Assembly: GCA_012064415.1 (NCBI GenBank)
Contig: SSNU01000037.1
Coordinates: 1-64,000 of the forward strand
DNA: 64,000 nt
From: Gyrodactylus bullatarudis
Lineage: Eukaryota; Platyhelminthes; Monogenea; Gyrodactylidea; Gyrodactylidae
Reading direction: 5' to 3'
Positions 1-64,000 of this stretch are shown here, piece after piece. The position numbers and the translations under genes are program-made. How positions within the stretch are numbered: position 1 is the stretch's first letter; each line of letters opens with the position of its first letter. Under the pieces are notes generated by a model. That model had not been told where the DNA came from. It worked only from the letters and a program-made list of their open reading frames with translations, and did not search any database.

Positions 1-128
1 ATATGGTCATTTTTCAAACTCCCATTTGGCGCCAAAATCACATTTTTTCGAACTTTGAACCGAAAATTTTTATTGATTTGAAAGTTTGAGATTGATCAAA
101 AGAGGTTTTTCAGGGTCAAGATTTTTTT
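1..128 (-). repeat. Dispersed repeat family A, fragment at window edge
   Basis: Positions 1-127 are, as far as I can read, the exact reverse complement of 11820-11946, apart from the length of one T run at the inner end. The shared block contains the palindrome TTGGCGCCAA. Related but diverged stretches lie at 7755-8560 and 42122-42494. The copy runs off the left edge and abuts a tRNA-type SINE at about 129. No coding capacity. Probably a non-autonomous DNA transposon remnant. Confidence 0.8.
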
Positions 129-325
129 AGAAGCGTTGCCTCACAACTTTGAAGACCTGGGTTCGAATCTTGGCTATTGTGTACTGACGAGTCTTAATAA
201 GGACGAAACGCGTCTACATCTGCCACCGTGAGTTGAATATTATTCGACTCTCTTATAGAATTGACACTTGCTTATCCGAATTTCTAACATCTAGGTGTGA
301 GAAGACAATCTCCATCAAGTTAGAG
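129..325 (+). mobile_element. tRNA-derived SINE carrying a hammerhead ribozyme (copy 1)
   Basis: A pol III B-box (GGTTCGAATC, 160-169) lies in a tRNA-like stretch beginning GACCTGGGTTCG, followed directly by the hammerhead at 172-224 and a unique body to about 325. Related sequences elsewhere share this order: 41990-42115 (-), 47565-47710 (+) and 54880-54975 (-). The A-box, expected about 35 nt upstream of the B-box, is missing here because sequence before about 130 belongs to repeat family A, so this copy is 5' truncated or interrupted. The right boundary is set by similarity to the 41990-42115 copy and is approximate. Combining a tRNA head with a hammerhead is known in schistosome SINE-like elements; this family I do not recognise. 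Confidence 0.7.
172..224 (+). ncRNA. Type I hammerhead ribozyme with minimal stem III
   Basis: All invariant elements are present in order. Stem I 5' strand is GGC (172-174) plus GTGTA (179-183). The core is CTGACGA (184-190; N7 is C, which is allowed). Stem II is GTCTT (191-195) pairing with AGGAC (200-204) around the loop AATA. GAA is 205-207. Stem III is AC (208-209) with GT (212-213) and a two-base loop. The cleavage-site C is 214, and the stem I 3' strand is TACAT (215-219) plus GCC (222-224). Cleavage is expected between 214 and 215. The segment ACGCGT (208-213) is self-complementary, so two RNAs could form a six-pair helix III, the dimeric mode known for short-stem-III hammerheads in Penelope elements and SINEs. 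Activity itself is inferred. Confidence 0.85.
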
Positions 326-1213
326 TTCACATGGATATAGTAATTACCAGTGACCACACTTTGCTAGTAGGTTAATTGTCTAAAAACACTGTAATTTCCA
401 TATGTCTCTTAATGTTCTTGTGATAGTGTTGTATTTTTTGAGATCGGCAAATGGTCTTAAAAGTCACCCAAATCATAGAATTTCAAATTTCATAAAATAC
501 TTTTTTTATATCCTTAGCGCACGAGAGGGTTAAATTGAGAATGTTAAAATTTGTGCAAGTAATCATTATGTAATTTGATTGAGATTGGGTAGAATATATA
601 AAATCAATGTTATCGTATTTGTATAATTTTAACATAATGTTAAAGATTAGTAAGGAAATAGAAATACAATATGAATGAATGGAAAGACATTTTTGTTTTT
701 CTGATAAATACAAACCTGTAATTCTTGAATTGGGTTATCCTGAGAGGGTAACAAATAATTATTGTAAACCAAAGCAGATTTGCTATCATCAAGTCGACAG
801 AAAATGAAGAATAGTTTTACCTATTTACTTACTAGTATACATAACAATGAAAAAATGTATTAGCCGCTTGTATAAAAATAAAATACAGCTAGACCTGCGA
901 CTTGTGAGTAGGGTTTTTGTATTAAATTAAAATTTTCTGAGCTCCTACTAACGATAGGTCATTCAATCAAAAGCTTATATAGGGAAACTAAACACGATTG
1001 GAATTAAGAGCTTTGAGACATACTACACTGAACAGGATGATCAAGAAAGTCTCAGGTTTTAATCAGATTAAGAAAATTAGTCTGATTTTCGTTTAGTCAA
1101 ACAGAAATTTATGTTAGAGTCTTCCTTACTTTTTCGTCATTATTCGGCTATAAAAAGTGAAATAATTTATTATATAATCATTTTCCCTAAAATGTTTCAA
1201 ATCTTTAAAACTA
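326..1213. other. Intergenic, 3' flank of the formin gene
   Basis: AT-rich with no supported gene. A 76-codon minus-strand open frame at 483-713 has low-complexity composition and no family resemblance. TTTATT at about 1165, just past the formin stop, reads AATAAA on the minus strand and is a candidate poly(A) signal. Confidence 0.5.
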
Positions 1214-4200
1214 TCAACACAAACGTACATCTTTTGATTTTCTGGGTGTCGAGGAAGACTGAGAACCATTGAGTCGAAAATCTTCGGAACCTCTGGAGCC
1301 ATTCATTGAACCATTTCCGACTGAACGCAATACTTCAGCACGTCTTCGCTTCTCATTTTCATTAATGGCTTTCTAACATGAAAGAAATGGACAAAATTTA
1401 GATGGTTACATTTTTACGCTGATTGTGAATATAAAATAAGATATTTTTTGATACTTGTTGGAGGATTTAAAAATTAATAATCAAGATTTGATTGCTTCTG
1501 AATTGCTCAACATAAATTTATCGACTTTGTTGTTGCAAAAAGTCTTACTTTGAAATTTTCCACAAATCTGAGAATGATTGAAAAGAATTTTTCAGGACTG
1601 GGCTTTGATTGTGATTCACCGAACCATTCAACAACTTGATTGTACATGAGAATTGTTTGATCAGCAAGGCGTAGCATTGAATCAACTTTGGGTCGAGCAA
1701 AGTCTACAAATTGAACGAGCCGTTCGGGGACTTTGGATCCACTGGCTATCAATTCGTTCTCTGATTGTTTCATGCCTGTTTTGAGAGCTGTCACGTCACC
1801 AGTTAAAATCTCCATGGGCACTGAATAAAATTGAAGGTTCAAGATCTACTAATACATATTAAAGATTTTCAGAGGTTGACTTTAAGCAATTGAAGAAAAA
1901 ATATTTTCAGTTTGGAATATTTTTTAACTTCGAACGAAAAAAATCATCAAAATTTCCCAATCTTCAAGCAGTTAGAATGATCAAGAAATCGAAATTTGAC
2001 TCCCACACGATAATTCTTACATTTGTATCACAAATTAAAGTCCCTAAATGGTCTCTTGAATCACAAAAAGTATTCGATATTAGTTTTTATGAATACTGAA
2101 CAAACAGTATTTAAAAATTTCTTTTCACATATTTTATCAACTAATTTAAAAGTTTCAAATTCGATATTTTTCTTGAAGTATGCATATTTTTCCACAAGCT
2201 CATCTCTAAGTATTTAATCATCTTGAACTCCCAAAAGATAAATTGAATTAAGTTGATAATCAATGCCAAGTATAAATTTCACCAAAGAAGCAGTAGATCA
2301 AAATAGTAAATTTGACTTTTGTGTTTGATTTTCATTCTAAAATACTTGATTTCACCTCCCTTTTGTTCGAAGTCAATGAAAGTAAAATTTTATTTTCGAA
2401 AAGATCATCAAATTCATCGAGAAATATCTTTAGTGACCAATATGATGTTTGGCAGAAAATCTGATGATTGACTAAACAACTCACCCTTGCATGCAAGGGA
2501 TAGACCATCGAGTTCCTCGTAAAAGTTCACTAATTTGGGAAACTTCCTCTCAATTGTATCAACAACATAGTGCATGAGTGTCCACCTCTTGTCAATGCTC
2601 CTGGTGTCTGTGAGAACATCGAGAGATTGTAGCTTGAAGCCATAGACAACTCCACGCCGGCAACTATTCATGTAATTGCCAATCGCGAGAATTATCTCGA
2701 GAACCTTTCTGAATTTTTCACTCTTTTTCAGGTTGACACTTGCCAAGTTGACAGCACCGATTCTCTACAAAAAGTACCTTTATAAATACTACACTCTATC
2801 ATCCAATCCTTTTAAAAGCGATTGTTATTTTAGAGAAATTTAAAGTGAAAAAATAGAAAAAACAGCCAGTGAAATACATATATAGCTAATCTGGTCTTCT
2901 GAATACTTAATAAAGATGATGAAATATATGAATTTAAAAATTTCTGCATTCTTAAATATTCAGATCGAAACCAATAGGGATACCAATGCTTTGAAATTTA
3001 AGATAAAATTGAAAAGGATCCAGATTCCAAACGTCTGTTTCACTACAGGATCAAACATTCTACGATAAAGTCGGAAAAACCCGAATTTTTACAGATTATT
3101 TTTTCTACGTCTATTTTTGACACTCTAAACACTTTTGGGATTAATTACATTCAACATGAATCCTACTTTCAGATGGCATAGAGTTTATTGCTTTAATTAT
3201 TTTTATCTGGTACTAACTAGCAAAAGTCGTTTTTTCTGAAAATTTGAAAGTACGGTTTCTGCCCAATATCTCAGCTCACGGACCAGATTTGTGATCAGAA
3301 TAAAATTTTATATTGGAAATTTTATAGCTAGAAAAAATCAATTTTGAAAAAAATTTCATCAAAAGTTAGGAATGAATTTCTCTATGATGAAAAGAATAGT
3401 CTATTATAACTGGAATAATCTGACTTGAAAGTTTTATGAGAAAATTATCACCAGGGAATATCGATATCTTGAACTGATTCATCAGTAGAGAATATATTAA
3501 ATAAAATAATAAAAATTGGCAAATTAACATGAACTATCATCCATTGGTTCGTAGAAAGAATAGATGAAGCAAAAGAGATGTAGTGTTAGGAAATTTACAA
3601 AAATCCTTGGAATTGATTAGAGGCGAAAATAGTTTTCAATTTACAGTAAGCAAATTCATAAGGCAATCGAAAATTGGATTGATTGTTGATCAATGAAATT
3701 CCAAAAAACTTCCATGATGAGACTACTTAGTTCTTAATATAGATCTTGACAGGCTATAAAGCGAAAAAAAAACATGATATGTACCTACACCATAAATGCA
3801 GACAACGGGAGAAAGAAATATGGAAATGTTATGAAAATTAGAATAAATATAGTGAACAATGTTCACTGAACATACAGGCTCTAGAGCTTTAACTGAGTCT
3901 TCAAATGAGTTCATAAACATAATGACCTCTAGTCTTGGTCCGAGACGTTCAATTTTGCAAAGATGTAGAATCAGCTTGTCTTCATCTGATAATTCGTCAA
4001 TAGGTTTTTGGTCAGTAAATTCATAGGACAAATAAAGCTTTGATTCATCACTAGTTGGCAATTGATGGAGGATACGATCAGCAACATCAGCACTCAATTC
4101 AAGTTGACTAATTTCTTCCCATAATTTTTCAATCTTGTACTTTTCAGATTCAAGAAACTTTAAGAGTACACCAAGACACCTATGCCGATTAGGGTCGAGG

Positions 4201-7200
4201 AGAGATCTTTTCTCTGGCTTTCTCGAACTCATTGTCTTTTTATTCGTTCCAGAGTCGTCAATTCCATTTTGTTGGCCATTCATGGCTTTTGTGGGATCTC
4301 CATTTGCTATGGAGCCAATCATGTTATTGTTTAGTTTGAATTTCTCTTCAAAATCATCTAAATCTAGTTCTTTAATAATCTTTTCATCGTCTACGTTAAC
4401 AAAAATAGTATTCTTCAATTGATTATTACGAAGGACTGTCCAATTGAGAACGGGAAGTTTATATTTGGTCTGGAAGGGTTGTCGTATTGGAACAGCTGCA
4501 AAATTAAATAGATTATTCAATTTTATTAAATTCTGTTAGAATGGTAAATAAATAAGGGAATTTTTGTGAAATTAACCAAAACTGGAAGGAAATCTAGATT
4601 TTGATTTATTGACTTACGTTGGGAACTAGGAGGAGGAAGTCCCATTGCAGGAGGTGGTGGAGGAGCTGGAGGTCCGTTCGATGACCCAGGAGGAGGTGGG
4701 GGAGGTGGTGGCGGTGGACCTCCATTACACGAAGTTAATGTTGGCGGCATAGGAACTGATGAACCGTTCACATTCGGGGCTATTGGTTTTTTAAGAAAAT
4801 ATTTTTTTTAATTTCATACACAAAATAATAAAATATAAAAATAATAGTTTTAACTCAAAACTCTGTTTCTTCCGTCATCTAATATGCTGGGAAAGTAAAA
4901 TCTGTCTACTAAAATCTACTAATTTTAGATCATTTTTCACTGATTCAGAAATTCCCTATTGAAGAATGGTCTCAAAATCAACCGATCTAAAACAAAAGTA
5001 ATGGCTCTCAAAGGCACATAATTTTCCAATATTTTCACTTTTATCAAAGCCTCTGTTATGACAATAATCTAAACATTCATTCTCATGAAAGCGTTGAAAA
5101 GCAAAATTTATTTTATCAGAAAATACCTCTTAATGCTGCTGGAATAAGATAAACAAAATTGTGAAAATTTTCAAATTAATCGTTTTTGACCGATCAAAAT
5201 TGTAATATTCATGAAAAATAAGAGAATTTTCATTTTTAACTACTATTGAAAAAACAATTTTAATAGATTAACAATTTTAAGTAATTTTTGCAAATTTTCT
5301 GTAAGAAATAATGTGAACTCAAGTTAAAATTATGAGAATAAAGCATTTTTAAAAAACCTTTTTAATTTGAAAGTTTTCATAAATTAGTTCATCTTATAAA
5401 AAAAGCATGTAAAGATATTTTGAAGCGAAATTTGGTGTGATGATGTTAAAATACTTGAAGATTAGTTTTATCTTATCGATGGGCGATTTTAGTGATTTTG
5501 GAAAATTTCTTCCTAGTCTAATGATTACAATATCATATTAAAAACTGGGAAATTTACACTTGCAGTATCATTTTTTTCGTTTATTTCATTTACAGTATAA
5601 TAGACCGTTTTTTTTACACTTACAGTATTATTATTATTTTTGTTTTCTTCATCAGTATCAAAAGATGAAATAATTTCAGAAACATTATAATAGACCAACA
5701 TATCCTTTCACTTTCAGTATCAATGAATATGAAAATTTACTGACACAGTATCATTTCACGTTATTTTTTTCAAAATATTTTCACTATACTACTAACATAT
5801 TTTAAATCTTAATTTGGCAATATTTTGCAATTTTAACATTAGTTATGTCAACTCTAGCGTAACCAACTCAATAAAATTTGAACCCATTTTTTATTTGATA
5901 GATTTAAAAAAATTATATTTCTTTATACATTCTTCCACTATGAAAAATTTTTTTGCTTTTTGAATTTCTTATTTTCCATAAAGCTTTATACAAAATATTA
6001 TCATGTTAAAATTGCAAAATATTGCCAAATTAAGATTTAAAATATGTTAGTAGTACGGTGAAAATATTTTGAAAAAAATAACGTGAAATGACACTGTGTC
6101 AGTAAATTTTCATATTCATTGATACTGAAAGTGAAAGGATATGTTGGTCTATTATAATGTTTCTGAAATTATTTCTTCTTTTGATACTGATGAAGAAAAC
6201 AAAAATAATAATAATACTGTAAGTGTAAAAAAAACGGTCTATTATACTGTAAATGAAATAAACGAAAAAAATGATACTGCAAGTGTAAATTTCCCTGAAA
6301 AATTTTGAGAAATAATTCGAATGATCTCTTACCAGATATAAGAGTGGCACTTAGAGTAGTTTTTGATTGCAATTCTTTTTCCAACTGAGAAATACGATCT
6401 TCAAGATACTTCTCCCGAGATGAAGACTTCATCTTATCCAATTCAAGTTTTTCTTTCTCCGACAGCTTAGTCTTGAGAGTGGCCATGTTTTTCTCTTGAT
6501 TTTCATGTGAATACTGAAAATAGAAAATATAATCATCACTCATAATTTAGAAGAAATTTATTCAAATGAAGTTACCTTGAGTTGATTGATTGTATCTTCG
6601 AGGCGGGCAACCCTTGATGCATTTTCCGCTTGCATATTGGCCATACAGCTAAGGGCATTGGTTAATTCACCCTCCAACTTTTCATAATCGAGCATTAATT
6701 GTTCCTTTGCATGCGAGTCTTTGAGGAGAAGATTGATATCGACTTCATTATCGAGAAAGGCTTCAATTTGTCTGAGTAAATTTCCACTTGCTCGCTTGTG
6801 CAATTTACAGAGATAATCATCCAGGCCTAGATAACAAAATTCTTGCTGTAGGAATACTCTAAGGTGCATATCTTCTGTGTTATGAACGAGGATGTTGATC
6901 AATTGGATAGCTGATATCTGAAATTAATTAGGTTTATTTAACATGTTGAAACACTTTTCTCAGTGATGAAATACTGTATATATGTATTAGGTTCATTCTT
7001 GAGACATCTTTTTCTACAATACAATAATTGGTTATTTAGATTGTAATTATTATAACTAGAATCTAGTCTGATTAAGATCATATTTATCTAGAAGATTATG
7101 ATTTGTTAGCTGAAGATGGATGCTGACTTTTCATACGATTTCGAGATATTCGAGTCTAAGTCAGTAAAATTCATAATTTTATAAAATAAATACTTTCAAA

Positions 7201-10200
7201 TGATTTCAAATTGTAGAAATTTTTCAAATAAATGCGAAATTTTGAAAATCTGTGAATTATTTACGGAAAATAACTAGAATAACTTGTCAAATGAATCAAG
7301 TTTTGTTCTTCATGGTGCAATTTAATTTTTGAATTTTTTTTTCTTTTGCCAAGACCATTTCTGATAAGTTAAATTTCTAGAAAATCAGTCGTTCTTATCA
7401 ATCAAGTACAAGAGTTACTGTCTTGAGTCCTTATTATTGTTCAATCTCTGTAAATTTATACGAATAATTTTAACAGGAATTAATAGTTATAATAATTTTC
7501 CAAAGCTTATAAAGAATTGATAAGTCTATCGATAAAATTAATGCTGACTGTGGCCACTAAAGAATATATTCAACTTGGCAATGCTTATTGAATGTAGAAT
7601 AACTGAGTATTGGGACAAGTGGAATACATTTTCAATAAAATTTAATCTTTAGAGCCTTTCTATATACAACTGATTACTAATCAGGATACCCTAATAAATA
7701 CTGATAGAACTTGGATAATTCTTTTTAAAACGTAGATTAGGTTTAAATAAACCTAGTTAATATGAAGATGGCAATTTATGATTTTTAAAAAATTCTTAAT
7801 TTTTTCATCAAGAATTCGAATTTGATCAAGACTTCTTGGAATCTAGATCATTAGGCCCTCTTTCACGAAACGGAGAAAAAAAATGCAAATTTGAAATCTT
7901 GAAGTAGCGCCAAATTTCCATTTTTTTGAACTTCAATTTTACCATAGGTTTATGGGTGAAAGGAAACCTAATCAAAGTATTCGAAAGAATTTTATGAGCC
8001 AATATTAGCTTTTTCACTTTTCTCTCCATTGCTGTAACTTTATTGGAGAGTTTTAGAGATTTTTCAGTTTACATTTTAACATTTTTGAAGAAATGCCTCT
8101 GATGAAGCTTTGAGAAATTTGTTTTTAACATATATTTCAAACATCTCCGACATATCAGTGGTTCACGTAGTTTTTAAAAAGTTAGTTGATATGATATGAA
8201 GTTTTTTTGAATCAAAATTAAACAAGAAAAATCATGCAAAATCTCTTCTGATACGTAATCTCGTTATTGTTTGGGAGCTCAATTTTGATTTTTGATCATT
8301 TTCATTAAAGTATTTGAAAATCAATGAAATTTCGATAATTCAAAATTGAATTGAAATTTGACTGTGATATTTGACTTTCTTGTCTAACTCTGATTCTGAA
8401 AAATTACTTTTGAGCACGCTTCTACTTTCAAATCAATAAAAAATTTCAGTTAAAAGTTCAAAAAATCGGATTTTGGGGCCAAATCAAAAGTTGAAAAATA
8501 AACGATATTTTTCAAAAAAATCCTTATTTTCTTCAAATGGAAAGATTTCTCAAATAAAAGGCCAAGATTGCAAAAAAGTAGTATCTAAATTTTATTATTT
8601 GCCCTTGTCGATTGATATGTTGGGAATAAGAGGGGACTTTTGTGCCGCTTTTAAAACGAGAAATTCAATTATATTAACTCTGTTATCATTAGACAAAGGA
8701 AAAGAGAAAATCATTAATTCTAAATGTACATTAACATACAACTTATATATTTATACATAGTGCCAATAATATTTATGTGAATATTCATATCCGTTATTGT
8801 TTTTTTGGTATATATAAAAGTTAATTCCCAACACCTACACAAATAACGTATGAGAGAATATTTTTTTGCAGTATGCACTGAGAAAAAAAGAATCAACTAT
8901 CCCTACACATAAATATAGTTGACCGGTTTTTCAGTCAATCATCTAAAGAAAAGGATTTAGGATGAATTATCATTCATAATTATCGTCCCCTTGTCCATAA
9001 AAATCTTTCATCAAAAATAACTAAAACCCATGGCAAAAAGATTAAGAAGTAAGCAAACTTGGATATTTCGAAATTGGAATGATTTATAGAAATAATTATA
9101 TTTCAATTTTAAGGAAATCCATAAAGATGAAGAAAACATATGGATACAGGAGTTTACTTTGATGAAGCATATTTACTACAATTGTTTAATAGTTGGTACT
9201 GTACATAAAAGTGTTATGAAGCTAAGTGCTAACACAGTTATAAGGATAAAATTTAGTTTCCTAGAACATATTTCCCTTTAAGATGTATTTACGAAAATCT
9301 ACCCAGATTGCTGAAATAATTAAATATTGAAATTAGCTTTCAGAAATTTTTCAACATTTAAATTAAAGTATTTCAAGCAAAGATTTTAGCATGAATGAAA
9401 TGCTCAGATTTTCTACAATACAAAATGCCAAAATAATTAAATTTTGTTAGTTTTTCCAAGAAGATTGATGCTCTATTCTCAAATTAAAAATTAAATAAAG
9501 AATTTCTTCTGAAGCTTCTCACTTAATTGTCAGTCTTGATAATCAGATACTTTGGACTTCCTATTCAGATCGATCAAGTATTGCCTAATAAATTTCGAGT
9601 TAGAGATTTTTCATTATTTTTAAAAACCCTGAGGCAAGTGCATTATTAATATAAGATTTGTTTATTCACTTGTTAAATGTTGTAGAAATATAAAAGATAA
9701 ATATGACAAATCATATCATGTTTGAAAGGCATGTAGTATCAACTAGCAGCAAGAGTAGTCTGAGAGGGCCGTGATTGAGAATCATGAGTAATTTTTCGAA
9801 CAACAGTTGCAAATTTTGCTGAACTGCAATGGTAATATTGATGGAGGTGCCGAAAACTCTTGATTTTTAATATCGAACCACAAAAGTAACAATCCGAAGT
9901 ATGTTTGGTTTGTAAACTCCACATCATAACAGTTTGTCGCCATAGAAATTTTTTGTATAATAGAGAATTATTACATGAGGAACAGAGAGAATTCGGCGTA
10001 AAGTTCTTATCGCTATCAAGAAGAGGTAATCCAAAGGTGGTTTGATACATTTCCTTATGTCTTTGAGTAATTTTGAAAATCTTCTTCATAGAGTATTTTC
10101 CACAAATATAGCAGAAAGAGTCCTTGGAGTTCTTACAAACGAAAGATCGAATCATTTTTTAGTGAGAAAATAACTCAAGTAGATTAAATATAGGATTCTA

Positions 10201-13200
10201 AAGATTTTATTGGTAGATCGCAAAAACCTATTCTTGGTCTACATCAGTAATCGTCAATAGATGTACAAGTAATGTACACACTTGGGAAAAATCACTTTGT
10301 GTCAGTCCAAGTCGACCACTTGAGAATGACAAGAGGAATCTTAAAAGGTCATTGCGTAAACAATGAAAATAGAGCAGTTAAGAGATGACGCGAATGGAAA
10401 AATGTACATTTTAAGCAGAAATGTTGTATTATAATGGGGGTTCGTGAAAACCACTTGAAAATCAAATTCTGTAGGAAATGAAATAACATGAAAAGAAAAA
10501 TCCCCAGTTTACACTTGGTATTTATAGAGGAATTTGATCATAAAGAAAATTGAAGACATTTTTATTATTTTCATAAAAATGAAATGAACATAACAATGAA
10601 GTTCTTGAAAGGAATTCCAAACATTCTTTGATAGTTCAGGTTGTCAGGCTTGTGAAAGATAAATTTATTGTGTGCGAAATTTCACTTGGCATCCTAAATA
10701 AATTTATTTTTTTCTACTTGAAACTCTTCTTTCTAAGAAATAGAAATAGATAAAAAATTCAAGAGTACTGTTGTCTAATAATAATAATGGGTCAACCATC
10801 CAAGCAGTGATACTTTTCAGATTCTGATGAATCATCATTGTGTTTTTTGAAAAAAACAAAATGAAATATTCAATGTGTGTTGCCTTAGAGAATCTTTCAG
10901 AAATATTAAAACAGTGTGTAAATATTTAGATAATGATTAAACTGAAGAAGCTAACCTAGGCTCATGTCCTGTAAGAGAATGAAAGAAAGAATGATGATAC
11001 ATCTTATACACATGCCCAAAAGTATATATATATACCTCTTACAGGTATTTGACAGGTATTGGGTCAATTTTTGATCCAAAAATTGGCTAACTGTGATAAT
11101 TATATATTTGAATTCTACAGAAATGATTACTCAATCTTACTTTTTATCTATTTGCAAAAAAACGTTTTAAATTAAAAATTAAATTTTTGAAAAAAAAACA
11201 AACTTTCTTTGAACACGTGTTTGATGAATAATAGAGCTGAGATATTTGCGTATCTCAGGAGATTAATAGATTTCCTATAGAATGCTCGGTAAACGAATTA
11301 TTTTCTGAGCCTTGTATGAATAATGATGAGATAATAAACTCATATGGGATAGGAATAATCCAGTGGAACTACTATGAGTGTTAAAAGAGAAGAGTGGAAA
11401 AGTCTGCAAGTTTGAATGCGAGTCATGAAAAGACTTGGACCTCTTCAAAGCAGTATATGGAAATTTAAAAATCGGTGAATATAATAATAACTCACCATAA
11501 AATCAATAGAATAAAGGTTTGATGGGAAATTTTCATGGGTACTGAATAGGTAGACTAGAAATTCAAAACGAGTTGTTTCATTTGATACGAGAGCCAATTC
11601 GTTGAAGGCCTTCAGAACAGCCTCATGTCCATGTTCGATTAGGCAGATGCCAGCAAGTAAATCCATCACCTGTGTCTTGGTTCTAGACAAATAAAATACA
11701 AACTTTCAGATGATTAAAACTTGATTTCAACTGCGTATTTCTGCTTATCATGATAATTATCTGATAAAATTTAGAAAAATACTCAAATTTAATAAGAGAT
11801 GAGATTCTAAGGAATTTTTAAAAAATCTTGACCCTGAAAAACCTCTTTTGATCAATCTCAAACTTTCAAATCAATAAAAATTTTCGGTTCAAAGTTCGAA
11901 AAAATGTGATTTTGGCGCCAAATGGGAGTTTGAAAAATGACCATATTTTTCATAAAAATTTTTTTTCAGAATTTTTTTCTTCAAGTGGTAAAAGTGGGCA
12001 ACATGAGTAGGATTCCAAAAAATCTTTAACAAGTTCGAATGATTGATGAAAAAATCGAGATTTCTGTAAAAATCATAGATTCCCAACTTCATATAAACCA
12101 ACTTTAGATTATTTTATTGTAAATGTCAATTTAAATCTAAGAAAAATTTTCCAACAAAAAAATAGTGAAAAGTCGATTGCTGATTAGACTACAATAGTCG
12201 AAGCTAAACATTTTTCATACTATACAAAAGAATGCTACCATCTGCAAAAGATGCAAAGTATTAAATTATTAAAAACTATTCTCGATGATATTTGGTATAT
12301 TTTTTAAAATCTTATTTTCATCAAGGTCTCAAAATTTTTGAGTTGGCGCGATTTTCCCTTACTTTTGAACTATTAAGAGGAAGCAAACAACAAATTGTAA
12401 AAATCATAAATTTCCAAATTCATCGAGAATAGCTGTATTCAAAAGCACAATGAGGTGAGGATTTTCCTAATCATTGCCTTCTGACTATTTCAACTGCCTT
12501 CGTGAAATGCTAAAGGAGCTATTCGATTCTATTGAACTCAATTAGAAACAGCAAATACTCTTGTAATACATATATAAAAGTACAAGTATGGTGTTAAACA
12601 TTAAGTACAGTTTGACGAGTATACAGCTTATATACAATGTTCCCATAAAATTTGGTAAATTTCAGAAAAAGTAGCTAGAATAAGTTTACATTTGGTAGAT
12701 GGGATAGAAATTGTACTGCATACTAAATAGTAAAAAAAGTAGGAAAAATAGAAGAACAAGAAGAAAAACCAAAACTATTGAGAGAAATTAGCTCGTTGGA
12801 AAGTACTTCTTTTTGTATTTTGATTGAAGAAAAAAAGAAAAACACCAAATGAAAATAAATAAATCAATTATGATCATCTGTTTTTTAGGTAAGAGAAGAT
12901 GAAATTTTTAAAATATGAACTTTTGCTAAACAGAACTACTTACTATAGTCATCATGGTAAAGTTTTTTTATATTACTCGTATAAAAACTCGTACCTGTTT
13001 ACTTGGTCAATTTAAGCATCTCTTATCTCTTCAGGAGAGATAATTAAAGTCCCAAAAGACTTTTTCTAAAAGAATTGTGTGACCATCTCAGTATCGAAAC
13101 GTCTGGAAGAGGCTTTGGAAAAGGCTTAGTTTCATTCCGATTAAACCGACTAATTTTTATTGAAGATTTCAGATTCCATCATGGAACAAGACAATTTTCC

Positions 13201-16200
13201 TATTGTGCGGGAGTATGATGGCACTAAAACCATTGAGAAAAGAAGTTTTAAATGAAACGATTGAAAGTCCAGCTAAAAAGATTTGATCATCAAAAAAGCC
13301 AACAATACTCATTATAATGCCCGTTGAAATTAGATTAAAAAGGTTACAGAAAATATTCCAAATATCCCATGTTTCCTTGTTAATATTACTATTTTATAGC
13401 TTGTAACAAATGCTTAGAAAAGTTGAAGAAACGATAATTTAGTACTTTTGAATTATGGGCTAAAGAATATCAGGAATATCGATGCTTTTATTCGATCACT
13501 ATAGATGAAATATATAATGAAAGCACCTGATTTTGGGCTAACGCAAGGTAGAATTTAATTATGATTGAGAAAGAAATCTAGGCATTAATTTGTATTGGAG
13601 CATGTCTTACCACGTAACCAGGGGACTGAATGAGTTGTTTCATCTCAATACATAATTCTACAAATATTCTCGATGACTTTAGAAATTTGTGATTTTTACA
13701 AAAATTTTATTTCTTCGTCAGGGTCTCAAAATATTTTTGGAGGACGATTTGAGTTGAAAATTTTTGTTGATTTCAAGATGTGAGAGAAATCAAACGTTAC
13801 TTTTCAGAATCACCAATAGACTAAGAAACCGATTTCGTGATTCCTAAAATATCGACGACCATTTTTGTTTTCTTAGTCTAATGATGATTCTGGAAAATAA
13901 GGTTTAATCCCTCCAACACCTTAAATCGAAATTTGAGATGTCTCCCATTTTTACTCAAAAGAATTATTTTCTTGCGTTCAACTTTCTCAATTTATTACAT
14001 TGAACTTATCCTATATTTTATTCCCGTTTCCATAATTATGATTATACCAGTTGTAAACTGATCGATTACCAGATAAAATTTGAAATAAAAAAATGTTTCA
14101 AAATTCAGAAAGAATATTTTGTGATGGGAGAATAAAATTCAGTCTAAAGCTTTTTAAATATGCTGGAGATTTTATTTCGTCTTTGAGGGACAGGTATTCA
14201 ATATTGTTACAATAAATACAGTATCAAATTTCTGATTTTTATATAAAACTAATTTTTTTCGTTCAAAAAAATTACCTTCAACTTTCTTGGCCTGTGTAAG
14301 CTTTTTCGGCTTACATTTCTAAAATATGTAAGTTATTATTCAAATTTTTAACATTTTTAATGTGACACTACTGATAAACCTTTGAGAAATGTTAATTTGG
14401 TCTTAACCCTTAAAGACCCAGAGAAAAATCTTTCCCATGGACATTGAAAATCTAGTATGGTTTCAGAATAGGCTAATAAGTTATTAGTAATAACGAACTT
14501 TTAGATCCTTAAAATCCATGATAATTTCAAAGTAATCACATTTTCGAATTCTACGGGTATTGTTTCTCTATTAAATTTCTTTTTTTCATTGATCTTTTAC
14601 GTTCATTTTTTTAAACAAGTCAAATTTAATTTTTCATAACTTCTCAATGAATTATCGTAACTGACTATGTCAAAGTTCATTCGAAATAATATTAGTTCTT
14701 CCTTCAGAAAAGTACTTAATGAATTATTTTTTGATTTTTTAAAATATAAATATGGTTTGAGAAAGTTACCTGCCCCATGTATGATTCGCTGTGGCTTTAA
14801 AAGTTTTATATGTATCTTATTCTTAATTTACTTAATACATTATTTTCTAAAGTATTCAAAGATTGACGTGAATAAAGAAAAATGACTGAATATTTTTTTA
14901 AATTTCTATGGCCTCATCTTTAGTAACTCTTTGAATGTGACAGTAGAAAGATGCAATTTATTATATGATAATATATTTGAATAAAAACATGAAAAGAAAT
15001 TAAATATAACTCTCGATCGATAGATTAATGCTTGATGATTTACGAACTGTAGAGACAGGAGGATAAAAGTTTTATTGCCAAGAAGAAATAGATAGACCAT
15101 TTAAATAAAAAGTACTGTATATTTCTTATAATAATGTAACCTCGGTAAGAAATATGTTGCTTGTGTAGTAGTTGAATGTAAATAAATATGCAATCAATAA
15201 GATTAGGATCTTATTCTTAAATGAAAGATAAAAAATAAAATGCTGATAAAGAAATATGTTCCACCTTACATTCAGATTGAAATCAGTCACACTCGTACAA
15301 ATTTCAATGATATTTCTGGGAATTATTTTAATTATTTGATTCAGATTCCATCTTGAATTTGATTAATTGACATTGAAACCAATGGAGATCGAGATTAGAG
15401 TTTCCCAAATACCTTATCGTATCATCATTGATCAAAAAAGAATAAACTATTCCTATACATTGTAAAATGTCGATTACTTTTACTCAACTCAAGGTCCATG
15501 TTTAAATGAAGAAACTCTGTAATTTAATTTATAAATACAGCAGTACTGTAGTAGTTATTTAACAAGGAGAATAAGAGAATACCGTGTTTTATGATGAATA
15601 AATAGTATTTCATGATGTTAATTTTGAACATGTGAATCAAATGTATATTCATCCCATGCTTGCTTTTTTCCCATTTTCCTAAAATCCTTAAACATACACC
15701 AAAGGTACAGATAAATTTGAATGAACGAGAAAAATCAAGAGCAAAAATAATAAAGATAAGATTATTGTGAAAAAGGGTTAAAAACTCACGTGAAAGAAGG
15801 GTGTAAGAGACAAAATGTAATCATATTGATGGCATCTGGATTCTCAAATGTCATTGAAAGACCACGCTATAAAAATAACAAGTAATAATAATAGAAATTA
15901 TTGAAATAATTCCAAAAGATTTACCTGATTATTTGAAAGAGCTCGTAGGCATTTAACACACTGATGGATACCATCGAGAATTTGCAAGGATATTTTACCA
16001 TTGGTGTTAATGTCTGAATATAGGTCATCTTGAGAGCCTCGCCAAGCTTTGGCACAAAAGAAGCCTGATGACTTTTTCGATGAAGACCCAGAGGAAGAAC
16101 CGTCTAAAATGTATACTTTTAATTTACTACAAGTAGGGTCTGAAAGAAATCCCTTAGTAATCTCTTAACTTAACATCTTTACTGGTTTTTCAATTAGATT

Positions 16201-17590
16201 CTTACTTAAATCAACGAATTTAGTCTTTGAAAGTATTAGAGAATGTTTTGTTTGGCAAATTTTGGTAATGAATCGAATGTATCAAGATGATAAAGTTTGG
16301 TACATTTTTATACAGTGTATATATTGAATATATCATCAATAAATTGAATAAAACATGTGATTAAGATAAAGTCAAGTCCAAGGTTTAAAGCTTACACTGG
16401 TGTATAGATATAAAATATAGAAGGAGGATGCATATATATGTGCTTCATTCGAAAAGGAAAGAAGTCAAATATTTAATAGCTAGTAGTTTGGTAAAAGTTT
16501 ACTTTATAAAGAGTATAAGTTCCACTTTATCAATAATAAACAATAGCCAAAATTTTTAGATAGATTGATTTATCATTAGTATTGGATATGAAGGGGAAAT
16601 AGTAAAGTTGGTTAACTAAACTCTTTAAAGAAATTCAATATACTCAATTTACTAATACTACAATGTAATGGGAAAAGTTGAATGGGTAATCCCAATTCTA
16701 GGATAAATTTATTTGAAGCCATTTTAATTAATCGATAAATCTTAAAGATGTTTACTATAAATCATAAAAAATACTCACTGGTCTGGGCAAAAGAGTTTTC
16801 AATTTCATCTTGGTCATTGCCATTTTCACAGTTATCCGAGTTTAAATCAATTTGGTAATCCTTTCTTTTTGAAATTTTGTTAAATGTTCCCCGATGATGA
16901 CTTATGATTTAAAGACATTTATTACAAGTTATGAGAAATCACATTTTAACATTACTTACTTGATTAAAATCTTGACTGCTCTTTTCATATAATCCAACAA
17001 GGCATCAAGGCCTTTTGCTTCCAAAAAGTCATAGACCCATCTTGAGAAAAATTCAATTTAGTAAGATTTATCAAAAGAACCTATAATTCAACATAAAATT
17101 TTCTTTTTCGCTTAATTTATCAACTATAATTTGTAATTGAAGATTCTTGAATCAAGAATACCTGTATAAAATTGGATAATTTTATTGATTTATATTTTAT
17201 TCTCATACAATCGAAAGTAAATTCAAAGATATAAAACAAACTTACGACACATCATTAGTCCGCAAAGATATTTCAGTCGCTGATAAAACTTGCTTAGGAG
17301 TTTCTATAGTTGTCTTTTTCTTTGGTTTCTTGACAATCTTTATATTAGTTTTGAGAGCTTTGATCAGTGTAACATAATGATATGCGGATTCTTTGTTGTT
17401 ATTTGCAATCTGGAATTATAAAAGAGTTAGTCAAAAACTTGTATTTTATTTTATATCGTACATAATTGTCAAGAAGATGATTCTTTTGTGCATCAGTCAA
17501 CAATTCAATTCTTTTAACTTTTTCCGGTCCAACATCGAGAGAATCTATGAATGTTTTCCAGCGATCATCTTTTAGAGTGTCTGAATTCAT
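1214..17590 (-). CDS. FMNL: Formin-like protein (FMNL/Frl subfamily), 14 exons
   Basis: Diaphanous-related formin that nucleates and elongates unbranched actin under Rho-family GTPase control. Exons: 17462-17590, 17246-17409, 16960-17040, 16779-16900, 15925-16103, 15790-15866, 11496-11682, 6576-6917, 6333-6513, 4618-4779, 3876-4495, 2485-2764, 1549-1820, 1214-1372. All use GT-AG, phases agree, and the sum is 984 codons plus stop. Domains in order: GBD/FH3 armadillo region (SLRTNDVSWVYDFLEAKGLD; later HGHEAVLKAFNE and DFMISAIQLINILVHN), a coiled coil in exons 8-9, a proline-rich FH1 in exon 10, and FH2 in exons 11-13 with the hallmark GNYMNSCRRGVVYGFKLQSL. The tail is short, without a clear DAD. 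FMNL rather than DAAM or Dia is judged from the FH3 and FH2 wording. The ATG at 17590 gives no N-terminal glycine, unlike myristoylated vertebrate FMNLs; an in-frame ATG at 17647 exists but its extension looks non-coding. Confidence 0.92.
3168..3345 (+). repeat. Dispersed repeat family B
   Basis: Lies in the FMNL intron between exons 11 and 12. It aligns by eye with 23127-23325 on the same strand: both contain AACTAGCAAAAGT or AATAGCAAAAGT, then TATCTCAGCTCA, then TTGTGATCAG or TCGTGATCAG, and a TTTTATA-CTAG end. Diverged, non-coding. Confidence 0.6.
5547..6295. mobile_element. Foldback element with 293-bp inverted arms and 30-bp phased repeats
   Basis: Arms 5547-5839 and 6003-6295 are inverted copies with no net indel (paired positions sum to 11842) around a 163-bp spacer. 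The termini read GGGAAATTTACACTTGCAG. Each arm is built from about 30-bp units marked by CAGTAT, at 5563, 5593, 5623, 5653, a degenerate CATTAT at 5683, then 5715 and 5746. Drosophila FB elements also have long inverted repeats made of short tandem units of about 31 bp, so the architecture is foldback-like. No transposase is encoded. It sits in the FMNL intron, its end only 37 bp from the exon 9 donor. No clear target-site duplication was found. Confidence 0.85.
7755..8560. repeat. Dispersed repeat family A, long diverged copy
   Basis: The left part (AGTTAATATGAAGATGGCAA, then ATTTATGATTTTTA) matches the reverse complement of the right end of the 11820-12112 copy. The right part (8425-8560) matches 11865-11990 directly, including TTCAAATCAATAAAAA and the GGCCAAAT stretch. 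It is therefore a fuller but diverged member with inverted ends, inside FMNL intron 7. The open frame at 8473-8760 lies partly in it and is not considered a gene. Confidence 0.5.
9739..10155 (-). CDS. Nested single-exon cysteine-rich (zinc-binding type) protein
   Basis: Encodes 138 aa beginning MIRSFVCKNS. Cysteine pairs occur as CYICG (about residue 15), CSSCNN (about 58) and CYFCG (about 89), separated by a segment with RHKEMYQTTFGLPLLDSDK. This C-x2-C / FG-x-P-DxDK / C-x2-C / DCYFC spacing matches an uncharacterised protein family I recall as multicopy in arthropod gene sets; its function is unknown, and zinc binding is inferred. The gene is intronless and lies wholly within FMNL intron 7 on the same strand, suggesting a retrocopy or a transposon-spread gene. 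The C-terminus after CYFC is shorter than I would expect, ending TTLAAS. Whether it is expressed cannot be told from sequence. Confidence 0.55.
   Translation of the reverse strand: MIRSFVCKNSKDSFCYICGKYSMKKIFKITQRHKEMYQTTFGLPLLDSDKNFTPNSLCSSCNNSLLYKKFLWRQTVMMWSLQTKHTSDCYFCGSILKIKSFRHLHQYYHCSSAKFATVVRKITHDSQSRPSQTTLAAS
11820..12112 (+). repeat. Dispersed repeat family A copy
   Basis: The first 127 bp are the inverted twin of 1-127. The rest (GGGCAACATGAGTAGGATTC, then AAATCATAGATTCCCAACTT) matches 42350-42494 closely and ends in a terminal sequence complementary to AGTTGATATGAAGTTGGG. Lies in FMNL intron 6, just upstream of exon 7. Confidence 0.7.
12276..12432. mobile_element. Small MITE-like element, 157 bp
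   Basis: It begins CTATTCTCGATGA and ends with the inverse TCATCGAGAATAG. Outer inverted repeats of about 20-40 bp are imperfect. It contains AAAATCATAAATTTCC, shared with repeat family A ends. A partial relative (TATTCTCGATGACTTTAG, then CGTCAGGGTCTCAAAAT) lies at about 13658-13745. No coding capacity. Confidence 0.6.
13080..13145 (+). repeat. Hammerhead-like hairpin repeat, 3' part
   Basis: CCATCTCAGTATCGAAACGT followed by CTGGAAGAGGCTTTGG and an ATTCCGAT end. The same string, diverged, is at 20330-20445 and 56555-56660. This copy keeps the 3' stem strand AGTATC and an intact GAAACGTC, but its 5' strand is degenerate. FMNL intron 6. Confidence 0.6.
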
Positions 17591-17774
17591 GATTACAATT
17601 ACAACCGTTGGTACAACATCAGAAATTAAATTAATAGAGATTTGCAATTAAAATTTACACCTGATTTAACGCCAATATTAACGTGAATTAAAACACGTGT
17701 CGATAGGAAAGTCCGTGTTTATTTATTGAATCGGATTCGTAGTTATTTGAATTTTTTAATGAACCATTAAAAAA
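17591..17774. promoter_or_regulatory. Bidirectional promoter gap between FMNL and KLC
   Basis: The FMNL start codon (17590, minus) and the KLC start codon (17775, plus) are 184 bp apart, so both 5' UTRs and core promoters must fit here unless upstream exons were missed. The gap contains a palindromic E-box core CACGTG (within AAACACGTGTCG) and an AT-rich stretch, with no clear TATA box on either strand. Shared regulation is inferred from arrangement only. Confidence 0.55.
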
Positions 17775-24098
<6,324 letters not shown>

Positions 24099-25890
24099 GC
24101 CTTAAATTGCAAAAACAGATTGACAGTGGGTTTGATGGAAACCGTTTTATTCGATTGAAAATTTTCCTATAACTCTAAATCAATTGTACTTTGGATCGGA
24201 AACCCAAATTCACAAGAATACTATCATCGTCACTATCAATTCAGAGTTAATTAATCCATATTCTCAGTTATATAAATACAAGTCATGTTTTTTATTCATT
24301 CAGTTCATTGATCCATATAATCTACAGTTTATTTTTAATTTTAAACCAGATATACATCATATAAATTGTAACATGCCATAGTATTTATTATAGAATGCTT
24401 AGTTCAAAAAAATACATTTATTATTTCAATTTATTTAATATTACAATTTTATTCACACTTTTAAATGGAAATTTTTTCAATAAAGACGTGTATATTTGAA
24501 AGGCTATTTTACTTTATTGAAGTATTCATTAAATAACAAGGTGTGACGAAAAATTCAACTAGGCTGAATTTTTGATATGTTGTTCAGTTTTTCCCGCTGA
24601 TTCCCATGGTTCTATTCGTAAAATTTTTTTTATAGACGCCAACAGCCATTAGAGATTTTTTTGAGTTTTTCTCTTTCAAGAGCTGTAACTACATGCTAGG
24701 AAAACAAAATTGATCTTGAAAGGTAGCCAAATTGTTATTCAAGCTCATTAGTGTATTTGAAATAGAATTTTATTTTGTTATTGACCCGATCAAGTTGTTC
24801 AAATGCAAAAATTACAGTTTATTCTTATTGATTAAGGATTGAAAACTCGTACGCAGATAAACTTTATATCAATTTATTCATCTCATTGAGCTGATTTCGA
24901 ATTTGTAAGTTTTATTTTTATTGAGGCGGCTGTAAAAAACGAATACCACCATGAGAATCAGCCTGAAAACTGAACAACATCTAAAATTCAGCCTGGTTGT
25001 GAAGATAAAGTGATTTTTTGTTGCACAGTGTAATCCCTTACTCGTGTACTGGTAGTTTGAATTTTTTTTCAAAAAAAAAACTGGAAATGGCTTTTAAAAT
25101 CAAAATTATACCATGGAAACATCGTCTTCACTGCCCGGTTAATTCGGTCAAAATTTCACACTCAAAAATCTATCCGCAATGATCTTGTTGAATGTAACCA
25201 TCTTAAAAGCATAGAATAAATTCTTATACCAAATGAAATATCATTTTTCTTAACCCCTCTTGAATCTTACTGGGTCACTTATCCCAATGAAGAATAGCCC
25301 ATATTTTGAAATTTTCAGTTAAGGGACCTTTTTCACTATTGAACAGACTTTTCAGTTACACTGTTCACTCAATAGAACGCATGCTAAATAAATGAAATTC
25401 ATTTGATTTTATTCCATAACAACAGCACAAAATTTATCATTAATTTCTGATCTAATTGGGACTCTGGTCCAAGTTAAATTTCATTCTGACATTTACCCTT
25501 GATTTTTTCTAAAATCTTAATTCAGCTATCAAAAATCAATTTTCAGAAATCCACTTTTACCAATAGAAGAAAAAAAGTTGATTCAAAATTTTGTCTTTTT
25601 ACAAACTGATAAAGGTGGGTATGAAATTTCGATTCCTTGTCAAAATTGCTGAATCCACGAAAATATTTCCAATTGTGATCTTAAAAAATAATATTTTAGA
25701 TCCCCCTTTGACTTGATCACAATAATTCACAATAGAGGACTGATAAACTCCTTAGCATATTTAACCGAATATACAAGCATTTTAATTATTGAGAGCTGAA
25801 TTTGAAAATGTATTTAAAAATACTCCAACTATTCTGGAAGAGAAGGTAGATATTTTGCATGTTTTATATATAATAAATAATTTACATTGG
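24099..25890. other. Intergenic, 3' flank of KLC
   Basis: AT-rich, with no supported gene. An AATAAA at about 24479 is a candidate KLC poly(A) signal if the 3' UTR is long. Short open frames at 24184-24381 (+) and 24878-25072 (-) are low complexity without recognisable motifs. Confidence 0.5.
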
Positions 25891-25892
25891 AT

Positions 25893-25932
25893 AATCAGGA
25901 TGGCTTAGTGGATACAGTTCCTAACTTAATTG
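25893..25932 (+). mobile_element. SINE tRNA-head fragment with A-box
   Basis: AATCAGGATGGCTTAGTGG contains a perfect pol III A-box (TGGCTTAGTGG, 25901-25911), followed by ATACAGTTCCTAACTT. The inverted SINE at 54880-54975 has the matching CCTAGTGGTTAGA in front of its hammerhead remnant. No B-box follows here, so it is a truncated copy. Confidence 0.5.
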
Positions 25933-25941
25933 AAATTAATA

Positions 25942-26316
25942 TTATTCCACCCCTCGACTTTTTTGAGAATTTCTACCTTTGTTCTCAGATAGTTCTGAGA
26001 ATAGATTTTTACATAAATAAAATCTGTTTAATACTAAAATTTGTTCGAGAATTGTAATGTTGATAGTTTTAAAAATTGAGCTGTACTCTAATTCACAGTC
26101 TTGATCTTTTACCATGTGGCATTGAGTGAATATCGATTCTTTTGCAGTTACAGAAGGATGAGACTTGAAATAATTAATTACAAGACAAGTGAATTGACTA
26201 CAAAAATCAATAGTCAGTATATTTTCGAATTGATGCAAAAGTTCCTCGATTCCACACTCATCTAAAAAGGTATTTGAACAAAATACTGTAAATCTGAAAC
26301 AGTTAAAATATTCCAA
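25942..26316 (-). CDS. Hypothetical protein, 124 codons
   Basis: An open frame starting MEYFNCFRF and ending SQKSRGVE. It has six cysteines and helix-like stretches such as IEELLHQFENILTI, with no motif I recognise. TTTTTAGATGAGTGTGG early in the frame could be a splice acceptor, so it may be an exon of a larger gene or a transposon fragment. It sits between a SINE fragment and a Tigger element, in repeat-rich DNA. No neighbouring exon could be joined with confidence. Confidence 0.22.
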   Translation of the reverse strand: MEYFNCFRFTVFCSNTFLDECGIEELLHQFENILTIDFCSQFTCLVINYFKSHPSVTAKESIFTQCHMVKDQDCELEYSSIFKTINITILEQILVLNRFYLCKNLFSELSENKGRNSQKSRGVE

Positions 26317-27339
26317 CTATGAGCCAAGTAATTCTTCAGAGACTGTAATTTTTTTATTATGAATTTTCCCTCAAGTGATGAGTTTTCAGATTTATCAGTT
26401 TAACAACTCTGATTATTATAATCCTCGTTTCTACTCTCTCTCTACAAATAGACTTGAGAAAGCCAGAAGACATCATAGTCAGGTGAATAAAGTTAGGCTT
26501 AGAAGCAGAATCAAGAGTAGGGGTAGAGATATTTTCAAAATCAAGTGGATAGATTCCCACTTTTAAGAGTGGTTAAGAATTTATAAACAAAAAACAAGTT
26601 AGGGACAGAGAAATATTTCACACTAAAAGATCATGAATTTTTAATGATTACTAAGATGAGTTTGATGAGCTCGTTTTGTAGGACCTCTTTAATTCCACTG
26701 ACAAATCATCGAGGAATTCCTTTATTTCCTCTCTGCTCTCGAAGCGTCTGTTTAACTCGATTATTGACATGATATAATACTAATTCTAAGTTTAAATCTT
26801 GATGATTGTAATCATTAGACCTCGATTTCATTATTCTAGCTTTCTGTGGGGAGATAGATTTGAATTTTTTGTCTTCAATCCATACGGGATATTGCAATCA
26901 GTTTTTATCGTCAAATTATTATTCCAAATCAATGAAAAGGATGATCTAAAATTGGTTTAATAATAAACTTTTTTCCTATATTCTATCAAATTTTGACAGT
27001 ATGCTTGTCAGGTTGAAATAAAAAGAAATAATCTGCAAAAACTTGTCTAAAACTTTTGACCTACCTCTTCTGGTTTTGAATATAAAAAAGCCGAGTTTCT
27101 CACTGTATTTTTATGATTTTTTTCTCTAATTTACTTTGCATAATCAAATTTTCAGAACCTTTCGATCTGAAATGTTGCTAGACAGTGTGTTTATTATAAT
27201 AAATTATATTAAAACTATGTATAAGAATTTTCATCCATTTCGTCCACCAACTGACGAAGAGGAGCCAACTTATTATTCTGGAACTTAGTGTTTATTGGAG
27301 TAAAAGAGATTCTTAGAATAATTTAATATGGATCTTATG
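26317..27339. other. Intergenic, short open frames only
   Basis: Three open frames of about 63-67 codons (26357-26560 -, 26375-26566 +, 26706-26897 -) overlap or lie nearby on opposite strands. None has a recognisable domain, and no splice model links them. Confidence 0.4.
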
Positions 27340-27341
27340 TA

Positions 27342-27759
27342 CACTTCTCCACCAGTTTTGGTGCTCGAGAAAGCACACACCCTGTTTTTGACTGTTGAAA
27401 CTGTTTTTTCTGATTATAATCATACTTTGAAGTATTTTGAAAAATTATCTTTTGGGCAAATTTTTTCATTTTTCCGGTTTTCGGTCTCATTTTGTAGAGA
27501 AATTTATCCTGATTCGATCTGTACCACTAAACCCTATCGAACTCGTTCGTCTTGTTTGAAAAAAATTAAAAATAAAATCAGATTTTTCAATGGAGAAATT
27601 AATTCGTCATCTTGACTTGTGTATTTTTGATAATTACACTCTTTAATTACTAATTACACTAAAGTCACACAAACTACAAACTGTATGTTAACGTACACTG
27701 AGTAATTACAGGTTTAACTCTCCACGACAAAAACAAAAATCAATAAAGATTTCTTGGCT
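27342..27759 (+). repeat. Left terminal inverted repeat of the Tigger-type element
   Basis: 418 bp, reverse complement of 28687-29104. It contains an open frame of 95 codons (27328-27615) that reappears inverted in the other arm (28831-29088). Its symmetry and lack of domains argue it is not a gene. Confidence 0.9.
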
Positions 27760-27938
27760 GAAATTCGTTCTAAAATCACTTTTCTAACACAGCTTATTTT
27801 TGCCTAAACTTTGAACTTTCATAATATTCTTATTAAATATGATAGAAACATGATTTCTTTTGCAAATAAAAGTTTACTTGATGCTATTTCGAATAAAAAA
27901 TAATAATTTTGGAAAAATAAAAGGAGTTTTTATTATTC

Positions 27939-28653
27939 TTAAAATCTTGAAAATATTCCTTTATTCCAAGAATTGATAATTACTGATGGAGGAATAAGAT
28001 TTTCCGACCTTCTTAACAAATTCAGTGCAATATTCAAATCTAGGACATTGAAATTTATTGTTTCATTTATATACTTGGCTTTAAATGAGCGAATTACACC
28101 TTGGTCACATGGTTGACACAAGGCTGTAGTATTTTGGGGGAGATATAGCAGTGTGACATTAGGAGGGCATATAATCCTATGATGGGAGCTAACGTTATCA
28201 ACTAATAAAAGAACTTCCCTATTGACAGTCTCTGCAAACCTGTTCAACCACATTTGGAAAATTGCCCGATTCATCCATGCTGTTGGTGAAGCATGATAAT
28301 ATGGATATTGCAGACCTTTAAAACATCTTGGCCTTTGTGACTTGCCAATGTAATGAGTTGGGAACATAATTCCAGCTGCATTGCAGCACACCATAGCTGT
28401 AATTCTCTCTTTAGAAGATTTATCTGTCTTACAGTTTACTGAGCTTAAAAATTAAAAATTTTACTCTATGAATTGATAATCTTCTTCTTCTCTGAAAACG
28501 GTAAAGCCATCCTGTGGAAGGGTAAATTCCTATTACCCTACCGATTCGCCTTGCTTCTCTTAATAACTGCATCCCACTGACTGAACGATGTTGTCTTCTC
28601 TTTTCTTCAAAATAATTTATAGAGCCTTGCTCCACTAGATCATATTGATGCAA
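27939..28653 (-). pseudogene. CENP-B/Tigger DDE transposase, internally deleted
   Basis: 28429-28653 encodes a CENP-B-type DNA-binding HTH piece (VSGMQLLREARRIG, STGWLYRFQRRR). In another frame, starting before 28394, comes the DDE superfamily 1 core: KERITAMVCCNAAG, IGKSQRPRCFKGL, LLLVDNVSSHH (second catalytic D), LPQNTTALCQPCDQGVIRSF (third catalytic D). The roughly 100 residues normally between HTH and core, including the first catalytic D, are missing and the frame shifts at the junction (about 28430). The protein cannot be an active transposase, so the element is non-autonomous. Confidence 0.88.
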
Positions 28654-28686
28654 TGAATGAGAGGCCTAAATTAGTGGATTAAAAAA

Positions 28687-29104
28687 AGCCAAGAAATCTT
28701 TATTGAGTTTTGTTTTTGTCGTGGAGAGTTAAACCTGTAATTACTCAGTGTACGTTAACATACAGTTTGTATTTTGTGTGACTTTAGTGTAATTAGTAAT
28801 TAAAGAGTGTAATTATCAAAAATACACAAGTCAAGATGACGAATTAATTTCTCCATTGAAAAATCTGATTTTATTTTTAATTTTTTTCAAACAAGACGAA
28901 CGAGTTCGATAGGGTTTAGTGGTACAGATCGAATCAGGATAAATTTCTCTACAAAATGAGACCGAAAACCGGAAAAATGAAAAAATTTGCCCAAAAGATA
29001 ATTTTTCAAAATACTTCAAAGTATGATTATAATCAGAAAAAACAGTTTCAACAGTCAAAAACAGGGTGTGTGCTTTCTCGAGCACCAAAACTGGTGGAGA
29101 AGTG
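28687..29104 (-). repeat. Right terminal inverted repeat of the Tigger-type element
   Basis: Mirror of 27342-27759. Visible differences include an A/C change in the CAAAAATCAATAAAG versus CAAAACTCAATAAAG stretch near the inner end. Confidence 0.9.
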
Positions 29105-29106
29105 TA

Positions 29107-29968
29107 TCACATTACAATTTTTATATTGATAGGGTAGCTTATATTTATTTTCCATCATATTCTTAGCTGACAGTGATTATTAATCACTGATCAATGTTTT
29201 GAGTAAGTGAAATTTTCAAAAGATTTTGCTGACTAAATAAATTTTTTAAACAATAATGTCTTATCTGTAGGGCATCAAAAAGTCCTTTTAGCTTTTTGAG
29301 GTCTATTTTTATTTCTATCCATATACAATGCAACTCAAGTTTTGATTACTTGACTGGTTTGAAATTTATTATGGCCTGATAAACTCCTAAATTTTGTTTC
29401 AGGGTCTATTTTCTATTAACCCTCTCAGGTCCGTGGCCCATGTGTGCCATACAATTTATGGGCCATCCTGTTCAAATCAAAATATTTTCTTTAAATTAAG
29501 AGATAGTCTAACGAAATAAAAAACACATTTAAATTCGAAAATTAAAAACAATTATTGTACAAGAAAAAATTTTTTTTTAATCATTTAGATATTCGCATCA
29601 GTTTCTGCATTTTTTGCAAAATTATGCATTTTTCCATCAAAATTTTCAGGGTTTCGAATCTCAATTTTTCTCGATAAACATCAGTTGTCTTATGAAAAGT
29701 CAAAAATTCAAAATCACTACTCTATTAAGTCGATACATTAAAAGTTAAGGCCTATTATTGGGTCTTAATATTTATTTCATATTGTCAGACAAAGTCACAC
29801 GTTAATCCTATATCTACACCACCATAAATAAGTGACTTCCTGGAATTTCAGGGACTTAGGGTCTCATTTCATTGTTCTAGAAATGTAGGTTTTACAAACC
29901 CTGATTCATTTCAATTCTTTCTCAAAAGGCCAGGGATAGGGGCTACACCACACATGAAGACTATGTGA
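29107..29968. other. Intergenic between two transposon relics
   Basis: No gene seen. It holds a short hairpin, GGCCCATGTG ... TTTATGGGCC, at about 29436-29464, within otherwise plain AT-rich DNA. Confidence 0.5.
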
Positions 29969-30845
29969 GTGGTTACGAAATATCCATCGGAATTCCAAGT
30001 GAACCCAAACGATGAGCTTTACTGTAAGATTTGCTCAAAAAATAAGGAATATTACATCCAGCAACATCGATCAAGTATTCATCATCAGGCCAGATTAGCC
30101 AGCATATCCAGCCAACAAAATTTCATTGAACAGCCTTCCACGACACATCTCTCGTTATTGGCATTATTTCTTAAGATGGACATACCATTGTGGAAGTTAA
30201 ATGATCCTGATTTGAGAAACTTTTCTCAAAAGTCCTTTAAAACTTCACTCTCAAGTCCCACGAAAGCTATCGTAAAATGGTCGAGGGAGAATATCAAAAT
30301 AAACTCCAGAAGTTGCTTCAATATTGCCAGAATCAAAATTTACTTTTGATTGTCGATGAAGTGGATAAAAATAATAAAAAATATGTTAATTGCCTGATAG
30401 GAATAATTAGTAACCCCAGCGTTTCATATTTGGCCAAATCTATGAGACTGGATCGTTCAATGTGTTCTGCCGTTCTTGTTTAAATTATACAGGATGCTCT
30501 CATCTTAATCGAAGTCGACCGTTCCAAGTTCATCGAGTTCATTCCGCTGCAACATCAGGATTGAAACTATCATACACAAACCTTTTCCACGTGACCTGTA
30601 TGTGCCATCTACTACACAACATTTCTATAAAAGTTAAAGATGGATACAACTCAGTAAATGAGTTGATAGTCCCGGTGAAAGCTCTCTGTAAGAAAGAGCA
30701 CATCAAATTTTGTTCGACAACATTGGCCAACCTCAAGCGCCAGTTGTTACACGTTAGGGAACATGGCTCAAAGCGATGGAATACTATTCTAAGAACCTCC
30801 AAGAAGTATGTTCGATCGCATTGCCTTAATAACGGAATCAGATGA
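29969..30845 (+). pseudogene. hAT-type transposase relic (CGGBP1-like group)
   Basis: Three overlapping frames together read as one decayed transposase. First comes a BED-like zinc finger (LYCKICSK ... QHRSSIHHQ) and DIPLWKLNDPDLRNF. Then, after a frameshift near 30280, LLLIVDEVDKNNKKYVNCLI. Then, after a second shift near 30480, NLFHVTCMCHLLHNISIKVK and a helical segment to a stop. The HVTCxxHxLH motif and BED finger are typical of hAT transposases of the kind related to CGGBP1. The dimerisation end is missing. Non-functional by frameshifts. Confidence 0.75.
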
Positions 30846-31683
30846 GTAATATAATCAAGATCATTTAAAAAACTAGAGCTTTGAGTCTTAAAAGAGACTT
30901 AGAATCCAATTTTAATATTGAAAAAATAGTTGATTTAAGATGAATTTGAGGACCTATTTTAAGACCATCCGAAATACTGATCCGAGTTCGAGGAGACAAT
31001 TTCTGCAGGAAGTAGATGAGATACCAAAAAGAGATTATTTTTCCGAATTTCGAAAATGCACCACTTTCGAGCTGAAAATTTTGTCGATTTCAAAGATTTG
31101 TAGCAGCTAAATGCAGATATTCGAGATCAGCATTAACAAAGAATTCGAATTGAGCCGTGAAAGTAAAAAAGGATTCCACAGCTTTAAAGAAAAGTTAAAT
31201 TTTCAAATTTTGGATCATTCCCCTTCGTGATAATCAATGAATTCAAATTTTTCGATTTCTCACAATAATGACGAATTTTTGTGAATTTCTTTGTCTTACA
31301 AAATTTTGTTTTTCCTCAACAATTTTCCATGCTTTAATCAGATATTCATTTTTTAACTGAGAGTAACACATTTTTGAAGATTAAAAAAGAAAAATTCTCA
31401 TGTTCTGGTATACTATGTAGTATAAAAATCCTATTTTCCCTAAAATCATTAATATTCTCTTTTTGATTAGTGTGAAAAAATGACTAAATTATAAATATAA
31501 AACCCTATTTTATGAAATGTTGCAAAAATCATAATTTTGTCATATCTCGTAGAAAAATTCATTTTAAAAATCTTGATGCATGTTGAAATATTGTCATGGT
31601 CAATCGAGATCAGACTCGAAAACCTATAGGAAAAATCCATATTTTTCGATTATCTTCAAAATGAGGCTGATGGCTTTCTCCAG
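30846..31683. other. Intergenic
   Basis: No gene or recognised repeat. AT-rich throughout. Confidence 0.5.
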
Positions 31684-31692
31684 TATATAAAG
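31684..31692 (+). promoter_or_regulatory. Possible TATA box on plus strand
   Basis: CAGTATATAAAGGC is a strong TATA consensus, but no convincing plus-strand open frame follows (ATGs at about 31790 and 31842 give very short products). It may be fortuitous, or it may drive a non-coding transcript that faces the minus-strand peptide gene at 31952-32215. Confidence 0.25.
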
Positions 31693-31951
31693 GCAAGAAT
31701 GTTTGCTATAAAATTACAGCGAACGAGTAGAGTAGAAACAAGTCTGTTGATTTTTCTAAAAATAATAATAGTTTTTTATGTAGTTATAAAAATGACTGAT
31801 CACTGAAATTTAAACAAGGATTTTTCTTTCATCGTTTCAATAATGGTGGTGTGTAATATCGAGAGTCATGTACTGAAAAAAATACTTGAAGGGAAAAGTA
31901 TTTATATCACGTGGAATAGAATCAAAGGAAAATATCTTATTTTGTAAAAAT

Positions 31952-32215
31952 TTAAATGAATACAACATTGCATTCGTTGTTTGGGATTCTGGATCTGACA
32001 AGAACTCTTCTCAATCGGGTGACAGCTGGATTTCTTCTAACTGCAATACTGAATACATCAGGATTGAAGATGGTTGACATTTTACCAGAGAAATCTTGAG
32101 CTTGAGCAACAGGTGTTTCACCGAGGAAATCTTCAACAGTACATGAAAGATAGACACGAGCTGCTTGTGAGAATGCCACCATGGCAAGGAAGGCAAGAAC
32201 GCAGGTTAATTTCAT
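31952..32215 (-). CDS. Small secreted peptide precursor, 87 aa
   Basis: Starts MKLTCVLAFLAMVAFSQA, a textbook signal peptide with cleavage likely after SQA or QAA, leaving about 68 mature residues. The mature part is basic toward the C-terminus (RRNPAVTRLRR, LVRSR) and has two cysteines. Possible dibasic or monobasic processing sites are present, but no amidation signal GKR/GRR is seen. A TATA box lies about 40 bp upstream at 32256-32263, giving a 5' UTR of about 15-20 nt, which supports this start. I do not recognise the family: antimicrobial, neuropeptide-like or structural secreted peptides are all possible. A missed 3' exon cannot be excluded. Confidence 0.6.
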   Translation of the reverse strand: MKLTCVLAFLAMVAFSQAARVYLSCTVEDFLGETPVAQAQDFSGKMSTIFNPDVFSIAVRRNPAVTRLRRVLVRSRIPNNECNVVFI

Positions 32216-32255
32216 CTTTATTGATAAAGTTTGGATTTTTCACTTGTATCAGGTG

Positions 32256-32263
32256 CGTTTTAT
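32256..32263 (-). promoter_or_regulatory. TATA box of the secreted-peptide gene
   Basis: On the minus strand the sequence reads ACTATAAAACGCACC. The distance to the ATG at 32215 is about 41 nt, so transcription starting about 30 nt downstream would leave a very short leader, common for highly expressed small secreted proteins. Confidence 0.65.
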
Positions 32264-33006
32264 AGTATTTCGTGTGTTGTAAGAAGTAAATGACAACAGC
32301 ATTAATCAACCAATTTCAGTAGAGATGAAAGAAACAAAAGAGAATAATTAATTGAGTTTAAAAAATTAAAAGACTCAATGTATATTTTAGAAAATTTTAA
32401 TTTCGATCAAGTTTTGTTCCTTTTTCCCCAGAAAGTAACCGATTTTCAACGAAATTTGGGATCTCTCGAAACTTCTTTAAATAATTTGTAAAGCCTGTTC
32501 GAACTTTTTTGACAACTTTTCCTTAGTAAAAAATAAATTATATATCCTTATTGATCTTCAAATTTGAATTCAGTAAGCTAATTATATACTTGGTAAAAAA
32601 AATTTAGAATCATATTTTCCTGCAATAATTATTGAAATTGTTGAATAAAATTTATTTTTTACACTAAAATATACTCTTTTTACTTAATAGTAACTTTTCA
32701 TAAAAATTATTATATTTAAGGATATCTTTGATGTAGGAAGATTATTTTTATTTGCGCAATGGAATGAATGCCTCGACAATACTCTCAAAATCTTAATTAA
32801 ATTTCTCAAGTAAGGATTAATAATAAGATCACCTCGATTAAATTAATCGGAAAAATGAATTTCAAGACATTAATCATTTCCTTTCAGCCACTTTGAATAA
32901 AATTTATTTAATAAATTTAATTTAAAATTTCGTGGTTAACAACTTGAAAAAACACCATTTTAAAAAATGGTTTAATGAACAAAGTTTGAATGAATAACTA
33001 TTTCAA
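32264..33006. other. Intergenic
   Basis: AT-rich spacer between the secreted-peptide gene (minus) and uL29m (plus), which are divergently arranged. No other gene seen. Confidence 0.5.
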
Positions 33007-33621
33007 ATGTTAAGAGTAATTGGAAATTTGGCTAAACACAACACAGTCTTGCAGAACGTCAAGAGATTCAATCATCCTCTTCTTAGTTTTTTTGATAAAA
33101 AAGAAAATTGGGGTCAAAATTACATAGCTGCTGGACGTCCTTGGCGAAGGGAAGAACTTGAAAATAAAAGCAGTGTTGATCTTCATAAGCTATGGTATAT
33201 TTTGTTGAAAGAACGAAACATGCTCATGACAATGCAAGAGGAGCATGAGAGAAATCTCGAGAATATGCCGAATCCGGAGAGATTTGAGAAGATTGAAGAA
33301 AGCATGGAAAATATCCTGCTTGTCATAGAAGCTCGTAACAGTTCTATTGAACTGTTGGAAAAGGGCTCTGTATATGGGCCCAAAGTTGTCGAGAAAGCTG
33401 ACGAATTTGGTAGACCTGTTAAGGTTCTCACGCGAGAACACATTTATCCAGAAGATGAAAAGAAAAACGATGAGTTCTTCGGCATTGAAAACGAGAAATT
33501 ACTAAGGTTAGAAAGAGAGAAAGAGATCCTTAGGAGGCGCCAAGAGACCCGAGAGAAAAAGTTCACTACCCGGAAAAATCATTTCGACAACGTAGACAAA
33601 TTTTCAGATAACGATTTGTAG
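33007..33621 (+). CDS. MRPL47: Mitochondrial ribosomal protein uL29m (MRPL47)
   Basis: 204 aa, single exon. Protein of the large mitoribosomal subunit near the polypeptide exit. The N-terminus MLRVIGNLAKHNTVLQNVKR suits a mitochondrial presequence. The core is characteristic: FFDKKENWGQN, then the uL29m signature SSVDLHKLWYILLKERNMLM, then NPERFEKIEESM. The C-terminus is a charged helix (LRLEREKEILRRRQETREKK), as in animal MRPL47. It lies tail-to-tail with RanBP2, with 168 bp between stop codons. Confidence 0.93.
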   Translation: MLRVIGNLAKHNTVLQNVKRFNHPLLSFFDKKENWGQNYIAAGRPWRREELENKSSVDLHKLWYILLKERNMLMTMQEEHERNLENMPNPERFEKIEESMENILLVIEARNSSIELLEKGSVYGPKVVEKADEFGRPVKVLTREHIYPEDEKKNDEFFGIENEKLLRLEREKEILRRRQETREKKFTTRKNHFDNVDKFSDNDL

Positions 33622-33789
33622 AATAAAATTCTATCTTTTTTTAATAAGTTTCAATCAGCTCTTTTCTCTATTCATAACTACTTATCAAGTATGTTTATAT
33701 ATCAAAAAATAATTAATTGATTATAAAAAGTAAACTTTATTTAATGGATCTAACACAAAAATTAATCTTAATAAACGATAATGTCTTGT

Positions 33790-36700
33790 TTATAGTCTTT
33801 CGAATTTCATAGCACGTTCTACTCCTGTCTTGAATTCTGAACAATCTTTTTCATCATTGAACTTGAGACAAAATGTAGAAATCTTGCTTTCCTCGTCACT
33901 GAAATCATTGCCAATCCAGCAAATCTTTGTTTTCGAATCATTCATTTGATTTATCTTCATGGGAGCACTCGACGAGAGAATCTGGTTTAGGCATACTTTG
34001 TGCACCTGATCACGACGCATTAGGATTCTAGCGTACTTGATCTTACCAATCTTTGAGTCGTCAAAGAAATTAACTTCCTCCTTTTGATCTAGAGAGGGAG
34101 AGAGAGAATGAAAAAATAAGTATATTTTTATGCATGTGCTCGAGATGATATTTTCTTACCAAGTCCTTCGATGTTCTTTTTCACAGGCTCAACAAGAATT
34201 TTTAGCATGCCTACTCCACGTTCTTTCCATGAGTTGTCAGCAAAAATGTATAACTTTACATGTCTTCTGTAGAGAGCATAGCTATTCTCTTCGCCTGTCA
34301 TGACCTCGACTAGAGGGGCATCTTTGACAAGAGGCTCGTAGTGAGGGTCGTAATCATCATCTTCTTCGCAGATTGATACTTCTTCGTCATTTTGGGATGT
34401 CTAAAGAATTCAAGGTTAATAAAATATAACTTGAATATAAAATAATACGGGGTCTTGAGAACATACTTTGGTATTTGAGGAGAATAGTTGAGCTGAAGAG
34501 TTGAAGGCTGATTGATCAGATGAAGATTTGTTCATCCATGCTGGAACAGATCCATCGTTAGACTTCAAATTTGAGAAGGAAAATTCTTTTGCTTTAGAGA
34601 AGAGATTGTTGTCCGAAACTTTTCCGCTGGATGTATCCAAGGGCTTTGGTTCCTCTTCCTTCTTGAGACCAAAACTGAATTTGAAACCCTCATTTGGCTT
34701 GAGATTTGAGAGGGAACTACCAAAAATTTGGTTAACTTCCGAAGACAATTTGATAGGGGCTAGTCCTCCACCGGACTTGAAGTTGAGGAGGCCAGTTGAT
34801 TGTGAAGCGTCTTGACTTTGGTTATGGACTGAGGTTTCAGACGGTTTTTGGTACTGTTCATCAAAAGTTCCATTGCTAGAATAACTGGCAGAGAGATCTC
34901 CTGATTTCCTACGATAATCTTGAATGACATCACCACTAAGAGAGGTGATTAACTGCAAAATAGAAAATTAGCAGAGGAAATTGAACAAAGCGGTTTAAAA
35001 AATTATCTGAAATACTCACACTAGTTTGATTAACGCTAATATCTTTCATCTCGTTGTTTGAGTATTTGCAACGGTCAGTAGAGGTGTTAGATTTGTTGGA
35101 GATTTTGGAAACTTCAGCATTTTCGGCAAAGGAAACATTGCGGGATTGAGATGAGTAATCAAAACTCTCGCAACGCTTGACAGCTTTTTTGAAAGCCTCA
35201 CAGTCGGCCTCAGTCTGAAATAAATTCAAGTTGAACCAAATACATTGTACGAATAGAAAGCTAATAACTAACAGAAAATCGAATGCAAAACATGTGGATG
35301 GCAGCTTCATCCTCGCTGAAATCGTTTCCGACCCAGCAACACCGTTCCTTGTTGTTATTGAAGGGAGTGAATTTGACTGGATGCTTTGGCGTGATGACCT
35401 GATGGCCCTACGAGCAAACAAGGCAAGGTTGTTCTCTTCACCAGTCTTGACCTCAACTAGCTGGGCATCTTTAACGAGTGGTTCATAGTGAGGATCGTAT
35501 CCTTCGTCATCGACCTCACCATCAGATTCCTCGTCTTTATCATCAGGCTTCTTAGCGGGAGAATTTGATTTTGCACCAAATAATGGCTTTATTTCACCTC
35601 CAAATATGTTTTTGCCGTCGGCTGGTTTAGCCAAGAAAGATGGAACTTGAGTATTACTGCCAGCAATCTGATTTGAGAGTGATTTGAAATCTATAGAATG
35701 ATTAACTATCATTTTTGCAAGAATATAATTAAATGGTATTACTTACCTAAAAGCGGAGACGACTTTACTTCCGGTGACTGATTGATGCTAGGCGATTTGA
35801 GGGAGAACTCAAAAACTGTTTTTGGAGTTGGTTTAGGGTTTGATGGAGGTTTCTTAATAGCATGTTCTAGGAGGACATTTTCACGAGTGAAATCAGCGCA
35901 TTTCTCCGATTCATGCGTAGCTGGCATTGATTTAGGATTCGTGTAAAGACATTCAGGAAGTTTCAACTTGTTAATAGTTTCAATATAACTAGATGAACGA
36001 TCCAAGAGATTTCTTATTTCTGTTCTTGCATTTGAGATGGAGGAATCCAAGGATTTATTCAGAGAAGTATTAGCAGATGAATTGGTTAATAGTAAGGATT
36101 CGGATTTTTTAACAGCTTTTCTAAAGGCTTCACAGTCAGCTTCATTCTGATTTATTTAAAAAGATTATCAAACAAAGAATAAAGAGAAGAGTTAAGACTT
36201 ACAAAAAATCGAATGCAAAACATGTGGATGGCAGCTTCATCCTCGCTGAAATCGTTTCCGACCCAGCAACACCGTTCCTTGTTGTTATTGAAGGGAGTGA
36301 ATTTGACTGGATGCTTTGGCGTGATGACCTGATTCAGGCAGATCTTGTGTACTTTCTCCCACCGCATGATCATTCTCGAGTGCTTGAGACTGCCGAGTTC
36401 TGAGTACCTGCTCTCGGGCCATTCTGTATGCCCATCTGTTGGGTTCTCGGGGAGAGTTTCAGGCTCAACGAGCACCTTGATGATACCAGTTCCTCTCTCC
36501 TTCCACTGCTTATCTGACATGCGATAGAGCTTGGCCCTACGAGCAAACAAGGCAAGGTTGTTCTCTTCACCAGTCTTGACCTCAACTAGCTGGGCATCTT
36601 TAACGAGTGGTTCATAGTGAGGATCGTATCCTTCGTCATCGACCTCACCATCAGATTCCTCGTCTTTATCATCAGGCTTCTTAGCGGGAGAATTTGATTT

Positions 36701-39700
36701 TGCACCAAATAATGGCTTTATTTCACCTCCAAATATGTTTTTGCCGTCGGCTGGTTTAGCCAAGAAAGATGGAACTTGAGTATTACTGCCAGCAATCTGA
36801 TTTGAGAGTGATTTGAAATCTATAGAATGATTAACTATCATTTTTGCAAGAATATAATTAAATGGTATTACTTACCTAAAAGCGGAGACGACTTTACTTC
36901 CGGTGACTGATTGATGCTAGGCGATTTGAGGGAGAACTCAAAAACTGTTTTTGGAGTTGGTTTAGGGTTTGATGGAGGTTTCTTAATAGCATGTTCTAGG
37001 AGGACATTTTCACGAGTGAAATCAGCGCATTTCTCCGATTCATGCGTAGCTGGCATTGATTTAGGATTCGTGTAAAGACATTCAGGAAGTTTCAACTTGT
37101 TAATAGTTTCAATATAACTAGATGAACGATCCAAGAGATTTCTTATTTCTGTTCTTGCATTTGAGATGGAGGAATCCAAGGATTTATTCAGAGAAGTATT
37201 AGCAGATGAATTGGTTAATAGTAAGGATTCGGATTTTTTAACAGCTTTTCTAAAGGCTTCACAGTCAGCTTCATTCTGATTTATTTAAAAAGATTATCAA
37301 ACAAAGAATAAAGAGAAGAGTTAAGACTTACAAAAAATCGAATGCAAAACATGTGGATGGCAGCTTCATCCTCGCTGAAATCGTTTCCGACCCAGCAACA
37401 CCGTTCCTTGTTGTTATTGAAGGGAGTGAATTTGACTGGATGCTTTGGCGTGATGACCTGATTCAGGCAGATCTTGTGTACTTTCTCCCACCGCATGATC
37501 ATTCTCGAGTGCTTGAGACTGCCGAGTTCTGAGTACCTGCTCTCGGGCCATTCTGTATGCCCATCTGTTGGGTTCTCGGGGAGAGTTTCAGGCTCAACGA
37601 GCACCTTGATGATACCAGTTCCTCTCTCCTTCCACTGCTTATCTGACATGCGATAGAGCTTGGCCCTACGAGCAAACAAGGCAAGGTTGTTCTCTTCACC
37701 AGTCTTGACCTCAACTAGCTGGGCATCTTTAACGAGTGGTTCATAGTGAGGATCGTATCCTTCGTCATCGACCTCACCATCAGATTCTTCTTGCACATCA
37801 TTGGTAACTGCCTTAACAGGTTGTTTCGGTTCATTGTTTGACTTGTTGAACTCAAAATTTAAATTTCCAAAACTGGGCTTATTTTCTATCGTTGTGGCTG
37901 TTGTTGGCTTGAATTGATTCTTATTGGGAGTCGATACTGAAATGAAAATCAAAAATAAAAATTCATAAAGCTTCTCTATTTACAAAGTTTATCTCACCAA
38001 TTTGATTTTCTCCTGGGTAGATTACTGGTTGCTGTGGTATTTTGACAGGACTCTGAGCTGGGATGAATGCTTGGTTTCTAGACTGATTCAGCATGATTGG
38101 CTGTTCCAAGGTCTTTTTATTCATCTCCATCAAGCTCCTATCTATGACTTTAGTGTAATCACTTTTTATTTGAGAAAAGCCTAGATGAATTTGATTCATT
38201 TGTTGCTGGAATTGTTGTTGTTGAACCTGGAAAGAATTGTCAAAAGTAAAAATAAATTAGCTCTAGTCTCTTAAAAAGAATCTCACCTGCATCGAAGTGG
38301 TCAAGACAGCTAGCCATTTGGTCATCTCTTGGCTGACTAGGCCGATTATTTGTTCACTAGTCATAGTATTGACTGGAGGTTTATCTTCAGATGCCTTTGG
38401 TTTCAATGAAATGGTATCCATTTTTCGACTGATTTCTTCAATTTTCTCTTTCAACACGATGATTTCTTGGTTTAGTTTAGAGTTTCTCTCCTCAAAAGAA
38501 CTCATGGTTTTGCTAAAGTCTGCGGAGAAAGCATCGTATGCACTCTGAAGATTTGAGTTAAGTTGTCTACTGACACCCAACTCATAACTTGTGTCCTGAA
38601 GCCTAGTCACGACATCAGTGAAGAGAGAGATATTTTCTTTCCCAGCATCTGAAATCTAAAAAGAAGGTCGAATGAAATTTTCATAAAATGAAGTGGGAAT
38701 CGTTTAATTTACCTTTTGTGGGGTTTTTAGACTGCTGTTGAGAATTTTTTCGCCAAGCGGCATGCTCTGGTTGGTAAAGGTCTTGATAAGATTCATTAAT
38801 TCTCCAATAGCATCGGTTTCATCAGTCATACCCCTGAGACCTTGATGCCAATTCGTGCAAATATCCTGTGGGAGTAGACTCCACTGTGGACCACTTAGTG
38901 AGAAGGAGCTGAGTATTGAAGAGTTCTTTTGAGATGAGATTGGACTATTCACCAGGTTGGTGGAGCCAATTTTACTGTCTTTGGAACTCAGAAAAGCATT
39001 TGTATATTCAAGAGTTTTTTCGAAATACGATGAAAAGATGGAGACGGGTATATCTCTGAATTTTGACTGGTTTGTTTTCAAAGCTTGAGAGATCCTCAAG
39101 GCAACCAGTGGATGATAGAACTTGGATCCATTAAAGTTTTCGTTCTTGAGACGAATCTCTTTATTTCCGACAGAGAGAATGTCTTTTTGAATTTTTTCAG
39201 TCATGTGATTACCACTGTTGCTCTTTAGCGAAGCCATAGCTGCACACCAGTAGTGACGCTGAGGGGCAGTGGGTAATATTCGTTGATTATACAAACACAG
39301 GGGGCGTTTACTGCTTTCTACCTGAATTTTCTTGTTGGAGTTCTTCTTCAAAGAGACATAAATGCAGACCGAGGAAAGAAATACGACCAAGTCAAGGAAG
39401 TTTACTTCATAGGAAGTATTCTCCTGAAGAGTTATCGATTTGTTTTCAGACTTGAAGATGTGAATAATAACTAAAATAATTTCATAAATTATTAAGAGAT
39501 AAAGTTGGCAAAGAAGTCAACTTACTGTTTAGAATTTCGACAAATTTGGCATCAGAAAAGTATTCATCAGCTATTGAGCCGGAGGATTTGCCCTCGAATT
39601 GCATTAGATACCAAATACACAAGTTTAGATCACTCTTGAGAGTTTCATAATTTTGGCTTGGACTGGCATTAAGTGTCTTGATACTACATGTGTAAATGCT

Positions 39701-40459
39701 TAAGTTCTTGAAAGGTTCCTTAAAGTTGGCTTTTATCATTGGGTTTCCTTTAGTGAAGTTCAGAAGAAATTCAGAAAAAGTTTCGCTGTCACAGATAGGT
39801 ACACTGTTATCTGAGAGATAAATTGCTTGAAGTTTTAAACGTTTAGCATCAACAATGCATTTTTGCCAGAATAATTTGTTCTGAACCATTTCGAACATGA
39901 ACGATTCTTGAAGGTTCATAACCAAGTCTGTATTGGCAATATGCTTATAACATCTTTGTATAACTTGAAGAGATATCTGATCAGTTTCCTAAAGCAATAT
40001 TAAGTTCGCATGAAACAGCCAAGAACAGTCATGATAAATTCAACTCACATTTTCCATCTTTTTCAGGAGACAAACAGAAGCATAAAAGAAAATGTATATA
40101 GGAAGAATGATTTGAATATCAGGCTGCTTCAAAGTTTGATTCATAAATCCGTCAAGATGGCAAATGAAGTTGATTGTGTCACCTGTACAAATGGTTGAGG
40201 CACCAGTTCGTAAACAATTTAACAGCACAAAGATTTTAACCTCTTTGGGTATGCTTGAATTTGGTGATTGACGCTCAAGAGCACATATTGTGTCATGGAA
40301 AGAGGCATAAAAGGAATTTGAATCACAATTCTGAACTTGTGCTAGACTTTTAAGACAGTAATTATAGCCTTCTTGAAAGGACTTTTTGAAGTAGAAGTTC
40401 TGCACATTCTTAACGATACTGCTAATATTCTCCTCTTCGTCTCTTTTCAAGACGTACAT
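33790..40459 (-). CDS. RANBP2: Nup358/RanBP2-like nucleoporin, 14 exons, RanBD exons duplicated
   Basis: Cytoplasmic nuclear-pore filament protein that binds Ran-GTP. Exons: 40049-40459, 39526-39988, 38713-39470, 38287-38655, 37998-38226, 37332-37936, 36876-37275, 36203-36819, 35747-36146, 35273-35690, 35020-35214, 34467-34952, 34160-34400, 33790-34088. An N-terminal helical region matches RanBP2 in FLDLVVFLSSVCIYVSL and PLCLYNQRILPTAPQRHYWC. Next come a coiled coil, a glutamine-rich piece, then Ran-binding domains (YDPHYEPLVKDA, EVKTGEEN, WKERGTGIIKVLVEP, RCCWVGNDFSEDEA) separated by linkers with sparse FG such as FKFSFG. RanBDs are in exons 6, 8, 10 (broken) and 13-14. No zinc fingers or cyclophilin domain are present, unlike vertebrate RanBP2. 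As assembled, exon 10 shifts the frame (see that entry). Confidence 0.88.
35273..35690 (-). other. RanBP2 exon 10: RanBD copy with 199-nt deletion and frameshift
   Basis: Compared with its twin exon 8 (36203-36819, 617 nt), this exon is 418 nt. The 199 nt corresponding to 36334-36532 are absent, the break being GACCTGAT joined to GGCCCTAC at 35403/35404. That removes the middle of the RanBD (from after LFARRA to before the PVKFTP strand) and shifts the frame, since 199 is not a multiple of three. Splice signals at both ends remain. Skipping the exon would also break phase (phase 1 into phase 0). A real allele would truncate the protein and lose RanBD4, so a misassembly or haplotype mixture is a serious alternative. 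Confidence 0.8.
35276..37780. repeat. 1129-bp tandem duplication inside RanBP2, about 2.1 copies
   Basis: 35404-36651 and 36533-37780 appear identical at an offset of 1129 bp, covering introns as well as exons. The portion 35276-35403 continues the match at offset 930 because of the 199-nt deletion. Each unit holds one RanBD exon and one linker exon (compare 35747-36146 with 36876-37275). Identity in introns implies a very recent event or assembly duplication. Confidence 0.9.
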
Positions 40460-41985
40460 GGTGAGATGAGTTTAAATTTTTAATTTGTTACAAATTAAAA
40501 CAATATTAAAATAGTCCTTGACGATAGAATAAAAATAATTTAACTTTAAGTTCATATTATGAATTTCATGATGAATCGTAAATGTAACAAATTATAATAA
40601 TAAATATTTATTAAATTTGAATCATTGTATTATTTATTGAATAATCTTTTGTTAAAGCCTTTTAAAGGCTGCGTTAACTTAAAGATGAATTCCAGCTGCT
40701 GAAAACCCTCAACAGACTATTAAAAATTTTAAAGTGAATAGATTTAAAAGAAATTTATATTTCAAATAAAAACCTCTAATAAATATTAAATTTGTCATTG
40801 TTAAATAGTACCGTAAAATTCAGTAAAAATATCAATTAACGTATTAACTAAGGAACTACTAAGTAGTAGAAACTAAATACACAAAAAATAAAAACAAGAA
40901 AATCTAAGTCATGCAAATTTACAAACTTTTTTTTCTTTTCACCTCGACGATATTTTCGAATAAAGCTTTTATTAGAGTTATTTGAGTTTTCGAACTGAGA
41001 AAATGCCCCACGCATTGAAAAATTTTATTTTAACTACCTGGATGCCAGTGGATGGTAGCAATAGTTCTTGAAGCATCCTAAAAGGGTTAAATTAGTTACC
41101 CTTTCTTAACTTATGAATAGTGCAGCACCTATACCCTTTCTTAACATTCAACATTTAAAATCTTGATCAGGACTGGCTGAGATGCAATAATCTGAAGAAA
41201 AAATCTGCCCGTCTTATCCCAATTTAAAGATAGCTGGTACTTTTTTGTACTATTTTTCCGAATTAAGTCTCAGAGAATAGTATCTTTCAACTAGTAAACG
41301 ACCGATCACAATTTTTGATGAACGGGTAACTAGATTCTTGCTGTATTTCATCGTGTAAGCTGATAGCACTTTAAAAATTATTCAATAGAATTTAAAATTC
41401 AAACTAAAAGGATTTATTTTGTAAAATATTCGCTATAACAGTTAAATGACGAAAAACAGAAATTTCGATGACACAAGAGTTGTATATATCTAAATTTTAC
41501 AAGAATTTGCTGTGAGATACTATTTTTTACTCAGAATCTCTTAAATTTTCTTTTTTATTTTACAGTTTATGAGATTCTATTTTTAATTTTATTTGGTACT
41601 ATTTTTGAGGCCCTATTTAATAAATTTTTGCTAGGACAGTAAATTTGCGATTTTTATGTTACTTGTTTCCTTATCCTTATTCCGGAAAATATAAAAATTT
41701 TATTTCTAACATTGCTAGAAACCAAGATAAATTTGTGATTTTCTAACTTCTAGTTGTGACTTTTTTACGATCTTTTCCGTACTCTTTTACTGGATAAAAA
41801 TAAATTCTCTCTTATCTACCTAAGTATCAGTTGAATGCGAATACATGTAGTTAGTTGAAATTGAATAAAAAATTATTGAGACAGAGAATGCCAGTTTTTG
41901 CGATTTTTCAAAACTAAAATAGCTATTTATTTTACCGCCCTACTTATTGCTGATAAATTATTATCCTCTGAAATCCAACTTGATT
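40460..41985. other. Intergenic upstream of RanBP2
   Basis: AT-rich, with no open frame of note and no recognised repeat before the SINE remnant at 41990. The RanBP2 promoter must lie at the left of this stretch; no TATA box is evident next to the ATG. Confidence 0.5.
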
Positions 41986-41989
41986 GATC

Positions 41990-42115
41990 ACATCTAGAAA
42001 TCAGACAATCAAGAGTCAGTTCCCTTAGAGAGTCAGAGGACAATTAGTTCATGGTGGCTGGGATAGACGTGTTTCGTCCTTTTCATAACTCGCCACAAGT
42101 CGCCAGTCCCCTTAT
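41990..42115 (-). mobile_element. Hammerhead SINE, diverged copy 2
   Basis: On the minus strand: GTGGCGAGTTATGAAAAGGA, then CGAAACACGTCTATC and CAGCCACCATGAACT. This aligns with the intact copy at 184-240 (GACGAAACGCGTCTAC, TGCCACCGTGAGTT) and onward to GATTTCTAGATGTGA versus ATTTCTAACATCTAGGTGTGA. The ribozyme core has changed at C3 and A6 (GTGGCGA for CTGACGA), so it should be inactive. It directly abuts a family A element at 42122. Confidence 0.65.
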
Positions 42116-42121
42116 TGAAGC

Positions 42122-42494
42122 TAGTTGATATGAAGTTGGGAATATATGATTTTTACAATAAACTCTATTTTTTCATCAAAAATTGGCGCAAAAATCCCAT
42201 TTTTTCGAACTTTGATATGAAAGTGGGAGTGTGGTCAAAAGATGTGTTTTAAGATCAGAATTAGACAAGAAATCCGAATATTGCTTATAAATTATCGAAA
42301 AATCCACCATTTTCGAGGGATTTCGGTTTTTGCGCATAACATAAAATTAATTTTTTTCAGAATTTTTTCCTTCAAATCTTAAAAGTGGACAACATGAGTA
42401 GGATTCCAAAAAATCTTTATCATATTCGAATTCTTAATGAAAAATCGAGGTTTTCGTAAAAATCATAGATTTTCAACTTCATATCAACCAACTT
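42122..42494. mobile_element. Family A MITE, 373 bp, with about 57-bp inverted ends
   Basis: The left end AGTTGATATGAAGTTGGG plus ATATATGATTTTTAC matches the reverse complement of the right end (GTAAAAATCATAGATTTT, CAACTTCATATCAACC). The interior contains the ATTGGCGCAAAAATCCC variant of the family A core. It is the most complete compact member in the window. Non-coding. Confidence 0.65.
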
Positions 42495-42646
42495 TACATT
42501 CCCCTTAGTTAAATTGAATTCAATGATCCTAATTTCCTAGTTGTATTATAAGAAAATTATAATTAGGTAGGATTAATATTGTTACTTTATTTTGTTAAAT
42601 TTAAAATTTATTTTGAGTATATAAAAATATTTATTTTTACAACCAT

Positions 42647-45600
42647 TTATTTTTTTAAAGAATACAAAATTCCCGAAAAATTATGTCCATCCGATTGTAT
42701 AGATTTTTTAATTTCCTCAACTCTTGTGTCGTTCAGGCAAAACCATATACCATTTCGTTGACATTTTGCATAATCTGTTTGGAATTAAAATTAAATAGAA
42801 ATATATACAAACTTACAGTGACCTGCATTCTCACCTCCAGTATGAACCTGTATAGCAAATAGTGTATTAATTCGGTTGCAAAAACACCAAAATCATGATT
42901 ACAAACTTTATTTGAAAAATATTTCATCACAAATTCGGATTTTCACAAATATGGGAAGAAAAAGTTTTGGTAATACATAATAACCATGGATTTGAAAGGA
43001 CTAATTAATAGAGTAACAAATGAACTTCACAATCCTATATAAAAAATCAGACAAACATGGTCATAAATATAGGCATCCCTTAACCCTTTCGAACCGATAC
43101 GACTCGTATCATACGAGAACAAAAACACATGAATCGAAAATATTTTTGGCATTTGATTTCTGAAAGTTATCTCAATAACTTTTACTTCGATAATTTTTCT
43201 ATACCACATCTCCTTTTAATTGATCTGGATCAGGTCGTATACGATTTTATGGGTTTCAAAATTATACAGTCTACACCTATACAAAATCTGTACCTATAAG
43301 CGACACACTAATATAGTAAGCAAAGTTTATTTAGAATGAAAATCTCTGAAAAAATTTCTAGAAAATTATAATTACTGTATTTCAATTTTAACTGAAATTG
43401 AAAGGTATCAAGAAATTCTATAAGAAAATGGGTCGGATATTTCAGATGAATTGAATGAATTGGATCTTCCATTAAGATAATGATGATCCAAAACCTCCGT
43501 CTAAAAGTACAAAGGCTTGTCTTAAAAACAAAAATTGGAACATTCTTGATTGGCCTTTGATGAGCCCTGACCTTAATCCTATTGAAAACCTCCGAAGAGA
43601 TCTTAAAAAGGCAGAACACTTTCCAAGAGAGCTCGAAAATATAGCTACCAAGGAATGGTCAAAAATTTCTATAGAGAGATGCGAAAGATTGATTAATGGA
43701 TAGAAAAGGGCCGTCATTGATTCTAAAGGCTGTACAACAAAGTATGAATGCATACTTTTCAAAGTTTTGGCCATTAAAAAGAATGATTAAATTTGTTTAA
43801 AATTTGATTAAATCTTTTTTTATATCATTAGAACATTAGTATAAGGTGTTAACTATACTCTGGAATATTTCGAATTAAATAACTAAAAAATAACTGTGTC
43901 TATATTTATGATCATTAGGAGTAGATTTGTGAAATTCAATTTTAATAGTTACAAAATGCGTAGTCTTACAAGTTATTCAATATTGTGAGATATTTCGAGT
44001 TCAAATTTTTGAAAAAGATTATTTCTTGGATTTTGTGATAATAAGCCGAAATTTCCTTTTTAGGCATTCAACACCATAAAACGATCTGAGTACTTACAAG
44101 TGTTTAGAAAAAAATATTATAATTTATTGGTTTAGGATTGTTCAATCGTACTTTTATTTCATTACGATTGAATAATTTATAAAGAACCTTTGGTGAAAAT
44201 TAAGTAATTTTTACTCTATTAGAAAAATTTTCCCATCAATCATGTCTCAATCAAACATTGCTAATCCTCTTTCAAGGAACTGGGCTAGACACTGACATTG
44301 AGTTAAAAATCTGAGATTCAATTTTTATTTTATATGCGTAATAAATGAGCCTATTACGAATCTAAAATTATAATTATTTTTAGTTCAGTATAGCACGTGT
44401 CTTATGAATGATAGTCCATCATTAACGGAGCCGTAATAAATTTCCTATCGAATTAGTGATAAACAGAGTATTTTTGGAGGTTCAAATTATTCAGTGAGAC
44501 TTTAAGGAATAAATAAAAAAAGCATAAAACTCGGTGGTATTCAGACCATGGCTCTCTTTCGTTTTAAACTTACGACATAAGCGACGGCTGCATATATCCT
44601 TCTCTCTCCTTTATAGCAATGCCCAATATTATCCGTGTCGAATTCACTAAAATTCAAAACTTTGTGGGATTTCTTTTTACCAGCTTGATTCCTTTCAACG
44701 GCAACAATTAAATAATCGGAAAAACTCAAGATTTCACCATTATCTTTTTGGTACAGCTCTGCAATCATATGTTCCTTTTCAATAAAATATAAGGGTGACT
44801 TACAATGGTCCTTTCTTTATCGCTCATGAAGCCAACAGAAATATAATATTTGATATAACGCATACCGAACAATTTTTCTGTGATCTAAAAAATATTTGGT
44901 AGATGAGATCAAAATATGAAAGCGGATGGGGGTTTATAAATGAATCATACATCAAAATAATGATAAATATAGGTTACGAATCAAAAACTGGTTGATTAAA
45001 TCTTTATTGATTAGAATTTGAATGAAGTTTTTAAATTTTTTTTTGAAATAGAGTGTATTGAATTTTGGCATCGTCGTCATGAATCTATGCCTGACATTTG
45101 AAAAATCGATGGACAGATGTAATGTGCTTCTTAAAAAATGTCAGTTATTTTTTTATTTAAAATAAGTTGTTAATTTTCTGAAATTTTAAAGCATTTTCAC
45201 TCCACATTGTCTAATGACACTGCGCTATCGGTAAAGGCCTGAAAAATTCGACCAAAGTTTTTAAATTTTTTAAACTTTTCTACCGTTTTAGTGTATCAAG
45301 TTTAGAGTATTTTGAAAACTGCCAGTTATAGCTTAGAGTGGTTTGGCTAGAAAAGAATGTGCAAACTGTCGGAAAAAAAGATGTCAAACTTTTAGAACTT
45401 AGAAAAGTTTATTACATTATTATTCTACATGACCTTGTTGTAAATTTTACTGGAATATTTGATTTTATTTTGTTTAAATTTTTTAAATGAAATTCGCGCA
45501 AAATTCATACTCGCTCCAAATTATGAAGGATTCTAGGATGAAAGCTCACTCCGAAAATAGCTTCTAAATCTGATATCATACCGTTCTATAAAATAATAAT

Positions 45601-45815
45601 AATATTCAAATTACTCGACTCATATTTTCGATAAGATATTGAACTGTTTCCAGGGAATCATTCTGTTCTCCGATTCTGAACAACTGTGGCGCAATTCTGG
45701 TTAGATATTCTGCCAAAGGGGTTGCATCAGCCCATCCTTTTTCAATTCCTGATTCATGAACATTGTAAATGTCTATTACAGATTCTTGGTCCTTGTAAGT
45801 TATTATCATTGCTCT
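42647..45815 (-). CDS. Ubiquitin-specific protease-like, divergent, 5' end not found
   Basis: Six consecutive exons with matching phases: 45615-45815, 45511-45585, 44804-44884, 44574-44756, 42817-42847, 42647-42774 (stop at 42647). The ending is clearly a C19 deubiquitinase His box: VVHTGGENAGHYYAKC (catalytic H in GHY), then GIWFCLNDTRVEEI supplying the D/N residue region. LIVAVERNQ ... KVLNF fits the strand preceding it, and FRIGEQNDSLETVQYLIENM the QQDA-like box. The catalytic Cys box should lie upstream of 45815, but I could not identify it. The protein is diverged, so it may be a fast-evolving or decaying gene, although the frame is clean. A Tc1 relic lies in the 1.7-kb intron before the His-box exon. 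The acceptor at 44756 (cagag|C) is chosen by phase. Confidence 0.7.
43476..43752 (+). pseudogene. Tc1-type transposase C-terminal relic
   Basis: The plus strand reads DNDDPKPPSKSTKACLKNKN (second catalytic D) then DWPLMSPDLNPIENL (third catalytic residue E, DD34E spacing), LKKAEHF, EWSKISIERCERLING, an in-frame stop, and the terminal SKGCTTKYEC. Only the last third of a Tc1 transposase remains, with no terminal repeats seen. It lies antisense in an intron of the USP gene. The antisense frame at 43472-43774 is its shadow. Confidence 0.85.
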
Positions 45816-45889
45816 CTGAAATTATTTCATTTCATAAAATATTATTAAATTAGAATTCCTTTTAGAAATGTTACAGTGAATCCGTGTCC

Positions 45890-46044
45890 TCCAGTGATTC
45901 CACGGATTAACCTTTATTCCACGGAATCACTAAAAGGCTAGTTATTCCGTAAACTTGGTTTTCAAATTCACTATTTATTCCGAGGAATCCCTGATAAGCA
46001 CTAGTAATTCTGAGGAATTCCTAATAAGCACTGGTAATTCCGCG
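45890..46044. repeat. Degenerate 30-bp tandem repeat with ATTCC/GGAAT dyads
   Basis: Units start about 45914, 45942, 45975, 46005 and 46035 (partial). The best two (45975-46004 and 46005-46034) share TAAGCACT and TTCyGAGGAAT. Each unit contains a short dyad such as ATTCCACGGAAT or ATTCCGAGGAAT. Located just upstream of the first recognised USP exon. Confidence 0.7.
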
Positions 46045-46380
46045 ATTATTTTAAAAACAGATCAAACACTGAAAATTTTTAAATTCATTATTTGAAGAAT
46101 TTAAAAAAACAGGGAAAAGTTTTTCTGATAGAACTTTTATGACAAACTCATTTTAATTAATTTAATGTATCTGCTTTTATTCCTTCAGAAATATGCCTTG
46201 AATTATTTTCAAAAACTTGAAATACTAGAATATATTCTAAGGAATTTAGATAATGTATGCTGGGTCCTATTCCAATCTATGTCAAAAATATAAATAAATA
46301 GTTGGTATCAATTTCATAAACGGATGAAAACACGATTTTTTTGAGCTTATCAATATTGATAACCCTCCTTATTTCTCCAG

Positions 46381-46593
46381 TTATACAGTCAAGAACGGTT
46401 TGATCAGTTACTTAAAGATATAAAGGAGTCCCAAAACAGTAATTTATCTGATAAAAATTACTATCGAATTAGGACCCGGTATGACTACCAGATGATCGAT
46501 GAAGAGGAAAAAAAACTAGATAAGAATACAAATAGACGCGAGAAATTTATTGGAGAGTGTTGGTGTTTTTTCCTTATTTTTACGTTCGAGTGA
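46381..46593 (+). pseudogene. Integrase-linked transposon ORF fragment (KRBA2/Ginger-like)
   Basis: An open stretch reads RFDQLLKDIKESQN, then NYYRIRTRYDYQMIDEEEKK, and stops at 46591. The DYYRIRTRYDV-type wording followed by a short charged linker resembles the segment before the integrase zinc finger in gypsy-derived or Ginger-like transposons (KRBA2 homologues). No integrase core follows. The assignment rests on remembered resemblance. Confidence 0.45.
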
Positions 46594-47560
46594 TTCATGT
46601 TGATGTTCAAAAACGTCCGAAAATCCACTTAAATACATTGACTATTGCTTTCATAATTTGTAAATTATTATCTTGAATGAACTCTCAACTTATTTCATTT
46701 TCTATCAAAGTATTGATGATGTGCTTCAAGAAATGTACATTTGATTTTATAATATATTTTAAATTTCTAAATTATGAATTCAAGTGGATTTTCGGATTGA
46801 AAACTAGATTTCTCTGATTCTGTTTTAAATTCAGATCAAATTGTTATGTTATTATTAACCTGTTGGAACCAATTCAAAAACAGGAAAAGGGTCCCAATGA
46901 AGATCAAATGCAAGGATTGATTTTGTGATACATATTTTAATCTTCAAGAATATCTAGGATCGAAAAAACAGATTTCATGTTTTTTTATTTATTGTTTTGC
47001 AAAAAGCTTATTGGTGTGTCCGACTATTTTGTTAAACAAACCATTCACTTAAATGCCAAAATTTTCCACTTCAAGTCATGTTTTTGACTTATTTGTAATT
47101 ATTATTTTCAATAAATTTGCAGCTTTAAATGTTATTCTATCGACACAAATGATGATCCTTTTGTTTGAATAGAATTTTTAGTTTTCTCAGACATAAATAC
47201 GATTTATCAAATAATTTATTTGCTCAGAGTTAAATCATCCAACTGGTCAAGTTTTGAATTGTAAAAAAATTAAAACTAGCTAAATTCAATCTTTTTTCCA
47301 AAAAATTAACTTTTTTCTCTTGTCAAAATTTTTTATGAGGTCACATTTTCTTATTCATCAATACCATATTTTTGCAGTACTGTAGTAACTATTGATTTTT
47401 AAATTTTGAATGAATTTTCAATTGCGAATTGTATTATGACTATAAAATTTTTCCGATAATAAAGAAGTCGTGTACCGTTATTAGTTCTCAAGAATCATCT
47501 GTATTACCAAAAGATTTTTGATCTTCTCTAGTATAAATTCATTTACTAACCTCAATTTGA
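46594..47560. other. Intergenic
   Basis: No gene or clear repeat recognised. Confidence 0.4.
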
Positions 47561-47564
47561 AGAA

Positions 47565-47710
47565 TTGGCTGTATTCACTATTTCATAAATAATGTGGATT
47601 GACCATTGTAGATCCTAGGTTCAAATTCCAGGTTATGGCATAATGACGAATCTACTAATAAGTAGATGAAAACCAAATTTTACTAATCTTGGTTATTTTA
47701 TCAAAATTTA
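47565..47710 (+). mobile_element. Hammerhead SINE, diverged copy 3
   Basis: An A-box-like TTGGCTGTATTCACT at 47566, B-box-like AGGTTCAAATTCC at 47618-47630, then ATGACGA (47643-47649), stem II ATCTAC/GTAGAT (47650-47655 with 47662-47667, perfect six pairs, loop TAATAA) and GAAAAC. The order and spacing match copy 1, but stem II has a different sequence that still pairs. Core C3 is A and stem III is lost, so cleavage is unlikely. Confidence 0.65.
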
Positions 47711-47789
47711 GATACCTCTTTGAGACTTTTTGGTATTTTTTCGGATTTGTTTAGCGTGAATTATAGAATAGATTATGTGATATTGTTGA

Positions 47790-47863
47790 GACCTGCGTAA
47801 TAACTGAGAATTTCCTACTTTAAATGATCGCCCTATATAGGGCGAACCTCACGAAAGGGTTAA
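47790..47863 (+). repeat. Dispersed repeat end, partner of 20484-20540
   Basis: GACCTGCGTAATAACT, then the perfect hairpin GCCCTATATAGGGC, then CGAACCTCACGAAAGGGTT. Element type unknown. Confidence 0.5.
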
Positions 47864-50199
47864 TTAAATATTTAGATAGCTCAGAAATATGTAAAAATAT
47901 GTGCTAAAAACTTTTTTATCCTTCCTACTTTTTAGAAATAATTGAGCTGAAATTCGGAATATGTAAATATATAAATATGTGGCGCTAATTATAATTTATA
48001 ATAAATCAGAAGGAACACTTGGTCAGACAAAGTTGGTCTTCACGGTAAGTAATACAATAATTTTTAAAGTTTTTATAAATGGCGATTTTCCATAATTCAT
48101 CTTGTCTTAAGGACACTACGCTAGAAGACTTCAGCCAAGTAGAAAATAAAAAAAGAAGTTAAGAAATGCTTTAATAATTTAAATTTGAGTTCATAAAACA
48201 GTTCATTATATCACCTATACTCAGTTATAAATCATGACCGGTGATTTAAATTCAAAAATTACTTTTATACAAAATGGATAACTTACAAACGAGGTACATG
48301 TGTATAAAAGTTGCAATGCCGAATTAAGATAGCAAATATTGTTATTGTTATACAATCCAAAAGCCTTATCATCTGGAAAAGAGAATTCTTATCAAAGATC
48401 TCATTATTTTCAACGAGGATTTTCTAAAATCCGAATCGAAAAGCACACTTTACCATTCGGACAAATAAAATTCTTAGGAAAAATCATTGTTGCAAATCAT
48501 TATTTAAAAGTGTAAACTACCTTAGCCACGAAAAAAATTTCTTAGTCTTGACAAAACTACACGTCAAATAATACTGACCGAACTTCTTGTTGCTGCAACA
48601 TGATATCAACTTTGGCACAGAGATTCAAATATCTTTCTAGGCTAAATTGAAGCTTATCTATTGAACTAAGTAAAATCGAATTAACTAGTTAATACATGTA
48701 ACTTCAAGTTACTAACTTGATAATTCTCACATCCTCAAGTGGAAAACGAAGAAGAAGAATAGCTTACAAAAGAAGACGAACCTGTGGAATATATCACCTA
48801 AGCACTGCTTACTAAGCCCCTAGAACGAAATAATTGACAATTATTAATTGTAGATCATATACCAATGAATTCCTTGTAAAAATTTAGCATTTGAAGTAGC
48901 GTTATCATGATCTGTGCCGCAACTTTTACACCTACATCTTTCTGTGTAAGACCTCAACGATGTCACCATAGCATGTTCTTGGCGACCAAGTTTTCGGCCA
49001 TGACTTCATCTTGGATTGTTCTTACAAAAAAGTACAGCTCGTTAAATCTTTCAATTTTTGGTTGACCCATCTGCATACCCCAGAATGCGAAATTTTGCCG
49101 AAATTTTCAAATACACAGTATCTAAATCATTTATTTTGATTTCTTCCGAATTAAAAATATATCACTCAATATTAGAGAGGCTAACTTTTAAACATCTGGA
49201 TCTGCAAAGCTTATTTTAGAGAGAATTTTCTAACATAAAAAAGTTCCTATTAAACAATGTTTTTGAATTAGCGCCAATGAAGTTTTCTACTATAATCGAT
49301 TAAAATCTAAATTTTGAGCCGTTTGAATGCAATTTTAAATAGAAATAGGTTCTCAAGGTATTTTTAATCAGCACTGCATATTCTAATAAAAAATTCCGAT
49401 CAATTTGGGATATGTTGAAGATGTTTGGGAAAATGGGATTTTGGAGTATCGTAAGATTAAAAATTTCGAATTTAAATTTCTTAAGAATTCCTCGTAACAT
49501 TTTCTTCTAAACCTGTTGAATTTGCTTACATCTGATATCCTAAATCAGTCTTGGCGGAAGTTGACAACATTTATATCATTTTTGAAAAGTCTTTGATCAT
49601 TGGGCTTTGAAAAATCTTATATTAAACCATATTTGGCTTTAATTAAGATTTTTACCATGTTTTCGATAAACTTGAACTTAAATTAACATCCAAATTTCAT
49701 TACAATTGTGATTTTCATTAGATTATACAATCAGTCATCAATCATTTAAGAACATATCAGAACTTTTTTTGATTGGTTGATCAAAAGCTGAATTTAGTTT
49801 TTATGGTCTTTCCAGACAAAAATATTGCAGAAAATCAGATAACACACTTTTTATGCTAGCAGCTAAACTTTTTCTCTATCCGAAATTATGAAAATATTTG
49901 GATTGACATGGAGACTATCATTCAGGCATTGAAGAAAAATGTCTGTGTCATGAAATTCTGAGTAACCTATTTTTATCGCTATCGGAAATATCCCGTTTTA
50001 GCATAAATTTCTGTTGCAGTCAGTAAAACATAAGGAGTGGTGGTAGTGCAATTAAAATAAAATTTATACATTTTCCCGTGCCTAAATAGTACATTTTTTA
50101 AATATATTTTTTTACATATTTTCTTCCTATTCTAGAATTTAGTATCTAAATTATTAACAAAGAAAAATGTATTCTTTTTAAATCACCTGGATCATTTAC
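47864..50199. other. Gene-poor stretch with one weak exon candidate
   Basis: No confident gene. A minus-strand stretch at about 48590-48641 (LERYLNLCAKVDIMLQQQEV between AG and a GTCAGT donor) could be an exon but cannot be phased to neighbours. About 48970-49075 (minus) encodes MGQPKIERFNELYFFVRTIQ before a stop and is unrecognised, perhaps a transposon relic. Confidence 0.3.
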
Positions 50200-50286
50200 A
50201 GTGGTCGCCTTCATCCGTTTTCTTTCGTTTTGTACAAATCCAAGGTCTACAGTCAGAAAATTCCTCGTAACATTTTCAAATATCGG
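50200..50286 (-). CDS. Candidate exon, 29 codons, unknown gene
   Basis: Bounded by TTTCAG at the 5' side and GTAAATG at the 3' side, phase 0 on both, reading PIFENVTRNFLTVDLGFVQN then ERKRMKATT. The composition is protein-like. It may be a 5' exon of the USP-like gene 4.4 kb downstream, but no joining exon was found. Confidence 0.3.
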
Positions 50287-50343
50287 CTGAAATCTATAAA
50301 AAAAATTAGAGATTGAATTTCTCTTTATTCATCAAGCATTATC

Positions 50344-50938
50344 ACTTTTGGTTATGTGAATGATTCGTACCATATGAGCATGAATTTTGAAGAATAAGTT
50401 TGTCAATGACAAGTTGTCATACGACTGAGGAAGACGCTAAACGTTTTGATTACCAATGGCTTAGAACTCTAATGTCGAGTTTTAATCAATTCTGTCATAA
50501 AACATTTTTATCATTGAAAGATGAATGGCGATCTCATTTTTTATCTAGATAGACACATAATCATCAGTTTTTACATGCCAATAAAAGTAGAATAACGTTA
50601 GTTCAAAGACAGTTGTTCTCTCATATCTAGGCAGCATACAATTTAGTGTAAGTTAAAATATTCATAATTAATAATTATTAAAATTTTTCAAAATTAGAGA
50701 TTCATCAATGAAATGGGCGTAGATTATTTTCCTACAACATCCTGAAATTTTCACAAAATTGAGTTGAAGTTGTGATGTTTCCAAAAAATACGTAAATTTT
50801 CAAATTTTACTTCAAATAGCTCGAAAAGTAAAAGATCTAAGGAAAACTTTTGTTCCACTCTATTTTTGTATGTTCTTCTATATAGAAAGACTAAGCGTTG
50901 CAAGTCGGTGCTTGAGATTCAACCGAATAACACAAAAG
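50344..50938 (+). repeat. Left arm of 595-bp palindrome flanking the gap
   Basis: Reverse complement of 51304-51898 with no visible mismatch where checked (paired positions sum to 102242). Pairing ends sharply at 50343/51899 and at the gap edges. Confidence 0.92.
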
Positions 50939-51303
50939 NNNNNNNNNNNNNNNNNNNNNNNNNNNNNNNNNNNNNNNNNNNNNNNNNNNNNNNNNNNNNN
51001 NNNNNNNNNNNNNNNNNNNNNNNNNNNNNNNNNNNNNNNNNNNNNNNNNNNNNNNNNNNNNNNNNNNNNNNNNNNNNNNNNNNNNNNNNNNNNNNNNNNN
51101 NNNNNNNNNNNNNNNNNNNNNNNNNNNNNNNNNNNNNNNNNNNNNNNNNNNNNNNNNNNNNNNNNNNNNNNNNNNNNNNNNNNNNNNNNNNNNNNNNNNN
51201 NNNNNNNNNNNNNNNNNNNNNNNNNNNNNNNNNNNNNNNNNNNNNNNNNNNNNNNNNNNNNNNNNNNNNNNNNNNNNNNNNNNNNNNNNNNNNNNNNNNN
51301 NNN
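50939..51303. other. Assembly gap, 365 N
   Basis: Run of unknown bases. Open frames reported across it on both strands are artefacts of N translation. The gap sits exactly at the centre of the palindrome. Confidence 0.99.
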
Positions 51304-51898
51304 CTTTTGTGTTATTCGGTTGAATCTCAAGCACCGACTTGCAACGCTTAGTCTTTCTATATAGAAGAACATACAAAAATAGAGTGGAACAAAAGTTTTC
51401 CTTAGATCTTTTACTTTTCGAGCTATTTGAAGTAAAATTTGAAAATTTACGTATTTTTTGGAAACATCACAACTTCAACTCAATTTTGTGAAAATTTCAG
51501 GATGTTGTAGGAAAATAATCTACGCCCATTTCATTGATGAATCTCTAATTTTGAAAAATTTTAATAATTATTAATTATGAATATTTTAACTTACACTAAA
51601 TTGTATGCTGCCTAGATATGAGAGAACAACTGTCTTTGAACTAACGTTATTCTACTTTTATTGGCATGTAAAAACTGATGATTATGTGTCTATCTAGATA
51701 AAAAATGAGATCGCCATTCATCTTTCAATGATAAAAATGTTTTATGACAGAATTGATTAAAACTCGACATTAGAGTTCTAAGCCATTGGTAATCAAAACG
51801 TTTAGCGTCTTCCTCAGTCGTATGACAACTTGTCATTGACAAACTTATTCTTCAAAATTCATGCTCATATGGTACGAATCATTCACATAACCAAAAGT
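51304..51898 (-). repeat. Right arm of 595-bp palindrome flanking the gap
   Basis: Mirror of 50344-50938. It includes the dispersed block TTTTCCTTAGATCTTTTAC ... GAAAATAATCTACGCC, also found at 22103-22234. Confidence 0.92.
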
Positions 51899-53603
51899 TC
51901 TACTAATTCAGATAAAATTTTCGAAGATGCTCGGCACTATTTCCCTCCAAATTTCTATCGTAAAACAATAGCCGTAGATTTCAAATATATATATATATTG
52001 CCTGCTCGATATCTCACATAGGTTAGAAGATAAATGGTTTCGGATGCAAAAAATGCCTATTTTAACCTCTATTATCTTTGAAATGATAAGTCGGCTTACA
52101 AAAAGGAATTCAGATTTAGAATCAGAGTAATTATTTTGGTTAGGCTGCAAATTTTCTCATTTGTATGATGAAAAATAATAATTTGGGACATGAAGGGTTA
52201 AATTTAGCAGATTTTGAGAATTTTTGTATAATCTTTAAAAAGTGAAAAATTTTTAGGAATTTTGAGAAAGGGTTCAACAATCAACCATGGACTACCAGCT
52301 ATTGCTGTAGATATTATAGGCTACTAATGGCGTCTGGAATTGATGGAAATAGTCAAATATACCCTTTTAACCTTCTACCAACTGAGTATGAAAAGTATTG
52401 GAAATATTTTTCTTATCATCTCCACTTATGTGTTGAAATCATTGGACGACCTGATGTTATTTTTTTCAGACAGCGAAAAAGGTGTTATCATTAGAACTTC
52501 CAAAATGACATAATAAATTTAGTTCATTTCATATTGGAAAAAAAAGCGAAGATCCAAAATCTATTTGAATATAATTTATGGATTATCGCTGAAGGGAAAA
52601 TTATATACTTCACCAATTTGCAAATGAACCTAATCAAAGAAATTAATGTAGAGGCTCATGATTATGTAGCAAAAATACCTATGATTTGGATTAGTTTATA
52701 TTTCCTAACTCTTCGTTATAGAAACCTTAATTCCAACTACTGAATTCATTCCATATCATCGTGCAGAACCTTTGTATTTTTATTTATATATAACTTTTTT
52801 TTAAATATTTTATAACAAAAAAAATTCCACGCAAAAAAAGGAAAAAATGCTGTTGAAGTAAGATCATCACAGTAGAAAAATGAAACCAAGTTTGAAAACA
52901 AAACAGATTATTTATGAATAAAATCTAGTAATGCATACTAATTTTGAGCAAAAACATACTAAATTTGAAAACAAAACTCAAGGACATACTAAATCTGAAA
53001 TTGCTTTTATATGAACTTAGGTAAAAGCATACTTATTCTGGACATACTAGTTTTGCAAATGCCTCCTTTTTTGAATAGGGCTTATTTCAATTTTTATTAA
53101 CTCACTTATATTCTTCACCATTCAGCTCCGTAATACCTTGACTTATATCAGATTAATTTCATAGTGGATGGATGTGAAAATGTTTATCATTGGGTAGGTT
53201 TGCATGTTAAAATATGAAAAAACCTGCTTAAATCTACACAAACTCACGCCGCATGCCTTAGGGAAGTTTTTTCCCTGCTATTATAGGGTTTTTTCAATTT
53301 TTTACGTTTCTTTTTTACAAGAGATCTTGATATTTTTATTTCTTAAAAACTAAAAATAAATTACCTCTTTCCCTTCTTTCGACGCCTTTGGATATAAACT
53401 AATTTTAGTTGTAAGTATAAATTATACAGTTAAAATTATAAAATAATTGAAAAGATATATCGATATTCGGGAATAATAGCGTTCCACAGGGAGTAACTTC
53501 TAAATATAGCTTTGTTTTTCATCTTAGACACTGTGAACAGTTATAAAAAAGTAATATAACTTCTAAAATCAATTGATTCATAATTGTAATTGGATCTGAA
53601 ATC
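51899..53603. other. Intergenic
   Basis: No supported gene. The open frame at 52534-52743 has no recognisable domain. AT-rich, with ordinary composition. Confidence 0.45.
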
Positions 53604-53880
53604 TTCAGTCAGTGTGAAAAGTCATACATAGGTCGTACAGAAAGATATTTTGAAATAAGGTGTAAAGAACACAAAAAATACAGGTAGACAATTCAGCATT
53701 AGCTAAACACTGGGCTGATAATCCAGATCATATAATAGATTTCAATGACGTAAGAATTCTAGGAAACATAAGTATAAAAATATGATTTTGGCGTCTATAG
53801 AAATTAAACTAAACAAGGTTTTTAATTGTAATAAGACGGATATAAATATTGGAAATCGTTGGTTAGAATTGACTGATTAA
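53604..53880 (+). pseudogene. Penelope-like retroelement, GIY-YIG endonuclease relic
   Basis: The plus strand reads FSQCEKSYIGRTERYFEIRC then KEHKKYR (the YIG motif, catalytic R and EH of GIY-YIG nucleases). After a frameshift come NSALAKHWADNPDHIIDFND and VRILGN, and after another ASIEIKLNK and NIGNRWLEL, ending at TAA 53878-53880. This is the layout of the C-terminal endonuclease of Penelope-like elements. No reverse transcriptase was found upstream. Dead by stops and frameshifts. Confidence 0.75.
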
Positions 53881-54299
53881 AGTTGAGAAGAAATCTGATT
53901 GTTTTATTGGGCACACAAGGTTTTAAGCATCTAAAGTTTTTTGAAACATCTCACGCCAGAAGAAAAATACGACATGTATTTGAAATATTGTGTGAGTTAA
54001 AACTATTTTTATCAGGGTAATCTAAATGTTTTTTATTCTAATCTTAATTTTCCTTCAAGTGATGAATTATATTATCAGAGTTATTAGTAATAACCCGGTT
54101 GTAGGGAGTCCAACTGGGAGCATGATTTGCGATGCAAAATTTGCAATTATCTCTATTTATATACCTCTATTTTTCATGGTAAAAAATGATTTTCTGGTTA
54201 AAAATAAAGAAAATTCAATAATGATAGATGTTAAAAGAGAAACTCTTCTTAAAAATAGTAGAGGAAAACCAGTTGATTCGGTTGTTGAGCTATAATTAT

Positions 54300-54875
54300 A
54301 AACATTCAAAGATTCGTACATGATACTAAGAAAACTAACTGTCTCAGTATTGATAAGGCTCTTATTTTTATAGGCTGATCTTAAATTAATATGAAATACA
54401 AATTCTTGAAAGATTTTTTCGGTTGATTCTAAAAAAATAAATTCTAACATTTAAAATTTTGTAAATAAAATTCCACTGACTCACAACTTGATGAGATTCT
54501 TCAACTTTTGCTTCATTATTCTCTGGTTTAAAGAAAATTTTCTAACTTTTCAAAGCTAAATTTCAAATCAGCTGCGCAGATATATAATTATTTTGATTAG
54601 ATTATCGAAGAGATATTTTTAGAAATCTTATTAGTAGACAATAAAAGATTAATCACCTTTTGAAAAAGTATTTTTATTGCAAGCGTCCTATTCACTTAAG
54701 CTGACCATTTTAATTCCGGAACGTCTGTAAGAGGAAAAAAATTATTGTAAAAAGGGGGCCTATTGAAACTAAGGAAGAATCGCCAAAATAAACGTACAGA
54801 TAAATTCGTGGCAAGGCAGCCAATTCTCAGCATCTCCTCGTCAAATAGTTGAACACAAGGCTGTTTCCGTAAAGA
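54300..54875. other. Intergenic
   Basis: Short low-complexity open frames only; nothing recognised. Confidence 0.4.
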
Positions 54876-54879
54876 AAGC

Positions 54880-54975
54880 AAGATTCAATTACATAAGAGA
54901 CGCGTTTCGTTCTAATTAGGACTGGTGATTGCATCTGGATCTTTATTGATTCTAACCACTAGGCTTAGTATCCTT
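54880..54975 (-). mobile_element. Hammerhead SINE, diverged copy 4 with A-box
   Basis: The minus strand reads AGCCTAGTGGTTAGA (A-box region), GATCCAGATGCAATCACC in the B-box position, AGTCCTAATTAGAACGAAAC (stem II and GAAAC), then GCGTCTC. The core has decayed (ATCACCA for CTGACGA), but the stem II/GAAACGCGTC half is conserved. This copy shows that the tRNA-like head precedes the ribozyme in this family. Confidence 0.6.
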
Positions 54976-55780
54976 TGGACAAGAACTAATGCAACATATG
55001 ATCAGAAGTTCTTGATTGTCCGTGAAAGAGACATTCCTAGTGGTCCAAAAAGACATTGAAAACGATCTACCCAGATGTAAACTTTACAATTGAAACAGGG
55101 TGTGATAGAAAACTGAATTTTATTGTTTCTAAAATTTCATGAGTTGGTCCAACAGCAATCACAAGGATTTATCGATTGGTATCAGTCCTTCCTGAATCCT
55201 AATAAATAATAATTAATTATAATTAATAATTATTAATGAATACTTTTGAAACGAAGAAGAGTGCGGTCACCTATACCTACCTTAGTAGTGGTCGCTTAGT
55301 CTCTCTTGACTTTGTGTAGGATATTTTTCGAAAAATTATCGATAAATATTCGAGTTGGATGAGGAACGTAGGTTCTAGCGCTGTCCTTCAAATGAAATGT
55401 GTGGCTTTTTTCAATCACGAATTTCATATTTCTTGAACGAAAGATGAGACTTCAAAACTCATTCGCGGTCCCAGAAATGAGTAAAAATAATTACTAATAT
55501 GACCTTATAGATTATTAAGACGAAGTTTTATATTTTTGTGACAGTAAATGTAGAGTACATTGACATAAACTCAGGGAGATAATGCGTAAGCGATGAAACC
55601 CAAAGACCGTTAACATAACTGTGGTTCTTTTCTGTTTCCGAGACAGTCCCGCCACTAGGGTGCTCCAGTAAACATCAGTAAACATGGCGGAATCTACCAA
55701 GCCCGTTACCGATAAGGAGTCCTTTTTGTTTGCTTTTTGCGGGCGTTTCTCCGCTGAGGTTAGACACAGAGAAATTGGTG
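54976..55780. other. Intergenic, partly retroelement-derived
   Basis: Less AT-rich from about 55500, continuous with the gypsy relic to the right, but I could not read further recognisable protein motifs. A palindromic AT tract (ATTAATTATAATTAAT) is at about 55210. Confidence 0.4.
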
Positions 55781-55784
55781 TACT

Positions 55785-56345
55785 ATAAGGTAACAAGAAC
55801 CTTCGACCAATTTTGCCCCACTCTGCCACTACGAAACACAATTCCATCGTCAAGCCTCAGCTTTTCCTTTAGCTTACCAAAGCTCCTTGAAGTCCCTCTT
55901 CCAGCCCTCATTTATTTGCTGGATCAATAATACATACTGTGCTTCCTTAGGCTCCCTGATCCTTTCACAGATGCTAGCAACTTGTCTTCCACGGTGTTGA
56001 CTATCACCCTGAACTCGTCAATGCTGTCGTACTCCTCCTTCATTCCAAGTCTAGATAGAGCATCTGATAGTGCCGTCTCCGCATCCTCATTTATCTGGAA
56101 TCAAAATTGAACATGGATAGCCACTGGCGCCACCAATTAATCCTTGACGCTACTGTCCGACTTTCATTTTGGTCCGCAAAGATATACTGCAACGGCTCAG
56201 GGTCCGTCTAAAATTCAAACTCTGAGTGGTAAACTTCTTGCCAATAATTATTATAATGAACCCGTGGAACTTCCTCGCACCATATATTATTGCCAGTCCC
56301 TCACACTCAATATTGGAGTCCTCTCTGAGTCCTTGGAATATCCAA
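55785..56345 (-). pseudogene. Ty3/gypsy-type pol relic (RNase H to pre-integrase)
   Basis: Reading right to left: YSKDSERTPILS, then ECEGLAIIYGARKFHGF and GKKFTT; after a frameshift TDPEPLQYIFADQNESRTVA and SRINWWRQWLSMFNF; then DALSRLGMKEEYDSIDEF and, after stops, KLRLDDGIVFRSGRV. These are the RNase H end, the DALSR boundary and the DGI-RV segment preceding the integrase of Ty3/gypsy polyproteins. Several stops and frameshifts show it is dead. No LTRs recognised. The open frame on the opposite strand (56144-56368) is its shadow. Confidence 0.8.
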
Positions 56346-56554
56346 GTACCTCCTTCACTTCTAGGTAGAACGATAAAATTACTTCAAGCTGCGTTTTAAG
56401 GATAAAAAACAAAATCTTAAAATTACTCGTTAAAACGCACTCTAAAATATTTTTTTATGTATGCCTACTTGTAAGCGACTTATCAAAAGCAGGTTTTTGG
56501 ATCACATAGTAAAGGGGTACACTAAGGAATACTATATATTTTTTGATAAAATTG

Positions 56555-56660
56555 AGGAGAGTTCATATTACAAGTGCTCCACTCACTGAAGAAGATACTT
56601 GACAATCTCAGTACCAGAACGCCTGGAAGAAATTGGTTACAGTCGGAACTGAAACTCAAT
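56555..56660 (+). repeat. Hammerhead-like hairpin repeat, copy 3
   Basis: TCACTGAAGAAGATACTTG, then ACAATCTCAGTACCAGAACG and CCTGGAAGA. The stem GATACT/AGTACC has one mismatch. Matches 20330-20445 over about 100 bp. Confidence 0.6.
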
Positions 56661-57186
56661 GGCCACCCTCTTTTGCGAAATACTGATTAAATTTTTATAT
56701 ATATTTTTGATCTATTCTTTGACTATTCCAACAGAAATGTATATAATAACATATAAGGGGGGTTCAAGACTAGTGGCTTATATTAAAATTTATACTTTCA
56801 TACAGATGTTATATTTTAAATAATTTAAACTCCGTCTTTTGGGATCATAGTTTAGCCAATATCAATTTAATTTTGCTTATTTACGAATTGTATAATGCCC
56901 TAGTAATAAGCAAGATTATTTTTTCCACACTTGATGTCCTTAAAATTATTAAGTTGGGTGAAAAGTTCTCGGAACCATTGAAAAGACAATAAAAATTCGT
57001 GAGTTTGATGAAGAAAAATACTAAAATTTGATAGCTTTGGCATACTGAAATTGAAATAATTCTGTATTTTCTTTATCGAAAAAGATTAATTTTATTAAAT
57101 CAAAAATAAAAGTCAAAGTAATTTTCCTAAAATGCACAATTCGGAGAAAATAATTTCTGTAATGGTTAAATTAAATCAAATATCAA

Positions 57187-57387
57187 ATGATTTATAAATT
57201 GTTGTGCCGACTTGCTTCAAAAGAATTAAATCTGGTGTTACTGACTCCTTTTCTCAAAGAATACAAATCTGCAGCAATTTGTAAGATGTTCAACAAAATT
57301 AAAAATTCACATATCGATGACAGAGTCAATGAAAGAATGGGACTTTGGTTGCCAACAAGAGGAATCGACATTAACGACATAAGGTAA
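57187..57387 (+). CDS. Hypothetical small protein, 66 aa
   Basis: Starts MIYKLLCRLASKELNLVLL and ends ERMGLWLPTRGIDINDIR. Basic N-terminal half, no transmembrane or known motif. Ends 40 bp from the stop of the convergent membrane-protein gene. It may be a genuine small gene, given the compact neighbourhood, or a chance frame; no splice partner identified. Confidence 0.35.
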   Translation: MIYKLLCRLASKELNLVLLTPFLKEYKSAAICKMFNKIKNSHIDDRVNERMGLWLPTRGIDINDIR

Positions 57388-57427
57388 CAGAGTAAAACTA
57401 ACAAGTTCAACAATAAAACCTAAGAAA

Positions 57428-57785
57428 TTAGAAATTGCATTGAATTACAAGAACTTTGATTGATTTAGCACGTTTAATTGGAAGTATAGAAATACATAAA
57501 ATTCCACATATAATTGAAAAGCAGCCGAATATCAAGAACTGAAGTCTCCAAAACATTTTATCTGAAGATTTGAAAAAATCTCGCATTTTGCGAAAAATTT
57601 TAGCTTTGCGTTCAGAGATTCGATCTTCCAAATAATTGAATGCAGTTTCTTTCAAGAGTTTTGATTTTTTTATTTCGTAATTATAAAAAATAAGCACGCA
57701 GGCCAGAAGCTACAATATGATTTAATTATTTTCTTACTACAAGAATAATGTTCAGCACAAGTTTTAGAACATTAAAAGGATTCAT
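57428..57785 (-). CDS. Small two-pass membrane protein, 109 aa, two exons
   Basis: Exons 57738-57785 and 57428-57709, joined across a 28-nt GT-AG intron with phase 0. The splice restores a long hydrophobic helix (NVLKLVLNIILV joined to LLACVLIFYNY) from residue 4. A charged, likely coiled segment follows (YLEDRISERKAKIFRKMRDF), then a second hydrophobic helix (LQFLIFGCFSIICGILCISI) and a basic tail. Both termini probably face the cytosol. No family recognised. The extremely short intron is the weakest point, but without it the first exon would be lost and the frame has no good start before mid-helix. Confidence 0.5.
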
Positions 57786-58042
57786 AATTTTAGGTAGATA
57801 ACTTTGTGAGTATTTTCATCGACTTTTCAAATGAGTATAATTAGAAGTTAATGAAGAACTATAATCTTTTCTTATATAGGAAAATAAAATTTTATTATAA
57901 TTTTGATTTTAAATTTGAACCATTATAGCATCAAAACAATAGAGAAAATGTTTTAATTAATTTGTTTTGTCATTATTGTGAAATAAATTTAATAATTTTA
58001 GTGTTTCCTTCCATTTTTTCGTAAAATTAAAAAGCATACAAG

Positions 58043-58696
58043 ATGATGGAATTTTTTTTCGGAAAATCACCCGAACAGCTAATGCGAGAATGTAAAAGAA
58101 CTATCGATAGATCTTGTCGAGATTTACAACATCAAACAACTTTACAAGACAACAGAGTTAAACAACTCGAGAATGAAATCAAAGCAGCAGCCAAAAGAAA
58201 CGAGATAGCTATTGTTCGTGCTAAGGCAGCAGAATTAGTTCGTACTAGAGCTATGAGGAATAAAACTGAATCAATGAGGGCTCAACTTTTAGCAACTGGA
58301 TTCGAAGTTCAACGAATGAAGTCATCTGCTGATATGTCTAAAGCATTAGTTAAAGTTACTAAGGCAATGCAAGGATTTACCTCAGCTACCGATCTCAAAA
58401 CAATGCAAAAAACTCTGATGGAGTTCGAGAAACAGTCCGAAAAGATGAATATAAAGAATGAAATGATCTCTGACACAATGGATTCTATGTTTGACGATGA
58501 AAATACTGGTGAAGAGACTGATAAGATTGTTGACCAGGTTCTGTCCGATCTCGGAATTGAAATAGGTTCTCAGCTCAGCGGCCCACCAGCCAGCAGTTTT
58601 GAAACCACTGGTCCGACAAGAAGACCAGAGGCTGTAGGTGAGGATACAGGAGATAGTGATCTGCTCGCTCGTCTGGACCGACTCAAGAAAACTTAA
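58043..58696 (+). CDS. CHMP2B: Charged multivesicular body protein 2 (ESCRT-III)
   Basis: 217 aa, single exon. ESCRT-III subunit acting in membrane scission at endosomes and the midbody with VPS4. It has a basic N-terminal helical core (ECKRTIDRSCRDLQHQTT, LENEIKAAAKRNE, VRTRAMRNKTESMRAQL), then the acidic half (MISDTMDSMFDDENTGEE, VDQVLSDLGIEIG) and a C-terminal MIT-interacting helix DSDLLARLDRLKKT that would bind VPS4. The C-terminal half is closer in wording to CHMP2B than CHMP2A; the exact paralogue is uncertain. Translation may begin at either of the two adjacent ATGs. Confidence 0.88.
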   Translation: MMEFFFGKSPEQLMRECKRTIDRSCRDLQHQTTLQDNRVKQLENEIKAAAKRNEIAIVRAKAAELVRTRAMRNKTESMRAQLLATGFEVQRMKSSADMSKALVKVTKAMQGFTSATDLKTMQKTLMEFEKQSEKMNIKNEMISDTMDSMFDDENTGEETDKIVDQVLSDLGIEIGSQLSGPPASSFETTGPTRRPEAVGEDTGDSDLLARLDRLKKT

Positions 58697-59042
58697 GTGT
58701 CCTTTACAAAGATTCTAATTGTTCTCAGAATTATATTATTTGTTTTTACATCAAATAACTATTTTAAATTATTTAACTGCATATTTTCATTATTAATTTA
58801 CCATTTAAAATCTATTGTTAAGATATAACTAGTTATTGTGAATAAAAGCATGTCTCAGAGTTGTTTGTTAAAAATTAATAAAGGCAAACTGAATAGGAAA
58901 AAAGATAGGAGAATTATATTTCAATGGGTCTAAGAAATCAAACACATATTATGTTACACTGACTCAAATACAGAAATTTTCTTTAAAAAAATATAAATAA
59001 TCGTCTCATCTGCTGCTCATCGGTTAGGAAAAAACATTCGAT

Positions 59043-59633
59043 TTAGTTTTTAGCTTTAGGCTTTTTGACTGGAGTCTTGGCCTTGGGCTTTGTAGCTTTT
59101 TTAGCGGCAGACTTGACCTTGGGAGCGGCAGCCTTTTTTGGAGTCTTTGGTTTCTTTTCACCAGCTGGCTTCTTGGCGGCCTTGGGTGCTTTGGGCTTTG
59201 ACTCGGCCTTGTCACCAGCAACCTTTTCAGTGGTTGTCTTCTTGGCGGCCTTCTTAACCTTTGGTGTACCTGGGGCCTTGGTCTTCTTAGTTGTTGAAGT
59301 CTTTTTGACGGTGGTCTTTTTCTCTGCAACCTTTTTTGGTTTAGTTTCGGTTTTCTTCTCAGAGAGCTTGAAGGAACCAGAGGCACCAATGCCCTTTGGT
59401 TGAGTGAAGAGACCCTTTTTGACACCAGATTGGAGAGCTCTCTTAACATGGGAGTCAATCTTGTCATCAACGGTGTAGTTGGCCTTGATGTACTTTAGGA
59501 TTGCTTGTCTAGATGAACCGGATTTCTCCTTGAGTTCAGCAATGGCCTTCTTGATCATTTGTTGACAAGGTGGGTGAGTGGATGGCTTGGCAACCTTGGT
59601 TGATTTTGGTTTAGTGCTTACAGCTGCAGGCAT
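59043..59633 (-). CDS. H1: Linker histone H1
   Basis: 196 aa, single exon. Binds linker DNA at the nucleosome dyad. Short N-terminal tail, winged-helix globular domain about residues 20-92 (CQQMIKKAIAELKEKSGSSR, RALQSGVKKGLFTQPKG, GASGSFKL), then a long Lys/Ala/Pro-rich tail with repeated KKPK and KKAAAPK blocks. A TATA-like ATAAATAA on the minus strand lies about 50 bp upstream of the ATG. No replication-type histone 3' stem-loop was seen after the stop, so this may be a polyadenylated replacement-type gene. The plus-strand frame at 59065-59403 is an antisense shadow. Confidence 0.95.
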   Translation of the reverse strand: MPAAVSTKPKSTKVAKPSTHPPCQQMIKKAIAELKEKSGSSRQAILKYIKANYTVDDKIDSHVKRALQSGVKKGLFTQPKGIGASGSFKLSEKKTETKPKKVAEKKTTVKKTSTTKKTKAPGTPKVKKAAKKTTTEKVAGDKAESKPKAPKAAKKPAGEKKPKTPKKAAAPKVKSAAKKATKPKAKTPVKKPKAKN

Positions 59634-59699
59634 GTTTGTAGTGAGAGTAGAAATGTATTAACTGTTTACTTCTCTACCTCATCTTTATTTATGATTATT

Positions 59700-61003
59700 T
59701 TAGTAATCACATACTAAGCATTCAGAAGTACCCCATACTTGTCTGCCCCAAATAAAGAATATTTCTCACACCATGGAGATGATCGTGTTTCTACCTCTCC
59801 CACGGCCACCCCTTTGAGAATTTTTAGAAAGTTTTTTTTGATTCCGAATCTAGAATAATGAACATTTCATAATAACTGCACCTCGAGGGTAAATTTTCAG
59901 TACAAACTAGGCCAAATTAATTTTTCACATGAAATACAGGTAAATGCAACTAACCTTCACCATATTCGGATCTCATTTATGATCTTAAACATCAATATTT
60001 TAAAATCAACTTGATCTTATATGATAGATTAGTTATTATTCTCTCTAATGGTGTCTACATCTTTTTCTTGGGATTATTTTTCACCAAGAAATTGTCTCCC
60101 AAATCGAGCGAGGCCATTGAACAATAAATGCAATAACAATTCTCAACGCTGATCTGGTCTAGTAAAAATGTAAAAATTAGATTCTAAAATCCATTCCAAC
60201 TAAATGACCATGGGACAAATGTTTAAAATCTAAAGAACGAACTAAAAATACAAATTTTTTACTGGGTTTTTCTTTACCCTTTTTCTTAATTTCTCTATGT
60301 GCCTCTGTAAAAACATCAGAGAACTATAGACTTTCTCCAAAGGCCATTCCAGCCTTATTCAAATATTTTACAATGTTGAATCGGCTCATTCATATCTTCC
60401 CTCTTCTATCAATCGCTTCTACCTTGTTATACTAAAATTCATGATCATTCATTATAGTCTGGAATAGACTTGGGATCTCACCATCATTTGGAACAAAGAC
60501 AGATGTCGTAAATGCAATGGAAAGCTTTCAAATCTATTAGATTCTTCTAAAGATTTTTCAGTAGCTTTTAATTATTTACAGGTTGGTAATGTAAAATTTC
60601 TCATAAATAATGTAAACAGGCATCTCAATGAATTCGTTAGTTTCTGAAAAAAAGTTGGCCAATGTATCCTTAAATATAGTCTTTTTGTGGTTCTATAAGA
60701 GTAAGATTGCTTTTAGATGTAGGTCTTTCAGATAGAATACTTTCTTTGTTTAATCCTGGAGAAATTTTTATTTCATCGGAAACAAAGAAATCCACCTGCA
60801 TTTTCAAAAATATAAAATGCGCCAAATTCAAAACAAATTTTTATGATTTTTTTTCAATTTTTTTTCCTTCTTTGTGTTACAAGAATTTCATTTCTCATCA
60901 ATAAGAATATATATTTTTAGAAGAAATTTTCAATTAAACGTTTTTTTTATCTGAAATACAATTTGAAAATGAAGAGAGTTGTACAATATATAGCTTGGGT
61001 AAC
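59700..61003. other. Intergenic
   Basis: No gene or recognised repeat between H1 and G-alpha. The 65-codon plus frame at 60707-60904 lacks any motif. Confidence 0.5.
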
Positions 61004-62071
61004 TTAAAAGAGGCCACAATCTTTGAGATTATTCTTTATAATTACATCGATAACAGCATCAAATACCACTTGTATATTATTGGTATCTGTAGCACAGGTG
61101 AAATGTGAGTAGATGGTCTTTGTTTCCTTCTTTGTGTTGAGTTTCTCAAATTTTCCCTTTATGTACTCCGATGTTTCATCATAGGTGTTACTCCCCTCAT
61201 ATTCTGGGAAGCAAGTGGTTAGCGGGGAATTTGTAATCTTCTCAGCGAACAGATCACGCTTGTTCAAGAATAAAATGATACTAGTGTTTACGAACCATTG
61301 ACTGTTTGAAATGGACTCAAACAATTTCATGGACTCGTGCATACGATTTGTCGTTTGGTCTTCAATCAATTTCAAGTCATACTCAGACATGGCCACGAGG
61401 AAGAGTATCGCTGTCACCCCCTCAAAGCAATGCATCCATTTTTTTCTCTCTGATCGCTGACCGCCAACATCGAATACTCTAAAGTCAAGATCCTTAAAGT
61501 GGAAATGCGTCTCAATAATTCCAGTTGTCTTCACACGAGAACGTAGAACATCCTGTTCCGTTGGTATGTAGTCTTCTTTACTTACACGATCTATCGCGTT
61601 AAGATAATAAGCAGCTGAATCATTAAGCTGATATTCCTTGGAACGGTTATAACACGCTTGTACACCTCCATCAGCCCAAAGAGCTGTTATAGCCTTGACT
61701 AATTTAGGCTGTAGGATGCCCTCTTCAGCTTCTCTTACGAGAGAAATTACAATTTCTTTATCGCCGTCTAATCCTTGACCCTCGAAGGAAATATCAAGGG
61801 TCTCCATTGCTTTGAGAATAGTCATCATCGATTGGACCATGTTGGCAAATATGATTGGGATATATTTTTTGCATTCTTCCTCGGGATAACCTTCACCGTG
61901 AATGATTTTCATTTGTTTAAGAACTGTACTCTTGCCACATTCCCCAGCACCCAGGAGTAAGAGTTTTACCTCTTTCATGGACTTTTCAGCATCAGCTCGC
62001 AACTGTTTTTCAATCACCTTATTACGGTTCTGTTCCTTTTTGTTACTCGGTGTACTATTTATGCAGCCCAT
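61004..62071 (-). CDS. Heterotrimeric G protein alpha subunit, Gi class, intronless
   Basis: 355 aa, complete and single-exon. GTP-binding switch coupling seven-transmembrane receptors to inhibition of adenylyl cyclase or related outputs at the plasma membrane. Start MGC gives Gly2 for myristoylation and Cys3 for palmitoylation. P-loop GAGECGKST (residues 41-49), switch I RVKTTGI, switch [14 protein letters not shown], guanine-specificity NKRD (usually NKKD) and TCATDT. The C-terminus NNLKDCGLF keeps the Cys at -4 (pertussis toxin site) and the Gi receptor-contact tail. Position 45 is Cys where nearly all G-alpha have Ser. Lack of introns, in a genome where other genes are split, suggests a retrocopy that kept an intact frame. 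Confidence 0.93.
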
Positions 62072-62817
62072 GATATTCTAGGAGGACTTTCCTATTCCAA
62101 AACTTGAATAAACTAAGATTTTCTCAGAATGACACTTTCTCTCAAATGCATACATGCTATACTCTGAGGGAAATACATCTAGGACATGACAAAACCTTGG
62201 TAACGTGGAATAAGCAAAGAGATTTCTGAAAGGACTGTAATTTTCTCTCTGAGAAAAGCTATCGTTAAAAATATTCTCTTTAATTTAATAGGGATATTAG
62301 GATTGATATTTCCTTCATGTAATTCAATCTAGAGAATATCTTTATTCTGAATATTCAATCTTGAACAAAGACAATTTTTTGAGAGGCTAAATTGATTTAA
62401 ACTTGGATTATACAAAATTGATATTGTTTAGATTAGTGAATCTCAAATGGCTTTACAACAGTTAGAAATAAAAATTAATTACTAAATTGATAGTATACTT
62501 ATATTTGTAAAAAATATTACCACCTCTAATATTACTTAAATTTTACAAGTACTAAATGTAATGATAATGATGCAATGAGTAAACTATTTTTATTTCATCT
62601 TTAGAATTGAACTGAGATAATAAAAATTTAATGATTCAAGTTATAAGCCTTAAAATTTGTAAATATACTATTAATACAGTTTCTAAATAAATTTTGCAGT
62701 GAAATTTTTAAAGTTGAAAATACCGCAAAATACTATATGATCTTTTTAGAAAAAATAATTCTATTGAAAAAAGTTTAAATAAATTCGATTTATAAAAATT
62801 TCGTATAGATGTAAAAA
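62072..62817. other. Intergenic, divergent promoter region
   Basis: Lies between the G-alpha gene (minus) and the next gene (plus). AT-rich, no other feature seen. Confidence 0.5.
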
Positions 62818-64000
62818 ATGTATTCCAAAAATCATCATATCAATGAAGTAAATAGATTAATCAGAGGATTTTCGGATGGAAATATCTTCAAAACTAAAGT
62901 TGACGAATACTTTGTTGAAAATGACATAGTTAACCATCAAAAAGATGAAATTCTTTTCGAAATTATGAATATAAACCATAGCACTATTAGCTACTTTGCA
63001 GAAATTGTCATTATTCCTGAAGTTCTTCAGCAGGTAAATTACTATAACTATTCCAGAAACCTGAACTTTTCTTCAAATATAGACTTGTTATTGAGAATTA
63101 TCAAAAACAGCTGCTGAATCAATGCAGAAAAGATTTCTTCAAGCTTTCTTTCTTCATCAATTTGATTTCTATTGCTCACGAAGTAGAGAGTGCAGGCATA
63201 AATTCTGAAGACCTTCAAAAGCTCTTAATCAAATTGAAAGAGAGCGAGTTTAGTCCTGAAGAGATAATATTCGCAGTCGGCTACATGAGTATCTACATTT
63301 ATCATAACTTTCAACCGCATGATAGTCTCGCAGACAATCTATTCTTAAGAAAATGTATCAAATTACATAAGCATCCCTTGCATGATTTTCCCTTTGAGGA
63401 ATTTCTGATCAAGATTTCTTCGGAGAAAATTGAATTCCAAATACTAGAAAACATGAATATTACTGATAGTCTTACCATAAAAAGTCTAAGATACGCTCAG
63501 GCTTTAATTAAAGAGTTAGTCCTAAATGAAAAGACTCCCGTGTTTACCGATGAAGAGAATGTCTCCATTTGTTTGCGCTCTATTGCTGATAATGATTCTA
63601 ATACTAAATGCTTTCTATTTACATGGCTTCAACAAAAGGATGTAAATTTATCAAAAAATGCAAAGATTATTAGTTTTTTCAACTCTAGAATTAAATCAGT
63701 TGTTGAAAGTCTCACAGAGGAGAATATTAGTGATCTCATAGAACTTTTCCTAGACTTTATCACCATATGTGAAGAGGAAACTTTCCACCAAATCACTGAT
63801 TTAATTATCAAAATGTACTCAGTCATTCCAGATCCGGTTAAAGGAAATATATTTGTCAAAACATTCAGAAAAGGATTTGATCCCTTGACTAGTCGATCGA
63901 AAGACTATGAATCAATTTACTCTGGAATGTCATTCAAACTCTTTCAACGTCTTAGTACGAATATGAACCAAGAAATGGTTCTTGATTTATACATTATCAC
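62818..64000 (+). CDS. Unrecognised helical protein, 3' end outside window
   Basis: Exon 1 is 62818-63033 (MYSKNHHINEVNRLIRGF ... IIPEVLQQ), ending in phase 0 at CAG|GTAAAT. Exon 2 is open from 63111 (AAACAG|CTG; an alternative acceptor at 63095) to the window end, giving about 368 residues so far. The sequence is rich in amphipathic helices (LLIKLKESEFSPEEIIFAVG, TDLIIKMYSVIP, SMNITDSL-type turns), suggestive of a HEAT or ARM-like solenoid, but no family is recognised. The tatag acceptor at 63082 is stronger but does not keep the frame. Confidence 0.65.

Follow-up and report, generated by a model that had tools for sequence, protein, structure and literature searches.

The window examined here, a 64,000-nucleotide stretch of the Gyrodactylus bullatarudis genome (contig SSNU01000037.1, positions 1 to 64,000 of the forward strand), contains a damaged and 5'-truncated copy of a short repeat, probably a non-autonomous hammerhead SINE or retrozyme (family f1) that was moved by Penelope-like elements (PLEs). 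Two sister families, f2 and f3, share its anatomy, and its copies sit in insertion structures that resemble those of PLEs. The same genome carries a long PLE frame with reverse transcriptase (RT) and GIY-YIG domains, as well as minimal hammerheads belonging to PLEs. The window copy and its parts are as follows; u denotes positions in the f1 unit and v positions in the f2 unit.

1..126, no strand assigned: flank, formed by a different dispersed repeat whose inverted counterpart at 11821–11946 is 100% identical
127..404, + strand: 5'-truncated copy (u74–351) of the ~369-nt hammerhead SINE family f1, 98% identical to the f1 unit
160..170, + strand: B-box-like GGTTCGAATCT of the tRNA-like head, from the letters and family comparison
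172..224, + strand: type I hammerhead ribozyme motif, from the letters, from RF00163 at 179–219 (below gathering) and from covariation with two other families
172–174/222–224, + strand: outer stem GGC/GCC
175–178/220–221, + strand: internal loop, TATT opposite CT
179–183/215–219, + strand: stem I, five pairs including one G·U
184..190, + strand: core CUGACGA (C3 to A9), CTGACGA in DNA
191–195/200–204, + strand: stem II, five pairs including one G·U
196–199, + strand: stem II loop AATA
205..208, + strand: core GAAA (G12 to A15.1)
208..213, + strand: self-complementary stem III segment ACGCGT
213–214, + strand: core TC
214..215, + strand: site of predicted cleavage, directly following the GUC triplet (GTC 212–214), from its position in the motif

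Direct reading of the letters bears out the hammerhead that an earlier note on this stretch had placed at 172–224. All 12 of the 12 invariant core letters and an NUH cleavage triplet are present, the stem III segment is self-complementary as claimed, and the motif lies, as the note had also proposed, inside a genomic retroelement-like repeat. Its description of the ribozyme as apparently intact holds for the core but not for the whole. The Rfam scan of the window at the gathering level gave no match, and the covariance search suggested as a check, run with permissive filters, aligned RF00163 to 179–219 at 20.6 bits (E=0.14), under the gathering cut-off of 34. Compared with the f1 majority, the window copy has T for G at 178, in the stem I loop, and T for C at 194, which turns a C–G pair of stem II into U·G. 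No target duplication was seen by eye around this copy. The truncated window copy is probably inactive.

The low score, the missing 5' part and the two changes could also suit a chance or decayed resemblance rather than a functional hammerhead, an explanation that we consider very improbable in view of the genome-wide counts. Across the 77.3-Mb genome (471 contigs), the core pattern with up to three mismatches gave 560 matches (268 forward, 292 reverse) and the reversed pattern gave none; hence the window motif is not a chance resemblance. RF00163 yielded 73 scored matches (of 11,180 candidates), of which 29 exceed the cut-off and the best reaches 45.2 bits, while 11 of 14 prokaryotic control genomes gave matches and none over the cut-off. 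All 29 loci over the cut-off (L031–L059) belong to the related family f2 and none to the window's own family f1.

Compensatory changes in stem I speak against chance as well. Three pairs change between the families, GGC..GCC becoming GGT..ACC in the outer stem (C–G to T–A) and TGTA/TACA becoming CATA/TATG and TATA/TATA in the inner one (G–C to A–T, T–A to C–G). Among 73 distinct hammerheads, 85% of the paired cells are canonical and 62 are double-changed, and neither value was attained in 500 shuffles. Two further measures are not unusual: 92 of the 500 shuffles reach the observed 6 of 12 pairs with a double change, and 284 reach the observed number of extra pair types. Pairs were counted by script; the MAFFT alignment of the ribozymes misplaces the f2 insertion. 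The covariation gives the helices real but not deep support, since the changes reflect few family-level events.

Within f1, by contrast, the core is not specially conserved, which favours decay. Among f1 loci selected with the entire repeat, the unbiased set (L001–L030 without L016, 52 arms), 19 of 490 core cells are changed, as against 331 of 10,918 other cells (P=0.28); all 12 core letters are kept in 29 of 38 arms of this set. An apparent special conservation of the core in all 102 arms, where 1 of 256 windows was lower (permutation P=0.04), vanished in the unbiased set and was rejected, because many of the loci behind the 102 arms had been picked by the hammerhead pattern. Stem III reads ACGCGT in 46 of 73 hammerheads and ACGCGCGT in 23 of 73, the loci having been partly picked by patterns that contain those letters. 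Where the f1 loci were not picked by the ribozyme, 39 of 42 arms have ACGCGT unbroken, and it is not specially conserved in f1, as 85 of 303 six-base windows are equally low.

In the predicted minimum-energy monomer folds of the window copy, f1 and f2, stem II is retained together with a large part of stem I and core letters pair elsewhere, and the fold of f3 has no stem II; a clean hammerhead was absent from all four. The f2 dimer is predicted to form an eight-pair helix III; the dimer folds of f1 and of the window copy do not contain such a helix by itself. A dimeric hammerhead formed through ACGCGT is plausible, since this segment leaves no space for a proper hairpin loop. Dimeric action has been published for newt-type hammerheads (PMC7229834). 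As described there, HHR_Amex1 of newt and axolotl resembles f1 in that its stem III is very weak and its loop palindromic, and it works better as a dimer, as f1 may do; but it sits in satellite-like tandem repeats of vertebrates and its activity was demonstrated, whereas that of f1 is predicted (PMC7229834).

Several other features were noted in the window. Its open reading frames include animal-type genes (formin FH2, a TPR protein, a RanBP1 domain and G-alpha). The mitochondrial COX1 of the same genome is 85% identical to that of Gyrodactylus albolacustris and 81% to that of Macrogyrodactylus karibae, the two best among the 120 matches listed, and so points to a gyrodactylid monogenean, probably a Gyrodactylus. 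At 27340–29106, perfect inverted repeats of 420 nt surround a DDE_1 ORF (4.3e-26; 27939–28451, minus strand), which we take to be a recent Tc/pogo-type DNA transposon. The region of the RanBP1-domain gene (35252–37960) contains exact duplications (35403–35702 equals 36532–36831, spacing 1129), representing either a recent tandem exon duplication or an assembly repeat. Perfect inverted arms of 777 nt at 50344–51898 meet around a run of N (about 50931–51323) and could stem from a faulty join in the assembly or be a genuine palindrome.

The f1 copy in the window has at least 73 matches in the genome (40 of 930 candidates scored). The full f1 unit of 369 nt is visible at head-to-tail junctions and is organised as follows.

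u1–61: leader
u63–73: A-box-like TGGCCTAGTGG, by sequence match; missing from the window copy, which begins at u74
between the A box and the hammerhead: B-box-like GGTTCGAATCC, by sequence match
u119–171: hammerhead, beginning immediately behind the tRNA-like T arm, with cleavage predicted after u161
downstream: 3' body, then ends near u331 or u366

The f2 unit has 364 nt, its leader being taken from one locus, and it has GTA in place of GTC. Family f3 comprises nine loci with counterpart A and B boxes, and both sister families keep the f1 order of A and B boxes, then hammerhead, then tail. The boxes were assigned by the A and B box consensus. Neither the window nor 20 related loci gave a tRNA call with ARAGORN (bacterial code), so the term tRNA-like refers here to the two boxes, presumably a Pol III promoter. 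Such 5' boxes, matched by sequence in f1, f2 and f3, are those of tRNA-derived SINEs. The f1 repeat is non-coding and has no RT or GIY-YIG ORF inside, which sets it apart from PLEs themselves. With 369 and 364 nt and a type I hammerhead, f1 and f2 fall within the 170–400 nt of the non-coding animal non-LTR retrozymes.

The earlier note was apt in connecting the motif with Penelope elements, retrozymes and SINEs, and comparable systems include flatworm SINEs. The schistosome SINE Sm-alpha carries a hammerhead and is related to repeats derived from tRNA-Gln (PMC2770079); its hammerhead is of type I (PMC8490949). As far as the descriptions reach, Sm-alpha and Sj-alpha are, like f1, high-copy flatworm tRNA-derived SINEs with a type I hammerhead; they derive from tRNA-Gln, whereas the tRNA descent of f1 is suggested by its A and B boxes. 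The animal non-LTR retrozymes of Cervera and de la Pena (2020) share with f1 and f2 the small non-coding unit, the type I hammerhead and the unit junctions, and are reported at 170–400 nt with PLEs proposed as movers (PMC7229834). That paper names PLEs as a strong candidate on account of shared hammerheads, a tandem habit and co-existence (PMC7229834), and a curation guide likewise states that retrozymes may rely on PLEs (PMC8969392). Two differences stand out. In the loci examined f1 occurs as monomers, partial dimers and inverted pairs, not as arrays, and f1 and f2 have A and B boxes, whereas retrozymes are described in one review as seemingly without promoters (PMC7761336).

The copies look inserted in the manner of PLEs. 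Among 115 f1 arms in 66 loci (L061, L063 and L065 excluded as duplicates, duplicates of L016 removed by place, aligned pieces spanning fewer than 26 positions dropped), 36 of the 3' ends lie in u324–341, 43 in u360–369, 13 between these and 23 elsewhere, some ends, both 5' and 3', being those of aligned pieces and not proven element ends. The 59 f2 pieces from 32 loci have 19 of their 3' ends in v330–353 and 17 in v372–383. The 3' ends thus gather at two alternative positions, separated by about 35 nt. Neighbouring f1 arms within 80 bp of each other (n=41) are head-to-head in 36 cases, direct in five and tail-to-tail in none; for f2 (n=23) the corresponding numbers are 17, six and none.

The head-to-head pairs tend to combine the two 3' ends. 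With f1 ends classed as long (u342–369) or short (u320–341), borders that were drawn after the distribution was known, one long and one short arm occur together in 17 of 21 classed f1 pairs (P=0.003). The same combination is found in 6 of 8 classed f2 pairs, giving 23 of 29 for both families (P=0.001); 15 of 36 f1 and 9 of 17 f2 head-to-head pairs are unclassed, having at least one end outside both classes. A single target duplication of 8–14 bp encloses the head-to-head group in 18 of 35 f1 and 6 of 16 f2 cases (24 of 51 in total). Duplications of 8 bp or more arise in 1.1% of cases with shuffled flanks, and they are rare at single or tandem copies (5 of 34 in f1, 1 of 20 in f2). At least those head-to-head pairs that are enclosed by a duplication thus represent one insertion event. 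Divergence between the arms of a pair is 2.6% (105/4031) in f1 and 4.6% (50/1085) in f2, compared with 5.05% and 6.5% between loci.

Head-to-head arms, a tail on one arm and a short target duplication are together the features of a PLE-type insertion. For Poseidon of Anolis, priming on both strands has been described, together with initiation within the RNA at a pair of adjacent sites, which define an optional tail (PMC11167929). In Adineta Pen2a the pLTR is inverted, one side bears a 31-bp tail and the duplication measures 9 bp; head-to-head is given there as the inverted arrangement observed most often (PMC3846280). As these elements are described, Poseidon_Ac and Pen2a share with the repeat the head-to-head arms, the optional tail on one arm, the partial tandems and the short duplications, and Poseidon also has a hammerhead. 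Mobilisation by a LINE, with the hammerhead as a passenger and the arms produced by twin priming or by two separate insertions, is unlikely. The tRNA-like boxes and the target duplications would be typical of a SINE moved in this way, but the enclosure of whole pairs by one duplication argues against it, as does the existence of two start sites at the 3' end, of which each arm mostly shows a different one, a PLE trait. Twin priming is further disfavoured since, as generally described, it inverts the 5' part only, while both arms of the present pairs can hold the element's 3' end.

The 5' ends bear on the role of the ribozyme. In f1, 22 of 115 lie at u54–69, close to where the A box begins (u63), a position compatible with a Pol III start; this peak is not repeated in f2, where 31 of 59 lie at v90–129, inside the tRNA-like head. 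A template of cut RNA would be expected to give arms that end at u162, and only 1 of 115 f1 ends falls in u158–166, the region of the cleavage site; in f2 none of 59 lies within 4 nt of the cut. The arms of several head-to-head pairs also share core changes (A9C in L014, G12A in L022, G8T and A9C in L011) that we expect to stop cleavage; RNAs carrying these changes may have been inserted, or else the change passed from one arm to the other by gene conversion. Both observations speak against cleavage as a required step, and cleavage is not visible as a step that produces the inserted template; the part in retrotransposition that the earlier note had assigned to cleavage and circularisation therefore finds no backing here. 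The Poseidon hammerhead is reported to be dispensable for insertion in vitro (PMC11167929).

These ends also have to be weighed for an animal-type retrozyme, whose hammerhead, as Cervera and de la Pena proposed, would cut multimers into monomers that are ligated to circles and copied by RT. This route is possible, if less than probable. Unit size and type I motif fit it (PMC7229834), and ligated circles are a possible template: unit-to-unit junctions, found in 17 of 115 f1 arms, imply templates that are longer than one unit or circular, and copying from a circle would not be expected to produce a 5' end at the cut. The junction-bearing arms are all shorter than two units (partial tandems), and long tandem arrays, which a retrozyme would lead one to expect, were absent from the examined loci, which are short. 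The pairs with shared core mutations count against it as well, and the f1 peak at u54–69 suggests a linear template that starts there, although f2 does not repeat it.

PLEs are present in the same genome. GIY-YIG gave 35 matches, 26 of them over the cut-off, and not all are PLEs. One locus, L077, has an open frame of 732 residues (stop to stop) with RVT_1 (1.7e-14) and GIY-YIG, the latter at 21.8 bits, slightly below its cut-off of 22.6. At its 5' end this frame meets a run of N and its own 3' part in inverted form (2982–3245), and the L077 PLE is thus itself a head-to-head copy and probably incomplete. Minimal hammerheads stand behind the PLE frames in seven of the nine 3' regions examined; the match in L122 is not a hammerhead, and L123 gave none by pattern. 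Palindromic stem III centres occur in PLE hammerheads too, for example AAGGCCTT in L077. At L011 (692–985), a PLE copy combines an inverted arm that holds only the tail with a forward arm of the short-end type, and it has the 9-bp duplication GTAAGTATT.

A PLE partner recognisable by a shared tail was sought among the compared PLEs and not found. The SINE units have no similarity at E<0.05 to the nine PLE 3' regions, except for an f2 copy that abuts one PLE, and in tail and body the repeat thus differs from the genome's compared PLEs, as it does in coding for nothing. Because no compared PLE has the SINE tail sequence, the PLE partner is inferred from structure and not from homology. At L048 (1227–1377), the 3' end of a PLE (1368) lies about 9 bp from the break (v293) of an f2 hammerhead SINE on the opposite strand; perhaps the PLE was inserted into the SINE copy. 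Further minimal hammerhead-like motifs at L029 (230+ and 1363+), L015 (2161+) and L124 (925+), with palindromic stem III centres such as AAAAGCTTTT in L029 and L124, suggest additional PLE families.

We propose, as the most likely course, that f1 would be transcribed by Pol III and that the transcript, at times longer than one unit, would be captured by the RT/GIY-YIG protein of a PLE. A staggered cut of the target would allow both strands to be primed, each start being internal to the RNA, at two start sites about 35 nt apart of which usually one is used per strand. The two cDNAs would then be joined head to head, usually after an early stop of one or both, leaving a single insertion of two inverted arms enclosed by one short duplication of the target. 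Cleavage by the ribozyme may occur, probably most readily in a dimer held together by the palindromic stem III. Support for a PLE as the enzyme source comes from the resemblance of the scars to PLE traits (both-strand priming, two internal starts, inverted arms, 9-bp duplication); it is weakened by the L077 frame, which is probably not that of a complete PLE, and by the lack of the f1 5'-end peak in f2. A stem between the two start sites (ACACTG/CAGTGT in f1, TTCTA/TAGAA in f2), seen by eye only, is absent from the predicted minimum-energy folds and was set aside.

The PLE protein is predicted to act as a dimer. We speculate, with considerable doubt, that the stem III palindrome could pair two RNAs and so give such a protein two templates, from which head-to-head insertions would result. 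Both target strands would be primed from two templates presented at once, and the ribozyme fold would be retained partly as an RNA-pairing device, not for cutting, in the manner of a retroviral dimer-linkage loop. The lack of special conservation of the palindrome in f1 argues against the idea, as does at least one paired arm (L014) in which it is broken.

A literature search for hammerhead ribozymes together with Gyrodactylus found no paper, and among the matches listed no title concerned an f1-type element or PLE-type scars in hammerhead SINEs; most subscription papers lay outside the reach of the search. The element type as such, hammerhead SINEs and retrozymes, is already known, and the window copy is an ordinary, damaged member of it. 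The enzyme that moves animal hammerhead elements is an open question in the literature accessible to us, and the PLE-type scars of two SINE families make the question of PLE mobilisation countable. The scars also bear on the mechanism of PLEs, as the two internal start sites tend toward one per strand. Since it harbours PLEs as well as three or more families of hammerhead SINEs, the 77-Mb genome of this flatworm offers a tractable system for both questions.
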